Positions 1 to 64,000 of a DNA stretch of 64,000 bases are shown one piece after another (the stretch's first letter is position 1; every line of letters begins with the position of its first letter). Location of the stretch: assembly GCA_030295235.1 (NCBI GenBank), contig AP026173.1, forward strand, positions 310,001 to 374,000, given 5' to 3'. A model generated the notes under the pieces. That model did no database searches and was not told where the DNA came from. It saw only the letters and a program-made list of their open reading frames with translations. Both the position numbers and the translations under genes were made by a program. The stretch is from Fistulifera solaris (lineage: Eukaryota; Bacillariophyta; Bacillariophyceae; Naviculales; Stauroneidaceae).

Positions 1-253
1 GTGGGAAGACCCTGTCGTCGAGAAGATTACGAAAGGAACGCGCGTGCAGTCCGAACGTGGAACACACGGTCGATTGCCCATTGTCGGGAAGCTTCCGGGA
101 ACGAAACAGCATTGGGTCTTGACCGGTTTGAGCAGTCGAGGTCTCTTGTATCATGCCTTGTACGGAAAAATGCTCGCGAAGGCCATTTTACAGGGATCGG
201 AGGACTGTTTGAACGAGTTGGATGATGGTATTTTGTGGTGGAAAAGAAGCTAG
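1..253 (+). CDS. C-terminal end of a FAD-dependent (DAO-type) oxidoreductase, partial
   Basis: The frame starting at base 2 is open from the window edge to a TAG at 251-253. It gives about 83 residues of a C-terminus. It contains GRLPIVGKLPG, then WVLTGLSSRGLLYHALYGK and a short hydrophobic helix. This resembles the last FAD-binding segment of DAO-family flavin oxidoreductases, where a Gly-rich 'tGl.sRGl' stretch contacts the cofactor. The start and most of the gene lie to the left of the window, so substrate and targeting cannot be judged. The family call rests on this motif alone. Confidence 0.5.
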   Translation, partial: WEDPVVEKITKGTRVQSERGTHGRLPIVGKLPGTKQHWVLTGLSSRGLLYHALYGKMLAKAILQGSEDCLNELDDGILWWKRS

Positions 254-533
254 AACAGTTGAGTCGATGAATGGAAAGAAGGATTTTCGTCCTGAGATGA
301 GCATTGGAGTGGTCGCGGGACTGGCGAACGCTAGGTCAAGTTTGGGAAGGGGATATCATTACTGTTGTAACGAAGATCACGATCAGCTATTTATTGTGTC
401 GCGGTCGCGGCAATTGAAACGAAATCCAGTACGAAAGTTCGCATCGTCTTTCTACGGTTCGCTTTGTGAGAACCCGCCTTTCTCGCGAATATTATGTTTC
501 CTCTTTCACAATTCCACGAAAATATTTGCAACC

Positions 534-887
534 ATGAACGACCAAGAAACTGATCCGAAAATGGGTGAAAACTCATTCCCAGCCTCGCCTTCATCGTCAT
601 CCTCGTCGTCTTCCTCCTCTTCTTCATCGTCGTCGTCGTCATCCTCTTCTTCATCGGCTTCGGCACAGAAAGAAGCCTCGACCGGTCCCCCGACGCTGGT
701 CGACGATCAGCAGTATGTCATTTACGAACAGAAGGAAGTAGCTCCGCTCGGCCAGCCGACGATTGTCAAGGGTCAGCAATATTTCACGTACGGACAGAAT
801 GATGCCAACAACCGTTACGTCTACATTGGAGACGATGAAAGTGGCGAGCCAGAGTTTGTGGATTATGGTCCTCGGATCGAGACTTAG
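534..887 (+). CDS. Small 'EFVDYGP' family protein, copy 1, with poly-Ser tract
   Basis: The ATG at 534 gives a 117-residue protein. The same frame is open further upstream, but that part has no resemblance to the paralogues, so I chose this start. Residues about 20-42 are an almost pure serine tract encoded by TCG/TCC/TCT/TCA repeats. The C-terminal third reads QQYFTYGQ, then RYVYIGDDESGEPEFVDYGP, and is shared with the neighbours at 1413 and 2572. A second, diverged copy of the 'QQY..Y.Q' motif precedes it, so the protein seems to contain two motif units. I do not recognise the family. No signal peptide or membrane segment is visible. Confidence 0.6.
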   Translation: MNDQETDPKMGENSFPASPSSSSSSSSSSSSSSSSSSSSSSASAQKEASTGPPTLVDDQQYVIYEQKEVAPLGQPTIVKGQQYFTYGQNDANNRYVYIGDDESGEPEFVDYGPRIET

Positions 888-1412
888 CTTGGACGATTGC
901 ACTGATAGCAAGAGGGGTGGAGTTCATGTCCTTCGCTTTGCTAATAAGAGATGGTGATAAGTCTGTAGAAATAATATTGTTTATAATGACTTGTGCTCGA
1001 CGTTTTAGATTTTCCAGTAACTGCCAATCAAGTTCTTTGACATTGATATTGGCGTGTTGTTGTTTCGAGGATAATTAGTAAAAACTAGAAACTAGACGTT
1101 CAAGTACATACATAGATTCTTGACAAACTTGAGAGAAGTCGTCGTCATTCGTCATCGTTCTTTGATGTCGCGATCTTTTGTGTATCTTTTTACAGTGCGC
1201 AGATATGTACAAAGTTTCCCTCGTACGATTCTACGTTGTGCAGTACTTAAACTGAAAACGGATCCTGCTCCGTTCCTCGCATCGCGCACTTTCTGCCGAG
1301 AAAAATTTCCCACCACTTTCGTCTCATAAATAATTTCGGCTTGGCGAACTTTTCTCAGTTCTTTCATTGAGCTCGCGTTCGTATTCTTTTTCATCATTGA
1401 CTTTCAAGCACC
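888..1412. other. Intergenic region between small-protein copies 1 and 2
   Basis: This holds the 3' flank of copy 1 and the promoter of copy 2. No RNA gene, repeat or conserved reading frame was seen. The last 60 bases are pyrimidine-rich, as expected just upstream of a diatom start codon. Confidence 0.4.
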
Positions 1413-1619
1413 ATGAGCGGCAAAGGATCTTCCGGAAACAACTCTTCGTCCAACACGGGCGGCAACAGCGGTGGCAACTCGTATCCCCAGGTGGTGAGCG
1501 GTCACCAGTATCATCAGTACTCGCAGGGCAACTACGGGTCGGAACGCTATTCCTACATTGGCAAGGACGACAGTGGAACCCCCGAGTTTGTGGACTACGG
1601 TCCCAAGAGCAGTCGTTAG
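1413..1619 (+). CDS. Small 'EFVDYGP' family protein, copy 2
   Basis: A 68-residue protein starts at the ATG of 'caccATGAGCGG'. The N-terminus is a Gly/Asn/Ser-rich low-complexity stretch. The C-terminus reads GHQYHQYSQGNYG, then RYSYIGKDDSGTPEFVDYGP and a short basic tail. This block is shared with the genes on both sides, so three tandem copies lie within 2.3 kb. No targeting signal or known domain is visible. The function is unknown. It is the shortest intact member and probably shows the minimal family architecture. Confidence 0.65.
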   Translation: MSGKGSSGNNSSSNTGGNSGGNSYPQVVSGHQYHQYSQGNYGSERYSYIGKDDSGTPEFVDYGPKSSR

Positions 1620-2571
1620 AGTCTGTTTGAGGAACAAACGAAGGTGATCGATGCTGGATGATGGCGTGTGAGGTAGCATAGAACGACTATTGATGACGGG
1701 ACTGAGCAAACGATCGATGGATGTATGATACCATAAGCTTCTAGACTTTCGCATCGAATCCTAACATAATGCATGCTTTTATTCATTCGTCTTTCTTTAT
1801 ACAATTTACAATATCTTGTCGAAACCCACTCGTGGTTCGCTTTCCGAAATCTGTTGCCGCGCGGATGATATTAACTCGACCGTACCTGGTACACGTCAAT
1901 GTTTACATTTATCCTCGTTCTACGAATGCTACTTAAAGTTTTTTCTGTTAAAGCTTACTATATTGCATGTTTGTTACATCACGCTTCGACGAACCATAAG
2001 TTATCTTGGAAACCGGAGGAATGAATCGCTCATCACATTCCGGATACGACGTCAATTTCAAATGCGGTTTTCTCAAAAAATCAATTCGAAAATAAAAGGC
2101 CGCAACTATCAGCGCAAACACTGAAGAATGCGAATGATGTTAGCAACTTGAATATAGCCGCGCATCAATAGAGAGGTCCCGCGACGTTCCCTTCGTCTCA
2201 ATGCGTGGTGCGAAGCGTCGTGTCTAATAAACTGCCTGTCATAGAGGATCCGCTATCTAACCTTAGATCATTCCACAGGATGTGTGAATGATAGTTCTGC
2301 AATCTTTGATCTTCAAGAAATATTCGGAGAGGTGCGTAAGTTTATTGCTTGTTCTGCAGAACAAATTTGACCGTACCTGGTACGCCGTTTGACGTAGAAT
2401 TCTACACAAAACAACACGTCAGCATGAAAGCCACAGCAATTATTCCCGTCAACATCTCACAAAGAGCACTCCGCACATTTTGCAAAAGATCCGCTCATAT
2501 TTGCCGCTCATTGCATTCCTCGGGTACCTTTCGTTCCCTCCATCACTTTACTGACGTCATTCTTCATCATC
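1620..2571. other. Intergenic region with a repeated 15-base palindromic motif
   Basis: No coding region is supported. The 15-mer gaccgtacctggtac occurs at 1878-1892 and again at 2369-2383; its core GTACCTGGTAC is a perfect palindrome around a central base. Both sites lie upstream of the third small-protein copy and may be regulatory or simply duplicated flank. Confidence 0.35.
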
Positions 2572-2785
2572 ATGAGTGGCAAAGCATCGCCGGGAAACGC
2601 GACTTCGGCCAGAGTTGCTCGCACAATTCGCGAATACCCCAAGCTCGTGACGGGCTACCAGTATCACATGTGCTGCGTGGTAAAGGTGCGAGCGCTACGT
2701 TTATTTGGGAAAGGATGATTATAACCAGCCCGAGTTTGTCGATTACGGTCCCAAGTGCTGCCGTGATCAACCTCGCGAAGAATGA
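2572..2785 (+). pseudogene. Small 'EFVDYGP' family protein, copy 3, frameshifted
   Basis: The ATG at 2572 opens MSGKASPGNATS, then a YPKLVTGYQYH block that matches copy 2. The frame is then lost, and the rest of the family motif (ERYVYLGKDD, QPEFVDYGPK) appears in another frame, ending at a TGA at 2783-2785. Compared with copy 2, about five bases are missing between the QYH and RYVY blocks. That is not a homopolymer change, so this looks like a genuinely decayed third copy, not a base-calling artefact. A read-through protein of 48 residues could still be made from the first frame. Confidence 0.55.
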
Positions 2786-3265
2786 GTCTGTGATCCTTGA
2801 TTCAAAAGAATGAGGGAAAGCTACCTCAAGGCTGCTTTCAATGACGGAGCGTCCGATTCAGTTCATCATAAATCTTTACAAAAGCACTTTATCTTGAGTA
2901 AACATCGTAGTCCTTTATTGCTTGTTTCCAGTACTCTGTCATTTGCTGCCATCTGTCTTCTTGCTATCGCAAAAGCCCTTATCGTGCAGTCCTACAATCC
3001 ACTGAAACGTTCGCCGATATCTTCCAAAGCAGCTAGTGTGACTCGGAATACTACATTCGAAGAGGTGGTGGTGAATCAAAGGAATCTTGTTCTTGTTTCT
3101 GGTGCTTCGGCAATAACTCGCACTTCAGCTTCAATCGAAATTCATTCATGTCGTTCCTCGCCTGTCCTTTCTACATTTCAGTACTAGTAAGGTGTTCACT
3201 GGCTTAAAAGAATATATAGTCGGGTCACTAGGCCGACCCAGACTCGTCTAGTTGCGTTGCTTGCT
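2786..3265. other. Intergenic region
   Basis: This is the 3' flank of the third small gene and the 3' flank of the convergent glucanase. A long forward open frame exists here, but its composition is not protein-like and it matches nothing in the window. Nothing else is supported. Confidence 0.35.
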
Positions 3266-4909
3266 TCAAGCTGACTCGAACTCAATCCAATTCAAATTCC
3301 AGCCATGTTGTGTTGATTCGACTGTCAAGCGTTGACAGCCTTCCTGCAGTTCCACGACATGGGATATGGTTTGCCATGTCTGCCAAGCGCCCGTATTCGG
3401 GAAGGACTTGATAGACCGGTCAATGCGCTTGGTATCTTTGTCACTGTTGAGTTGTAGTCCTCCATCTCCCGTGATGCTTGCGATGCGGTAACTAATCTTA
3501 TAATTCCCAGACTTTTTGACTTGCACGTCGTAAGCAACCCAGTGCCCTGTTTCCAGCCATGCTACATTATATCCGCCCTCGTCTTTGGTTTGTTCTGTGC
3601 CAATGCCCTTAAATCGGCAGTAATCCACCGCAGTAATTCGCACAGGGGCTCCTTCACGCCAATGAGAACCCGTTGCAATTTTGTTATTTGTAACAAAGCC
3701 TGAACGACGCCTTCATTCCTAGTGCAGTTCTCGACTAATGCATTCTCGGCGAGTTGAGCCATGATTTTCTCCGGTGCAGGGGGGCGATTTCTTACCATGC
3801 GTCCAGTGATCGATTAGTTCTTGATATCCCTCCGGCTTGGCAATCGTGAAAGCATCCGGACGTGGATTCCAACTTTTGAACGTCCACCAGCACCACCCGA
3901 TGTCGTGTGATTCGGAGCAGTTGGACGGCTTGGGAATACCACTGGTTGTGATTTTCTCCCGATTCTCCAACCCACAAAGGAACATTGTATTTTGTTCGTA
4001 ACTGAAGATATAATTTGATCGATTCGGGTGGTAGGTTCCACCCAGTAGTAGTGAAACGAAGAACCAGATTTTGATCCGCAAATGGCCAAAGTCCTCGGTG
4101 ATTGTTGCTCCATCCGTTGCCTTCAATGACAATCATGTGATTTGGATCTACTTGACGAATCGCTCTAATGCAATCGACATAAAACTTCTGCAGTGGTTTG
4201 TTGTAACGATCGTTGCGCCCATTTTTGTTTCCAGTTTGCTCAAACATCCAATTGGGTTCATTCAAAAGATCATAGGCTGCAATGATTTCACGATCTTTGT
4301 ATCTCTTGGCAATCTCGGTCCAAAGGGCAATCGTTTTGCGGATATTTTCGTCGCTTTCCCACAGGGAAGGATTGGTTTTGTTGTAATCGTTAATTTTGGA
4401 GTCGTAGCCTTGTCCGCCGGGTGCTGCATGCAGATCTATAATCGCATACAAGTTGTGCTTTTCGCACCACCCTAGCACTGCATCCAGAATTCGAAATCCC
4501 TCAGGCTTCCACGTGTCCTTCCCTTTGATAGTTTCCTCTTGTATGGAAAGCGTAAACAAGTTGTAATGAAGCTGAACTCGAATCGAATTAAAACCAGCTT
4601 GTGCAATGAGTTTAATATCGCGTTCGTGCAAAAGTTATTGAGCCAAGCTTGTCGATATTCCTCAAAAAGTGCTTCCGATCCGAGCGTTGCTTTTACTTTT
4701 CAAAGATAGCATATTCGCGCAGGACAAATTGTTTTGTTGATCAACATGAGATAGGGTTCTTGTAACATCCACCCTCCGATATTCACGCCTCGCAATAACA
4801 GCGGATGACCTTTTCCATCGACGATGCGTTTCTCATCGGCATGGACGAACCCTGTCGGTGCTGCTTGTTTTGCGGGCGTTCCTTTCGATCCCCCGAAGAT
4901 TCTTCTCAT
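3266..4909 (-). pseudogene. GH5 exo-beta-1,3-glucanase-like enzyme with CBM6 domain, many frameshifts
   Basis: On the minus strand, consecutive segments in different frames line up into one protein. An N-terminal strand (LLLRGVNIGGWMLQEPY) is followed by a GH5 barrel. Its acid/base Glu is in LLNEPNW and its nucleophile Glu in LWVGESGENHNQW; both are present. A C-terminal CBM6 follows (GGYNVAWLETGHWVAYDV, then TGAWQTWQT and LNWIEFE). Such enzymes cleave beta-1,3-glucans, for example chrysolaminarin or wall callose. The domain order and the GGW.LQE motif resemble bacterial, Bacteroidetes-type proteins. I count seven to nine single-base frame changes, near 4740, 4695, 4632, 4050, 4030, 3908, 3790 and 3665. 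Most sit in short homopolymers. The density exceeds that of neighbouring genes, so this is either a decaying gene or a poorly read stretch. No signal peptide is visible at the 4909 start. Confidence 0.7.
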
Positions 4910-5502
4910 TTATTATTCTATAATCTTTTGCTAATAATTGTTTACTATTTCGCCAAAGGAGATAATGTCGAGGTTTTTTTTTTTTTACTCCGTATAAAAA
5001 AAAAAATAAGGCGACGAGAGTACAGACCTTCACGTATAGCTTTTAGAACCAGGCGCTGTACTTGTACGTACAAGGTACACCGGTGTGCAGTCATTCTCCG
5101 AGGTACTTGTGATAGGTTAGGAACAAACAGCTAAGGTTCTACACCCAAAAATTGGTCGTTGGTTTAGCGAACGGCGTGCACTACAATAAGAGACTAAAAA
5201 CGATGCCAAGCACTATCACTATTATTTTTTTAAAGTAATCAATACGATGCGAAAAACGATGTGGATGAAACTTCTTCTCGTGGATGAAAAGGAGGACACC
5301 GAGAGAGTGAACACGAACGTAAATTCAAATCACAAATCAATCATCGAGAACTACGAAAACGGGGAAACAGAAAGTCGATGTTGCCCAGCCGAACTGGACA
5401 TGGACGGGCGACAGGTGACAAGCAACAACGGCGACATGCCTCCGTACAAGAGAATGATACGGAAGCAACATCATTCTCATCATCATTCGGTCACGCAAGC
5501 AA
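4910..5502. other. Intergenic region between the glucanase and gene X1
   Basis: It contains T- and A-runs near 4975-5010 and the 3' flank of gene X1. The flank resembles that of X2 (20,870-21,128), including stretches like 'aaacgatgtggatgaaa' and 'acaaatcaatcatcgaaa', which marks the 3' edge of the duplicated X unit. No gene was seen. Confidence 0.4.
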
Positions 5503-7035
5503 TCAACCGAACAAGCTGTCCGTCGAATCTGACCGGATACACGTGGATGGACTGTAGAGATCCTCGTCAAGACCAGACAGGGACAAGTCGAGCTCATTGA
5601 TCGACACGTCGTCATCGATAGTCAGCGACACAAGCAACGAATTCGACGAGATACCGTCAATGCACGAGATGTTCATTCGTTCCTGGACGCGCCGACGACA
5701 TCGAAGGTCCACACTCGCAGTCATCATCAAACTTGAAGCCTCGCTCCAAAACTAGCACCTCCGATGACTCCAAACACGAGGACTCCAACGCAGCTTCGCC
5801 CTCGGCTTTATCGTGAACATCGGAAGCATCTTGTAGCACCTTGCATGGCATTCGCGACAGAGGTTTCCGACTCTTCGTGAGCAACAACATTAAACTCATC
5901 TGCGTCCATGACATCGAATACCTCTGCAATGAGCGAATGCCAGGTAGCTTCATCATCAACATCACTTGCAACATCAACATCCTTTGTGGCGTCTGATAGA
6001 CTGACTCCTGCATACTTTGCGTAAAAATCGTCAATCATTTCGTCCGCGGCGAGTCCAAGTAGGCTACTGATATCATCATCCTTGTCACAATTATCATCCT
6101 TGTCACTCTCTTCAGCGAGCTCTGGGACGCTAACGGCTTCGTCGTCGTCATCATCTTCGATCGTGATGATTTCAGGCAGTTTCTCCGTGGCAACTTCAAC
6201 TCCAAAAACAACTGGATCTTCAACAGCAACACCACCACTGCGGAGCTTAACAACACTCGCTCCCAGTTCTGCGATCCAAGCGACTATTTGCGACGGTTTC
6301 ATGCCGGTACTCTCGACAAGGCCGTCAATTGCAGTTAAGTCGGGAGAAGAATTGTAATCATTCTCCTTCATCCAGTCCATCAACTTGTCGATCTGCCATT
6401 TCTCTAGCCCCTTACTACTGGCTGTAACAAGACGCAGCTGATTGATAGAAGAGGGGCCGTGATTGCTGGCCGGCAAACAAGAAGCGACGGGATGATGAGT
6501 GACGTTGGTTGCGACGCTGCATTCTTCGGTCCTTTGCGGTTTTTCTTTGAACCATCATCATTCGTTTTCGACCGCGAATACGGACGTTTTGCGAGAAGCA
6601 GCAGAAACAGCCGTTTCACCTCCCATCACTGCAGCAACAGCAGCAGCAACAGGATCAAGTGACGCTGCGGCCGTACCCGTAACGACACTCACCGACGCAG
6701 TACTCTGCGTCTGGAAGGAAGCCATATCACTCAATTCCTTTCTCAAAATCTTGAAACTGTCGTCAAGGATCGCGTCAATGGTCGTGAATTCACCGCGACG
6801 AACGACGCTATGCTCTGTGTGCTGCAAAGCCTTGGATTTGTCTCCAAAGCTAATTGCAATATTCACCGTCTCTTCGACAGAGAATTTGCTAGCAGGAACC
6901 CATTGCTTCGATTTCCACTGAGACCCAGTGCTCTTGCGAATATCCTCCTTCTTTTCGAGTACTTTGTTAGCTAACGACACGAGGAGCGGCAACTCCCTCG
7001 TGCCAAACGATAGGATTAATCTTGTTATCTTTCAT
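5503..7035 (-). CDS. Gene X, copy 1: nuclear-type HTH protein (frame interrupted)
   Basis: This is the first of five copies of an unrecognised gene of about 500 codons. The start is the ATG at 7035 (MKDNK.NPIVWHE). Family layout from the copies: an N-terminal helical region (1-105), an Ala/Ser-rich linker, a basic bipartite nuclear-localisation-like cluster (about 150-172), and a three-helix HTH (about 209-262; helix 1 around EKWQIDKL, helix 3 around KPSQIVAWI). The HTH resembles a TALE/KN homeodomain but lacks the WFxN signature. A hydrophobic-acidic SUMO-interaction-like motif (EIITIEDDDD) and an acidic Ser-rich tail ending near RSDSTDSLFG complete it. In this copy the frame breaks near 6990 (an extra C), near 6580 and again in the tail. 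It may be a homopolymer-corrupted gene or a pseudogene. The role in transcription is inference. Confidence 0.5.
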
Positions 7036-7930
7036 TTTGTTTGCTTTGCGATGCTGCGGACACTTGACTTTGTCAAATGTTCTATTTGTAAGCGATTTCA
7101 AATCTTTAAGACATCAAAAGCAAGCACAATGTGAGTAAAGACTTCATCTTTCATGAGAAAGTCATGAGAAAGAGACAAAAGAGTCCGAAAGTAGACGTTA
7201 ATAAAGATCTTCATGGTAACTTACCTTTCAACACGGCGATTCCTTCGAAAAGTGCGAACAAGCAGCGAAAATGTACAGCAGCGGTACGGCTTAGATACAG
7301 TATCGTCGTATTTGTAGCGTATGTTGTATAATAGTAACGTAGCCTTGGTAGTCCTCGCCACGTACGAGTAAGTAGCACTGAATTCACGTAGAAATTATAC
7401 ACCGCAGCAAGCTTTCAACCCAAAATCACAACAAAGTGTCTACTTTGCTCTGAAAGCAACGTGATATCCTCTGATATGCCTTTGCATCATCACTCATCGA
7501 CTCCTCATTGCTCTGGGTAATGCGTATCGGTGAGGACTGTCGCGTCTCGCACTCCTTAGATGTGAAAAACTCGACATTACCTCGCTTGCTCCCATGTCGC
7601 TTGCGCGCTCGAGTGGTGTTTATCGTTCATCACCGTTCAACGCCTAATCGTACTGCCTTTCTAGATCATTTTATTTCATCCCATGGTCGGTTGGACATGA
7701 AAACGTCGATGGAAGCTGCGTCTCAACCTCTTGAATCATTGTCCAGTGTCGCGCGTTGTGGCTCTGCCTCGATCGCCCGTCTTCCGAAACTCGCCCACGA
7801 AAAGCAACTTTTAAGCACAGGATGCAGCGTTCCGACGAATTTCATTGATGAGTTTTGCAATTGCGGCCGTACTATCGATACTGTAACGTTTCACCGCCGT
7901 AGAAAACGGTAAATTATCGTCTTATCGCTT
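7036..7930 (-). promoter_or_regulatory. Leader and promoter region of gene X1
   Basis: This block recurs upstream of the other X copies. Reading on the minus strand, it holds a 23-codon open frame beginning MSDDAKAYQRIS, a conserved leader exon, a GTAAGT splice donor at 7224 and an AG acceptor just before the coding start. Thus the leader contains one intron of about 115 nt. The CCACGTA-type palindrome seen in copies 2-5 is broken here. Homology to the other copies continues to about 7930. Confidence 0.45.
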
Positions 7931-8847
7931 CTGCAGAACCTTTCGCGATGGAGTTTCTGCGGGCACCCGGCTCATTGTTCCTTCAAATCAAGCCACAAAC
8001 ATCATGTTTTCGATAACCTGTGTTCCTGTTCTGACCGCTGATGTAGCGGATATTGTGAATGACATTTACAGCAATTCGCTTAGCTGAGCAAGGACAAAGT
8101 TCTAGCTGTAGCGCTCCCACGTCGATGTACCTGCTGAACGAAACCTTTGCAGTATGTCGAGTTGATTTCCTTCACTCCGTTCTCGTTCCCTCTAACATTA
8201 ATGAATCTCTAGTTCGTCTAATGCTTGTTTCATAGTTTAGTATATTTGTTTTATTCGTCGTTATCTGTTCGTGCCCATACGTTTGAACAAGAAATAGCCA
8301 TATTCGTCGGTCGTCAGTGATAAGTTATTTTTTGAAGCTAACTTAGTGGTTTTGTAACTCTAGAGAGACTTTCTCTTTTTTTTAGATATGATTCATCTCT
8401 AAATAGACCTAAAACAAAGTAGGAAGGATCATCCCTCGCAAACAAGGTGGATTTCTCTGTTAAATGCTATAACAGCATTGTCGCACTTGATCAACATCAT
8501 CATCGCCAATTCACCATTTTGACAAAAATTATTGTTTCAAAGAAGAATGATCATAGACGGTAGACGATAGACAAGATTGGACTCAAATTCTGTCTGTCCA
8601 CCGCCGGAAATTTGAGCGAGATGATTATTTTAGTCCCCGAATTTCGGGACTGATGTGTTATTATTTTTGGACAACCGCACAAAACATCAGTCAAACAGCT
8701 CATCATCATCGCGTTCGACACAGACTAGAACGAAACGAAGATATCTTTAACGGAACCTAGTAATCTGTGAATTTTTCGAAAGCAGAAGTATTTAAAAGCA
8801 TCGGAGACGCATTTGGTGGATACCTAGTTGAAAAGAGAAGCAAACGC
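7931..8847. other. Intergenic region upstream of seryl-tRNA synthetase
   Basis: AT-rich spacer of about 900 bases. It should contain the SerRS promoter. I saw no conserved frame, RNA gene or repeat in it. Confidence 0.35.
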
Positions 8848-10376
<1,529 letters not shown>

Positions 10377-10575
10377 TGAGCGAATTTGTTGTAAGCAAAT
10401 CTTAGGAGTATTTGCAGAGCTTATTTGAGCATCATCGTGTTTAATTTTGGCTACCCCGTACTTAGGAGCGGCCAATGCATACTATCCAGTTAGGTCTAAT
10501 ACTGTTCAGATATTTTTTCTTTTCTTTTTCCTTTATCTGTTTTACGTTATGCGTGCACTTTGTGCGACAGCGATG

Positions 10576-12519
10576 CTATACGAGATCGTCGGCATTGGTC
10601 GGCGGAGTTGTCTCGTTCACTTCGATTTCGGCTTGAATTTCTACCTCAGCCTTTTGTGTTTCGTCTTGACTTCCATGGTTATCAGGCTGGACACGGGCAC
10701 CGCGAGCGAGGCAGTTAGGGCAGCAGTCTCGAATGAGATGATACAGGCAGTAGCAGACCGCAAAGAAAACGGCCCAGAAAGCAATGTCGGCCGAGCCGAA
10801 GTTCTTGAAGTCCAAGTTCATGTAGGACAATAATTTCGATCCGCCAGATTTGTTTTCCCCAGAGATTGTTGTTGATGGTATTTTGATGCTAGATTGAACA
10901 TGGTAGCATCCTCGAAACACCGTAGAAGCTTGAGAGGAACTGTCGGTTCGCCAGTTGTTATTCCAGGCTTCATGTTCGCGCTCATCTAAGCACTGACCTC
11001 CAACTCCGTCGTACACATCCATGACTAGGTTATCTTCGTTGCCAGCAACGAATCCCTCGTAAGAGAGACCGGCCAAAATGTCGGAGACATCGCCAGGAAC
11101 GGCAACAAACGAAATTCGCTTCTTGTTCACTCCATCTTTCGTGCACTGCCAGGCGGAATAACTTCGCATGTTGCAGAAATCAAAGTCAGCCAAATGCAAT
11201 GTTTCACTGCTTAGGCTAATGCGACCGTATTGGACGGACAGGTCAACTCGTACGCGATTCAAGTTCAAGTCGGAATCATCCATCAATGACGGGTAGCTGA
11301 AGTTGTAGCTCGGCATATTGTTAACAACCGTCACAATTGCTTCGTTGACGTTGTTCCATGTTGGGGCATGATTCACATGCTGGATATTCACCGTTTGCGT
11401 GGCAAGTCCGGACGCGGCGAGTGTACGCTGCTCCCACAATGCGACAACACGATACTGAAACGACTCGTTGGGCATTTCCAGGGACTCCCCGTAAGCGTTG
11501 GTCGATGGCATCGTGAAGAAATTATCCGACGGTCGTCGGTATTCAATCCACAGACCCGTCGAGTTCACAGGAATGGGAAGGCTATTCGCGCCTGACAACA
11601 GCTTGATTCCTTCGGTGTAAAGCTCTCCCATTGTCGGAATGCTTGCAATGTCAACGAACAGTGGCAACGTGGTAGTCGACGTGTTGGTTCCGCCCACCCA
11701 AATCAAGGTCGGCTCGCTGATCGGGGCATCTTGCTCGATCACGACAGCCTCCGAGGCTTGTGCTTCCAAATAAAGAGGAACAACCGCAGCTTCTCCAACT
11801 CCTTCTTCAAAGAGGTTCTGCACTTGCGTTGTTGTCAGAGTCTGATCAAAGAATGAGATTTGCCGAATGGATCCTTGAAACGGCACAGTGGTGGAGTCAC
11901 TCGCATCAATCTGAGGAAACAGTTGCATCGTCTGATTCATGGGCAGACGAGTCAAATCCGCCGAGTAGGGAATATTCTCCATGATCAGCTTTCCCTGCAT
12001 ATACAAGTTCGTCGAGGATCCCGATGTCGTGATGGTCAAGGACACGGGGACATTGTGTTGCGAGTCGTACTGTCCGATGCGAATCATGCGGCAGGACTGT
12101 GTCGCATCTTCAAAAGCAACGACCAGATTCGCTCCAAACTGCGCCACCATCAAAGAGAATCCATCGCAGCCTCCATCGGTCGGAAGCATGCGAGAGACTT
12201 GGCCCGATCCGAACGTCCAAATGGGCTGCAATGAGGGAATTTCATCCGCCGGAGGCACGGGCGCCGTGATCCAAGTCGACAAGGACCATTCATTGCTGTT
12301 GAGATGATCGCGGAAAGCATCCAAAGTCTGGGTGCTGCGGAGGCTGGTAGCCTGTTGATCACCGAGCTTGATTCCGGTGCTTTCATGGCACTCCAGGCCT
12401 TGAGGAGCGGCGGTAGGCTTCAAGAGTCCGAGTAACGATTCGCTGTTAGACGAGGCCGCCAAGCGCAGAGGATGGCAAGGCGTGAAGGTGAACTGTTCGA
12501 GAGGTTTGTATGATGACAT
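10576..12519 (-). CDS. LamG-like single-pass membrane protein, copy A (intact)
   Basis: A 647-residue protein in one uninterrupted frame from the ATG at 12519 (MSSYKPLEQF); the same start is conserved in copies B and C. Residues about 60-240 look like a concanavalin A/LamG beta-sandwich: ATSLRSTQTLDAFRDHLN, EWSLSTWI, an SRMLPTDGG turn, and FQGSIRQISFFDQTLTTTQV near the end, a typical LamG closing strand. A beta-rich region of unclear fold follows, with CNMRSYSAWQC, then one transmembrane helix (FWAVFFAVCYCLYHLI) and a short acidic tail with a CCPNC motif. No N-terminal signal peptide is visible, so the topology is uncertain. Ligand and role are unknown. It converges with SerRS, only 200 bases apart. 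As the intact copy it is the reference for the two broken ones. Confidence 0.75.
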   Translation of the reverse strand: MSSYKPLEQFTFTPCHPLRLAASSNSESLLGLLKPTAAPQGLECHESTGIKLGDQQATSLRSTQTLDAFRDHLNSNEWSLSTWITAPVPPADEIPSLQPIWTFGSGQVSRMLPTDGGCDGFSLMVAQFGANLVVAFEDATQSCRMIRIGQYDSQHNVPVSLTITTSGSSTNLYMQGKLIMENIPYSADLTRLPMNQTMQLFPQIDASDSTTVPFQGSIRQISFFDQTLTTTQVQNLFEEGVGEAAVVPLYLEAQASEAVVIEQDAPISEPTLIWVGGTNTSTTTLPLFVDIASIPTMGELYTEGIKLLSGANSLPIPVNSTGLWIEYRRPSDNFFTMPSTNAYGESLEMPNESFQYRVVALWEQRTLAASGLATQTVNIQHVNHAPTWNNVNEAIVTVVNNMPSYNFSYPSLMDDSDLNLNRVRVDLSVQYGRISLSSETLHLADFDFCNMRSYSAWQCTKDGVNKKRISFVAVPGDVSDILAGLSYEGFVAGNEDNLVMDVYDGVGGQCLDEREHEAWNNNWRTDSSSQASTVFRGCYHVQSSIKIPSTTISGENKSGGSKLLSYMNLDFKNFGSADIAFWAVFFAVCYCLYHLIRDCCPNCLARGARVQPDNHGSQDETQKAEVEIQAEIEVNETTPPTNADDLV

Positions 12520-12720
12520 GTTTTTTACGTTTGTCGAATTTTGTGAGAAGAAAATGCTTAGAGGTGCCCGTAAAACTTGGCGTTTCCAACTTTTTTCATG
12601 ATGGAAACGTTCATCTGACCGTTTCCATTCAGTCTTGGCGTTTCCGAACGTTTTCGATACCGCTTTTCGCATGCTCCTTAATTGCTTCGCTTTCCCTTGA
12701 TTCGAAGAGTGTAAACGTTT
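12520..12720 (-). promoter_or_regulatory. LamG-A promoter with clustered GGAAACG elements
   Basis: Just upstream of the LamG start, the heptamer GGAAACG or its complement occurs at 12581-12587, 12603-12609, 12620-12626 and 12639-12645. A fifth, degenerate site follows near 12649. The same cluster, with the same order and spacing, precedes copies B and C. It is a strong candidate for a transcription-factor binding array; the factor is unknown. Confidence 0.5.
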
Positions 12721-13034
12721 AGCATTGAATTAAATAAACAACCTTTTAGTTATCATCGATAAGAAGATAGAAGTTGTTCTTGAACGAATACAAGGAGCAA
12801 AATGCGTTATAGCATTCTTCTCATTGTTGTCTCTATAGTACATCAAACAGCCGTACAACAGAAATATAAGCGCGTCTTACCAGTACTCAATCATCTTATC
12901 TCCGGGTTCTTTGTTAGCAGCCGACAACGACGCGACGACTTTTACTAACAAGCATACCAGTATTGCAACTTATACTTCTGTCCTTTGAAGAAACATCTCT
13001 TATTCGTAATCATAAACAAACAGATTCAAAAGCC

Positions 13035-14046
13035 ATGGACTTGCTCAAAAGGAAATGGAACGCAAAAGAAGGTCTTGGAAAGTGCCAAGGCCAAGTCGGG
13101 ACGGTTCATTCGAGTCAAAGACCTTCGCGAGGTGGAGGAAGAGGAAACGCAACGTACGAAACGACCCGCCGAGCCATACATGACGGAGACTTCCAAGCGT
13201 TCGAAGACGGATGATGTTGCACAAAACGAACTATCTCCCCAGAGTCAGCCGCTGTTCCCCAAACAGCAATCAGCACGACACGGTGTTACGGACGACATGA
13301 GCTCCATCGACATTACGACGGAGCTGCGTTCGTACGGCTTACCCATTCGACTCTTTGGAGAAACTGATATCGAACGAAGAGAACGATTACAAGATGCACG
13401 AAAAATGCAGAAAGAAACATTGGCGACCTTATCGGAAAAGGAAGAGTTTCGACTGGGCAAGGGACACAGTATTCGGAATCCGTTTCTGGAGAAGAACAAC
13501 AATGAGGATGCGATTGCCGCACCGGCGAAACCGTCCGAAGAAAACAAGTGGACCATCGACGATGAAACGGATCCTCCGAAAAAGATTTATCGCTATTTGA
13601 AAGGTCTGCTTCGCGAATGGGAAGACGATTTGATGCAGCGCCCCGAAGAAGTCAAACGATCCGTCGCCGGGCGAAACGAAACCAAAACGCTCAAACAATG
13701 CAAAGACTATATTCGACCGCTTTTCAAATTGTGTAAGAATCGCACTTTAGCCGAAGACATGATGGGGCATATTCTCAAAATTGTCGAATACTGTCAGCAA
13801 GGAGAGTTTGTCAAAGCCAACGACACGTATATTGATGTAGCCATTGGACGGGCCGCGTGGCCGATCGGTGTGACCATGGTGGGAATTCATGAGCGTACCG
13901 GACGATCGAAAATTAATAGTCAGAATGTGGCTCATGTGATGAATAGTGAATTGCAACGCAAATACTTGACGAGCGTGAAGCGTCTTATTACCTTTGCACA
14001 ACGCAAGCGTCCCGATGTGGATCCGTCAAAGAAAGTAATGAATTAA
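13035..14046 (+). CDS. PRP18: Pre-mRNA splicing factor Prp18
   Basis: Prp18 acts with Slu7 in the second catalytic step of splicing, in the nucleus. The start ATG at 13035 gives MDLLKRKW, as expected for the family. The frame then shifts at an A-run, 13064-13067, where one more A would join it to the long frame to 14046. Visible landmarks are the PRP4-like segment (ELRSYGLPIRLFGETDIERRERL) and the C-terminal Prp18 domain, with five helices and the conserved loop YIDVAIGRAAWPIGVTMVGIHERTGR. The protein ends FAQRKRPDVDPSK. At about 337 residues it matches the human protein in length. It is the only clear splicing factor here besides Gemin2. Confidence 0.93.
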
Positions 14047-14344
14047 GTTTTCTTTCGGAGATTATGCAGCTTTGTTTTTCAATACGGAGTATTTTCACTA
14101 GACCCTATGATGAGTGATGCTAAGTCTTTAGAGTGATGAGTGCGCCTCGTCGTTAATTGGATGAAACAATAGATCAAAGCCAGTACGACATCGGAGGAGA
14201 CAAAACTTATTTGAGAAGCGATAAACGCATGACACATGACGAAAGAGTTTTTTGTTTCGTTTTTCGATGTTCCCAGATCGCAGGAACATGAAAAGCATAA
14301 CCACTTGTATGGTTTTCATGAAAAGCGATCGTCATTTCATTCAA

Positions 14345-15323
14345 ATGATCACAAAAATCTTACAATTGATTATCGCCGCATCACTGCTTCGGCTGACGTT
14401 TAGTCTGAACGGCCTCCCAAGCACGACGGCGCGTCAAAATCACTTGTTTCGCCCCCCTTGGAGGCCAAGCGCTCTCATCGAAAATGATGGCTTTTTAAAA
14501 GAGTCTTTGTTTCGAAAGCAAGGAGAATGGGAAAAAGAACTCCGTCTTCCTACCATCTACGACACCCACCAACCTTGCGCTATCCGACAAGTGCCGGGTG
14601 ATGGGAACTGCTTATTTCATGCTCTGAGCCTCTGTCTCTACTACTCAACGCATAAAACTCACTATGATATGTCAAACGGTCCAGGTGAGCTGTACACGCA
14701 GTCCCGAAGTCTTCGAGCAAAGGCTGTAGCATGTCTGCGACAAAATGATAGAGTTCTCTTCATAGGGGGGACAGAGTCACTTTTGGCAATTGATTTAGTA
14801 AGTGACGGGGCGACAACCTACGGAATATCCCCGAAGAATATTGTGCGGAAATGGAAAAGGATCGTGTGTGGTAGGTACCAGGTAATTGCTGAACACAGCA
14901 ACCTTCATTCGTCCAGCCCGCTCGCCTCAATATTTTGTGTGCGTCTCAACGTAGTGCTACTCTTTCTACCTTCACTTTCTGCTTAGGGGCGGCGGGCCAG
15001 AGATTATTGCGCTGAGTAATGTCTTACAACAACAGATCCACGTATACCCGACTTATTGTAGATGATTCGTTCTGGATACGTACATTTATGTTGGAAAGGA
15101 TGGCGTGTTTTGGCTCACCACAATTTGATACGAAGCCAGCGCTACACATTTTGTCGGCTGACTCTCGCTTTCCAGATGTTGAACCAGGCCAGCATTTGAC
15201 GACTGGAAATCACTTTTAGCGCTCTTTCCGTACGGTAAAAGTAGCCGGAAGAAACAGAAAGGACGCCGAGTTACTATTCTTCTTTGGATTCTGTTTCACT
15301 TATTGCAGCGCGTAATTATATAA
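14345..15323 (+). CDS. OTU-family cysteine protease with signal peptide (one intron, frameshifts)
   Basis: Deubiquitinase of the OTU class. The ATG at 14345 gives a hydrophobic leader (MITKILQLIIAASLLRLTFS), then an Arg/Ser/Thr-rich stretch. The catalytic loop is QVPGDGNCLFHALSLCL, with Asp and Cys in place, and the late block ends TTGNHFLALFP, providing the catalytic His. One GT-AG intron spans 14871-14986; splicing joins DRVW to GGGPEIIALSN, a typical OTU core. Single-base breaks occur at a C-run near 14831, at CCC near 15049, and at the T-run 15214-15217. All three are homopolymers, so the gene is probably intact. The leader plus basic, hydroxylated stretch looks like a bipartite signal for the plastid or the periplastidal compartment. 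Upstream in-frame ATGs at 14252 and 14288 would bury this leader. Confidence 0.75.
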
Positions 15324-15850
15324 TATAGCGCAAATTTTGTTCCGCATTCCCAAGCAGGAGTCTTTAAAGAGAAACTTCGGTTTATCAAATGATAACAAAG
15401 CATCACTGACTTATCTTTCATCATCTTGCGCCCCCAAACAATTCCGATTATGAAGATAGGGCAATGCTTATGCTTGAATCGACAGCATCTTTAGCGTGAA
15501 TCATCACGCAGCTTTGCGCAGCGCTGTACAATCGTCACTGCCCGTCTATCACCGAAATTCTATTATCTTTTGCTTTCTTAGTTAGCAAGTTGAGAAAAAC
15601 GTGGCTTTCGCGGCACGTCGTTACGAAAACCACGTTCGAAATGCAATTAGCCTTAGATGTTTCTCCTCTCATCAACGCGCAGGTCATCTGCCCCAGTTTT
15701 CAGTACACCTGCTCTCCGTCGGTCGCCCAAATTTTCTTGCATCCAATGATTCATTCAATGCCTGCAGCGCCCCTCATGATAATTCGGAATGCGCATCTCG
15801 CCGAAGGCAAATGCTACAAATCTCTTCGTTGCGAATCAATAGTGCGAAAC
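15324..15850. other. Intergenic region
   Basis: Convergent 3' flanks of the OTU protease and DPH4. Some forward frames are open here, but they are the antisense of nothing recognisable and not protein-like. Nothing is supported. Confidence 0.35.
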
Positions 15851-16289
15851 TCACAAGTCCGAGCTAGAATCCTGCAACATTGTAATGTCATAAATCAAAG
15901 AACACCCCGGGCAATCCACTGGTTCACGTTCCCCGACTTCAATGTCCAGTTCGTGGCCACAACGACACGTAAAATACCACACCTGGACGTCTTGTCCTTC
16001 TTCATCGACCACAAACTCGGGTCCGGTACAATCTTCTTTTCGTAGGCGCACCGCATTAGTCACTCGGTTCAACGATTGGACTTTTTGCAACAGCAACTGT
16101 TCATCGTACGCTTTCCGATCTTCGCGCAAACATTCCCACGCGAGCTGAATGTTCCGAAATGCGTCCTCCCCCTCCCGGCCGTTTGTCGGGATGCGATTGC
16201 AAGGCCGCTCGATGATACGCCGCTTTGATCGTCTCCATGTCAGCGCCCGGAGAGACTTGGAGTGTGTCATAGTGTGTTGTTAATGTCAT
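15851..16289 (-). CDS. DPH4: DPH4 / DNAJC24-like J-domain protein with CSL zinc finger (one frameshift)
   Basis: This co-chaperone is needed for diphthamide synthesis on elongation factor 2. The start ATG at 16289 gives MTLTTHYDTLQVSPGAD, then AYHRAALQSHPDKR, with the HPD tripeptide that stimulates Hsp70. A frame break follows in the C-run 16168-16172; the downstream frame continues EDAFRNIQLAWECLRED, the end of the J-domain. The C-terminus is the CSL-type zinc-binding domain: VWYFTCRCGHELDIE and then VDCPGCSLIYDI, with four Cys. J-domain plus CSL in about 145 residues is diagnostic. It is transcribed divergently from prohibitin across 283 bases. Confidence 0.88.
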
Positions 16290-16572
16290 GGTCGAAATGG
16301 ATTGTTATTCTTTATGTTTGTCTTTTATATGAAGCGATGTAATAAACAAACGCATTCATCACAAAAAAAGTTAGTCCCGCAAAAACGGACGCAGGACAGG
16401 CTGAATGAGTCACGTACGTGTCGTCACCACACAAACGCTTCCACGCCGCTCGTTCGTCGTCGTGAAAAATCTTCCCACCGCGCATCACGCAGCGAAAAGA
16501 GACGAGATTCCTTCACTTCTCTATTGTTGCTTCCCAACTCTTCATTTTCTCTCTTTCTAATATTATACAAAC

Positions 16573-17524
16573 ATGTCCAATCAATTCCGACAAGCCTTTC
16601 AGCGCATGGCCAGTCAAGTCAACGCGAGTGGCGGCGGCGGAGGAGCCGGAGGAGGAGGAGGACCGCAACGGGCCGCTCAAGCCGCCGCACGATCGATCGG
16701 GGCCCTCGCCAGTGCCGCCGTGCTCAGTTACGGCGCCTACAATTCGGTGTACACGGTTCAAGGAGGTCATCGTGCCGTTGTATTCAATCGTTTTGTCGGT
16801 ATGAAAGACACAGTCTACGGAGAAGGTTTGAATTTTAACATTCCGTGGTTTGAACATCCCGTCATCTTTGATATCCGCACCCGTCCGGTCAATTTACAAA
16901 CGTTGACGGGATCGATGGATTTGCAAATGGTTACCATTGCCATTCGTGTCTTGCATAAACCTGATCCCAACAAATTGGTTTGGATTTACCGCTTTTGGGT
17001 GAAAACTACGACGAGCGCGTCTTGCCGAGTATCATGAACGAGTGCGCCAAGGCCGTCGTGGCGCGGTACAATGCGAACGAGCTTTGACGAAACGAGATGA
17101 AGTCAGTCGTGAAATTTCGCTCGATTTACAGAAGCGGGCGGCCAATTTCAACATTATTTTGGAAGATGTGGCGATTACACATTTGGCGTTCTCGCCCGAG
17201 TACGCCAAGGCCGTCGAAGCGAAGCAGGTGGCGCAACAAGACGCGGAGCGTGGGAAATACATTGTCATGGGGGCGCAGCAAGAAAAGAAGACCATCATCA
17301 CGAAAGCGAGAGGAGAGGCCGAGTCCGCGGAACTCATTGGTCAGGCGGTGCGCAAGAATCCGGGTTTCATGAAGTTGCGACGCATCGATGCGGCGCGAGA
17401 TATTGCGGATATTGTGGCAAGTTCGGGCAATAAGATTTATTTGAACGCGGATACACTCTTATTGAATTTGTTGAAAGATAAAGACGAGAAATTAGAGAAG
17501 GGTGGATCCGGAGGATGGCGTTAG
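16573..17524 (+). CDS. PHB2: Prohibitin 2 (two frameshifts)
   Basis: Prohibitins form ring complexes in the mitochondrial inner membrane that scaffold proteases and protect respiratory subunits. The ATG at 16573 gives [13 protein letters not shown], a Gly-rich stretch, then a hydrophobic anchor ([19 protein letters not shown]). The SPFH core follows: [53 protein letters not shown]. The frame is lost at the T-run 16993-16996. It resumes [17 protein letters not shown], breaks again at TTT 17083-17085, and continues [17 protein letters not shown] to a coiled coil and the TAG at 17522. Each break needs one T. The long N-terminus places it in the PHB2 group. Confidence 0.9.
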
Positions 17525-17794
17525 ACGGATGAGGAAGTCTGAAAATGCGTCGAAAAACTGTTCTTAAGAAAACATAATGATTAATCTAGGTCAAACGACA
17601 TGATTTTCTAGTTTCGTAAAGAATGTTATCATTGATGAGGCACTTAGAGCGTTGTGAAGACGCGTTGCGATGTCTGACACCGAATGAGCTTGATTTAACG
17701 AGGCTAACGTTGCAACACCAGATCCAAAACGGCCTGGGGTAGATGCACAGAAATGATTTATTTTGTCAACCATCTGGTGATGTTTCTTGCTTTG

Positions 17795-19577
17795 CTAGCC
17801 CTTAAACCCAAAGCAAAAGCTTGTCTTCTGCTCTTTTGTTTTCTGAAACTCGGATTGTAGATCACCAGCCTGCCTTTTTCTACAACTGTTCTCGTCGCTT
17901 TTCGCACTTTCGTTGTTTCCATCGTCATGGTACAGGAAAGCGGCAATAATATACCGTGTTCCTTGAGTCAGCACTTCCCCGCCGTGATATACAGAGTCTC
18001 CTTTGAAGCTCAACAAGTCTCCCGTCTTCAAATGTACTGTGGTGTCTTCGTCATAAAAGTACGTTCCACCGCCTTCATAATCGTCATTGAGTGCCAAAAC
18101 AAAAGAATGTGTCGATTCGTCTACGTGAATGGGCAGGTGATTTGAGAATGACCCGCCTTCATATTTCACACAAAAGGCATCGTGGATATAAAAATGGGGG
18201 ACAGGCCGAACTGACTCACCAAAATGGGTTGTATCGAAGTCTTGAAGAGGCGCTTGGACCAATCTAGGAGTTTGGGGACGGTATGAACGGGAACATCATG
18301 CGTCGGGACAGCGTAGTGGCGTTGCGTGGTCCATTCTCCACTTTCCGCCCAACGAATAACTTGTTGACACGTTTCGCGGCTAATGACCTCTTTTGTTACG
18401 AACGCCTGGTTTACAACGGCATGCCATGAATGCGATGTCTCTGTTGCAGGGACCTCTGACCGAGAAAAATACTCATAACTCGCAATTTTATCCAGCTGCA
18501 GTCGAATCTCCTTGTGATTACCGCATTCCTTCGGGTAATTTTCTGCTGCTTTTTCCAAATTCGTTGCGCTTGCACAAATTTTCGCTCCGCCAGATACACA
18601 GCACCTAACGCATGCCATAGATCCGGGTCGTTTGGGACTTGTTCTAGCGTCATTTCATACATCTTCTTGGCAAGTTCCAAGTTTACCGCCGAAAAGTAAA
18701 AGTGACCCAGCTGTTGGGCCTCGCGCAGGTTCGTCTGGGGAGGATGGCTGATCCAGTTGCAGGCTTCGTAGCGACATCGTAAGCAACCACACGAATGACC
18801 GGTTCGCCGCTGCAAAGCGTTCTCTCGTAGTTCGACAGAATCGTGCTCCTCGATCTGGCAAATCGTAATCTCACTTTCGTCACTGACATCGTAGAGAGCC
18901 ACAAGCGAAAGCTCGAGGGTATTCTCTGGATTGGTCGCCGACAATTCAAAAACACAGTTGGGTGCACAAGAATGCTGATAGTTGCCAATACATACGTTGG
19001 GATCGATAACGGCATACATTTGCTGCTGCAAATGATCCTGCAAGTACTTCATCACCGCCAAGGCCGAAGTGCGCTTCTTATATCCGGGTAGTTGACGGGT
19101 CAATACAAGCAACTCTGGCTCCTTCAATTTCGGAACAACTTCCGTCGCGTACCGCATCATGGGATGATCTACAGAAACAACAATCATCCTTTGCCGTACT
19201 ATGGAGATTACAGCTTCCCAGCGATGGTATTCGATTTTCTCTTGAACGAATCTCCAAGATGGCTTGGTCAGTGGGTGAGGTTCCGTCTGTTCTTTGCGAG
19301 CCTCGAATTCATCATGCTTTCCACTGTCGACCAACGAAAAAGCGACTTGTATTTCGTACACTTCATAGCGGCTGTAGTGATGCGATTTGTCGATTTTCTC
19401 CAAGAATGTGTGAATGGATTCCGAATACGATGGCGCCGACCGATACGGATCGTCACGTTCTGACGAGTACCGCGGAAAGCCTTTCCTCTTTTTCACATAA
19501 GTATCCTCTTCCGTAAGAGCAACTACATGCCATGGACATTTCTTGTTGATGACAACGTCTCCTTTTCGAAACTTCAT
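17795..19577 (-). CDS. SET - TPR - prolyl 4-hydroxylase fusion protein (two frameshifts)
   Basis: Three frames on the minus strand join into about 595 residues. Start MKFRKGDVV at 19577. Residues about 185-245 hold the SET core (IGNYQHSCAPNCVFEL, then LYDVSDESEITI) and 263-268 a post-SET CGCLRC zinc site: a protein-lysine methyltransferase of the SMYD-like type. A tetratricopeptide segment follows (about 286-340; YEMTLEQVPNDPDLWHALG). The C-terminal 2-oxoglutarate/Fe(II) dioxygenase has LPIHVDESTHSFVLALN (iron His and Asp), EGGGTYFY, and YHGGEV..GTRY (distal His and the Arg that binds 2-oxoglutarate). The frames change at T-run 18550-18554 and G-run 18196-18200 on the plus strand. One extra base restores each, with no stop or start between domains. 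A single message is therefore likely, and the combination is unusual. Confidence 0.75.
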
Positions 19578-20125
19578 TGATGGTTATAGGAAGGCAACGA
19601 TAATATTCGAAGAAAATGAGGCGGCCCCTCATTATTTTTGCGTTTTGCCCTCACATCAATCCGTGACCCGCGTGTGACGGACGAACGATTCTAATTCTGT
19701 CTGGCAGTCATCCGAAATGCGCGCGACGCCGCGCTCCCCCTTCCGTGTGAGCCACCCATTTCAGTCCTCTTTAACCACCTTCATTTATTGCGATCGATCT
19801 TTCGTTCGTCTCAGTTTCTCTTGAGCTGATCGCCATGGTGCATCCGCTATTTGAGGTAGGCGCTGCGGTGTTCGAGGAGCGCCCCGACTTCCGAGTCCGA
19901 GGGCACGCCAATTTATTGGCAGGCTTCTTGGGGAAATTCCCCGGACGTAACGACAGAGAGTGTCACCTCCGCAAGGAGGATCCCCACGCGAGGCTGCGGA
20001 ATGCGACGATGTCATTCTGATGAAGGAGCGTTATCTGACGGCCTCGCGTGGGCCGTCCAAGCAAAGTTATGCCATAACTCAACGGGGATTACGACTACCT
20101 TCGAGAGAAACTCCCTTTTTTCTTA
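19578..20125. other. Intergenic region upstream of the tRNA-Sec genes
   Basis: It separates the divergent SET-TPR-hydroxylase gene from the tRNA-Sec pair. It must contain the external Pol III promoter usual for tRNA-Sec, but I could not assign TATA and PSE elements. No protein gene is supported. Confidence 0.35.
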
Positions 20126-20212
20126 GCGAGCATGATCCTGACTGGTGTTGGGCGCGGACTTCAAATCCGTGGACGCCGAGAGGCGTAGTGGTCCGATTCC
20201 ACCTTGCTCGCG
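20126..20212 (+). tRNA. trnU-Sec: tRNA-Sec (anticodon TCA), copy 1
   Basis: An 87-base gene for the selenocysteine tRNA that decodes UGA in selenoproteins. The acceptor strands GCGAGCA and TGCTCGC pair fully, with a G discriminator. The anticodon arm is CGGA-CTTCAAA-TCCG, giving anticodon TCA. The long variable arm pairs GACGCC with GGCGT, and the T arm is GTGG-TCCGATT-CCAC. The extended acceptor/T architecture, the TGATCC start of the D region and the 87-base length are those of eukaryotic tRNA-Sec. Only a T3 follows, so termination may be weak. Confidence 0.95.
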
Positions 20213-20330
20213 TTTGTGTTGTGCTGCTTTGTATGCCTTTGTGAGTTTCATTCGAGGCTCTGATGATGCAGCACCGCATTCTAGCCGCTGCATTCTCTCG
20301 CTTCTGCGAAACTCTCTCCCTCTTTTCTTA

Positions 20331-20417
20331 GCGAGCATGATCCTGACTGGTGTTGGGCGCGGACTTCAAATCCGTGGACGCCGAGAGGCGTAGTGGTCCG
20401 ATTCCACCTTGCTCGCG
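20331..20417 (+). tRNA. trnU-Sec: tRNA-Sec (anticodon TCA), copy 2
   Basis: Identical in all 87 bases to the copy at 20126, and 205 bases downstream of it. The upstream 'ctt..tcttagcgag' context is also shared, so a segment of about 200 bases was duplicated in tandem. Here the gene is followed directly by a T4 run, a proper Pol III terminator, unlike copy 1. Secondary structure and anticodon are as for copy 1. Confidence 0.95.
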
Positions 20418-21128
20418 TTTTATGTTATGTTATGTTGTGACCTATTATACTGTCTCTATGAATTTTATTTGAGGCGAGGCAGCCGTTGCACTTGCACAGT
20501 ACTGACTTGTCCTAATAATGCTAGATATATGCGAGAAGAGTCTGTCGCTTTTTAAAGTCATGTCGAAACACAATGCAGCAAAATGTGGATGCTGTTGTTC
20601 TATGCTGCAGTTTCGTCAAAGCCATACCGTTGCGTCTACCCTTGCCTCGACACAGATTCATTGTATTTCCCAAACCCGTTTGCTTGATCATGTTCTATGA
20701 TTGTGGATTCGATGTTGGGCTTACATCCATCGTTGTCAACCGCTGGATTGGGCAAGCAAGTCGTGAAGGAGACCGGGAAGCCCTGCATTAAGTGACGTTG
20801 GTCTTCATGTACAAGACGTGCGAAATAAGCTAAGAGTTTTAACAACGGTGCTTCTGATTGTTATAGACGAAAGAAAAACACTATCACTACTCCTTATTAT
20901 TCTTTTTTATAGTCTTTTTTATAGAAAGTACGACACAACGGGAAGGACAACGTGGATGAAAATTCTCGGGGATGGGATAAAGGTACGTCGAGAAAACGAG
21001 CACGAACACATTGATAAGACAGATCAATCATCGAAAAATGTTAAAAATGGAAGCTCAATATCACGCAGCCAGCCGAATTGGAAAAATGGAAGGACGAAGG
21101 AAGCAACATCATTATCGTCATGATTTGG
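20418..21128. other. Spacer between tRNA-Sec and gene X2
   Basis: No gene is supported. From about 20,860 the sequence begins to resemble the 3' flank of gene X1, marking the edge of the duplicated unit. Confidence 0.35.
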
Positions 21129-22622
21129 TCAAGCAAGCAAGCAACCGAACAATTTGTCAGTCGAATCTGACCGGATACGCGTATCATCACCACACAGGGA
21201 CAAATCAAGCTCATTGATCGACGCGTCGTCATCGGTAGTCAGCGACCTGAGCAACGAATTCGACGAGATATCGTCAATGCGAGGGTCGTTCGTTCGTTCC
21301 TGGACGCACTTCGGCGACATCGAAGTTCCACACTCGCAGTCATCATTAATGTTAAAGCCCAGCTCCAAAACGAGCAGCTCCAACGACTCGTGTGATTCCA
21401 AAGACGACAACTCCAACGCAGCTTCGCCCTCAGACTCAGAAACCTTGTGAACTTCATCGTGAAGCTCAGAAACATCATGTGGCACATTGCACGGATTTGC
21501 GACGGAAGGCTCTGACTTTTCGTCATCAACACCGGCAACATCGACATCAACATCCTCCGTGGCGTCTGATAGACTGACTCCTGCATACTTTGGCGTAAAA
21601 ATCGTCAATCATTTCGTCCGCGGCGAGTCCAAGTAGGCTACTGATATCATCAATATTGTCGTTCTCTTCAGCGAGCTCCGGAACACTAACGTCTTCGTCG
21701 CCGTCGCCGTCGTCGTCGTCATCATCATCATCTTCGATTGTGATGATTTCTGGCTGTTTCTCCTCGGTTGCAACTTCAACTCTAAGTCCCACTCCAACTG
21801 AATCTTCAACAGCAACACCACCGCTGCGGAGCTTAACAAAACTTCAGCTCCCAGTTCTGCGATCCAAGCGACTATCTGCGATGGCTTCATGCCGGTACTC
21901 TCGACAAGGCCGTCAATTGCAGTCCAGTCGGGAGAAGAATTGTAATCATTCTCCTTCATCCAGTCTATCAACTTGTCGATCTGCCATTTCTCTAGTCCCT
22001 TACTACTGGCTGAAACAGGACGCAGCTGATTGGTAGAAGAGGGGCCGTGGTTGCTGGCCGGCAAACAAGAAGCGACGGGATGATGAACTGCGTTCGTTGC
22101 GACGCGTGCTTTCTTCGGTCCTTTCCGGCTTTTCTTCGCAACATCATCATTCCTTTTCCGACCGAGAATACGGACGTTTTAGAAGCAGCAGAAACAGCCG
22201 TTTCACCTCCCATCACTGCAGCAACAGCAGCTACAGGATCAAGTGACGATGCTGCGGCCGAACCCGTAACGACACTCACCGACGCAGTACCCTTCGTCTG
22301 GAAGGAAGCCATATCACTCAGTTCCTTTCTCAAGATCTTGAAACTGTCGTCAAGGATCGCATCAATGGTCGTGAATTCACCGCGACGAACGACGCTATGC
22401 TCTGTGTGCTGCAAAGCCTTGGATTTGTCTCCAAAGCTAATTGCAATATTCACCGTCTCTTCGACAGAGAATTTGCTAGCAGGAACCCATTGCTTCGATT
22501 TCCACTGAGACCCAGTGCTCTTGGCGAATATCCTCCTTCTTTTCGAGTACTTTGTTAGCTAACGACACGAGGAGAGGCAACTCCTCGTGCCAAACGATAG
22601 GATTAATCTTGTTATCTTTCAT
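21129..22622 (-). CDS. Gene X, copy 2 (frame interrupted)
   Basis: Second copy of the X family. Start ATG 22622; stop 21129-21131 after RSDSTDKLFGCLLA. Domain order is as in copy 1: N-terminal helical region, basic cluster, HTH (EKWQIDKLIDWM, then KPSQIVAWIAEL), the EIITIEDDDD motif followed by a long Asp run, and an acidic tail. Compared with copies 3-5 it lacks about 84 bases in the tail, so the EATWDPLIAEFFDVMDADE segment is missing. Breaks occur near 22,130, 21,840 and 21,600. The 5' 1.6 kb is almost identical to the inverted copy 3, while the tail is clearly different, pointing to gene conversion. Confidence 0.5.
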
Positions 22623-23200
22623 TTTGTTTGCTTTGCGATGCTGCGGACACTTGACTTTGTCAATTGTACTATTTGTAAGCGATTTCAAACCTTCAAAACA
22701 TCAAAAGCAAGCACAAATGTGAGTAAAGACTTCATCTTTCATGAAAAGAGACAAAAGAGTCCGAAAGTAGACGTTAATAAAGATCTTCATGGTACGTAGT
22801 AACTTACCTTTCAACACGGCGATTCCTTCGAAAAGTGCGAACAAGCAGCGAAAATGTACAGCAGCGGTACGGCTTAGATACAGTATCGTCGTATTTGTAG
22901 CGTATGTTGTATAATAGTAACGTAGCCTTGGTAGTCCTCGCCACGTACGCATACGTGGTACTCAAATCACGTAGCAATAATACACCGCAGCAAGCTTTAA
23001 CCAAAAATCACACCATGGTGTCTTTTTCGCTCTGAAAGCGACGTAATATCCTCTGATATGCCTTTGCATCATCACTCATCAACTCTTTATCGTCCTGGGT
23101 ATCGAGTATCGGTGTGGACTGTCGCGCCTCGCATTCCTGAGGAGTGAAAGAACTCGCCGTTACCTCGCGCGCGCTCGAGTGGTGTTCCTGGTTCACCGCA
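22623..23200 (-). promoter_or_regulatory. Leader and promoter region of gene X2
   Basis: On the minus strand this contains the 62-codon open frame at 23008-23196, whose last 23 codons (MSDDAKAYQRIL onward) are conserved in all X copies. It also holds the 18-base palindrome CCACGTACGCATACGTGG at 22941-22958, a GTAAGT donor near 22,808 and an AG acceptor before the coding start. Sequence is identical, or nearly so, to 26,193-26,700 in the opposite orientation. Confidence 0.45.
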
Positions 23201-23317
23201 TCAAAAACAACTTATTTATCGTCAAACAAATCGTTAAAAGATGAAATTTACCCCGCTACCAAATTACTCTATTTCTTTTGATTAAGGGAAACAAAGCAAT
23301 TAACGAGTATGCGAAAA

Positions 23318-23400
23318 GCGGTATCGGAAACGTTCGGAAACGCCAAGACTGAATGGAAACGGTCAGATGAACGTTTCCATCATGAAAATGTTGGAAACGC
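23318..23400 (+). promoter_or_regulatory. LamG-B promoter with five GGAAACG elements
   Basis: GGAAACG occurs at 23326-23332, 23336-23342, 23355-23361 and 23393-23399. The complement lies at 23372-23378, so the third and fourth sites form an inverted pair. Order and spacing match copies A and C. The cluster ends about 60 bases before the start codon. Confidence 0.5.
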
Positions 23401-23460
23401 CAAGATTCAGGGGCACCTCTAAGCATTTTCTTCTCACAAAATTCGACAAACGTAAAAAGC

Positions 23461-25403
23461 ATGTCATCATACAAACCTCTCGAACAGTTCACCTTCACGC
23501 CTTGCCATCCTCTGCGCTTGGCGGCCTCGTCTAACAGCGAATCGTTACTCGGACTCTTGCAGCCTACCGCCGCTCCTCAAGGCCTGATGTGCCATGAAAG
23601 CACCGGAATCAAGCTCGGTAATCAACAAGCTACCAGCCTCCGCAGCACCCAGACTCTGGATGCGTTCCGCGATCATCTCAACAGCAATGAATGGTCCTTG
23701 TCGACTTGGATCACGGCGCCCGTTCCTCCGGCGGATGAAATTCCCTCATTGCAGCCCATTTGGACGTTCGGATCGGGCCAAGTCTCTCGCATGCTTCCGA
23801 CCGATGGAGGATGCGATGGATTCTCTTTGATGGTGGCGCAATTTGGAGCGAATCTCGTCGTTGCCTTTGAAGATGCGACACACTCCTGCCGCATGATTCG
23901 CATCGGACAGTACGAGTCGCAACACAATGTCTTCGTGTTTTTGACCATCACGACATCGGGATCCACGACGAACTTGTTTATGCAGGGAAAGCTGATCATG
24001 GAGAATATTCCCTACTCGGCGGATTTGACTCGTCTGCCCATGAATCAGACGATGCAACTGTTTCCTCAGATTGATGCGAGTGACTCCACCACTGTGCCGT
24101 TTCAAGGATCCATTCGGCAAATCTCATTCTTTGATCAGACTCTGACAACAACGCAAGTGCAGCAACTCTTTGAAGAAGGAGTTGGAGAAGCTGCGGTTGT
24201 TCCTTTTATTTGGAAGCACAAGCCTCGGAGGCTGTCGTGATCGAGCAAGATGCCCCGATCAGCGAGCCGACCTTGATTTGGGTGGGCGGAACCAACACGT
24301 CGACTACCACGTTGCCACTGTTCGTTGACATTGCAAGCATTCCGACAATGGGAGAGCTTTACACCGAAGGAATCAAGCTGTTGTCAGGCGCGAATAGCCT
24401 TCCCATTCCTGTGAACTCGACGGGTCTGTGGATTGAATACCGACGACCGTCGGATAATTTCTTCACGATGCCATCGACCAACGCTTACGGGGAGTCCCTG
24501 GAAATGCCCAACGAGTCGTTTCAGTATCGTGTTGTCGCATTGTGGGAGCAGCGTACACTCGCCGCGTCCGGACTTGTCACGCAAACGGTGAATATCCAGC
24601 ATGTGAATCATGCCCCAACATGGAACAACGTCAACGAAGCAATTGTGACGGTTGTTAACAGTATGCCGAGCTACAACTTCAGCTACCCGTCATTGATGGA
24701 TGATTCCGACTTGAACTTGCATCGCGTACGAGTTGACTTGACTGTCCAACACGGTCGCATCAGCCTAAACATTGAAACGCTCCACTTGGCTGACTTTGAC
24801 TTCTGCAACATGCGAAGTTACTCCGCCTGGCAGTGCACGAAAGATGGAGTTAACAAGAAGCTTAATTTCGTTTGTTGCCGTTCCTGGCGATGTCTCTGAC
24901 ATTTTGGCCGGTCTCTCTTACGAGGGATTCGTTGCTGGCAACGAAGATAAACTAGTCATGGATGTGTACGACGGAGTTGGAGGTCAGTGCTTAGATAAGC
25001 GAACATGAAGCCTGGAATAACAACTGGCGAACCGACAGCTCCTCTCAAGCTTCTACGGTGTTTCGAGGATGCTACCATGTTCAATCTAGCATCAAAATAC
25101 CATCAACAACAATCTCTGGGGAAAGCAAATCTGGCGGATCAAAATTACTGTCGTACATGAATCTGGACTTCAAGAACTTTGGCTCGGCCGACATTGTTTT
25201 CTGGGCCGTTTTCTTTCGCGGTCTGCTACTGCCTGTATCATCTCATTCGAGACTGCTGCCCTAACTGCCTCGCTCGCGGTGCCCGTGTCCAGCCTGATAA
25301 CCATGGAAGTCAAGACGAAACACAAAAGGCTGAGGTAGAAATTCAAGCCGAAATCGAAGTGAACGAGACAACTCCGCCGACCAATGCCGACGATCTCGTA
25401 TAG
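23461..25403 (+). pseudogene. LamG-like membrane protein, copy B, frameshifted
   Basis: Start ATG 23461, stop TAG 25401-25403, the same protein as copy A over its whole length. Four frame changes are visible: one base lost near 24,200, one gained near 24,862 (AAGAAGCTTAATTT against AAGAAGCGAATTT), two lost near 24,997, and one gained near 25,219. The change near 24,862 is also present in copy C, so it was inherited and is not a read error. Without repair the product stops at about 260 residues, with no membrane anchor. The DNA remains over 95% identical to copy A by eye, so duplication or conversion was recent. Confidence 0.65.
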
Positions 25404-25680
25404 CACTGCTGTCGCACAGAGTGCACGCATAACATAAAACAGATAAAGGAATAAAAGATTAGAAAAGAAAAAATATTGCAATGAAAAGTATTTTTAGTAG
25501 CACCGCTGTCGCACACGATGCACGCATCACATGCTGTGGTAACAACTCCCCAAAATGTTGATTTTTTTGCAATGACCGCTCCTAAAGAAGTCTTCAATCG
25601 GAGCGAACAAATAATGACATAAAGTCAACATGCTCATGATCAGTTAAGTTATGTAGTATCTTTGTGAAGTTTCAATCTTC
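25404..25680. other. 3' flank of LamG-B with a short tandem duplication
   Basis: The segment 'tagcactgctgtcgcac..gtgcacgcat' at about 25,400-25,432 recurs at 25,497-25,530. The same doubled arrangement follows copy C (61,107 and 61,211) but not copy A. It is a shared derived mark of B and C. Confidence 0.5.
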
Positions 25681-25684
25681 GGGA

Positions 25685-25960
25685 CAACGCTTCTATCAAT
25701 GAAATTTTGGCTAAGTGTACACACATTCGACCGACGGCTAGGACTAAGCAAATCTTGAGTTTTTCTTTCTATGGTATCCTTCCAGCGACACTTGCTTCAC
25801 TCTTTGGCAGATTTCTGAGGCTCATGCGGCGAGCTTGAAAGTCAAATGTATTACTGCAAGACAAATCTCATGGTATTGTTGCCCAGGGTGCCAAAGCTTC
25901 CACGTCATGAAATGGCGTGCGGCAAAATAGATCAACGGGATATCCAAGTAAAATGTGAAT
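25685..25960 (-). pseudogene. Seryl-tRNA synthetase relic B
   Basis: Antisense to the plus strand, this region matches the 3' part of the SerRS gene (about 10,060-10,310). Shared landmarks are 'cgagcttgaaagtca', 'ctgaggctcatgc' (the FQARRMSLR coding region) and 'tgttactgcaaga' (SSCSNTG). Many substitutions and indels prevent translation. Its position, converging on LamG-B, mirrors module A. Confidence 0.65.
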
Positions 25961-26192
25961 CATCGTCGATAGTACTCGTCGGAACCTTGCATATCGTGCG
26001 CAAGTTGCAGATCTCGTAATGTACGCGACATTCAGAAGACGACGAGCGATCGAAGCAGCGCCAAACCGCGAGACACTGGACATGATTCATGCGTTTGCGA
26101 CGCATTCAGCTTTCTAAGACACAATACATATCCATGCGACCACGAGAAGGAATGAAACGATCCAGAAAGACAGTACGATAAGGGGCTGAACG

Positions 26193-26770
26193 GTGATGAA
26201 CAGTGAACACCACTCGAGCGCGCGCGAGGTAACGGCGAGTTCTTTCACTCCTCAGGAATGCGAGGCGCGACAGTCCACACCGATACTCGATACCCAGGAC
26301 GATAAAGAGTTGATGAGTGATGATGCAAAGGCATATCAGAGGATATTACGTCGCTTTCAGAGCGAAAAAGACACCATGGTGTGATTTTTGGTTAAAGCTT
26401 GCTGCGGTGTATTATTGCTACGTGATTTGAGTACCACGTATGCGTACGTGGCGAGGACTACCAAGGCTACGTTACTATTATACAACATACGCTACAAATA
26501 CGACGATACTGTATCTAAGCCGTACCGCTGCTGTACATTTTCGCTGCTTGTTCGCACTTTTCGAAGGAATCGCCGTGTTGAAAGGTAAGTTACTACGTAC
26601 CATGAAGATCTTTATTAACGTCTACTTTCGGACTCTTTTGTCTCTTTTTCATGAAAGATGAAGTCTTTACTCACATTTGTGCTTGCTTTTGATGTTTTGA
26701 AGGTTTGAAATCGCTTACAAATAGTACAATTGACAAAGTCAAGTGTCCGCAGCATCGCAAAGCAAACAAA
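26193..26770 (+). promoter_or_regulatory. Leader and promoter region of gene X3
   Basis: Contains the 62-codon frame 26193-26384, whose final 23 codons start at ATG 26313 (MSDDAKAYQRIL). Then follow the palindrome CCACGTATGCGTACGTGG at 26434-26451, a leader exon, donor GTAAGT at about 26,586 and acceptor AG at about 26,702. Splicing across this intron keeps an open frame (from the ATG at 26440) into the X coding sequence, but copy 5 has a 7-base insertion there. The first ATG of the main exon, 26771, is the safer start. Confidence 0.45.
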
Positions 26771-28525
26771 ATGAAAGATAACAAGATTAATCCTATCGTT
26801 TGGCACGAGGAGTTGCCTCTCCTCGTGTCGTTAGCTAACAAAGTACTCGAAAAGAAGGAGGATATTCGCAAGAGCACTGGGTCTCAGTGGAAATCGAAGC
26901 AATGGGTTCCTGCTAGCAAATTCTCTGTCGAAGAGACGGTGAATATTGCAATTAGCTTTGGAGACAAATCCAAGGCTTTGCAGCACACAGAGCATAGCGT
27001 CGTTCGTCGCGGTGAATTCACGACCATTGATGCGATCCTTGACGACAGTTTCAAGATCTTGAGAAAGGAACTGAGTGATATGGCTTCCTTCCAGACGAAG
27101 GGTACTGCGTCGGTGAGTGTCGTTACGGGTTCGGCCGCAGCATCGTCACTTGATCCTGTAGCTGCTGTTGCTGCAGTGATGGGGAGGTGAAACGGCTGTT
27201 TCTGCTGCTTCTAAACGTCCGTATTCTCGGTCGAAAAGGAATGATGATGTTGCGAAGAAAAGCCGGAAAGGACCGAAGAAAGCACGCGTCGCAACGAACG
27301 CAGTTCATCATCCCGTCGCTTCTTGTTTGCCGGCCAGCAACCACGGCCCCTCTTCTACCAATCAGCTGCGTCCTGTTTCAGCCAGTAGTAAGGGACTAGA
27401 GAAATGGCAGATCGACAAGTTGATAGACTGGATGAAGGAGAATGATTACAATTCTTCTCCCGACTGGACTGCAATTGACGGCCTTGTCGAGAGTACCGGC
27501 ATGAAGCCATCGCGAGATAGTCGCTTGGATCGCAGAACTGGGAGCGAAGTTTTGTTAAGCTCCGCAGCGGTGGTGTTGCTGTTGAAGATTCAGTTGGAGT
27601 GGGACTTAGAGTTGAAGTTGCAACCGAGGGAGAAACAGCCAGAAATCATCACAATCGAAGATGATGATGATGACGACGACGACGGCGACGACGACGAAGA
27701 CGTTAGTGTTCGGAGCTCGCTGAAGAGAACGACAATATTGATGATATCAGTAGCCTACTTGGACTCGCCGCGGACGAAATGATTGACGATTTTTACGCAA
27801 AGTATGCAGGAGTCAGTCTATCAGACGCCCACGGAGGATGTTGATGTCGATGTTGCCGGTGTTGATGATGATGAAGCTACCTGGGATCCGTTCATTGCAG
27901 AGTTCTTCGGACGTGATGGACGCAGATGAGTTAGATGTTGTTCATGACGAAAAGTCAGAGCCCTCCGTCAGCAAAAGCCGTGCAAGGGGCAACAAGATGC
28001 TTGCGAAGCTCACAGTAATGCCCGCAATACATTTGAGTCCGAGGGTGAAGCGGCGTTGGAATCGTCGTGTTTGGAATCACTCGAGTCATTAGAGCTGCTC
28101 GTTTTGGAGCTTGGCTTCAATTTTGATGATGACTGCGAGTGTGGAACTTCGATTTTGTCTGCGTCGTCCAGGAAGGAACGAAGGACCCGTGCATTGACGG
28201 AAATTCATCAAATTTGTTGCTTGGACAGTTGACTTCCGATGAAGATGCGTTGATCAAAGAGCTTGCCTTGTCCCTGTCTGGTGTTGACGAGGATCTTTCC
28301 AGCCCATCCACTCGTGATTCGGTCATCTCCATGATTCGGTGTTCGACTTTCTTCCATAGTTTCGATTTACTTCCATCCGTATTCGTTTCGTATTATTTGT
28401 GTTCCTCCATTGAATCGTTGCTGTTTGCTATTCCGCTGAAGTTACCTCACTATCGCGAGAGAAGCTTTTTCTTTCAAGTGTTACTTTATAATTTTAAAAT
28501 TGAGTTTGCATCGTTTACTTATTGA
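26771..28525 (+). CDS. Gene X, copy 3, mosaic with an altered C-terminus
   Basis: Start ATG 26771 (MKDNKINPIVWHEELP). The N-terminal region to the basic cluster is well preserved; breaks occur near 27,185 (lost base in the GGAGGTGAAA context), near 27,510 within the HTH, and in the tail. The 5' part, to about 27,860, is nearly identical to inverted copy 2. The 3' part follows copy 4, including KDPCIDG and LTSDEDALIKEL. Near 28,315 about 60 bases are missing compared with copy 4. This removes the usual RSDSTDS end, so the frame runs into a hydrophobic tail ending at 28525. That product is probably not functional at its C-terminus. Confidence 0.45.
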
Positions 28526-28613
28526 CTTACGTCTTAATTTGTATTGTAGTCCACGATAATTGCAGCGTCTCAGAGTTAATGATTCTCTATAAACATGACT
28601 CTGTATTTTTTGT

Positions 28614-29392
28614 CTACCCCCGACTGTTGCGCTGGTTCATATCTGACCAGATACCTGACTGCCCCAGTTCCACTGCCTCTGTAGCTGACAAGCGTTGTCG
28701 CCGCTTACGCCTACTTTGTAACAGTTCGACCGAACGCCTACTGGAAATACGAATCAGAAACAGAATAAAGCCAGTCACCCACCACCCACGACCTAATCCA
28801 GCGGCCAGACCGATCAAAATCCACGCCAACATCCATCCGAGGGCCAATAAAATCGCCAACTCAGTTCCATCACAACACCAAGTTACAAACGCGGCTTGAA
28901 TCTGGTGCCTCCTTGAATGAGATGGCATATTGAGTAATCGAGCCGCTCTCCGATGCCGCGCATTGGTTTGTAACGTAATGAACGCATGCCACAATAGCTC
29001 GAAAATATTCTCTTTTCGGAATTCCGCAGGTAAAGGAACATCTTTTCGAGCCTGAAAATTCATGTGATATCGTGCGATTTCCGCTTCATCTTCGTCATCG
29101 TCCCAGTCGCTGTCTAAAAACTGTCAATACTGGCACTGCCCGAAGATTTTGAATGAATTTGATGCAGCCCCACATGCGCCTCTTCCGCAGTCTCTCCTCC
29201 TTCCTTCCAGGGTCGATCACGAAATATGCCTTCCTTATCATCTGTGTAACTCTCGTTTTCAAGTTCCTCATTCTCGGCATTCACAGTGCTTGTATTGTTG
29301 TTGGCGTTCTCCTCGGGCGAAGGAGACGACTCCTCGTCGAGAACGAGCGGCTGATACGCTTCGATTCCGGGCATTTTTTCGATCCTATGCAA
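28614..29392 (-). CDS. Unrecognised two-helix membrane protein (one frameshift)
   Basis: Start at 29392 (MHRIEKMPGIEAYQPL; a second ATG six codons on would also serve). The N-terminal 90 residues are acidic and Glu/Asn-rich. At the A-run 29116-29120 one extra base is needed to continue SFLDSDWDDDEDEAEIARYH and then MNFQARKDVPLP. The C-terminal half has a basic region, two closely spaced hydrophobic helices (TELAILLALGWMLAWILIGL and WWVTGFILFLIRI) and an Arg-rich tail. Total about 259 residues. I do not recognise the family. A decayed partial copy lies at 58,065-58,375 downstream of X4, so this gene is part of the duplicated block. Confidence 0.55.
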
Positions 29393-29749
29393 CTAGTCGG
29401 AAAGTTCGGCTTTTTACACAAGATCACGAAGAAAATAATAATAAGATAACAAATAATCAAATGGCTGCATTCGATCGACCGCTCTCGCGTCGTCGTTTAT
29501 TCGTTTTACTGGTAGCAATGATGATGCGACATGTCTACCACGAATTAAAATTCAGCATCAGTCACTAACTTTATCCTTATTAGGTTAGTATCACGCGCGA
29601 TCAAGCGCTTTTCTGTTTTCTTTTATTTTATTGCTTCCGAATGAATGCATTATTCCTCGCATTTGACATTAACAACACGACTTTCATGCGCACTCCCCGC
29701 AAACATTCGAGTCTTTCACTGCTCAAAGGAGACGGCTATACTGCAACAA

Positions 29750-30730
29750 ATGAAAACACAAAGCTGGTCGCAATTATTTCGGGCGCCGTTTCAAGCTGCT
29801 AGTGCCCCCAACAAGCCCCCGACACTCGATGACATTCCCGATCTGATCGATCAAATCATGCTGCATTCGAATAGTGAAACGCGAGCCGCCGCTGCAAAGC
29901 GAATTTACGAGTTATGCGATGTAGCGCACAAAGAAAATCGTGTTCCTATGGTTTGTAGCGCAAAGTACGATGTCTTGACGCCCTTGGCAAAGTGTTTGAC
30001 CCAGGATAGTGGAAAGGGACGTCACTTAGCTTGCTTGGCTTTAAACAACCTTTCGGTTCCACCAGAGAATCGACATGCCATGGCTCTCGGACCTGCTTCG
30101 AAAGACGTGATTGGGGCACTTTGTAGAGTAATCGCCGAAGACAAACACGAATCGTATATATGCTGCATTTGCCTTATGAATCTTTCTTTCCTCGAGGCAA
30201 GTATCACGTCCATCTTGCAGTATTCGCCTCCTCTCGATGACAAAGCTTTGAGTCCTCTGGATAATCCGAACTCTCTTCTTCGCGTCCTGGAAAAACTTCT
30301 TGCAAACGCGCCTGATGTGCCCAAGTCCGAATCCGGCAAATCAGAAACGGACAAATTACTAGCAGCTGCAGTCCCCAAGGCAAGTTCAAGCAAATCGGAA
30401 GCGGTGCGCTGGACTTGTGGTTCGTTGAAAAATTTAGCAAAAAGTGAGGAGAATGCAGCTTTGATTGGAAAGACGAACATTCCGAAGTACGTCGTGGAAA
30501 ATATCCGTGCCGCTACAGATCCTCCATCCCAATGGAAGTCCAATAGCCTGGAGGATTATGCTCTTTCCCTTATTCTCCATCTCGCTCAATGGCCAGTCTG
30601 TCATGAAACTCTCATTCGAGTTGGCGCTGAAGATGCTATCAAGCCTGTGGCGTCCATGAATGACCCAAGAGGTATTGAAGCCAAAACGGTTTGCGCTCTA
30701 CTGGAGGCGAAAAAGATGCGCTTGCGATGA
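29750..30730 (+). CDS. Armadillo-like repeat protein, truncated paralogue
   Basis: The protein of 326 residues from ATG 29750 is helical with ARM-like repeats (RHLACLALNNLSVPPENRHA; SYICCICLMNLSFLEA). It is paralogous to the longer gene at 35,166 over its whole length. Compared with that gene it has a short insertion (near residues 200-215) and loses alignment at its end, AKKMRLR, where an A-run change has led to an early TGA. About 225 C-terminal residues are missing. Earlier ATGs (29645) would add an unmatched N-terminus. Function unknown; ARM folds usually bind proteins. It may be a pseudogene. Confidence 0.6.
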   Translation: MKTQSWSQLFRAPFQAASAPNKPPTLDDIPDLIDQIMLHSNSETRAAAAKRIYELCDVAHKENRVPMVCSAKYDVLTPLAKCLTQDSGKGRHLACLALNNLSVPPENRHAMALGPASKDVIGALCRVIAEDKHESYICCICLMNLSFLEASITSILQYSPPLDDKALSPLDNPNSLLRVLEKLLANAPDVPKSESGKSETDKLLAAAVPKASSSKSEAVRWTCGSLKNLAKSEENAALIGKTNIPKYVVENIRAATDPPSQWKSNSLEDYALSLILHLAQWPVCHETLIRVGAEDAIKPVASMNDPRGIEAKTVCALLEAKKMRLR

Positions 30731-30960
30731 TCTTTTGTTGAGACAACAACAAACGAAAAAGAATATCTGGAATTTTCATAAGTTATCTATTGCAACCCGA
30801 CGTATCGGATTACGTCGACCGGCTTACGCAATGTTGGCCGTAGCTGATAAATAATGTAAAATGTTAATGGCAGGATCGACTCAAGTTTAGAAAAAGAGTG
30901 TTTTCGCACATCAACAAAATAGCTCAAAATGAGATTTATTTCTTGAAGCAGAAGCAATAC

Positions 30961-32397
30961 CTAAAAGAATAGATGATCTTGCACCGGGACTTTGATTTTC
31001 TTCTCACATGATTCATACGCTTGTAATCGATCCGCAAGTCTTTGGTTTTGCCTCTTTAAGGTCTTTATTTTCTTTCGACACTCTTGACCGAAGACGATCA
31101 GTTCCGGCTGTGTCAAGGCATCCAACCGGGAATGCTTCGACGGGCCGGCCTCTTCTCTGGACTTTCGGTGACTCCTGTGCCTCGATTCTGCATTGATTGC
31201 TTTCTGACAAGCTTCACAATACGCGCCCTGTCGTTTGTAGATTTTCAAGATACGGTACGTAACACATCCTTCCGTGGAATTGACTCCTTTACAAGGGTAG
31301 ATGTAACTTAAGGCGTCTGCTTCATCCGACAGTGTAATCGGGACAAAGTCCACGTGAATGCGACGCAACAGTGCCATGGCATCACGAAATATGGGTTCGT
31401 CTTTTGCTTTGTCGATTCCGATAGCGATCACTTTGGCCTTAATTTCTTCTTTGCACCGTTCTGCGGACGGTAAGAATGGGGGAGGGGGAGGATCCTTGAC
31501 CTTGAGTTGCTTTGCTGGTACGGTCGCGGGCTTTGCTGCTGTTTGCACTTTCGGCGGCAGTCCCGGTACCGGTATCCTGAACACATTCGGCGACATTCCT
31601 GGCACTTTGGACTGCGCCGAAACCGGTTGCACTTTCGGTCGCCCGCCTGGCTTCAATTGCTGGTTCGTGAGCAACACTGTAGGCTGTTTCGGTGCTTGTT
31701 TCGGTACTATAGGCTGCTTCGGTGCTTGTTTCGGTACTACCGTTGCTAAACCTTTCATCAAGTTCGCTTGCCTCGCTGTTTCGGCGCTACTCGCTTCCAC
31801 GGCACTGGCGGCATTCAGTAAGCGCGAAACGGTCTCCGCATTGACTGCTGCCCGAATTTCGTTCAGCACATCCGTCACTTCCGTTTGCGTGGTCACCGGA
31901 GCGCAAATGAAATAATTTTCGGTAGTTTCGAGACATTTCAACTCGTGAATCATGTAATCGTCCAGTAATGGACCCGGCGGAACAATTTGCTTGATCAAAG
32001 CAGCCATTCGTCGTACGCGATTACAGTCGTCCATCAGTCTGTCACTAATGTCATTCTTCTTACAAGATTCCATTTCCGCATCGTTGAGCAGCGATGTGAT
32101 TCTCTTGCTTCCCAGAAATTGGTAGACGGCAATGGGAAAATGATGCCGCGCGAGGACGATTTCTTTCTTGTGATCGGTTTTCCCATTGCCGCGAAATTTT
32201 TCTTCAATACCGGGCGCATGCTTGCACATGGCGGCAAGAAATATCATATTCTTGAAGAAGGTTTGTGGTGAACTGGATGTCATGATCTTTCTCATCGACC
32301 ATCGATGGCATCGCCCTTTCCAGACGTGACCGGCGGGGGCCAAAGCTTCGATTTGATCCGAAAGTTCACGGCATTCTTTCCCCACGAACAGTGGCAT
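30961..32397 (-). CDS. Unrecognised protein with KQAPKQP repeat and C-terminal coiled coil
   Basis: An uninterrupted 478-residue frame. The N-terminal 190 residues are mixed alpha-helical (FLGSKRITSLLNDAEMES). A low-complexity centre has two copies of VPKQAPKQP and Pro-rich stretches (DPPPPPFLP). A folded-looking region follows (KAKVIAIGIDKAKDEPIFRDA, then YIYPCKGVNSTEGCVTY). A Cys-pair segment (YCEACQKAINAES), a basic stretch and a terminal coiled coil (KKIKTLKRQNQRLADRLQAY) complete it. I do not recognise it. The basic plus coiled-coil end would suit a nuclear or nucleic-acid-associated protein, but this is a guess. No targeting signal. Confidence 0.65.
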   Translation of the reverse strand: MPLFVGKECRELSDQIEALAPAGHVWKGRCHRWSMRKIMTSSSPQTFFKNMIFLAAMCKHAPGIEEKFRGNGKTDHKKEIVLARHHFPIAVYQFLGSKRITSLLNDAEMESCKKNDISDRLMDDCNRVRRMAALIKQIVPPGPLLDDYMIHELKCLETTENYFICAPVTTQTEVTDVLNEIRAAVNAETVSRLLNAASAVEASSAETARQANLMKGLATVVPKQAPKQPIVPKQAPKQPTVLLTNQQLKPGGRPKVQPVSAQSKVPGMSPNVFRIPVPGLPPKVQTAAKPATVPAKQLKVKDPPPPPFLPSAERCKEEIKAKVIAIGIDKAKDEPIFRDAMALLRRIHVDFVPITLSDEADALSYIYPCKGVNSTEGCVTYRILKIYKRQGAYCEACQKAINAESRHRSHRKSREEAGPSKHSRLDALTQPELIVFGQECRKKIKTLKRQNQRLADRLQAYESCEKKIKVPVQDHLFF

Positions 32398-32884
32398 TGC
32401 TCTCCTTCCTGTTTCGGTTTTGTCATCTTCTAACTACGTTGCAAAGTGATAAGGCGGAGATCTCAAATTGTTTTTTATGCCTTTTGTGTGCGTTATAGGG
32501 TCTACAAAAGCGCCGGTTGCTCGCATTTCGGCAAAAATATTTGCGCACGCACAGCAAATAATCGGTACATCTTCTACGTGATTTTGTGTAGCTTCGGGGG
32601 GCCTCGGCGTTTTGGGCGGCAAAAGCAGTGTAAGCCTTACTGTAGGCGAGATAACAGATAAATTTAATTTCGATACGCGAATGCGTCGTAGTGGTTCAAC
32701 GAAGACTTCCACAATAAACGACCACATTGGCGACGAGATGCGATGATGCGAATCCTCGCTCCAGCTCACTTTTTCAAACCATATTCGTCAAGGAGCAACG
32801 GTTGCAACTGATCGGTCTTACATTGGCTCTCCAGGAGGTGCTTGACCCACAGACGACATTAAGTGTATTGCACAACGGAGAACA
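32398..32884. other. Divergent promoter region
   Basis: It lies between the KQAPKQP-repeat protein (minus) and the PsbP-like gene (plus). A 111-codon minus-strand frame exists at 32434-32769, but I see no domain or paralogue to support it. Confidence 0.35.
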
Positions 32885-33928
32885 ATGAAAAGCATCCGCG
32901 TCACGCGCATCGTTTGGATGCCGATTCTTTTTCTATTTTATTCCGCAAAACAAACGGCTAACGCACTCGTCACTGCCGATGGGAAACATCTTTTTCAATC
33001 CAATTTCATAGAACAAGTCGTTTGGGTCTTGCAACAAAGATATCACAAACGTCCGAGAAAACGGAGAGTGACGCCGGAACTGAGCTCACAGGTGAAATCC
33101 AGAAACAACCTGCGTTGCGATCGCCAGCGAGCGTTCGAGATATGATGGCTGCCATGGGAACATCTCCTCGTCGTATCTTTCTATCGGTTGCGTCATCGGC
33201 CGGAATTGCGTTGGTGGGAAATTTGTTTGGTGTCACCAGTTCCGCTCTCAACCAAATCGACGAGGATTTCGTCGAATCGACGGGGTTGGATTTGTACTAT
33301 CCGAGAGGTGACTATAAAAGGTATCGAACGGTGGATTATACCTTTGTGATTCCGAAAGAATGGGTGGCCGATACCGCAGTCGAACTCGCGAAAGCCCAGA
33401 GACGGACACAGCCTCTTGATTATCGAATGCGACAAACGAGTGGAGGTACCCTTCCCGACTCTGGTACGTTTCATTCAATTTTGAAATCACCTATTTGTGT
33501 TTAATCTTACGTCGCTCCCTTGATCAGCGTTTGGACCTCCGGGAAGGCTCGATAACCGTGGCGTTTCCCAGGGAGACACGAATGTGTCGGTAATACAATC
33601 TCCATTTTCCCCGGGCTTTTCACTCCGCGATACGATGAAAACGCCTACCGAAGGTGCTCTATTTCTGCTCAACAATTCGATTGCCCGTTTAGAAAGTGGT
33701 CGCAAAGCTGCACTCCTCGATGCATCCGAACGAAACGGTGTCTATCAATTTGAATACAGAGTCGACCCCGGTGGCGGAAGACCACCACTGCGATCCATTT
33801 CCGTCCTAGCACAGGCCAAGCAGTTTTTGTATACGATGACAGTAGTTGCGCCTGAGAAAGACTGGACTTCCAGTAAAGCATACGAGGCAAAACTACGAAA
33901 GATTGCTGAAAGTTTTCATCTTCGATAG
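32885..33928 (+). CDS. PsbP-like thylakoid lumen protein (one intron, one frameshift)
   Basis: PsbP-domain proteins support photosystem II or its assembly in the thylakoid lumen. The ATG at 32885 starts a signal peptide (IVWMPILFLFYSAKQTANAL), followed by a Ser/Thr-rich basic stretch. The frame changes at TTT 33021-33023, where one T restores it. Then comes a twin-arginine-like lumenal signal (SPRRIFLSVASSAGIALVG). An intron at 33464-33527 joins LPDS to AFGPPGRLDNRG. The mature part shows the PsbP fold: YTFVIPKEWV, VSVIQSPFS, TPTEGALFLLNN, LYTMTVVAPEKDW and a final KLRKIAESFHL. Three consecutive targeting elements fit import across four plastid membranes and the thylakoid by the Tat route. 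The exact paralogue is not determined. Confidence 0.82.
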
Positions 33929-34052
33929 CGATTTGCTAAACGTTGATTGCACATTCATAGTCAAATAAACGAGTTATCAATTAGAAGGGTGTTGATTGTA
34001 TTCAAAACAACTGAGGAATAGCACGCTGCTTTACAAGACGGCAGAAAATTCA

Positions 34053-34301
34053 TTATTTCTTCTCGGAGGCTCGGTTGAGTTCCTCCCGCAAGTTCTTCGT
34101 GAAATCGTCATCCATATCGTCATCCCAGTTATCCATCCACTGCTGCGTTTCTTCCTCTATTTCATTCTTGCCCCAATGTTCAGATTCAAATTCCTCAAAT
34201 TGGTCATCCTCCTCCATAGCCTCCATCAACGTCTTCGGTTCGGTCTTCTTGGAGGCATCCGCACTGGATTGGCTCTTTTTCGCCTCTGTTGTATCTCCCA
34301 T
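34053..34301 (-). CDS. SEM1: 26S proteasome subunit DSS1/SEM1
   Basis: A tiny acidic protein (82 residues from ATG 34301, MGDTTEAKK). It carries the family signature EEDDQFEEFESEHWGK followed by WMDNWDDDMDDDF and a short terminal helix (LREELNRASEKK). DSS1/SEM1 belongs to the proteasome lid and also stabilises BRCA2- and TREX-2-type complexes. An upstream in-frame ATG at 34349 adds a hydrophobic start not seen in the family, so I prefer 34301. The length matches other eukaryotes. Confidence 0.92.
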   Translation of the reverse strand: MGDTTEAKKSQSSADASKKTEPKTLMEAMEEDDQFEEFESEHWGKNEIEEETQQWMDNWDDDMDDDFTKNLREELNRASEKK

Positions 34302-35165
34302 TCTGTCCTTGCTGCTTTCTAATGACACTATAAGAAAAGTAGGATGCAATGCCTTTTTTAATTATTTTTCCGTCGCCCAAGAAGCAACAAGCAATAAGCA
34401 ATAAACACTCTTTGTTTTGTCTTTGTCAACAAGGCAACAAGATCCTCGTCCTTCGTTGCCCTTCATCCTTCGTCGTCCCTTGCTTTTATGGGTGCAAAAA
34501 CGGACGACAAAAGCGCGCTAAATAATGCTACCCCTACGACACGGCTGCGCCTAATTGCGCATAGCGCGCATCATCATCCGCGCACGCCGTGCGCATTCTC
34601 CCGCATGGCGCAAAGTTCCAACGGTCATAAAACGTCCTAGCTCCTAAGTGATGCATGCCAACAGCTTCCACCCAGAAATTTTGCAATTAAGTCCAAAACG
34701 TGCTCAAACGCGCTTCGTCTTAGAAGGATCATTGGATATTCCGTCGGTCCAGGCGCGCAAGGCTTATTACATATTACTCCATAGTAAGTCGTCGCCAAAG
34801 GACAGCCCATTTAGCGACCACGGGAGTGAACGGTTATCTCAACGAGCTTTGGCTTTCCCGCGCAAACGATTGACGAAAAGAACCATCATCGCTCCTTTGC
34901 TCTGCTTGCACAGCAATAGGAACTCGCAGTCCTATCAACCTTATCATTTACTTACAATAATCTCAACAACATCAACCAGACAACATGTAAGTATAATCAA
35001 AGCCTTACACGTTGTTTCTTGAATGGAATATCCGGTTTATTGGGCAGGCGCAGTTATTTCTTCTCGACTTTTCTGACGAGTCTTGTTCACAACATTTCTT
35101 CTTCACAGGGTCTCGTTCCGTCGCAAAAGAAGGAAGAATCCACTGACAAGAAGGCTGACACAAAA
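34302..35165. other. Intergenic region between DSS1 and the second ARM-like gene
   Basis: Promoters for both genes should be here. Near 34,983 an ATGTAAGTATAATC looks like a splice donor, and an acceptor-like CACAG is found at 35,105-35,109. The ARM-like gene may therefore have an extra 5' intron. No other gene is supported. Confidence 0.35.
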
Positions 35166-36895
35166 ATGACTTCCAAGAAAGAAGACAAGGTACGTTTACG
35201 GACTCGTGATGATTTAGCGACGGATGAGTAAAGCAATTTCTCACTTTCTTTCATCATCAGCCCGTCACCAAAGCTGCTGCCCCCAGCAAGCCCCCGACGC
35301 TCGATGACATTCCTGATTTGATTGATCAAATGCTTAATTCGAATGGCGAAAAGAGCGCAGCCGCTACCAAGCGTATTTACGAACTGTGCGACGTCGGTCA
35401 CAAACAGAACCGTGTGCCTATGGTTTGCAGCGGAAAGTACGATGTCTTGACGCCCTTGGCAAAGTGCTTGACGCAGGAAAGTGGAGATGGACGTCACTTA
35501 GCTTGCTTGGCATTGAACAACCTTTCGATTCCCACGGAAAACAAACGTGTGATGGCTCTTGGACCGGCTTCGAAGGATGTAATTGGAGGACTCTGCAAAG
35601 TTATTGCCGAAGACAAGCAGGAATCTTATTTGTGCTGCATTTGCCTCATGAACCTTTCTTTCCTCGAGGCAAGCATTACGTCTATCTTACAGTACTCTCC
35701 TTCTCTTGATGGCAAAGTTCTGAGTCCTTTGGATAATCCGGATTCTCTTCTGCGCGTCTTGGAGAAGCTTCTCGCGAACTCACCGGCTGTCCCCAAGTCA
35801 GGATCGGGCAAATCGGAAGGTGTGCGCTGGGCTTGCGGTTTGATCAAGAACCTGGCGAAAAGCGAAGAAAATGCGGCTTTGATCGGAAAGACTGACATTC
35901 CGAAGTGCGTCGTAGAGAACATCCGAGCAACTACGGCTCCTCCCTCTCGCTGGACGTCCAACAGCTTGGAGGACTTTTCTCTATTTGTTATTCTGAACCT
36001 CGCTCAGTGGCCTGTCTCGCGAGATACCCTTATTCGATCGGGAGCTGTTGATGTTATCAAGCCTATCATGTCGGAGGGTGACCTCCAGGGACTCAAGGCG
36101 ACCATGGCCTGCGCGTTCCTTGGCGCCAAATGGGATGCTTTCCCAGATGGCGGCAATCCAGCCGCCAAGGCTGTGTCGGAACTCATGACGAACATTGTCG
36201 AAAAGAAGGGAAAAGACGGGCAGTACGCTTACGGAGTGTTCAAGCTGTACACTGCCACGAAAGCTTACCGTGATCTTGCCGTCTCTGCGGCCCGCGACGA
36301 CTCGGAAGGAACTGAATCCAACACGAAGGTGCTCGCTTTCCCCTCAGCAGTGGCCCTCTGCTTGCAAATTGTGTCCGATCTTGTGATCTCTGCTATGGAG
36401 GATTCCGAGGGTGGATCCAAGTATGTCCCCGATGCCATGTCTGCAGAATACGCTGTAGGTGCCTTCGAGGCTATGCTCCCAGCTATTCTTCAACCGGCGG
36501 AGCCATCACGTCAATCGGTACAAAGCGAGAAAGCCGCGAGTGAAATCAGTCAAATGTTCCTTACGTATGTTGACGTGTCAGGAACGACCGACGAAGCCAA
36601 GAAAAGTGCCAGAAGCGTCGCGTCTAAGCTCAAAGAGGCGACGGGCTCTGCTAGACCCATTCTCGAAATCTCGCACGACTTGTGGAATCAATACCGAAAG
36701 CGAGAGGGACAACCGTTGGATCAATTCATTTCCAGCGAGAAGGGCATTGAAGCGGATATGAATGGCCCGCTTGATTTCCCTTCCGTGTGCCAACTCGGAG
36801 GGCGGTTGCACCATCCTTTAGATGCAGTTCAAATAATGGTTAATAGTTGTTGTAGACGTGTGCTCCACGAAACAAAGATTTGTGCTCTTACGTAA
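35166..36895 (+). CDS. Armadillo-like repeat protein, full-length paralogue (one intron)
   Basis: Start ATG 35166 gives MTSKKEDK. An intron at 35190-35260 (GTACG...CATCAG) joins it to PVTKAAAPSKPPTLDDIPDL, and the frame runs on to 36895 for about 552 residues. It contains helical repeat units of ARM type (RHLACLALNNLSIPTENKRVM; GVRWACGLIKNLAKSEENA; GLKATMACAFLGAKWDAF) and a C-terminal helical extension. The function is unknown; such folds bind partner proteins. The truncated gene at 29,750 is its paralogue, 5 kb away, so the pair arose by local duplication around the intervening genes. Confidence 0.75.
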
Positions 36896-37561
36896 AGATA
36901 AAAGGTAATTCACATTCATATTACTTTTGAAAGCGCATGTTGATTATGGGTTCTATGGCTAGTTACTTTTGAACAGAACTCAATTCCTCTAGTATCTTTC
37001 ACTTATCATGGGCTCAGGGGCAAAGCATAGCTTACTCGCTTTTGAGGGCCACCTATGCTATTTACAAAGTGAAGAGCTCGAAAGACCGGCTAAAAGATTA
37101 GTCGTATGATTTAAAGCACATGCTTTCTTTTCCTTGCGTCAATGAAATGAGCTCAAAATCCCTTTTTCAAGACAGCAGGTTTCATTCTTCTTTAGGTGAC
37201 CTTAGCAAATGTCGTCAGCGGCCAAGGGCATAAATAAGTCAGTGGGAAGAATTCTGCAACCACTCGCAATTAGATTGTGCAATAAACTGTAGAAAATACA
37301 GACGTGCATCTCGATCGTGCATCCGTAATTAGGACAAACCGGGACAAACGGTTTTTGTACTCAGCTGGTTAAGTAGGAAACGACATGTTGAAAAATTCGA
37401 CAGCATGATGAGTGCATTGTTGTGTACATTTCCTCATTTGAATCCAGTTGTTGTTGTTGTTGGTCGATCGCCTTGGTTTTTTACTCCTCGCGTTTCGTTG
37501 CCCTTCATCTTTCATTCAACAAATAACTAATTATATCCTTGAAGACAACGTCAATGCAAAT
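36896..37561. other. Intergenic region
   Basis: About 660 AT-rich bases between the ARM-like gene and the Cys-rich surface protein. A hydrophobic frame precedes the next gene in phase from 37448, but it begins at a TTG and the ATG at 37562 is a better start. Nothing else is supported. Confidence 0.35.
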
Positions 37562-38617
37562 ATGAATTCTGTCTCTTTCTCCGGTCTTCTTCTCATTCTG
37601 TGCGGCACAGTCGTAGCGCAGTGCCCTCTCTGTTACGACGGATCCGACCCTCCGGATCCGGATTTCGTCCCCGGTGGCCGATTGGACAACCTTACCTGCG
37701 ATTCGTTAGCTTTCGGTGCGAGCGTCCCCGACCCGGAAGGTGATGGCCCTACTTGCGAAGACTGGCTTCTAATCGGACTGCAATGCGGATGTCCCATTCC
37801 TCCGGGCGGTTGTCCTTTGTGCTACGACGGCAGTCGTCCTCCTTCCTTCCAAAAAGAAGTCCTCAATTCGACGTGCGCGATATTCATCAGTGCGGCAGGT
37901 ACCCCGAATTCGGATCCGCAAACCCCGACGTGCGATCAGTGGCTGCAAATTGGTGTCCTTTGTGAATGCCCCGTTCCCGACGATGCGTGTGATCTCTGTG
38001 AAGACGGTTCGTCCATTCCGGACCCTGAATTGATGATTGGTGTCGATAAGTGTTCCGATCTGATAGCCAGAGCCGCATTCTCGGAAGGAGAAGAATGTTC
38101 GTCGTTGCAGGCTACGGCCGGTGTCTACTGTGGCTGCACGAATCCGATTGCGTCCGAAGGTTATTGCCGCATCTGCGGAAACGGAACGTTGTTGCCCAAT
38201 CCGGGCTTTGTTCCGGAAACAGATGACAACACCGAGCGGAGTTGCGGTCAATTAGAGATCAACCGCGAAGGACTCGCGTGCGAGGAACTTCAGAACCTGT
38301 ACGCGGAAGCTTGTTGTAATGCAGCGCCGGTGGCGGCTCCATCCGGCAATGCTGCTCCGACGGTCGACGAAACTCCGGTGGAAGCTCCTACCCCGACGAC
38401 CGATGAAGAACCTGCTCCGGTCAGCGGTGAAGCGCCGACTGTATCTCCAGAGGCTCCCGTGCCGGCGACTCCCGTAAATCCGAGCCCCGTGGACTCTGGA
38501 AATTCGACAACAACTCCCACAGCGCCAACGGGCACATCGACTGGATCATCCTCCGCGGCAGGAAGGGGTTACGAGTACCTGATGGCAATCTTTATCGCGG
38601 TCGTAATGATTTGGTAA
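37562..38617 (+). CDS. Cys-rich, probably GPI-anchored surface protein with four repeats
   Basis: Start ATG 37562 gives a signal peptide (MNSVSFSGLLLILCGTVVAQ). Then come four repeats of about 55-60 residues, each opening CxLC-DGS-xxPxP or a variant (CPLCYDGSDPP; CPLCYDGSRPP; CDLCEDGSSIP; CRICGNGTLLP). Each has a central Cys and closes with a C-x-C pair (CGCP, CECP, CGC). A Pro/Thr/Ser-rich stalk (PTPTTDEEPAPVSGEAPTV) and a terminal hydrophobic helix (YEYLMAIFIAVVMIW) follow, suggesting a GPI anchor. The protein would stand on the cell surface, perhaps in the frustule coat. I do not know the family; repeats of this type are common in diatom proteins. The LPMO gene at 38,942 converges on it. 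Confidence 0.7.
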   Translation: MNSVSFSGLLLILCGTVVAQCPLCYDGSDPPDPDFVPGGRLDNLTCDSLAFGASVPDPEGDGPTCEDWLLIGLQCGCPIPPGGCPLCYDGSRPPSFQKEVLNSTCAIFISAAGTPNSDPQTPTCDQWLQIGVLCECPVPDDACDLCEDGSSIPDPELMIGVDKCSDLIARAAFSEGEECSSLQATAGVYCGCTNPIASEGYCRICGNGTLLPNPGFVPETDDNTERSCGQLEINREGLACEELQNLYAEACCNAAPVAAPSGNAAPTVDETPVEAPTPTTDEEPAPVSGEAPTVSPEAPVPATPVNPSPVDSGNSTTTPTAPTGTSTGSSSAAGRGYEYLMAIFIAVVMIW

Positions 38618-38941
38618 GGATTATAAACAATCCTATATGTCACTTTAAAAGAAAACACTTTTTTTGTAAAACGTTCTTCGTCTAAAAGCTTCTTAGTAGC
38701 TCTTGTTACTCTTGAAGTCAGTTATGGGTGAGAAACAAAGCTTCTTCATGACTCTGAGTACCAACTGAGGCATTCACTTTTTTGTTGCAACGCCAACCTG
38801 TCTCTTCAAATCTTCATCAGTGTGCATCTGTTTGATCTGTATTTAGTTGAGCCTTTAGTTTCTTTGATACATCTGGCAAAGAGACGGAGTTTCTAGTCAC
38901 CCAACCGAAAGCGTCGCCGCTACGTTACGAAAAACTCCGCT
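38618..38941. other. Convergent 3' flank
   Basis: About 320 bases between the convergent Cys-rich protein and LPMO genes. It contains T-rich stretches after each stop. No feature was recognised. Confidence 0.35.
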
Positions 38942-40003
38942 CTAGAGTACTAGTATACAAAACCAAGCAAAAGAGATACCCAAGTATGCCATCATTTTTG
39001 AATCTTCCCGCTTTGCACCTGAAGTCGGAACGACTGATTCGCCGGTTGGTTCGGTCACTGGAGCTATCGGCTGTGTAACTGGACTTGCTGGTTCTGTCGG
39101 CTGCGCCACCGTACCTGTAGGTTGTGCCACTGGAGCAGAAACTGGTATTTGTACCGGCGAACCGGACGCCGTACTTGGAGGGGGAGGCGCGACAGAGACT
39201 GCGGGTGCATGAGGTGCGTTTCGATGAAAAGCCAAGACACAAACTCCAGACTTACCTTCAATACAACCAAAAAATTGCTCCGGTGTGCCTGGCAAGGAAG
39301 GGTCGCCGCTTTGTGGGTAGGGTAAATTGCAATCCGATACCGTCGGACTGTACCATTCGGAGGGGAGTACTTTGACTTGAGAATTCCCTCCACTAAAGTA
39401 GGCATCGTAATTGGGCGGCTTGCAGCTGTTGGAAGTGATGTATTTCCATTGTATCAGTACTTCCTCTCCATATAAACCTTGCGGCAGTTGATAATCATGG
39501 ACGTATTCTGTATAACCTTCGCTCCATCCGGCTAAATAGCCGCGATCCGGATGAATGGGGTCCGCTGGAATATCGTACAACAAGTCTTTGACGAACAACA
39601 GCGAACGAGACGGGTCTGTAAAACAGTCCCAGGTGGAAGAGCGTCCATTCGGACACGCTCGTATTTCAATGTGACCTCCGTGATGGACAGGAATGGTAAA
39701 ATTCATCCGAATCACGTCGCCGCTGTTGTAGGCACCCTGCGACTCCCAGGGAATGACATTCCCCAACGAGTCGACCCACTCATCGTAATCATTCGTATCC
39801 GTGTAACCACAAACACCGTTATTTCGATTCAAGCAATGCGGACAGTACTCCTTCTTGGCTTTTCCTGCTTCTTGTCCGTCGGTTCCATTTTCGTGTGCTA
39901 CCCAGTTTCGTGCGCGAGGGCTGCTGACATAGCCGTGGCTGTGCACCAGCGAGAAGAGGCTCAGCAGACTGCCGAGGGAGGCAATCATTTGTTTGTGTTG
40001 CAT
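38942..40003 (-). CDS. Lytic polysaccharide monooxygenase-like protein (AA15-type), GPI-anchored
   Basis: Start ATG 40003. A 22-residue signal peptide ends ...SLVHS, so the mature protein begins HGYVSSPRARNW. The N-terminal His is one half of the copper 'histidine brace'. The second His lies in PVHHGGHIEIRACP (residues 107/108). Cys clusters (YCPHCLNRNNGVCGYTD; SSTWDCFTDP; NSCKPPNYDAYF) and the C-terminal LPSEWYSPTVSDC part fit AA15 or related chitin-binding type-4 enzymes. These cleave crystalline chitin or cellulose oxidatively. A Pro/Thr-rich linker and a terminal hydrophobic helix (MMAYLGISFAWFCILVL) suggest a GPI anchor, unusual for a secreted LPMO. The target could be beta-chitin or another wall polymer. 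Confidence 0.75.
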   Translation of the reverse strand: MQHKQMIASLGSLLSLFSLVHSHGYVSSPRARNWVAHENGTDGQEAGKAKKEYCPHCLNRNNGVCGYTDTNDYDEWVDSLGNVIPWESQGAYNSGDVIRMNFTIPVHHGGHIEIRACPNGRSSTWDCFTDPSRSLLFVKDLLYDIPADPIHPDRGYLAGWSEGYTEYVHDYQLPQGLYGEEVLIQWKYITSNSCKPPNYDAYFSGGNSQVKVLPSEWYSPTVSDCNLPYPQSGDPSLPGTPEQFFGCIEGKSGVCVLAFHRNAPHAPAVSVAPPPPSTASGSPVQIPVSAPVAQPTGTVAQPTEPASPVTQPIAPVTEPTGESVVPTSGAKREDSKMMAYLGISFAWFCILVL

Positions 40004-40505
40004 CGTTTTAAGTTCTAATACAGTATCCAGACCTTTTACTTTGATGTTGCTTGCTCTGAGTCGACATCACTCTTCGAAATAAATGAAAAAAGTGTGCCAA
40101 GAGAGTTGGAGTGTGCAAAAGACGCGACGCGAGGTCGCCGAAGAACTTGCGGCTGTCGAAGTACTTTACAAAAGATACTCAAATTCACAAGATTCAAATA
40201 GTGTACTATCCGGGACTCTTCGTTCCATCTTTTCATTCCCTTTTTCTATATAATTAGTACATCAGAGCTTATAAAGATGTAGCTACGCAACAGAAACCCT
40301 AGCTCGGGCTCTCTAGCTGGCTGGAGCTTCCAAGATGAACGATTCATCTAATCTATCTCCAAGGCAGGATCTTAATGATGTCGAACAAACAAGGAAAAAT
40401 CTCATTTGAGGATTATGCGCGGTATAGATGATATCGCGTTTTTCGTCACTTGTCTTCTCGGCGATTATAAAAAGAGAAGACGTCATGAAGGAGAAACGAA
40501 GCGCT
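40004..40505. other. Intergenic region upstream of the LPMO gene
   Basis: Holds the LPMO promoter and the 3' flank of the patatin-like gene. No frame or RNA gene is supported. Confidence 0.35.
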
Positions 40506-41651
40506 TTATACGGACGATGCATCCACTTCTAAAATGAGGTGCCGATCTTCCTTTCCTAGCCTCATTGGTTGATCTAATGCACGACTCATGGCCTTTCGTG
40601 CCATTTCCAGCGCCACTGGACCTTTCTCAAGCGCCCAAGGACCTGGTTGGGGAAGATTCGTAAGTAAGATTGATATCACTTGAACTTCATCAATATCTTG
40701 TCTGCTAAGTGCACTCCGGAATGCACTAGGACCCGGAGGACTGTACAATGCGGTCCCCATTTGAATATGAATAATACGAGATTTGTGCTTCACAAATGGA
40801 CCCAAGCCTTTCCATCCGTGTATATCGCCAATGCCACCATCGATCAGAACGTAGTCGTCCTGACTATCATCGCATTTCCAACCGACTGGTTGGAATAGAA
40901 TGGGAAACGTGGCCGAAGCACGAGCGGCTCGCGCCATGCTACCACGTTGCAGAATCCTTCCCTGGAGCGTTTGCAAATCGAAAGCTGAAACGGCCACGGG
41001 TATTACAGCATCTTCTATCAGTAAGGACTGATGCGGACGTGCTTCTCGTAGAAATTGATGGATGGTTTTTTGGAAGGCATTGCCTCGAAAGAGGGCAAGC
41101 AACGCGGGAAAGTCGGCGAATTTCGATAATGTAACATTGTTCGAACAAAATACGGCAGCTTCGTTCGGTGATACGCCTGCAGATAACAAAATTGCCGCCA
41201 TGGCTCCCGCCGATGCCCCGGCCACCGACTTCACGCGTGACTTTTCGAAAATAGCCGAGTCGACTTGATCTTCCCATGCCGCCAAGGCCCCAAAATAGCC
41301 ATAAAATCCAAAGAATGCGGGCGCCAACGCCAAATGGAAGCCATCCGGATGCAGTAATATGTCTCGTAATGTCATTTTTGGTTCCACGGGGCGATACCGT
41401 GGCGGCTGGTACTCCACATGAAAGCAATTTCCAACCTTGGAGAGAAGAACCGCTAAAATGACAATGCCGACGATATGGGCGTGTGCTTGCCATCCATTTC
41501 CGACGGAAACTTTCCCTGTACTCTCTCTTATTCTATTAGGACGGCACATTGCTTGCTTCAAAATAATTGCAAGTGAATGCCGATTATAAAGGCCAAAATG
41601 AAGGAGTAAAATCATAAAAAAGAAAAAAATGATGACGCGAGGCGCAATCAA
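40506..41651 (-). CDS. Patatin-like phospholipase / acyl hydrolase
   Basis: A 381-residue frame. Residues about 115-345 form a patatin domain. The Ser nucleophile sits in the elbow VAGASAGAMAA (G-x-S-x-G), and the catalytic Asp in YVLIDGGIGD, giving the Ser-Asp dyad. The oxyanion region lies around ALAPAFFGFYGYFGAL, though the usual GGG-x-R/K-G is not clear. The N-terminus has two hydrophobic stretches (VIIFFFFMILLLHFGLY and IVGIVILAVLLSKVG), so it is membrane-anchored or targeted. A start at the Met of MCRPNRIRES would keep only the second. It probably releases fatty acids from glycerolipids. No frameshift. Confidence 0.75.
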   Translation of the reverse strand: MIAPRVIIFFFFMILLLHFGLYNRHSLAIILKQAMCRPNRIRESTGKVSVGNGWQAHAHIVGIVILAVLLSKVGNCFHVEYQPPRYRPVEPKMTLRDILLHPDGFHLALAPAFFGFYGYFGALAAWEDQVDSAIFEKSRVKSVAGASAGAMAAILLSAGVSPNEAAVFCSNNVTLSKFADFPALLALFRGNAFQKTIHQFLREARPHQSLLIEDAVIPVAVSAFDLQTLQGRILQRGSMARAARASATFPILFQPVGWKCDDSQDDYVLIDGGIGDIHGWKGLGPFVKHKSRIIHIQMGTALYSPPGPSAFRSALSRQDIDEVQVISILLTNLPQPGPWALEKGPVALEMARKAMSRALDQPMRLGKEDRHLILEVDASSV

Positions 41652-42007
41652 TAATGACGTACACAGTACGTACCATAAGCCTTAACCTTGCCGTGTCTTT
41701 AAAAACAAGCGATTGGCTCGGGGCTAGGAGGGAAGATCGAAAAGAAACGCTTTGTCCATTGGAGTTAGTACATCAAAACCAAGAAAAGGCTAGTGATCTC
41801 ATCAATCAACCTATCTGTTTTGTTGAGGAGTTGAAAGGTTTGTTCGGTACACTATCTGGCAACATCGGATATTGAAAAACTTTAGTCTCGGTCAAGTGAT
41901 CTAATGGTTTTTAACATGTTCTTTATCTCTATAACATAACAAAATCTGCAGTTGGCGATTTGTTAATCGAGCTTCTGGGTTTGAGTCTTTTAAATCGTTG
42001 AAAAATA
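41652..42007. other. Intergenic region
   Basis: About 350 bases upstream of the patatin-like gene and downstream of the next minus-strand gene. Short forward frames are present but nothing is supported. Confidence 0.35.
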
Positions 42008-42712
42008 TTATATCGATTTGCGGCTTGAGCAAACCGCATCAATGATACAAAGGAATGTCATGATTACCGGTGCAGCGATCAGGTCTGTCATACGAAGCAC
42101 TGAGTAATGGATCAGGATGGAGAAAGAAGCGACGAAATCGAGCGCTTTCCTCATCTTAGTAGATTCCCGTAGTTGAAGGCGCCGTTTGATTGTGTTCCTC
42201 ACGACAATAGGAATTCGATTCGTGACGTGTTGCAAAACGAGCTTCCAATTTTGCAGCCAGAATAACTTTCCATAAAGTGACCGCGAAGGAATACCATCCT
42301 TTTTTCGTAACTTCTCGCTGGCGAGATTGGCAACCCCTAACACGTACAGGGCGCTGGCGCGTTTTCCTTCCATGTGATGATTCATGTGTTTCGTCTCCAA
42401 AAACCAGCTCCACACAAACAAATCATTTCCAGCGCCTTCGAGACGCTGGTATCTCCGTTCGAGGAATACTAGATAGTCATCGACATTGGCTTGTTGGATA
42501 AAAGACTGTTGATCCGACAAAAGATCGTTTTTGGTATGTTGGTGACTGCCCCTATCGAGCGTATCACGAGAATTCAAACCATAATTTGGAAGTCGCAGGC
42601 TCAGACGGAGACGATCGAACGAGTGTATAGATTGATAGGCGGATGCTTCGGATGACAATAAAGCGATGGCAACTGTCATCCAGAGCAGTATTTTTCGCCT
42701 TGATGATGTCAT
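42008..42712 (-). CDS. Unrecognised protein with plastid-type leader
   Basis: The ATG at 42712 (MTSSRRKILLWMTVAIALLS) gives a signal peptide ending SEASAYQSIHSF. The A-S-A-Y junction is similar to the ASAF motif of diatom plastid proteins, where an aromatic residue follows the cleavage site. An Arg/Leu-rich stretch follows. The body is helical and basic (YLVFLERRYQRLEGAGNDLFVW). The C-terminus has two hydrophobic helices (FVASFSILIHYSVL, LIAAPVIMTFLCIIDAV). About 234 residues. No domain recognised. An upstream ATG at 42757 would hide the leader. A divergent small frame starts 62 bases away. Confidence 0.55.
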   Translation of the reverse strand: MTSSRRKILLWMTVAIALLSSEASAYQSIHSFDRLRLSLRLPNYGLNSRDTLDRGSHQHTKNDLLSDQQSFIQQANVDDYLVFLERRYQRLEGAGNDLFVWSWFLETKHMNHHMEGKRASALYVLGVANLASEKLRKKDGIPSRSLYGKLFWLQNWKLVLQHVTNRIPIVVRNTIKRRLQLRESTKMRKALDFVASFSILIHYSVLRMTDLIAAPVIMTFLCIIDAVCSSRKSI

Positions 42713-42773
42713 TCGTCTTTCTGTCATGTAAGTCGGATGATGATTCGTTTCCAGCAATGGTGATCCGCTTGGA

Positions 42774-43058
42774 ATGAAGTTGCTGCGAAATGTTCGCCAT
42801 TTATCGTCCCATCATGACAACATTCGGAGTCGATGGATCGGAACACACAAAAAAGAAGCCGTTGCGGTTGCGCGGCAAGAAAAAGGTAAATCCAAATTTG
42901 GATCGGCGCTCGCCAAACAGAAAGATACCGATTACTCTAGACCGAAGAGTATGAAACGACACGGGACACGACTGCCATCTGTCAATACGGTATTGAAGTT
43001 CGAGACGCTGCAATCCAATCAAAATGCAAGCTACAGGCTACTGATGTTCATTATGTAG
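42774..43058 (+). CDS. Possible small basic mitochondrial-type protein
   Basis: A 94-residue basic frame starts MKLLRNVRHLSSHHDNIRSR, which could be a mitochondrial leader. It continues with a Lys/Arg-rich body (KSKFGSALAKQKDTDYSRPK). The end (LLMFIM) is not typical. It lies head to head with the plastid-type gene across about 60 bases, as for a bidirectional promoter. No family recognised; it could be spurious. Confidence 0.3.
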   Translation: MKLLRNVRHLSSHHDNIRSRWIGTHKKEAVAVARQEKGKSKFGSALAKQKDTDYSRPKSMKRHGTRLPSVNTVLKFETLQSNQNASYRLLMFIM

Positions 43059-43448
43059 TGGCTACTGTTTCACCGTAGGTCAAGTGCCGCGCTTCGTTTT
43101 GGCATCGATTGATTGGTGCGTGCATTTTCGACCACGTGTCACCGAACCAATCACAGCCGCCGACAATCGAACGGAAGGAATAAAATAATAGGCTGCTTGA
43201 GCTATAGGCTACTGTACAGGCTATAGGTCGATGGTTATCATAGCTCAAAGGATCCGTCTAGAGAGTCAAAAGTGCTCCAAACTTCATTTACCTTTCTTAA
43301 GCCTCCTAAGTTTGATACGCGTCAAGAGTTCTAAGCTCTGTCGTCATCAGTCTAGTTGACTACCAAACACGAGCTATCTTTAAATTGTGCCTATGAATAA
43401 AACAAGAATTTCCGCGGATGAAACTTTCATTTCCTTCGCAACCCACGA
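43059..43448. other. Intergenic region
   Basis: It contains a short direct repeat, 'gctgcttgagctataggctactgtacaggctatagg' split in parts (ctataggct twice, 43,201-43,227), and the 3' flank of NF-YA. Nothing else is supported. Confidence 0.3.
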
Positions 43449-44033
43449 CTAAGAGCTTCCTTCTTTACTTGTTGAAGACTCCTCATCTGGGGTCTCGTTG
43501 TTGTTAGGCCCGTCTTCTTCATTCCGCAGACCCTCCAGTTCTTCTTTGGTCAAAAACCGTCCCCCCGGTCCTCGGGGACGTTTCATGGCATGATTGTGTC
43601 GACTTTCGTGCATGTACGGTTTGTTTCGTTTACTCTGTTGTTCTCTCCGTTTCCGCGCAAAGTATTCTTCCATGATCCGTCGCGCATCGCGTCGTTTGAG
43701 AATGCGGGCGTATTGTTTGGGGTTGACGTACGTCGGGAGTGTCGATTCTTCATTCATGTTTTGATACAATGTGACGGCGGCCCCCGGTGCAACCGACGAC
43801 AGCAGCGCCATGTGTTGAAATAAGACACTGTTGGGGTCGAGTTGCTGCGTCTGTTGAAAGGCCGCTAAACTGTTCGCAAATATCGCCCCCATGGCGTTCG
43901 GATTCATCCATTGCTGTTGATTATTGTTTAATACTTGTTGTAGAATCTGTGCAGCATTGGGCTGCTGTGGAGTGGCGCCGTTCGTAGTGTTATTATTCGA
44001 AGGAAACGAATCTTTCGATTGCGGTGCACTCAT
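43449..44033 (-). CDS. NF-YA / HAP2 CCAAT-binding transcription factor subunit
   Basis: NF-YA joins the histone-fold dimer NF-YB/NF-YC and recognises CCAAT boxes. The core is clear. The dimerisation helix YVNPKQYARILKRRDARRIM and the DNA-binding part (MHESRHNHAMKRPRGPGGRF) are both present. The linker is longer and more basic than in animals (FARKRREQQSKRNK). The N-terminal half is Asn/Gln-rich (QILQQVLNNNQQQWMNPNA), as is usual for activation regions. The C-terminal tail is acidic and Ser-rich. The 194-residue frame is intact. Start MSAPQSKDSF at 44033. Confidence 0.92.
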   Translation of the reverse strand: MSAPQSKDSFPSNNNTTNGATPQQPNAAQILQQVLNNNQQQWMNPNAMGAIFANSLAAFQQTQQLDPNSVLFQHMALLSSVAPGAAVTLYQNMNEESTLPTYVNPKQYARILKRRDARRIMEEYFARKRREQQSKRNKPYMHESRHNHAMKRPRGPGGRFLTKEELEGLRNEEDGPNNNETPDEESSTSKEGSS

Positions 44034-44480
44034 GGTATGTCAAGCGAGAAGGAGAAGCGCACAAAAGCTTGCTCGCGGTCGCTCCCGGGTATTATCGTGC
44101 CGTGCAACTACAGTAAGATTCTTTGGTGAAACAAAACAACGACGAAGCGGAAGACTATCTACTTTTTAGAAATGATGATGATTCTTTCCTATTGCCCTTG
44201 CTATTGTTGCGGTTTGCTCCCGAACTTCCTCTCATTTTGTGCGAAGGATGTCAGCAAAGGTCGAGAGTGCGACGTTAAGTACATGGCTCGACTACATAGT
44301 GAGGGGGTATTCGGTCCCGTAGCGACAATGAGTCAGTCGGGCGATTTTTTCTCGGTCCGTTCATTTTCCTTATTTTCCGCCATTCTCATTCAAAACCATT
44401 ACAACTCCATTATTCATTCCGCTATTCATTGCTCCGTCTCTCTTTTGTATAGTCTCTCTTTTGTATATAGTTAACACAAC
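44034..44480. promoter_or_regulatory. Divergent promoter region of NF-YA and COQ8
   Basis: A 450-base region between two genes transcribed outward. The COQ8 side is pyrimidine-rich (TCTCTCTTTTGTATAG) and ends in AACACAACATG. No individual element could be assigned. Confidence 0.35.
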
Positions 44481-46271
44481 ATGTCATCCTGGTTGCGTGT
44501 CCTGACAGGGGCACGAAAAGTCGCGCAAGCGGCATGTCAGCAAACCGATTGGAATGCCACAGCCATTCGTACGGCCCAACATGGTCGCCAAATCATGGAT
44601 TCTCTGCAGAAACAATACGAGACCATGTCGATCAATTCGAATGCGACGGGAATGTCGGACGATAGGTTACAGACCGAAACAATAAAGCCAATTAATGCGA
44701 ATAAACCTTCCTCGACACCATCGCCTTCTTCAACATCGACAGCGAGCAAAGCATCAACAGAAGTACTGCAGCCAGAAATAGCCAGTACCTCCAGCACTGC
44801 TTCCAATGAACTGACACAACCTCCGCTCGAATCATCGAAGCGAATTAGCGCCTCACCCGGTACAGCAGCCACGACACAACTACCCGACAAGCCACTTAAA
44901 GACTTTTCCCAAGGATCCGCGGTGCCGTCGTCACGTTTCGGTCGGGCCTTTGGTTTTGCCCGTCTCGGTGCGGGTCTCGTGTGGGGGACTGCCACGGAAG
45001 GATTGAATCGGTTGGTGTCCGGTCAGTCCAAAGGATCGTCGGTGGTGGTGAATGACGCGAATGCCCATCGATTGGCGGCCACACTGTGTCGAATGCGCGG
45101 GGCGGCCCTCAAATTGGGACAAATGCTCAGCATTCAAGATCAATCGTTATTGCCGGAAGCACTCAGTCGGGCTTTGGAGCAAGTACGACAAGGTGCGGAA
45201 GCGATGCCGCAGTATCAATTAGAGCAGCAGATGCAACAACAATTGGGTGCCGATTGGCGACAGCGATTTCGAACCTTTGACGACCATCCTATGGCTGCGG
45301 CGAGTATTGGACAAGTCCATAAAGCCACATTGCCAGATGGACGAACCGTAGTCGTTAAAGTTCAATATCCAGGCGTTGCGGAATCGATTGAATCGGACTT
45401 GCGAAATTTGACGATGTTGATCAATCTGTCCGGACTGGCGCCCAAGGGATTGTTCATTGACAAAGTCTTGAGTGTCGGACAAGCTGAACTGAGCCTGGAA
45501 TGCGACTACGTTCGTGAAGCGGAACATCAAGTACGCGTTCAACAATTAGTGAATGAGGATCCTGTCTTGTCCACCCTACATCGATTCCAAGTTCCCGCTG
45601 TAATACCGGAATTGTCGACGGAACGCGTTTTGACGACCGAATTTTGTCCCGGTAGTACGATTGATGTCGTGGCCCACTTGAGTCAAGAAGAACGCAACCG
45701 GATTGCCAAAACCATTCTTTATTTGACTTTTAAAGAAATTCTTGTCTGGCGACTCATGCAAACCGACCCCAATTGGGGGAACTTTCTGTACGATGTGGGG
45801 ACACAAACAACATCGTTGATTGATTTTGGTGCTACACGGGAGTACTCGAAGGAATTTATGGACGGTTATTTGCGCATGGTGTGGGCCTCCGCAAACCGGG
45901 ATGCTCCGACCTTGTTGGAGCAATCAAGACGTATGAAATTTTTGACGGGAGACGAAAATGAGACAATGATCGATGCGCATATTATGAGTGGATACACGGT
46001 AGGAGAACCGTTTTGGTCCGATGAACCCTTCGATTTCCGTGGTTCCAACATTAGTTCTCGTTTGAGTGGTCACATGGCCGTCTTTATGAAACACCGATTG
46101 ACCGCCCCGCCGGAAGAAGTGTACACTTTGCATCGAAAAATTGCGGGAGCCTTTATGCTGTGTATCAAATTGAATGCCAAAATTCAGTGCCGCGATATCT
46201 TATACGATATTGTCAAAGATTATGCGTTTGAAGATGGACTCGACCGGCCTGTGTTAGAGCCTAGCGCATGA
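44481..46271 (+). CDS. COQ8: COQ8/ADCK3-type atypical kinase (UbiB family)
   Basis: UbiB-family ATPase/kinase that supports coenzyme Q synthesis in mitochondria. An intact 596-residue frame. The N-terminus (MSSWLRVLTGARKVAQAACQ) could be a mitochondrial presequence, followed by a Ser/Thr-rich linker. The COQ8 hallmarks are present: VPSSRFGRAFGFARLGAGL, the KxGQ motif (K211-L-G-Q214, RGAALKLGQMLSIQD), the Ala-rich loop AAASIGQVHKA that replaces the usual P-loop, VVKVQYPGV with the Lys, ECDYVREAEHQ, TDPNWGNFLYD and IDFGATREY (the DFG equivalent). KxGQ together with the PxSR-like segment places it in COQ8, not among plastid ABC1K proteins, though the latter are also found in algae. Confidence 0.9.
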   Translation: MSSWLRVLTGARKVAQAACQQTDWNATAIRTAQHGRQIMDSLQKQYETMSINSNATGMSDDRLQTETIKPINANKPSSTPSPSSTSTASKASTEVLQPEIASTSSTASNELTQPPLESSKRISASPGTAATTQLPDKPLKDFSQGSAVPSSRFGRAFGFARLGAGLVWGTATEGLNRLVSGQSKGSSVVVNDANAHRLAATLCRMRGAALKLGQMLSIQDQSLLPEALSRALEQVRQGAEAMPQYQLEQQMQQQLGADWRQRFRTFDDHPMAAASIGQVHKATLPDGRTVVVKVQYPGVAESIESDLRNLTMLINLSGLAPKGLFIDKVLSVGQAELSLECDYVREAEHQVRVQQLVNEDPVLSTLHRFQVPAVIPELSTERVLTTEFCPGSTIDVVAHLSQEERNRIAKTILYLTFKEILVWRLMQTDPNWGNFLYDVGTQTTSLIDFGATREYSKEFMDGYLRMVWASANRDAPTLLEQSRRMKFLTGDENETMIDAHIMSGYTVGEPFWSDEPFDFRGSNISSRLSGHMAVFMKHRLTAPPEEVYTLHRKIAGAFMLCIKLNAKIQCRDILYDIVKDYAFEDGLDRPVLEPSA

Positions 46272-46348
46272 TGAAAAGCTAATACGGATATAAGCTTTCA
46301 TAACAATGTTTATAAAATGAGTCTTAATTCACGGCTACGTTCCGTAGT

Positions 46349-46942
46349 CTATTTCGCCATTCTTTCAAATACGAGTCGGAGGCGTCGCTCTCTTTGGAAG
46401 GATTGCTGGAATCCTTTTCGACTTTTTTTGAGAGACGAGAGCTTCCCTTGTAAGCTTTCCTCACTAATACCAAGCGCTGTCGTAGCTTTGGACTTGGCTT
46501 GCACTTTGAGTGTCTTGAGCTTTTGTTTCCGAGCTTCTTCGGGATTCTCAACCTGGCGTAGTTTCTTTTTGGTTTCCGACATGGCTGACATGACAGCCTG
46601 TAAGCTCGGGTCTTTGTAATTCGATTGCTTCTTTTGGGCGTGTATTATTGCTTCCCATTCCAATTCTTCGGCCGTCAATTGTCTGCGTGTGTCATTGGAT
46701 GGACTGCTGCTGTCGTTATTGTTGTCGTTATTGCGAAGCAATCTTCGGGATGCACAGTATAGAATGGCGGTTCCCGCAAACAGGTACATTTCGAAAGGGA
46801 TATTTTCCAGTGCCTTCCTTACATACTTCTCTAGTTGTTCTATTCGCTGATCCGATTTCTTATCAGTAGGAAAGATTCGACCCACTGCTTCGTCCGCCAA
46901 CTTGCGCACCGATGTCAAGGATGACTCCAGCCATTGGGACAT
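46349..46942 (-). CDS. Unrecognised coiled-coil protein with one membrane segment
   Basis: A 197-residue intact frame. Residues 25-50 are helical, followed by one hydrophobic segment (EMYLFAGTAILYCASRRLL) at about 50-68. A polar Asn/Asp/Ser linker (NNDNNNDSSSPS) and a long, basic coiled coil (about 85-197; ETKKKLRQVENPEEARKQKL) follow. No domain recognised. It converges with COQ8, 77 bases apart. The layout resembles small organelle membrane proteins but the location is not supported by a leader. Confidence 0.55.
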   Translation of the reverse strand: MSQWLESSLTSVRKLADEAVGRIFPTDKKSDQRIEQLEKYVRKALENIPFEMYLFAGTAILYCASRRLLRNNDNNNDSSSPSNDTRRQLTAEELEWEAIIHAQKKQSNYKDPSLQAVMSAMSETKKKLRQVENPEEARKQKLKTLKVQAKSKATTALGISEESLQGKLSSLKKSRKGFQQSFQRERRLRLVFERMAK

Positions 46943-47555
46943 GCTTTTTTCGCCGCTCCGTAAATCGCTACGCCCTGTTGTCTCAACTACACTTGCCCTA
47001 CTCAGGATATGAATTGCAGCATCAATGAAAGGAACGGGCTGCTTCTGTTTGTGCCTATAGGAACAGTTGCAATCAATAGGGCGCGAATGAATTTCCAGTT
47101 TACGTGTAACAACGAAAATGACTTTAGCTCAACACGTTAGGGTTTAGGGTTACGTGTCCATTCGTTTTCGGATGTTGCGTGACGTCAGTCGTCGAGCCAA
47201 TCAAAAATTGCTGTGACAGTCGCATGTACTTGCGGTACTCAATACATAGAGCATCCAGTCCCGTTTGCCACGTAGTCGTTTTCCTACGGTTAGAACTGCC
47301 ATCTATGATGTAGCCGGTCGGCTCTCCAGTTATTAATGACGAGAAAGACATCATCGCGAGATACCTGGTAGGAGCAACAACAACAAAACATAACAGCCCT
47401 GCTGTGAGCTGTGAGAAGAATTATTATTATTTTACCATCCGTCTCTTTCTTGCCTTCCATTATACTAGTGAGTTTCGTCATTATTGATTGACGCCGTGTT
47501 CATTTCTTTCCTTCTTCCCAACAAAATAAATTTCGCAATTGTTTCCGAAGACGAT
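46943..47555. other. Divergent intergenic region
   Basis: Some 610 bases between the coiled-coil gene and the FIT-like gene. It includes a short telomere-like GTTAGGGTTTAGGGTT at 47,137-47,151 (two units only). No gene is supported. Confidence 0.4.
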
Positions 47556-48802
47556 ATGCCTCCCCGGGAAGCCGTCGATGAACGACTCGAGGTTGTAGTT
47601 TCCGAATCCCCCATTGCTGTACGAAGACGACGATTGACGCCAACACCCTACACGGAATACAATCCACCTTTTTCAGATTCGAAACGACTCCGACGATCCC
47701 TGACGGGTGATATGACGACGACAGCGGAATGGGTCCAGCGCTGTTGGCAACTGCATTTTGGTGTGTCTCTTTCCGTTTTGATGTTTGGTTACTTCGCCAA
47801 TCAACCTGCCAGGTAGGTAAAAGGACTTTTGTCTGATAGACCGTGTATAGCAATTGTCTCTAACTTTTCATCTCGCAATTTGTTAGTAAATACATTCCCA
47901 TCGATCCGACTTTACTCGTAGGACAGGAATGTGAACGGGCCTTTCTGAATGTTCTATCCTCGTCTCTCGAGGATCCTTTCGCTACTGTGTGCTGTAATGC
48001 AGTCAATATACACGGTATTTGCAACAAGGTATGCTGTTTGATGTGTTGTTCTTCTCTTGTAATCCTAAAACTCATACCTTCACTCAATTCGATGTTTCAG
48101 ACAACACTACCCCTCGGAAGCCGACTCTCGCGTTTCCCGGAGGCGTGGTTAATTCCTTTATTTCCGTTAATACTACGTTGGTGTGTGAATCGGTGGAATA
48201 ATACTATACAAAACAACCACACCATGGTACGCCGACTGGTCCTTTACATAACAATGATGCTAATTCGTGGTGTCATACTGTATCGAGGAATGAATCAAAT
48301 GGAAAACTATTTTCATAGCACCGATGCTTCGTGTTGGTACCAAGAGTACTTACGGGAGGATCAAGCGACTTGTTATGGACGATCCTTTGACTTTTCGGAT
48401 CATGTGGTGTTGTATATGGCGCAAATACTCCCGATTTGTTTGGCCGAAACACTCGAATGCTTACAACAACCTCCTACACTGCCACCACGTCGTATCTTGT
48501 CGACACAAACCATGACATTGTTAACGAGTATGAATGGTGGCATCAATCCAGACGAGGAGACACCTCCGAAAAAGAAATGTCCGAGCGTGCGACCTCTCTC
48601 TGTCGTGATTGTATTCGGGACTCTTTACTTGTATTTGATCACGTTGTGGGGTTCATACCGTACCACGGCTTACTTTCATACGGGCCCTGAAGTCTTTATG
48701 GGATTTGCCGTGAGTCTTTTGCTGCAGTGGCCATTGTATCGTTTGCAATGTTCGGAGCAACCGTTTTTGCGTTATGTACAAGATTGGTTCTTTGGAAAGT
48801 AG
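47556..48802 (+). CDS. FIT/FITM2-like lipid-droplet membrane protein (two introns)
   Basis: Three exons: 47556-47812, 47887-48028 and 48101-48802, with GT-AG introns. The phases agree and give 366 residues. The N-terminus is basic and cytosolic-looking; then come several membrane helices (FGVSLSVLMFGYFANQ, AWLIPLFPLILRWCV, LVLYITMMLIRGVILY, LSVVIVFGTLYLYLITL, FMGFAVSLLLQWPLY). Two histidines stand where the FIT family has its catalytic pair: YGRSFDFSDHVVLYMAQIL and AYFHTGPEVFMGFAVS. FIT2 is an ER acyl-CoA diphosphatase needed for lipid-droplet budding. The assignment rests on these two motifs and topology; overall similarity is low. Confidence 0.6.
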
Positions 48803-48873
48803 CAGCAAGCAACAGTGCTAGTAAAGAAATTAGAAGTTTTAATTATGCTCTGTGATCAAGCTTGAACTCTTAT

Positions 48874-49705
48874 TTATGCATTCATGGCCGGAAACAATTC
48901 ATGACGACTCGCTTGTCCGAAATAAAGACCCGCCACAACCAAGAGTAGATTTTTAGCGGCTTTGTTATCGCTACACACCGCACGTTGTTGTGCGACCTTT
49001 ACAACAAGTCTACGTAGCGTGGCAGCATCTTGTCGATGCAGGGGCGTTTCCAGCCGCGCCAAGAGTGCATAGCACCACTCATAATATTGTAAAATTCCGA
49101 GTTGCGTGGAAGTAGCCAAATGTTGTAAGACACGACGAATCATGACTTGATCCAGTTGACACACCAGTTGCACCGTCGGCCTATGATACCCTTCCGGTGG
49201 CAGTGCGTCTTTCCAGGCGGCGCTAGTAGCCGCGTCGTCGTCGTCAATAGTTTCTTCAACCTGTCCGGTGCAAAACTGGATCCATCCAGCTCGATCTTTC
49301 ATGGTCGGAACGGCCCCCAGAAATCGATGTTCTTTTCCACCGACTCCTTGTTGATGACACACGCTTAAATACTCGCGTAATTGTACAAATTTCTCTAAAG
49401 TTTGCGCAATCCACGCGGTTTCATGGGGAATTCGTTCTTTCGGCAGGGGGAATTTGCGTGGACAATAGATACTGCAGGGAAGCCGCCGACCCGTCCAAAA
49501 CTTCATATCCAGCCTTGTAAGAAGAACGTTTTGCGTGTGAAGAAGCTACTAGGGATGTATCGGGAATACCGCGAGCTTGCTGGGCAACGAGTTGCAAATA
49601 CTCGGAAGCTTCCATAGTATCGACACTGTCAAACGAGATTTTGTTACTGTTATCGTCGTCGTCAAGGCGTCGCCGTTTCGTCGGTAAGCAGGGCTGTTGA
49701 GACAT
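48874..49705 (-). CDS. GEMIN2: Gemin2 / SIP1 (SMN complex) (one frameshift)
   Basis: Gemin2 holds the Sm-protein ring before snRNP assembly in the cytoplasm. Start ATG 49705 (MSQQPCLPTKRRRLDDDD), with a conserved MEASEYLQLVAQQARGIPD block equal to the 'EYLr.v..EA...PDV' segment of Gemin2. The frame breaks between about 49,440 and 49,490. The second frame gives KFPLPKERIPHETAWIAQ, GWIQFCTGQ, and the helical C-terminal domain (RRVLQHLATSTQLGILQYYE, WCYALLARLETPLH, NLLLVVAGLYFGQASRHEL), which is the most recognisable part. About 277 residues, the usual size. With Prp18, it is one of two spliceosome-related genes here. Confidence 0.82.
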
Positions 49706-50053
49706 GATTGTCGACCAGTAGAAGGAAAGACGTGCACCGTAGCACTTCTAAAGTAGAAATGAACGAAAGTGAAATGAAAGAAGAAAATGGCGCTGCGTCG
49801 TGCATCGTCGCGTTTCGTCGTCGCGACGATGGAGGAGTCGTCGCGATAATTAAGGTTACGCGTTAACTTATGAGCCATCAAGACGATGATTGATTAGGGT
49901 TCATGCTTATGGTGACGTCACCCACATTTTGACATCAACGAAAACGACGAATGTGAATGAGAATCTGTCTTTAGAATGAATAAACGCAACAGAAAACATC
50001 TAAATTCGGCTTATCGTGGTTACAAGAATGCTTCCACCTTCTAAACAATACAA
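49706..50053. promoter_or_regulatory. Divergent promoter region of Gemin2 and OsmC
   Basis: About 350 bases between outward-facing genes. A cluster of 'cgtcgcgacgatgg' and 'cgtcgcgataatt' near 49,810-49,850 is rich in TCGCGA palindromes. No defined element was assigned. Confidence 0.35.
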
Positions 50054-50905
50054 ATGAGACTGACTCTTAGTCGACAAAGGGCTTTCCTAGCAATGGCTCT
50101 ACCGACGGCATCTTCACTTCGTGGTGCATCACCACTTTTTGTTCGACGCTCCCACAGAATGAGCGGAACAGCAGGCAGTCAGGACTATTCCGAAGCGACG
50201 GCCAAGTATTACAAATTCAACGGCTGTTCGGACGACGAAAATAAGAGCTCTGTGACTGTCAACTTTAACACGGGTCACGTTTTGACAACCGATTTGCCCC
50301 TTCGTATGGGAGGAAAGGATCAGGCCTCGCAACCGGTCGAATGCTTGTTAGCGGCTTGGGCGGGATGTACGCAAGCCACGGCCTTATTTGTGAGTCGGCA
50401 AATGATGCGAGAGAATAAGAGTTGTCCTTTACTTGAACGACTGGAATTCGTGAATATTACGGCAACCCGAGATGAACGAGGAGCCTTGGCTTTGCCGATC
50501 CACGAAGATCCGCCAGTACCGAGTCGACTTCATACCCTCACAGGAAACGTTGTTGTGTGGCCCTCGTTCGACGAAGAATCGTTGCAATTGTTGCAAGAGC
50601 AAACCGAATTGCGATGTCCGGTAGCCAATATGCTGATCGCGAGTGGTTGTCGTATGAACGTGAAGTGGATCAATGGAGATGAAAAGAAAATAGAAGAAGT
50701 CTTTCCTAACAGGAACAAGATCAATGATCCATGCTATAGACGTCAACGAGTCGTCGTCTTCTTCGTAGTCATGCTACTCTCTAGAGATCCAGCAACACTT
50801 TTGCATAGTCGCTTCCGGAAAAGAACACAAGCAAGATTAAGGCTAAGGGTCAATTCAATCCCGCTCTCTCCCTTATTCCTTTCCACGTGGAAATTGTTCC
50901 CGTGA
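50054..50905 (+). CDS. OsmC/Ohr-family peroxiredoxin-like protein with N-terminal leader
   Basis: OsmC/Ohr proteins reduce organic peroxides with two Cys. Start ATG 50054. A leader of about 40 residues is basic and Ser-rich (MRLTLSRQRAFLAMALPTAS, then VRRSHRMS), likely for mitochondria or plastid. The core follows: FNTGHVLTTDLPLRMGGKDQ, then VECLLAAWAGCTQATALFV with the first Cys and LRCPVANMLIASGCRMNVKW with the second. The family normally ends soon after this. Here the frame continues some 75 residues of basic and hydrophobic sequence (QRVVVFFVVMLLSRD...). That tail is probably read-through after a missed frame change near 50,700, or a lost stop. Confidence 0.82.
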   Translation: MRLTLSRQRAFLAMALPTASSLRGASPLFVRRSHRMSGTAGSQDYSEATAKYYKFNGCSDDENKSSVTVNFNTGHVLTTDLPLRMGGKDQASQPVECLLAAWAGCTQATALFVSRQMMRENKSCPLLERLEFVNITATRDERGALALPIHEDPPVPSRLHTLTGNVVVWPSFDEESLQLLQEQTELRCPVANMLIASGCRMNVKWINGDEKKIEEVFPNRNKINDPCYRRQRVVVFFVVMLLSRDPATLLHSRFRKRTQARLRLRVNSIPLSPLFLSTWKLFP

Positions 50906-51188
50906 CTGAACTCTGCGTAAAAAAAGTACAACAGCCCAAAACAGAGACATTTATTTTCTCGGCGAACGAAATAAAATTTGTTGTGATTGATGATTCATAA
51001 TTCATTCATCAAAATACTGATCGTAAAGCTGTCATTTCTTTTTCCTTTTTCATTCCAAGAACTCATCCTTCCGCTTTTCCTGCAAGTGAAAGAGGCGGAA
51101 TTACGGTACGGAGGGAAAGAAAGGCAATTGACAGAAAGAGCCGCACCTCCGCAATTGAGCAAACAACGACTTTGTCACACAAAACATC

Positions 51189-54100
51189 ATGACTTTATTG
51201 AATTCGTTCACACGCCGTTGCGTTCTTCTTCTTTTTTTTGCTGGGTGCCTTTTCTGCGGCAGCACCCGACTTTATGGGTATTCCCACGACGGCCGGACCA
51301 CTCGATGACGCCAAATGCAATGTCGAAGATTTAGAACAAGCCAATGATTTGCAACTGTTTGTCATTTTACAAGAATTGCGCAATACGACCTTTTTTCGCA
51401 ATTTCTTAGTCGACCTTGATCGTCCATGTCCCTTGCAGTCGTGGAGGAAAAAAGACAGCGAGCAGGAAGAAGAGGAGGAGGAATTTGAATGCGGCGGTAA
51501 TGAAGAAGCGGACGAAGATGCTGAACCCGCTTGTCATGTTGATCTTAGTTCGAATAGCAATCCCTTTTCGTCGAATGCCTTATTTTCCATGGCTACTACA
51601 GGATTCGAATCGAAGGCACAAAAGGATACGTTTAAGTGGCAGAAACAAACCGATATTGTGGTCAAAGACGAAGAGCCTTGCGAAGAACCGCTTCTGCCCG
51701 ATTCCTTTTGGATTGATATTTGCAGTCCTCCCGGAAAAACGGCGGAAGAAAAGCTTGTTAACTTGGCCATGAATCCCGAAAAGAATACAGGATACAACGG
51801 GACGCATATTTGGAAAGCCATTTATGAGGAAAACTGTTTAATGGTTGATGATACGAACAGCAAAGAACTGATGTGTCTCGAAGAACGTGTCTTGTACCGG
51901 CTGTTGTCGGGGCTGCACACGTCCACGACATTATCGATTGCGATGAACTACTATCCGCCATCCAAGCGAAAGGGACGAACCGATTACGAAGCCAATCCGG
52001 ACTATTTTATGGAGAAATTCCATGATAATCCGGAACACATTCGGAATTTGCATTTCTCGTACGTCGTCTTGTTACGCGCCTTGCAAAAAGCGGCACCGGT
52101 GCTGCACGATTTTGATATACGCACGGGGGATATTGTGGAAGATGAAACGGCCAAAGTGCTATTGCGTCGATTGCTGGATTCGGCCATTTTGCAGTCTTGT
52201 TCGAACGTTTTCTCGGCGTTTGATGAATCGCTCATGTTTCAGCAGGATACTCGTTTTGATGTTGTTACTTTGCAGAAGAATTTCAAAGGCGTCTTTCACA
52301 ATGTATCGTCGATTTTGGATTGCGTGCAATGTCAGCAGTGTAAATTGCACGGAAAGATGGCCATGTTGGGGTATGGGACGGCACTTAAAGTACTTTTCAT
52401 GAGAGAAGAGCCACCTGTTATGACTCGAAACGAAATTGTGGCGTTTATCAACACTATTGCGAAGTTCTCTGAAAGCATTCGTCAAGTCCGTGAACTTACG
52501 CATCTTTATTTAGAGAAACAAGAACAAAAAGTGGCCAAAATGAAACAGACAGCCGCCCTTCCGCAACATACCACAATTGCAAGTGGGGATGGAATTACAG
52601 TAGACGCTTTGGATGGTGCCGTGGGTCTCATTGCCAAGTTAGGTCAGGAAAATCTTATCGAATGGAAAAGAGAAGCTGAACTTGTGCAGTTGGCTCTGCA
52701 ACGAAATCCAGAGTTGTTGATTTTGGCAAAACATTACGGTAACGACGTGTCGAAATTTCTCGAACTGGCAAGTTCGATCGGATTAGTCGATACAGAAGCG
52801 CCACTTCCAGATGCCATCATCGTAGGAAGTGGTTTGGCAGGCCTATCGGCCGCTCTCAACATTCTTGATCGAGGCGGAAGTGTCGTGATAATCGAAAAGG
52901 AACACCTACTTGGTGGAAATTCGAACAAGGCTAGCTCTGGTATCAATGCGTACGTCTCACCTGAAGAAGCTGGAGCTGACTCCTTGGATTCATTTCGAAA
53001 TGACACTACCCGTTCAGCTGGGTCGTCCGCCCGTCAAGATTTGATTGATGTGTTGGTTACTAACAGTGGGTCGGCTGTCACATGGCTACGCGAGCGAGTT
53101 GGTGTAGACCTTTCGCTGAAGGCACAGCTGGGTGGCCATTCCTCGAAACGTACACATCGGCCAAGCAACGGTATGGCGGGTGCAGAAATCATTTATGGTA
53201 TGCAGAAGGCTGTCAGAGAGTATGAGCAGACTGGTCGTGTGAAAATATTACTTGATAATCGAGTGAGCTCGCTAGTAACGGATGATAACGGTGCTGTAAT
53301 TGGAGTTGAATGTATCAATGCTGGAACAGACGAGGCATACAAGCTACATGCACCTAATGTAATTTTAGCTACAGGTGGATTCGCTGCTGATCGTTCCTCT
53401 GGATCTTATCTGGAACAGTATCGACCTGAATTGTTGAAGTTCCCCACGACTGCGGGCCCATTCTCTACCGGTGATGGAATCTCCCTTGCAAGAACTTTAG
53501 GTGCGGGAACTGTTGACATGAGTAAAGTGCAAGTGCACCCAACTGGTTGGGTCGATCCTAAAGATCCCGACAATACAAGTAAAGTCTTGGCGGCTGAGCT
53601 TATGCGGGGCGTTGGGGGCATTCTTATCAACAAAGAGGGGGACAGATTTGTCAACGAACTCGGAACAAGAGCACACATCACGGAACGAATGCTCTCTCAT
53701 GACCCCATTTACGAGAAAACAGGTGCATGGGATAAGAGTCGGCCGGTACCAACTTTCTCGCTCGTCCTTTCGTCGTCTGCTGCGGAAGAGGCTAAGAAGC
53801 ATGTGGATTTGTACAGTCACAAAGGTTTACTTACTCGAATAGAGGGTGTGTCTCTTCTTGCACAGTGGATGAATGTACCGAAAGCGAAACTAGTTAAGAC
53901 TTTTCAAGATTACCTAAATGCTTCCAAGGCTGGAAGTGATGCATTCGGAAGAGTTACTTTCCGCAATTTACCGGCCGAGTCGTTGGAAAATGAAGTTTTC
54001 TATGCAGGGACAGTGACACCTGTATTGCATTATTGTATGGGAGGGATTACAATTGACACCGAAGGGTATGTGTTGAATGTGAACGGTGAACGAATACCTG

Positions 54101-54511
54101 GTCTGCATGCAGCGGGGGGAAGTGACCGGGGGTGTTCACGGCGTAAATCGACTGGCTGGGAATTCGCTACTAGAATGCACTGTCTTCGGATCATTAATTG
54201 GACGCAGAATTCCGATCGCAAACCCAGTTAATAGCGGGCCCAAACAAGGTCAGGGAATAAAATCCAACAAAGACACCTTGCTACGCAACGTGTCATCAAC
54301 TGAGCTTCAGCAGCACAATACTGAAGATGATTGTTGGGTTGCAATTCATGGCGTCGTGTACGACCTCACAGAATTTGCAAGTGAGCACCCAGCAGGTCCT
54401 GAGTCTATTTGGAGTCTGGCTGGAGGCGACGGAACCGAAGCTTTCGATGCTGTGCACAATAAAGGACTACTTGAAGACTTTGCCGAAGATCGAATTGGTC
54501 TGCTCTCATAA
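51189..54511 (+). CDS. ERO1 - fumarate reductase - cytochrome b5 fusion protein (two homopolymer frameshifts)
   Basis: The core is an uninterrupted frame 51238-54231. Numbering from 51238, ERO1 spans residues about 25-425: C27, FFRNFLVDLDRPCPLQ, C85/C99 as the probable outer pair, TGYNGTHIWKAIYEENC, and the flavin-side CVQCQQC at 362-368. ERO1 makes disulfides for PDI in the ER. A linker of about 90 residues leads to an Osm1-type fumarate reductase: FAD-binding IIVGSGLAGLSAA (about 527-539), ASSGINA, GDRFVNELGTRAHITER, and HYCMGGITIDTEG. In a run of six G (54114-54119) the frame shifts; the next frame continues EVTGGVHGVNRLAGN, the last catalytic Arg block, then a cytochrome b5 domain (DDCWVAIHGVVYDLTEF; HPAGP and FDAVHNKG as heme His). 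At the 5' end, an ATG at 51189 reads a signal peptide (MTLLNSFTRRCVLLLF). One T fewer in the 51232-51239 run joins it in frame. No stop lies between ERO1 and the reductase. Confidence 0.88.
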
Positions 54512-55460
54512 CTATTGTTGACAAGCCCCGACGATTAAGATGAAACATTTGGGTTTCCCGTTTGTCGCTGCAACGTATACTTGGCCGTTAAAAAGTAGGC
54601 CTCCTCGCCCTCTCTTGAGACTGAGAAACTTTGAAGATGAGCTACTCTAGCAAGTTTAGGAACAAATAATGTTGTTTTACATACGAAGAACTTCATAATT
54701 ATCAACTCAACCTAGCGTACTCTACATCTTTCGGAGCATAAAGTAGACAAGAGAACAACAGCAAAAAACGAGGAATTAAACACAAAAGAAAAAGCAAGAC
54801 TCTGATTGGAACAAAGACTCAAGGAATGGAAGAACTTCATGAGTACGTACCCAGCGGATGGTAAAACGAGAATTATACGAAAAGGAAAGTAATCTGTGCC
54901 CATAGATGCCAGTTGCGTACTATCGGGACTAATATCCATTGACAAAAAATATCGTCCTTATGGCTTGGCAAAGCTGTAATGCGCTCCATCTTCGGATAGT
55001 TTTACACGGTGGCGGCACTGCTTGTATCTCCGTGACCGGAATAACATTCGTGATGACGACCCCCAATTTAATGATGAAATAAATTGATTTCCGATTGCAT
55101 ACTACCCCTATGTGGATTGATGATTCATTAAAGGAAAGACGGAGCTGGGTACCCGTAGTAGTCCGTCGTGGAAGGTCCGCAGCAAAGAAAGGGCAATTAT
55201 AAACCGTAGTGGAAGATCGACTATACTTGCAAATATTTTCATTAATAGATATTGTCGGAACGCTGCAACTTGTCCTCAAAAATTGCTTTTCGTAGGCGAG
55301 TCTCGAGAGACAAGCGATCGAAGAAGGCCCAAACCACGCGACAGTGGACAATATTCACGTGTTTGAGACGCAGAAATCAGCTTCAAACGATACGAATCAT
55401 TTCCATGAGACCACGAGAAGCAATGAAACACTCAAGAAAGGCAGTATGATGGGGCGTTGA
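54512..55460. other. Spacer downstream of the ERO1 fusion gene
   Basis: No gene in the first 450 bases. From about 55,240 the sequence resembles the region upstream of X1 (7,750-7,860), for example 'ttttcgtaggcgagtctcgagagacaagcgatcgaag'. This is the left edge of module C. Confidence 0.4.
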
Positions 55461-56032
55461 GCGGTGATGAACGATGAGCACCCCTCGAGCGCACGCGACG
55501 TAATGGCGAGTTTTTCCGCATCTAGGAGTGCGAGGCGCGACAGTCCGCACCGATGCACGATACTCAGGACGATAACGAGTCGATGAGTGATGATGCAAAG
55601 GCATATCAGAGGATATTACGTTGCTTTCAGAGCAAATTTGACATTATGGTGTGATTTTTGTTAAAGCTTGCTGCGGTGTATTATTGCTACGTGATTTGAG
55701 TACCACGTATGCGTACGTGGCGAGGACTACCAAGGCTACGTTACTATTATACAACATACGCTACAAATACGACGATACTGTATCAAAGCCGTACCGCTGC
55801 CGTACATTTTCGCTGCTTGTTCGCACTTTTCGAAGGAATCGCCGTGTTGAAAGGTAAGTTACCATGAAGATCTTTATTAACGTCTATTTTCGGACTCTTT
55901 TGTCTCTTTCTCATGAAAGATGAAGTCTTTACTCACATTTGTGCTTGCTTTTGATGTTTTGAAGGTTTGAAATCGCTTACAAAAAGTACAATTGACAAAG
56001 TCAAGTGTCCGCAGCATCGCAAAGCAAACAAA
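55461..56032 (+). promoter_or_regulatory. Leader and promoter region of gene X4
   Basis: Has the conserved 23-codon frame starting MSDDAKAYQRIL at about 55,581. It also has the palindrome CCACGTATGCGTACGTGG at 55703-55720, the leader exon, donor GTAAGT near 55,855 and the AG acceptor near 55,965. The longer 62-codon frame of copies 2 and 3 is broken here by a one-base difference near 55,515. Confidence 0.45.
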
Positions 56033-57617
56033 ATGAAAGATAACAAGATTAATCCTATCGTTTGGCACGAAGAGTTGCCGCTTCTCGTGTCGTTAGCTAA
56101 CAAAGTACTCGAAAAGAAGGAGTATATTCGCAAGAGCACTGGGTCTCAGTGGAAATCGAAGCAATGGGTTCCTGCTAGCGGTTTCTCTGTCGAAGAGACG
56201 GTGAATATTGCAATTAGCTTTGGAGACAAATCCAAGGCTTTGCAGCACACAGAGCATAGCGTCGTTCGTCGCGGTGAATTAACCACGCTTGACGCGATCC
56301 TTGACGACAGTTTCAGGATTTTGAGAAAGGAACTGAGTGATATGGCTGCCTTCCAGACGAAGAGTACTGCGTCAGTGAGTGTCGTTACGGGTTCGGCCGC
56401 AGCAGCGTCACTTGATCCTGTAGCTGCTGTTGCTGCAGTGACGGGAGGTGAAAACGGCTGTTTCTGCTGTTTCTAAACGTCCGTATTCGCGGTCGAAAAA
56501 GAATGATGATGGTTCAAAGAAAAACCGCAAAGGACCGAAGAAAGCACGCGTCGCAACCAACGTCGCTCAACAGCCCGTCGCGTCCCGCTTGCCGGCCAAC
56601 AATTCGCGGTCCCTCTCTTACTCCCGATCGACCAGCTGCTTCCTGTTACAGCAAGTAGTAAGGGGCTAGAGAAATGGCAGATCGACAAGTTGATGGACTG
56701 GATGAAAGAGAATGATTACAATTGTTCTCCCGACTGGGCTGCAATTGACGGCCTTGTCGAGAGTAACGGCATGAAGCCATCGCAGATAGTCGCTTGGATC
56801 GCAGAACTGGGAGCGAGTGTTGTTAAGCTCCGCAGTGGTGGTGTTGCTGGTGAAGATTCAATTGGAGTTGCAGTTGAAGTTGCAACCGAGGGAGAAACAG
56901 CCAGAAATCATCACAATCGAAGATGATGATGACGACGACGAAGACGAAGACGTTAGTGTTCGGAGCTCGCTGAAGAGAACGACAAGGATGATGATATCAG
57001 TAGCTTACTTGGACTCTCCGCGGACGAAATGATTGACGACTTTTACGCAAAGTATGCAGGAGTCAGTCTACCAGACGCCCACGGAGGATGTTGATGTCGA
57101 TGTTGCAGGTGATGATAATGATGAAGCTACCGGTACCTGGGATCCGCTCATTGCAGAGTTCTTCGTTATGATGAACGTAGACGAGTTAGATGTTGCTCAT
57201 GACGAAAAGTCAGAGCCCTCTGTCGCAAAGCCGTGCAAGGTGCAACAAGATGCTTGCGACGCTCACAGTAAAGCCCGCAATGCATTTGAGTCCGAGGGTG
57301 AAGCGGCGTTGGAGTCGTCGTGTTTGGAATCACTCGAGTCGTTGGAAGAGCTAGTCTTGGAGCTTGGCTTCAATTTTGATGATGACTGCGAGTGTGGAAC
57401 GTCGAGTTCGTCTGCGTGCGTCCAGGAAGGAACGAAGGACCCGTGCATTGACGGAAAGTCATCAAATTTGTTGCTTGGACCGTTGACTTCCGATGAAGAT
57501 GCGTTGATCAAGGAGCTTGCCTTGTCCCTGTCTGGTGTTGACGAGGATCTTTACAGTCCATCCACTCGTATCCGGTCAGATTCGACGGACAGTATTTTCG
57601 GTTGCTTGCTCCCTTGA
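56033..57617 (+). CDS. Gene X, copy 4 (frame interrupted)
   Basis: The best preserved tail of the family. Start ATG 56033; stop 57615-57617 after RSDSTDSIFGCLLP. The N-terminal region to 56,440 is open; an extra A (GGTGAAAACGG) then ends the frame. The basic cluster (SRSKKNDDGSKKNRKG) and HTH (EKWQIDKLMDWMKEN; KPSQIVAWIAELGASVV) follow in other frames. The long frame 57033-57617 covers the acidic tail (DELDVAHDEKSEPSVAKPC, then ELVLELGFNFDDDCECG). About five homopolymer or near-homopolymer changes separate these blocks. The coding potential over 1.5 kb suggests a working gene in some copies. Confidence 0.5.
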
Positions 57618-58060
57618 CGGGAGTAATATATGTCGATGGATCGGCATTCGACTTTCTTCCAGTTTGTCTGCATAGCCTTATTGTGATTACCTTCCACTCC
57701 CACTTCGTACTCGTTTCGTACATGTTCCTCCATTGAAATTGCCTTCTCGTTAGTGTTCGTCTCTGCTTTTTCCAATTTACCCCATTCCACCCCACCGCTG
57801 AGAAACTCTTCCATTGTGTTCTGTCTTAATGTTACTTTAGTTAAAATGAAAATTTAGTGATCGAGTTTGCATCGTTATCTTTAGTCCGTATTTGATATCT
57901 AATTCACCTTTTAGTTGCAGTAGACGATCGCTGAGAGAATCCCTGTTTGTGATTTTGGAGACAATGAAATTCAGTCTATCCCCGACTTTTTCGCTCACTT
58001 ATATCTACTTGTAGCCAGCTATCTGACAGACCCAGCTCCTCGAATGCGATGGCATATAAA
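57618..58060. other. 3' flank of gene X4
   Basis: Matches the 3' flank of X3 in parts (such as 'ttcgactttcttcca'), with many differences. No separate gene is supported. Confidence 0.35.
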
Positions 58061-58064
58061 GTAG

Positions 58065-58375
58065 TCAAATAACTCCCCGATGCCACGCATCGGTCTGTAA
58101 AGGAAAAGACGCATGCCACAATAACCCTGAAGCTATTTTCTTTTCTGAATTCGGCAGGTAAACGAACATCTCTTCGAGCGTAGAAATCAATTTGAGATCG
58201 AGCACGTTCGACTGGACAGTTTCGGCGACGATTTGCTGTCTAAAAAGCTGTCTATGCTTCACCTTGATGCAGCGATCGGCAGTTTTCTCGTCACTGGCGA
58301 GCTTGATTCGCAATTCAGGCTCTTGACAGCCGCAGAAAAGGAGGACCACCACCTGCTTCTTCACCGCTCCGCAGA
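58065..58375 (-). pseudogene. Relic of the two-helix membrane protein gene
   Basis: On the plus strand it shares 'cgcatgccacaat', 'gaattc.gcaggtaaa.gaacatct.ttcgagc' and 'gatgccacgcat' blocks with 28,950-29,055, the middle of the two-helix membrane gene. Reading is lost and the membrane part is missing. A 99-codon frame across it does not resemble the parent. The position downstream of X4 equals that of the parent downstream of X3, so the whole X-plus-membrane-gene segment was duplicated. Confidence 0.6.
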
Positions 58376-58444
58376 ATAGAATCCCAAAGACACGGCTTAA
58401 GCGCAGATTGCAGCGCTCCTCGGCACTATTTCATGTTCATGCGA

Positions 58445-58690
58445 CGACGAGAAGGCAAATCAAACGAACGAAATAGTCGGAAGGAACTTTTGAGACGTCA
58501 ATAAACCACGACGACGCGCACTCGAGCGCATGCTACGCAATCGAGTTTTCATCCTCTTACGTGTGCGAGGCACGACGGACTGCGCCGGTACTCGATACCC
58601 AGGCGGATAATGCGTAGTTGCTTGATGATACAATGGCGTGTCAGAGGATTTAACGTTGCTTTGAGAGCAAAGACAACACCATAATATTAT
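58445..58690 (+). pseudogene. Decayed sixth copy of the gene X leader
   Basis: Shares 'gcgcactcgagcgc', 'gcgaggc.cgac', 'actcgatacccagg', 'tcagaggat' and 'acgttgctttgagagcaaa' with the leaders of the X copies, in the same order. The 23-codon frame is destroyed and no X coding sequence follows. It marks an additional, lost X unit between X4 and LamG-C. Confidence 0.6.
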
Positions 58691-59162
58691 ATACTCTATA
58701 AGGTTACTCACTTTTTTGTTTCCAACTTTCGCAAGGAACCCGGAGATGGAAGTGAAACATGATCTAAGTAGTTGTGCGACACGATCTACATATCGACAAT
58801 TGTCCACCTATTTTCGTTCTATAGCTGTTTGTACTTTCGAAACAACAATGAGAAATAGAATGCTCGCACGCGCAATAATCTCGCATCATCGAAAAGACCT
58901 CCTTTTACTTGTATCGTCAATCATTACTACGAGTATGAGAGTTGTTTATTCACTTCAGTGCTGAACGTTTACACTTTTCAAGTCAAGGAAAAACGGAGCA
59001 ATACATGAGCATGCGAAAAGCGGTATCGGAAACGTTCGGAAACGCCACGACTGAATGGAAACGGTGAGATGAACGTTTCCATCATGAAAATGTTGGAAAC
59101 GCCAAGATTCAGGAGCACCTCTAAGCATTTTCTTCTCACAAAGTTCGACAAACGTAAAAAAC
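58691..59162 (+). promoter_or_regulatory. LamG-C upstream region with GGAAACG elements
   Basis: From about 58,960 it aligns with the LamG A and B promoters. Five GGAAACG/CGTTTCC sites occur between about 59,027 and 59,105, with the same order and spacing as in copy B. The first 270 bases have no assigned feature. Confidence 0.45.
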
Positions 59163-61109
59163 ATGTCATCCTACAAACCTCTCGAACAGTTTACCTTCAC
59201 GCCTTGCCATCCTCTGCGCTTGGCGGCCTCTTCTGACAGCGAATCGTTGCTCGGACTCTTGCAGCCTACCGCCGATCCTCAAAGCCTGGAGTGCCACGAA
59301 AGCACCGGAATCAAGCTCGCAGATCATCAAGTTGCCAGCCTTCGCAGCACCCAGACTCTCGATGCTCTCCGCGAACATTTAAACAGCAATGAATGGTCCG
59401 TGTCGACTTGGATCGCGGCGCCCGTTCCTCCGGCGGATGAAATTCCCTCATTGCAGCCCATTTGGACGATCGGATCGGGCCAAGTCTCTCGCATGCTTCC
59501 GACTGATGGCGGCTGCGGTGGATACTCTTTGATGGTGGCGCAGTTTGGAGCGAATCTCGTCGTTGCCTTTGAAGATGCGACACAGTCCTGCCGCATGATT
59601 CGCATCGGGCAGTACGAGTTGCAGCACAATGTCCCCGTGTCCTTGACCATCACGACATCGGGATCTGCGACGAACTTGTATATGCAAGGAAAGCCGATCA
59701 TGGAGAATATTCCTTACGCTGGCGGATTTGACGCGTCTTCCCATGCATCAGACATTGCAATTGTTTCCTCAGATTGATGCGAGTGACTCCACCACTGTGC
59801 CGTTTCAAGGCTCCATTCGGCAAGTTTCTTTCTTTGATCAAACTCTAGCAACAACGCAAGTGCAAAACGTCTTTGAAGAAGGGGTTGGGGAAGCTGCGGT
59901 TGTTCCTCTTTATTTGGAAGCAAAGGCTTCGGAGGCTGTCCTGATCGAGCAAGATGCCCCGATCAGTGAGCCGACCTTGATTTGGGTGGGCGGAACCAAC
60001 ACGTCGACTACCACGTTGCCACTGTTCGTTGACATTGCAAGCATTCCGACAATGGGAGAGCTTTACACCGAAGGAATCAAACTGTTGTCAGGCGCGAATA
60101 GCCTTCCCATTCCTGTGAACTCGACGGGTCTATGGATTGAATACAGACGACCGTCGGACAACTACTTCACGATGCCATCGACCAACGCTTACGGGGAGTC
60201 CCTGGAAATGCCCAACGAATCGTTTCAGTATCGTGTTGTCGCCCTGTGGGAGCAGCGTACACTCGCATCGTCCGAACTTGTCACGCAAAAGGTGACTATC
60301 CAGCATGTGAATCATGCACCGACATGGAACAACGCCAATGAAGCAATTGTTACGATCGTCAACAATTTGCCGAGCTACAACTTCAGCTACCCGTCATTGA
60401 TGGATGATTCCGACTTGAACTTGAATCGCGTACGAGTTGACTTGACTGTCCAACACGGTCGCATCAGCCTAAGCAGTGAAACGCTCCACTTGGCTGACTT
60501 TGACTTCTGCAACATGCGAAGTTATTCCGCCTGGCAATGCACGAAAGATGGAGTTAACAAGAAGCTTAATTTCATTTGTTGCCGTTCCTGACGACGTTTC
60601 TAACATTTTGGCCGGTCTCTCTTACGAGGGATTCGTTGCTGGCAACGAAGATAACCTACTCATGGATGTTTACGATGGAGCTGGAGGTCAATGCTTAGAT
60701 GAGCGCGAACATGAAGCTTGGAATAGCAACTGGCGAACCGATAGCTCCTCTCAAGCTTCTCACGGTGTTTCGAGGATGCTACCATGTTCAATCTAGCATC
60801 AAATTACCATCAACAACAATCTCTGGGGAAAACAAATCTGGCGGATCGAAATTATTGTCCTACATGAACTTGGACTTCAAGAACTTCGGCTCGGCCGACA
60901 TTGCTTTCTGGGCCGTTTTCTTTGCGGTCTGCTACTGCCTGTATCATCTCATTCGAGACTGCTGCCCTAACTGCCTCGCTCGCGGTGCCCGTGTCCAGCC
61001 TGATAACTATGGAAGTCAAGACGAAACACAAAAGGCTGGGGTAGAAATTCAAGCCGAAATCGAAGTGAACGAGACAACGTCGCCGACCAATGCCGATGAT
61101 CTCGTGTAG
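59163..61109 (+). pseudogene. LamG-like membrane protein, copy C, frameshifted
   Basis: Start ATG 59163, stop TAG 61107-61109, aligning to copy A throughout, including the TM helix and CCPNC. Frame changes lie near 59,718 (TACGCTGGCGG against TACTCGGCGG), near 60,568 (the same AAGAAGCTTAAT change as in copy B), and near 60,760 (an extra C in CTTCTCACGG). The shared change near 60,568 shows that B and C descend from an already broken copy, or were homogenised. Copy C has more amino-acid differences from A than B has. The unrepaired product would be a 204-residue LamG fragment. Confidence 0.65.
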
Positions 61110-61384
61110 CACTGCTGTCGCACAAAGTGCACGCATTAGTCTACATAGAACAGATAAAGGAATAAAAGAATAGAAAAGAAAAAAAGGATATTGAGTTGAA
61201 AAGTACTATTAGTAGCACCGCTGTCGCACAAAGTGCACGGTGCACGCATCACAACATAAGACATAGGAAAGAAAAAGGGATGGTAACAGCGCCGTAAGTT
61301 GTTGCTGCTTTGCAAAGGCATTCCTGTATAGTATTCTATCGGAACGAACAAATAATGACATTAGTCAACACGTTTTTTATCAGT
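61110..61384. other. 3' flank of LamG-C with the B/C-specific tandem duplication
   Basis: The 'tagcac.gctgtcgcacaaagtgcacg' segment occurs at 61,107 and again at 61,211, as in copy B. No gene. Confidence 0.45.
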
Positions 61385-61680
61385 TCCATTTACGGCCTCA
61401 ATCGGGGACAACAACGCTTCAAACAAAGTTGGCTCTTTCCCAGTAAAGTTTAATCGATATGAGCGTTCGACCACAACGAGGACAAAGCATCTCTTGAGTT
61501 GTTCTTTCTTGGGTTTCTTTCCGTCGACATCTGCTTCACTTTTGGGTCGGTTTCTTAGGCTCATGCGCGGGCTTGATAGTCAAACGTATCACTGCAATAG
61601 CAATGGCGTGCAACAAAAAAGAAACAGTCGGAGCTTCCAATAAAGGAAATCGACGAGAGATCGACAACGACTGTAAATCT
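61385..61680 (-). pseudogene. Seryl-tRNA synthetase relic C
   Basis: The minus strand encodes MSLRNRPKSEADVDGKKPKK, almost the same as [20 protein letters not shown] of the real SerRS. The frame then departs, and the [13 protein letters not shown] part is scrambled. Homology covers about the last 100 codons. Position and orientation relative to LamG-C match module A. It is clearly non-functional, lacking motifs 1, 2 and 3. Confidence 0.8.
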
Positions 61681-61899
61681 TCAGTCATTGTCAAAAGAAC
61701 GCACCGGAACGCTACACCTTGTGCTCAAAAGTAGCTTCTCGAGGAGAATTTCGGAAGACAAGCCACCGAGGCAGCGCCAAAACGCACGATGATTTACGCG
61801 TTCGCGACGTAAACTTCAGCTTCCAACGATACACATCATAACCATGAGACCGTGAGAAGGAATAAATAATCCAGGTCTGCAAGTACTTCACGAAAAGAT

Positions 61900-62490
61900 A
61901 GTACGATTAGGCGTTGAACGATGAGCACCCCTCGAGCGCGCGCGAGGTAACGGCGAGTTTTTCCGCATCAAGGAGTGCGAGGCGCGACAGTCCGCACCGG
62001 TACATGTTACCCAGGACGATAAAGAGTCGATGAGTGATGATTCAAAGACATATCAGAGGATATTACGTTGCTTTCAGAGCAAATTTGACATTATGGTGTG
62101 ATTTTTTGTTAAAGCTTGCTGCGGTGTATTATTGCTACGTGATTTGAGTACCACGTATGCGTACGTGGCGAGGACTACCAAGGCTACGTTACTATTATAC
62201 AACATACGCTACAAATACGACGATACTGTATCTAAGCCGTACCGCTGCTGTACGCTGTACATTTTCGCTGCTTGTTCGCACTTTTCAAAGGAATCGCCGT
62301 GTTGAAAGGTAAGTTACCATGAAGATCTTTATTAACGTCTACTTTCCGACTCTTTTGTCTCTTTCTCATGAAAGATGAAGTCTTTACTCACATTTGTGCT
62401 TGCTTTTGATGTTTTGAAGGTTTGAAATCGCTTACAAAAAGTACAATTGACAAAGTCAAGTGTCCGCAGCATCGCAAAAAAGCAAGCAAA
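61900..62490 (+). promoter_or_regulatory. Leader and promoter region of gene X5
   Basis: Carries the 23-codon frame (here beginning MSDDSKTYQRIL, ATG at about 62,028) and the palindrome CCACGTATGCGTACGTGG at 62151-62168. It also has the leader exon with a 7-base insertion (gctgtac repeated) and the spliced intron. The insertion argues against the leader exon being translated in frame with X. Confidence 0.45.
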
Positions 62491-64000
62491 ATGAAAAATA
62501 AAAAGATTAATCCTATCGTTTGGCACGAGGGAGTTGCCTCTCTTCGTGTCGTTAGCTAACAAAGTACTCGAAAAGAAGGAGGATATTCGCAAGAGCACTG
62601 GGTCTCAGTGGAAATCGAAGCAGTGGGTTCCTGCTAGCGGTTTCTCTGTCGAAGAGACGGTGAATATTGCAATTAGCTTTGGAGACCAATTCAAGGCTTT
62701 GCAGCACACAGAGCATAGCGTCGTTCGTCGCGGTGAATTAACCACGCTTGACGCTGTCCTCGGCGACAGTTTCAAGATTTTGAGAAAGGAATTGAGTGAT
62801 ATGGCTGCCTTTCAGACGAAGAGTACTGCGTCAGCGAGTGCCGTTACGGGTACGGCCGCAGCAGCGTCACTTGATCCTGTTGCTGGTGGTGGTGAAAAAG
62901 CTGTTTCTGCTGCTTCGCAAACGTCCGTATTCGCGGTCGGAAAAAGAGTGATGTTGCGAAGAAAAGCCGGAAAGGTACGAAGGGTTCTCGTCGCAACGAA
63001 TGCAACGAACGTAGTTCATCATCCCGTTGCATCCCGTCTCCCGACCCGCAATCACGGCCTCTCTTCTACCAATCATCTACGTCCTGTTTCCAGCCAGTAG
63101 TACGGGGCTAGAGAAATGGCAGATCGGCGACAAGTTGATGGACTGGATGAAGGAGAATGATTACAATTCTTCTCCCGACTGGACTGCAATTAACGGCCTT
63201 GTCGAGAGTACCGGCATGAAGCCATCGCAAATAGTCGCTTGGACCGCAGAACTGGGAGCGAGTGTAGTTAAGCTCCGCGAGTGGTGGTGTTGCTGGTGAA
63301 GAATCAATTGGACTTCGAGTTGAAGTTGCAATGGAAAAACAGCCAGAAATCATCACAATCGAAGATGATGACGATGACGAAGACGAAGACGTTAGCCTCC
63401 GGAGCTCGCTGAAGAGAACGACAAGGATGATGATATCAGTAGCCTACTTGGACTCTCCGCGGACGAAATGATTGACGACTTTTACGCAAAGTATGCAGGA
63501 GTCAGTTTACCAGAAACCACGGAGGATGTTGATGTCGATGTTGCAGGTGGTGATGATGATGAAGCTAACTGGGATTCGCTCATTGCAGAGTATTTCGATG
63601 TCATGGACGCAGATGAGTTAGATGTTGTTGATGACGAAACGACAGTATGCTCTGTCGCAAAGCCGTGCAAGGTGCAACAAGATGCTTGCGAAGCTCACAG
63701 TAAAGCCCGCGAGTGAATTTGAGTCCGCGGGTGAAGCTGCGTTGGAGTCGTCGTGTTTGGAATCACTCGAGTCGTTGGAAGAGCTAGTCCTGGAGCTTGG
63801 CTTCAATTTTGATGATGACTGCGAGTGTGGAACTTCGAGTTTTTCATGCGTCGTCCAGGAAGGAACGAAGGACCCGTGCATTGACGGAATGTCATCAAAT
63901 TTGTTGCTTGGACAGTTGACTTCCGATGAAGATGCGTTGATCAAAGAGCTTGCCTTGTCCCTGCCTGGTGCTGACGGGGATCTTCACAGTCCATCCATGC
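62491..64000 (+). CDS. Gene X, copy 5, partial at window end (frame interrupted)
   Basis: Start ATG 62491 (MKNKKINPIVWHE). An extra G near 62,530 shifts the frame at once; the following frame (62534-63100) covers the N-terminal region. The HTH frame shows EKWQIGDKLMDWMKEN, with an inserted codon in helix 1, and KPSQIVAWTAELG, where the Ile of other copies is Thr. The acidic motif follows and the tail (DVMDADELDVVDDETTV) is open to 63,716. The gene continues past the window. The coding changes in helices 1 and 3 suggest relaxed constraint in this copy. Confidence 0.5.

Follow-up and report, generated by a model that had tools for sequence, protein, structure and literature searches.

A conserved diatom fusion of ERO1, an Osm1-type fumarate reductase and cytochrome b5 as a candidate enzyme of fumarate-coupled disulfide formation

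The diatom Fistulifera solaris carries a gene in which ERO1, an Osm1-type fumarate reductase and a cytochrome b5 are joined in one chain. The one-chain enzyme is real and conserved, and fumarate-coupled disulfide formation in the endoplasmic reticulum (ER) is its most probable function. The fusion itself, its conservation, its intact catalytic residues, its N-terminus of non-plastid type and the fact that its reductase is the sole Osm1-type enzyme found in the genome can all be read directly from the sequence. The gene lies in a stretch of 64,000 nucleotides, referred to here as the window (contig C27:310001-374000), from a genome of 51.7 Mb in 61 contigs, and all features described below are on the forward (+) strand of the window.

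The window gene is interrupted by two one-base shifts, both located in homopolymers (T8 and G6). The start codon and N-terminal signal peptide (51189..51231) stand one base off the frame of the ERO1 body; their unbroken counterpart in the second copy, locus L006, reads MTLSNSFTYRRFLRLFLLGAFSAAAPDF. The T8 run at 51232..51239 contains one T more than that copy, and this extra base puts the ATG at 51189 and the hydrophobic start out of frame with ERO1. An open frame of 1009 codons (51202..54231) then covers ERO1, the linker and most of the reductase (PF00890, E 4.8e-72). The ERO1 domain (51355..52488, or C27:361355-362488; PF04137, E 2.8e-83) includes a shuttle cysteine pair in a long acidic loop (CGGNEEADEDAEPAC, 51490..51534) and the active site CVQCQQC of the CxxCxxC form (52321..52341). 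It is followed by a linker (52489..52809) with a conserved pattern, ...LAKHYGND..., that is recognisable in several non-diatom relatives, and by the reductase domain (52810..54175), which spans the G run. Alignment with Osm1 and the catalytic residue list in the available text of PMC6242907 place the catalytic His at 53536..53538 (Osm1 H281), Glu and Arg at 53596..53607 (E301, R304), Arg at 53668..53670 (R326) and His at 54028..54030 (H435). The G6 run (54114..54119), again one base longer than in the second copy, makes the second break, and the last catalytic Arg (R477 in the Osm1 alignment, 54149..54151) is found in the shifted frame. The frame of 54083-54511 contains the end of the reductase and the cytochrome b5 (PF00173, E 9.5e-21), whose domain at 54299..54478 (C27:364299-364478) bears the two heme-ligand histidines, in EHPAG (54386..54388) and in AVHN (54455..54457). 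A first-pass annotation of this DNA had seen the G-run shift correctly, but had counted it as the only one and missed the extra T.

The second copy, on contig C29 (L006:3754-7065), encodes signal peptide, ERO1, reductase and b5 in a single unbroken frame of 1103 codons, and the hydrophobic N-terminus annotated ahead of ERO1, off frame in the window, is in frame here. The two copies share 94.1% of their coding bases (3115/3312 aligned), and the remaining indels are of 3 and 6 bases. We take the F. solaris genome to be allodiploid, and the paired contigs agree with this. A simple Nei-Gojobori count gives a dN/dS of 0.08 for the pair of copies as a whole (ERO1 0.03, linker 0.18, reductase 0.07, b5 0.20); a pseudogene is thus disfavoured, and both shifts in the window would be either erroneous or very recent. 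Since both are located in homopolymers in a gene under strong selection, sequencing error seems the likeliest origin. The upstream neighbour, OsmC-like in the window, is apparently common to both copies as judged by eye.

The fusion extends far beyond this genome. A search with the unbroken C29 copy, in which the 7996 candidates with the most words in common were scored, gave 377 proteins at E <= 0.001, and each of the best 120 of these (1077-1388 aa) possesses PF04137, PF00890 and PF00173, so that an assembly accident does not explain the architecture. A minority of the 120 are named to organism, and all of these are diatoms: Asterionellopsis, Mediolabrus, Skeletonema, Nitzschia, Thalassiosira, Cyclotella, Detonula, Leptocylindrus, Cylindrotheca, Mayamaea and unnamed Bacillariaceae, with four truncated names confirmed through their taxids. 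Eight of the 120 bear MMETSP transcriptome names (P0015, P0035, P0072, P0083, P0086, P0089, P0101 and P0118), indicating that in those samples the three domains were on one message. The one-chain arrangement proposed at first pass is therefore borne out by the second copy and by many other species, transcript-derived sequences included. The two frame breaks in the window might have suggested two neighbouring genes read as one, but the unbroken copy and the uniform relatives refute this, and we give such an artefact practically no weight. In a midpoint-rooted tree of 121 sequences, the labelled raphid pennates group apart from all other tips that bear a label, the pattern expected under vertical descent. 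A viral copy was also considered; 35 matches to two peptide patterns in viral_contigs contained no relative.

An alignment of the 120 listed relatives with the C29 copy (121 sequences) shows which residues are kept. The three cysteines of the ERO1 CxxCxxC, the shuttle pair, six catalytic residues of the Osm1/Fcc3 type and both heme histidines are invariant in 121/121. The ERO1 part matches PF04137 with 279.8 bits over profile positions 2-354 of 354, above the cut-off, and its best match in the PDB is human ERO1alpha. Its shuttle loop in the window is a long and acidic C-x13-C, against C-x4-C in the stand-alone ERO1 type discussed below; at least two long shuttle-type segments were counted in 45/121 fusions, by a pattern of our own that includes some other Cys pairs. 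On the FAD-contact list and numbering that we assume for human ERO1alpha, the positions T198, W206, S238, H241 and R294 (P0001 numbering) are invariant in the 121, and the R187 position is occupied by R in 112, K in 4, H in 3 and Q in 2. The position corresponding to human R287, presumably also a flavin contact, has H in 66, Y in 44, F in 10 and Q in 1 of the 121 diatom fusions, while 25 mostly non-diatom relatives have R in 21, F in 1 and Y in 1, with no match in 2. The flavin site of the diatom fusions therefore differs from that of known ERO1s.

For the reductase part, the best match of known structure is Osm1 (5glg/5zyn, E 1.9e-80), and the C29 copy scores 369.9 bits against TIGR01813 with a cut-off of 285.45. 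Together with the invariance of H281, E301, R304, R326, H435 and R477, this upholds the earlier assignment to an Osm1-type fumarate reductase. It is conceivable that the acceptor is another unsaturated acid or a quinone-like compound: the FAD_binding_2 superfamily is broad, and the PDB matches of this part also include urocanate reductase besides Fcc3 (1d4c, 1qjd). With every fumarate-site residue invariant, Osm1 the nearest solved structure and the TIGR01813 score above its cut-off, we regard another acceptor as very improbable. The b5 assignment of the first pass is equally well founded, as PF00173 scores 70 bits in the unbroken copy and 74.1 in the window copy (cut-off 23.7) and neither heme histidine varies.

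How electrons would pass between the two flavins can be approached through the second FAD site of Osm1. In yeast, Ero1 passes electrons to ER Osm1 either through free FAD or through a weak contact, and thiol oxidation is thereby coupled to fumarate, according to the available text of PMC6242907. A similar free-flavin route may be imagined for the fusion, in which ERO1 would reduce free FAD, the reductase would reoxidise it, and the b5 would serve elsewhere, for example in exchange with a membrane partner. Of the Osm1 second-site residues, K76 (120/121) and S78 (121/121) are conserved, as this route would predict, though both belong to the FAD loop, whereas the 121 do not retain K255, and P162 has a gap opposite it in the sole alignment used (P0001). 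These last two observations fit a main carrier other than free FAD, and the invariant heme ligands also speak against this route; we consider the free-flavin route quite unlikely.

The location of the protein was assessed from its N-terminus and its sequons. A hydrophobic N-terminal stretch exceeds our own threshold in 79/121 fusions; an initial Met is present in 104/121 and absent from 17/121, one of which (P0001) was trimmed of its Met. An internal membrane span exceeds the threshold in 4/121, and a KDEL-like C-terminus was found in none of the 121. N-glycosylation sequons occur at position 369 in 121/121 and at position 201 in 117/121. The proposed ER-lumenal location is drawn from the N-termini and sequons. 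A Phaeodactylum "fumarate reductase flavoprotein", B7FVF5, has four N-glycosylation sites in a data set most of whose proteins were assigned to chloroplast and cytoplasm, as far as the available text of PMC8678454 goes, and this protein may be an orthologue of the fusion.

ERO1 exists in two types in the F. solaris genome, each on two contigs (5 candidates, all scored). The second type stands alone: it is 100% identical to FisN_6Hh084 of F. solaris, and relatives are present in many diatoms (120 listed of 411 matches), with Cylindrotheca closterium, C. fusiformis and Mayamaea possessing both it and the fusion. Both are members of the ERO1 family, and CxQCxKCxLHGK is present in 91/120 listed stand-alones, but the stand-alone protein is only about 400 aa long, lacks the reductase, shows 26% identity to the fusion ERO1 over 254 residues, has a presequence of plastid type and falls in a separate clade. 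Phe at +1 after the signal peptide is a plastid signal. It is observed in 64/73 scorable stand-alones (of 120), the F. solaris protein included, with a basic presequence (median charge +2, median 51 residues ahead of the domain), and in 12/55 scorable fusions (of 121; median charge -1, median 23 residues); these counts come from a simple scoring scheme of our own and not from ASAFind, and a few entries on either side do not begin at true N-termini. Because the other of the two types comes from a family marked by presequences of plastid type, the fusion appears to be the one ER-type ERO1 of the genome, a reading that is firm for the F. solaris genome and less certain for other diatoms. Other thiol-oxidising families are present besides ERO1, with 8 Evr1_Alr and 4 VKOR matches in the genome. 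At least 16 PF00890 matches were seen (15/92 candidates scored). Among the strong non-fusion ones, those tested resemble either L-aspartate oxidase (415 bits on C34, where the cut-off is 453; a partial match on C35) or SDHA (two exons on C6, the one tested of a pair on C5 and C6), so no second Osm1-type reductase was found among them; the remaining matches score at most 42 bits.

Free ER-type ERO1s in other diatoms were sought with the ERO1 part of the window gene, which gave 410 matches; the figures here are from the best 120. Among these, 33 show an identity of 50% or more to one of ten diatom fusions. Of the 33, 12 extend into the reductase; the sequence stops within the linker in 4, within ERO1 in 8 and where ERO1 ends in 9. 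Nitzschia inconspicua P0244, which ends in the linker, is read as a broken gene model. The nine that stop at the ERO1 end (P0245, P0249, P0255, P0277, P0279, P0280, P0281, P0282 and P0299), several of them nearer to non-diatoms, may be fragments or cases of intron read-through, or possibly free ER-type ERO1s of other diatoms.

The same search extends the domain pair beyond diatoms. PF04137 and PF00890 occur together in 14 of the 120 listed matches (of 410), and Pfam confirms the pair in P0257, P0283, P0289 and P0308. The first three are only 39-48% identical over ERO1, and P0308 lies outside the named diatoms in the ERO1 tree and may come from an unsampled diatom or a close relative. An entry of the haptophyte Chrysochromulina tobinii (P0262) is named "ero1-like protein precursor fumarate reductase, partial", though its 432 aa end before the reductase. 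The entries of Pavlovales, Diacronema, Bigelowiella and Baffinella are ERO1 alone; a linker is recognisable after ERO1 in both pavlovophyte entries and, by eye, less clearly in Bigelowiella, and the Baffinella entry stops short of it. In a tree of 51 sequences built on ERO1 only, the diatom fusions and the ERO1s of haptophytes, cryptophytes and chlorarachniophytes form a clade of 37 with support 100. The ERO1-reductase fusions from outside diatoms fall within it, P0257 beside the cryptophyte Baffinella, whereas the stand-alone diatom type (6 sequences) forms a separate clade, support 100, on a very long branch. The clade of 37 is defined on ERO1 alone, and its non-diatom sequences are too short to reach the b5.

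We consider it probable, by analogy with yeast, that the fusion is a soluble enzyme of the ER lumen which carries electrons from PDI thiols to fumarate. The ERO1 part would take them from reduced PDI through its shuttle cysteines and CxxCxxC to the ERO1 FAD; from there they would pass, most likely by way of the tethered b5 heme, to the reductase FAD, where fumarate, presumably supplied to the ER lumen, would be reduced to succinate. The potentials are about -180 mV for PDI and about +30 mV for fumarate/succinate, which makes such a path downhill. In this scheme the cofactors, the direction of electron flow, the acceptor, the role of the heme and the ER location are predictions. With no further ER-type ERO1 found in the genome, this diatom would have fumarate-coupled disulfide formation as a permanent route, on which it would draw most at low oxygen. 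Independence of oxygen, a lower yield of peroxide and use in the dark or in anoxia, as the first-pass annotation proposed, may follow, and the ERO1 FAD of the fusion could possibly use oxygen as well.

The domains may instead be placed together without being coupled, ERO1 using oxygen and the reductase with its b5 working as a separate lumenal fumarate reductase on another donor, so that the fusion fixes only dose and place. Judged by its motifs, each domain is complete, and the linker evolves faster than the domains it joins (mean pairwise identity 0.40 vs 0.67 and 0.69), both as this explanation would allow. It is countered by the coupling of yeast Ero1 and Osm1 in vitro, reported in the available part of PMC6242907, and by the persistence of the fusion from raphid pennates to Leptocylindrus, with ERO1-reductase pairs also outside diatoms; we judge it unlikely. 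The coupled enzyme remains our preferred reading. A wider scenario, which we offer tentatively and think rather doubtful, is that in diatoms, and in an older group of complex-plastid algae, the only ER ERO1 became wired to fumarate through a heme bridge, that oxygen-independent disulfide formation is normal in their secretory pathway, and that the free ERO1 moved to the plastid.

The first-pass annotation knew of no described protein with this domain order, and this holds for the literature covered: no published description of the fusion architecture or of a heme bridge was found in the titles, abstract starts and passages searched, and the available parts of PMC10407231 and PMC5953543 do not treat the protein. 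It does not hold for the databases, which contain at least 120 members, some already named "flavocytochrome c", as well as the haptophyte entry that names the pair. What appears to be new is the one-chain architecture and the putative heme bridge, the chemistry being known from yeast. Direct transfer from Ero1 to a fumarate reductase is a candidate mechanism even in yeast, whose two proteins bind weakly and dock with their flavins too distant from each other. That nature has joined the two covalently, together with a heme domain, and kept the fusion in many species is an argument for a real coupling, and the fusion offers a single purifiable protein in which to test it. Diatoms live in anoxic sediments (PMC3660698, available part), and the fusion could explain their secretion there or in the dark. 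For anaerobic protein production, it also suggests a way of forming disulfides without peroxide.

Among known systems, that of yeast is the closest, as the first pass had rightly pointed out. According to the available text of PMC6242907, yeast Ero1 and Osm1 bind weakly (Kd about 150-200 uM); docking puts Ero1 on Osm1 at the site that the heme domain occupies in Fcc3, with the two FADs more than 20 A apart, a gap that its authors leave open. A heme-bridged fusion, if true, would resolve how electrons cross it. In Arabidopsis no such alternative system had yet been identified, at least in the available text of PMC9516139. Yeast Ero1 and ER-resident Osm1 share with the fusion the two enzymes and the six reductase residues, and the oxygen-free, fumarate-coupled disulfide formation of yeast is proposed for the fusion by analogy; they are two separate proteins without a heme domain, while the fusion is one chain with a b5. 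The Chrysochromulina tobinii entry belongs to the ERO1 clade of the fusion and states the same domain pair in its name, but it comes from a haptophyte and lacks the reductase. Flavocytochrome c3 (Fcc3) of Shewanella belongs to the same reductase family, and in it a heme domain feeds the FAD; this bacterial protein has an N-terminal multiheme c domain, whereas the diatom fusion carries ERO1 at its N-terminus and its b5 at the C-terminus.

The fusion gene of Fistulifera solaris is directly preceded in the window by an OsmC-like gene (PF02566; 50054-50902), and on the minus strand the gene at 48877-49545 matches SIP1/Gemin2 (PF04938, E 4e-26). By eye, an OsmC-like upstream neighbour is also found beside the second copy of the fusion, and because both copies have this same neighbour, the fusion and the OsmC-like gene look like a duplicated (homoeologous) block.

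The genome also encodes stand-alone ERO1 at two loci, L003 (G000:C19:858790-859815) and L004 (G000:C20:769859-770623). N-terminus scoring gives the stand-alone diatom ERO1 a bipartite, plastid-type presequence, with Phe at +1 after the signal peptide in 64 of the 73 N-termini scored among the matches listed (P0122-P0241), and these sequences make this second diatom ERO1 a candidate plastid ERO1. A very long branch leads to it in the ERO1 tree, where Compsopogon, the sole red alga sampled, groups with the fusion-type clade at a support of only 67; spread of the fusion along with red-derived plastids is an idea worth testing.

Within the ERO1 part, the acidic shuttle module C-x14-C (CxG...DxxAEPxC) occurs twice in tandem in six relatives of Thalassiosirales type (P0028, P0034, P0053, P0059, P0072 and P0083). 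The position equivalent to human R287, a flavin-contact Arg in other ERO1s, falls in the segment PEHIRNLHF (window 52030-52056); the diatom fusions carry His, Tyr, Phe or Gln there, but in a set of 25 relatives, most of them from outside the diatoms, 21 carry Arg.
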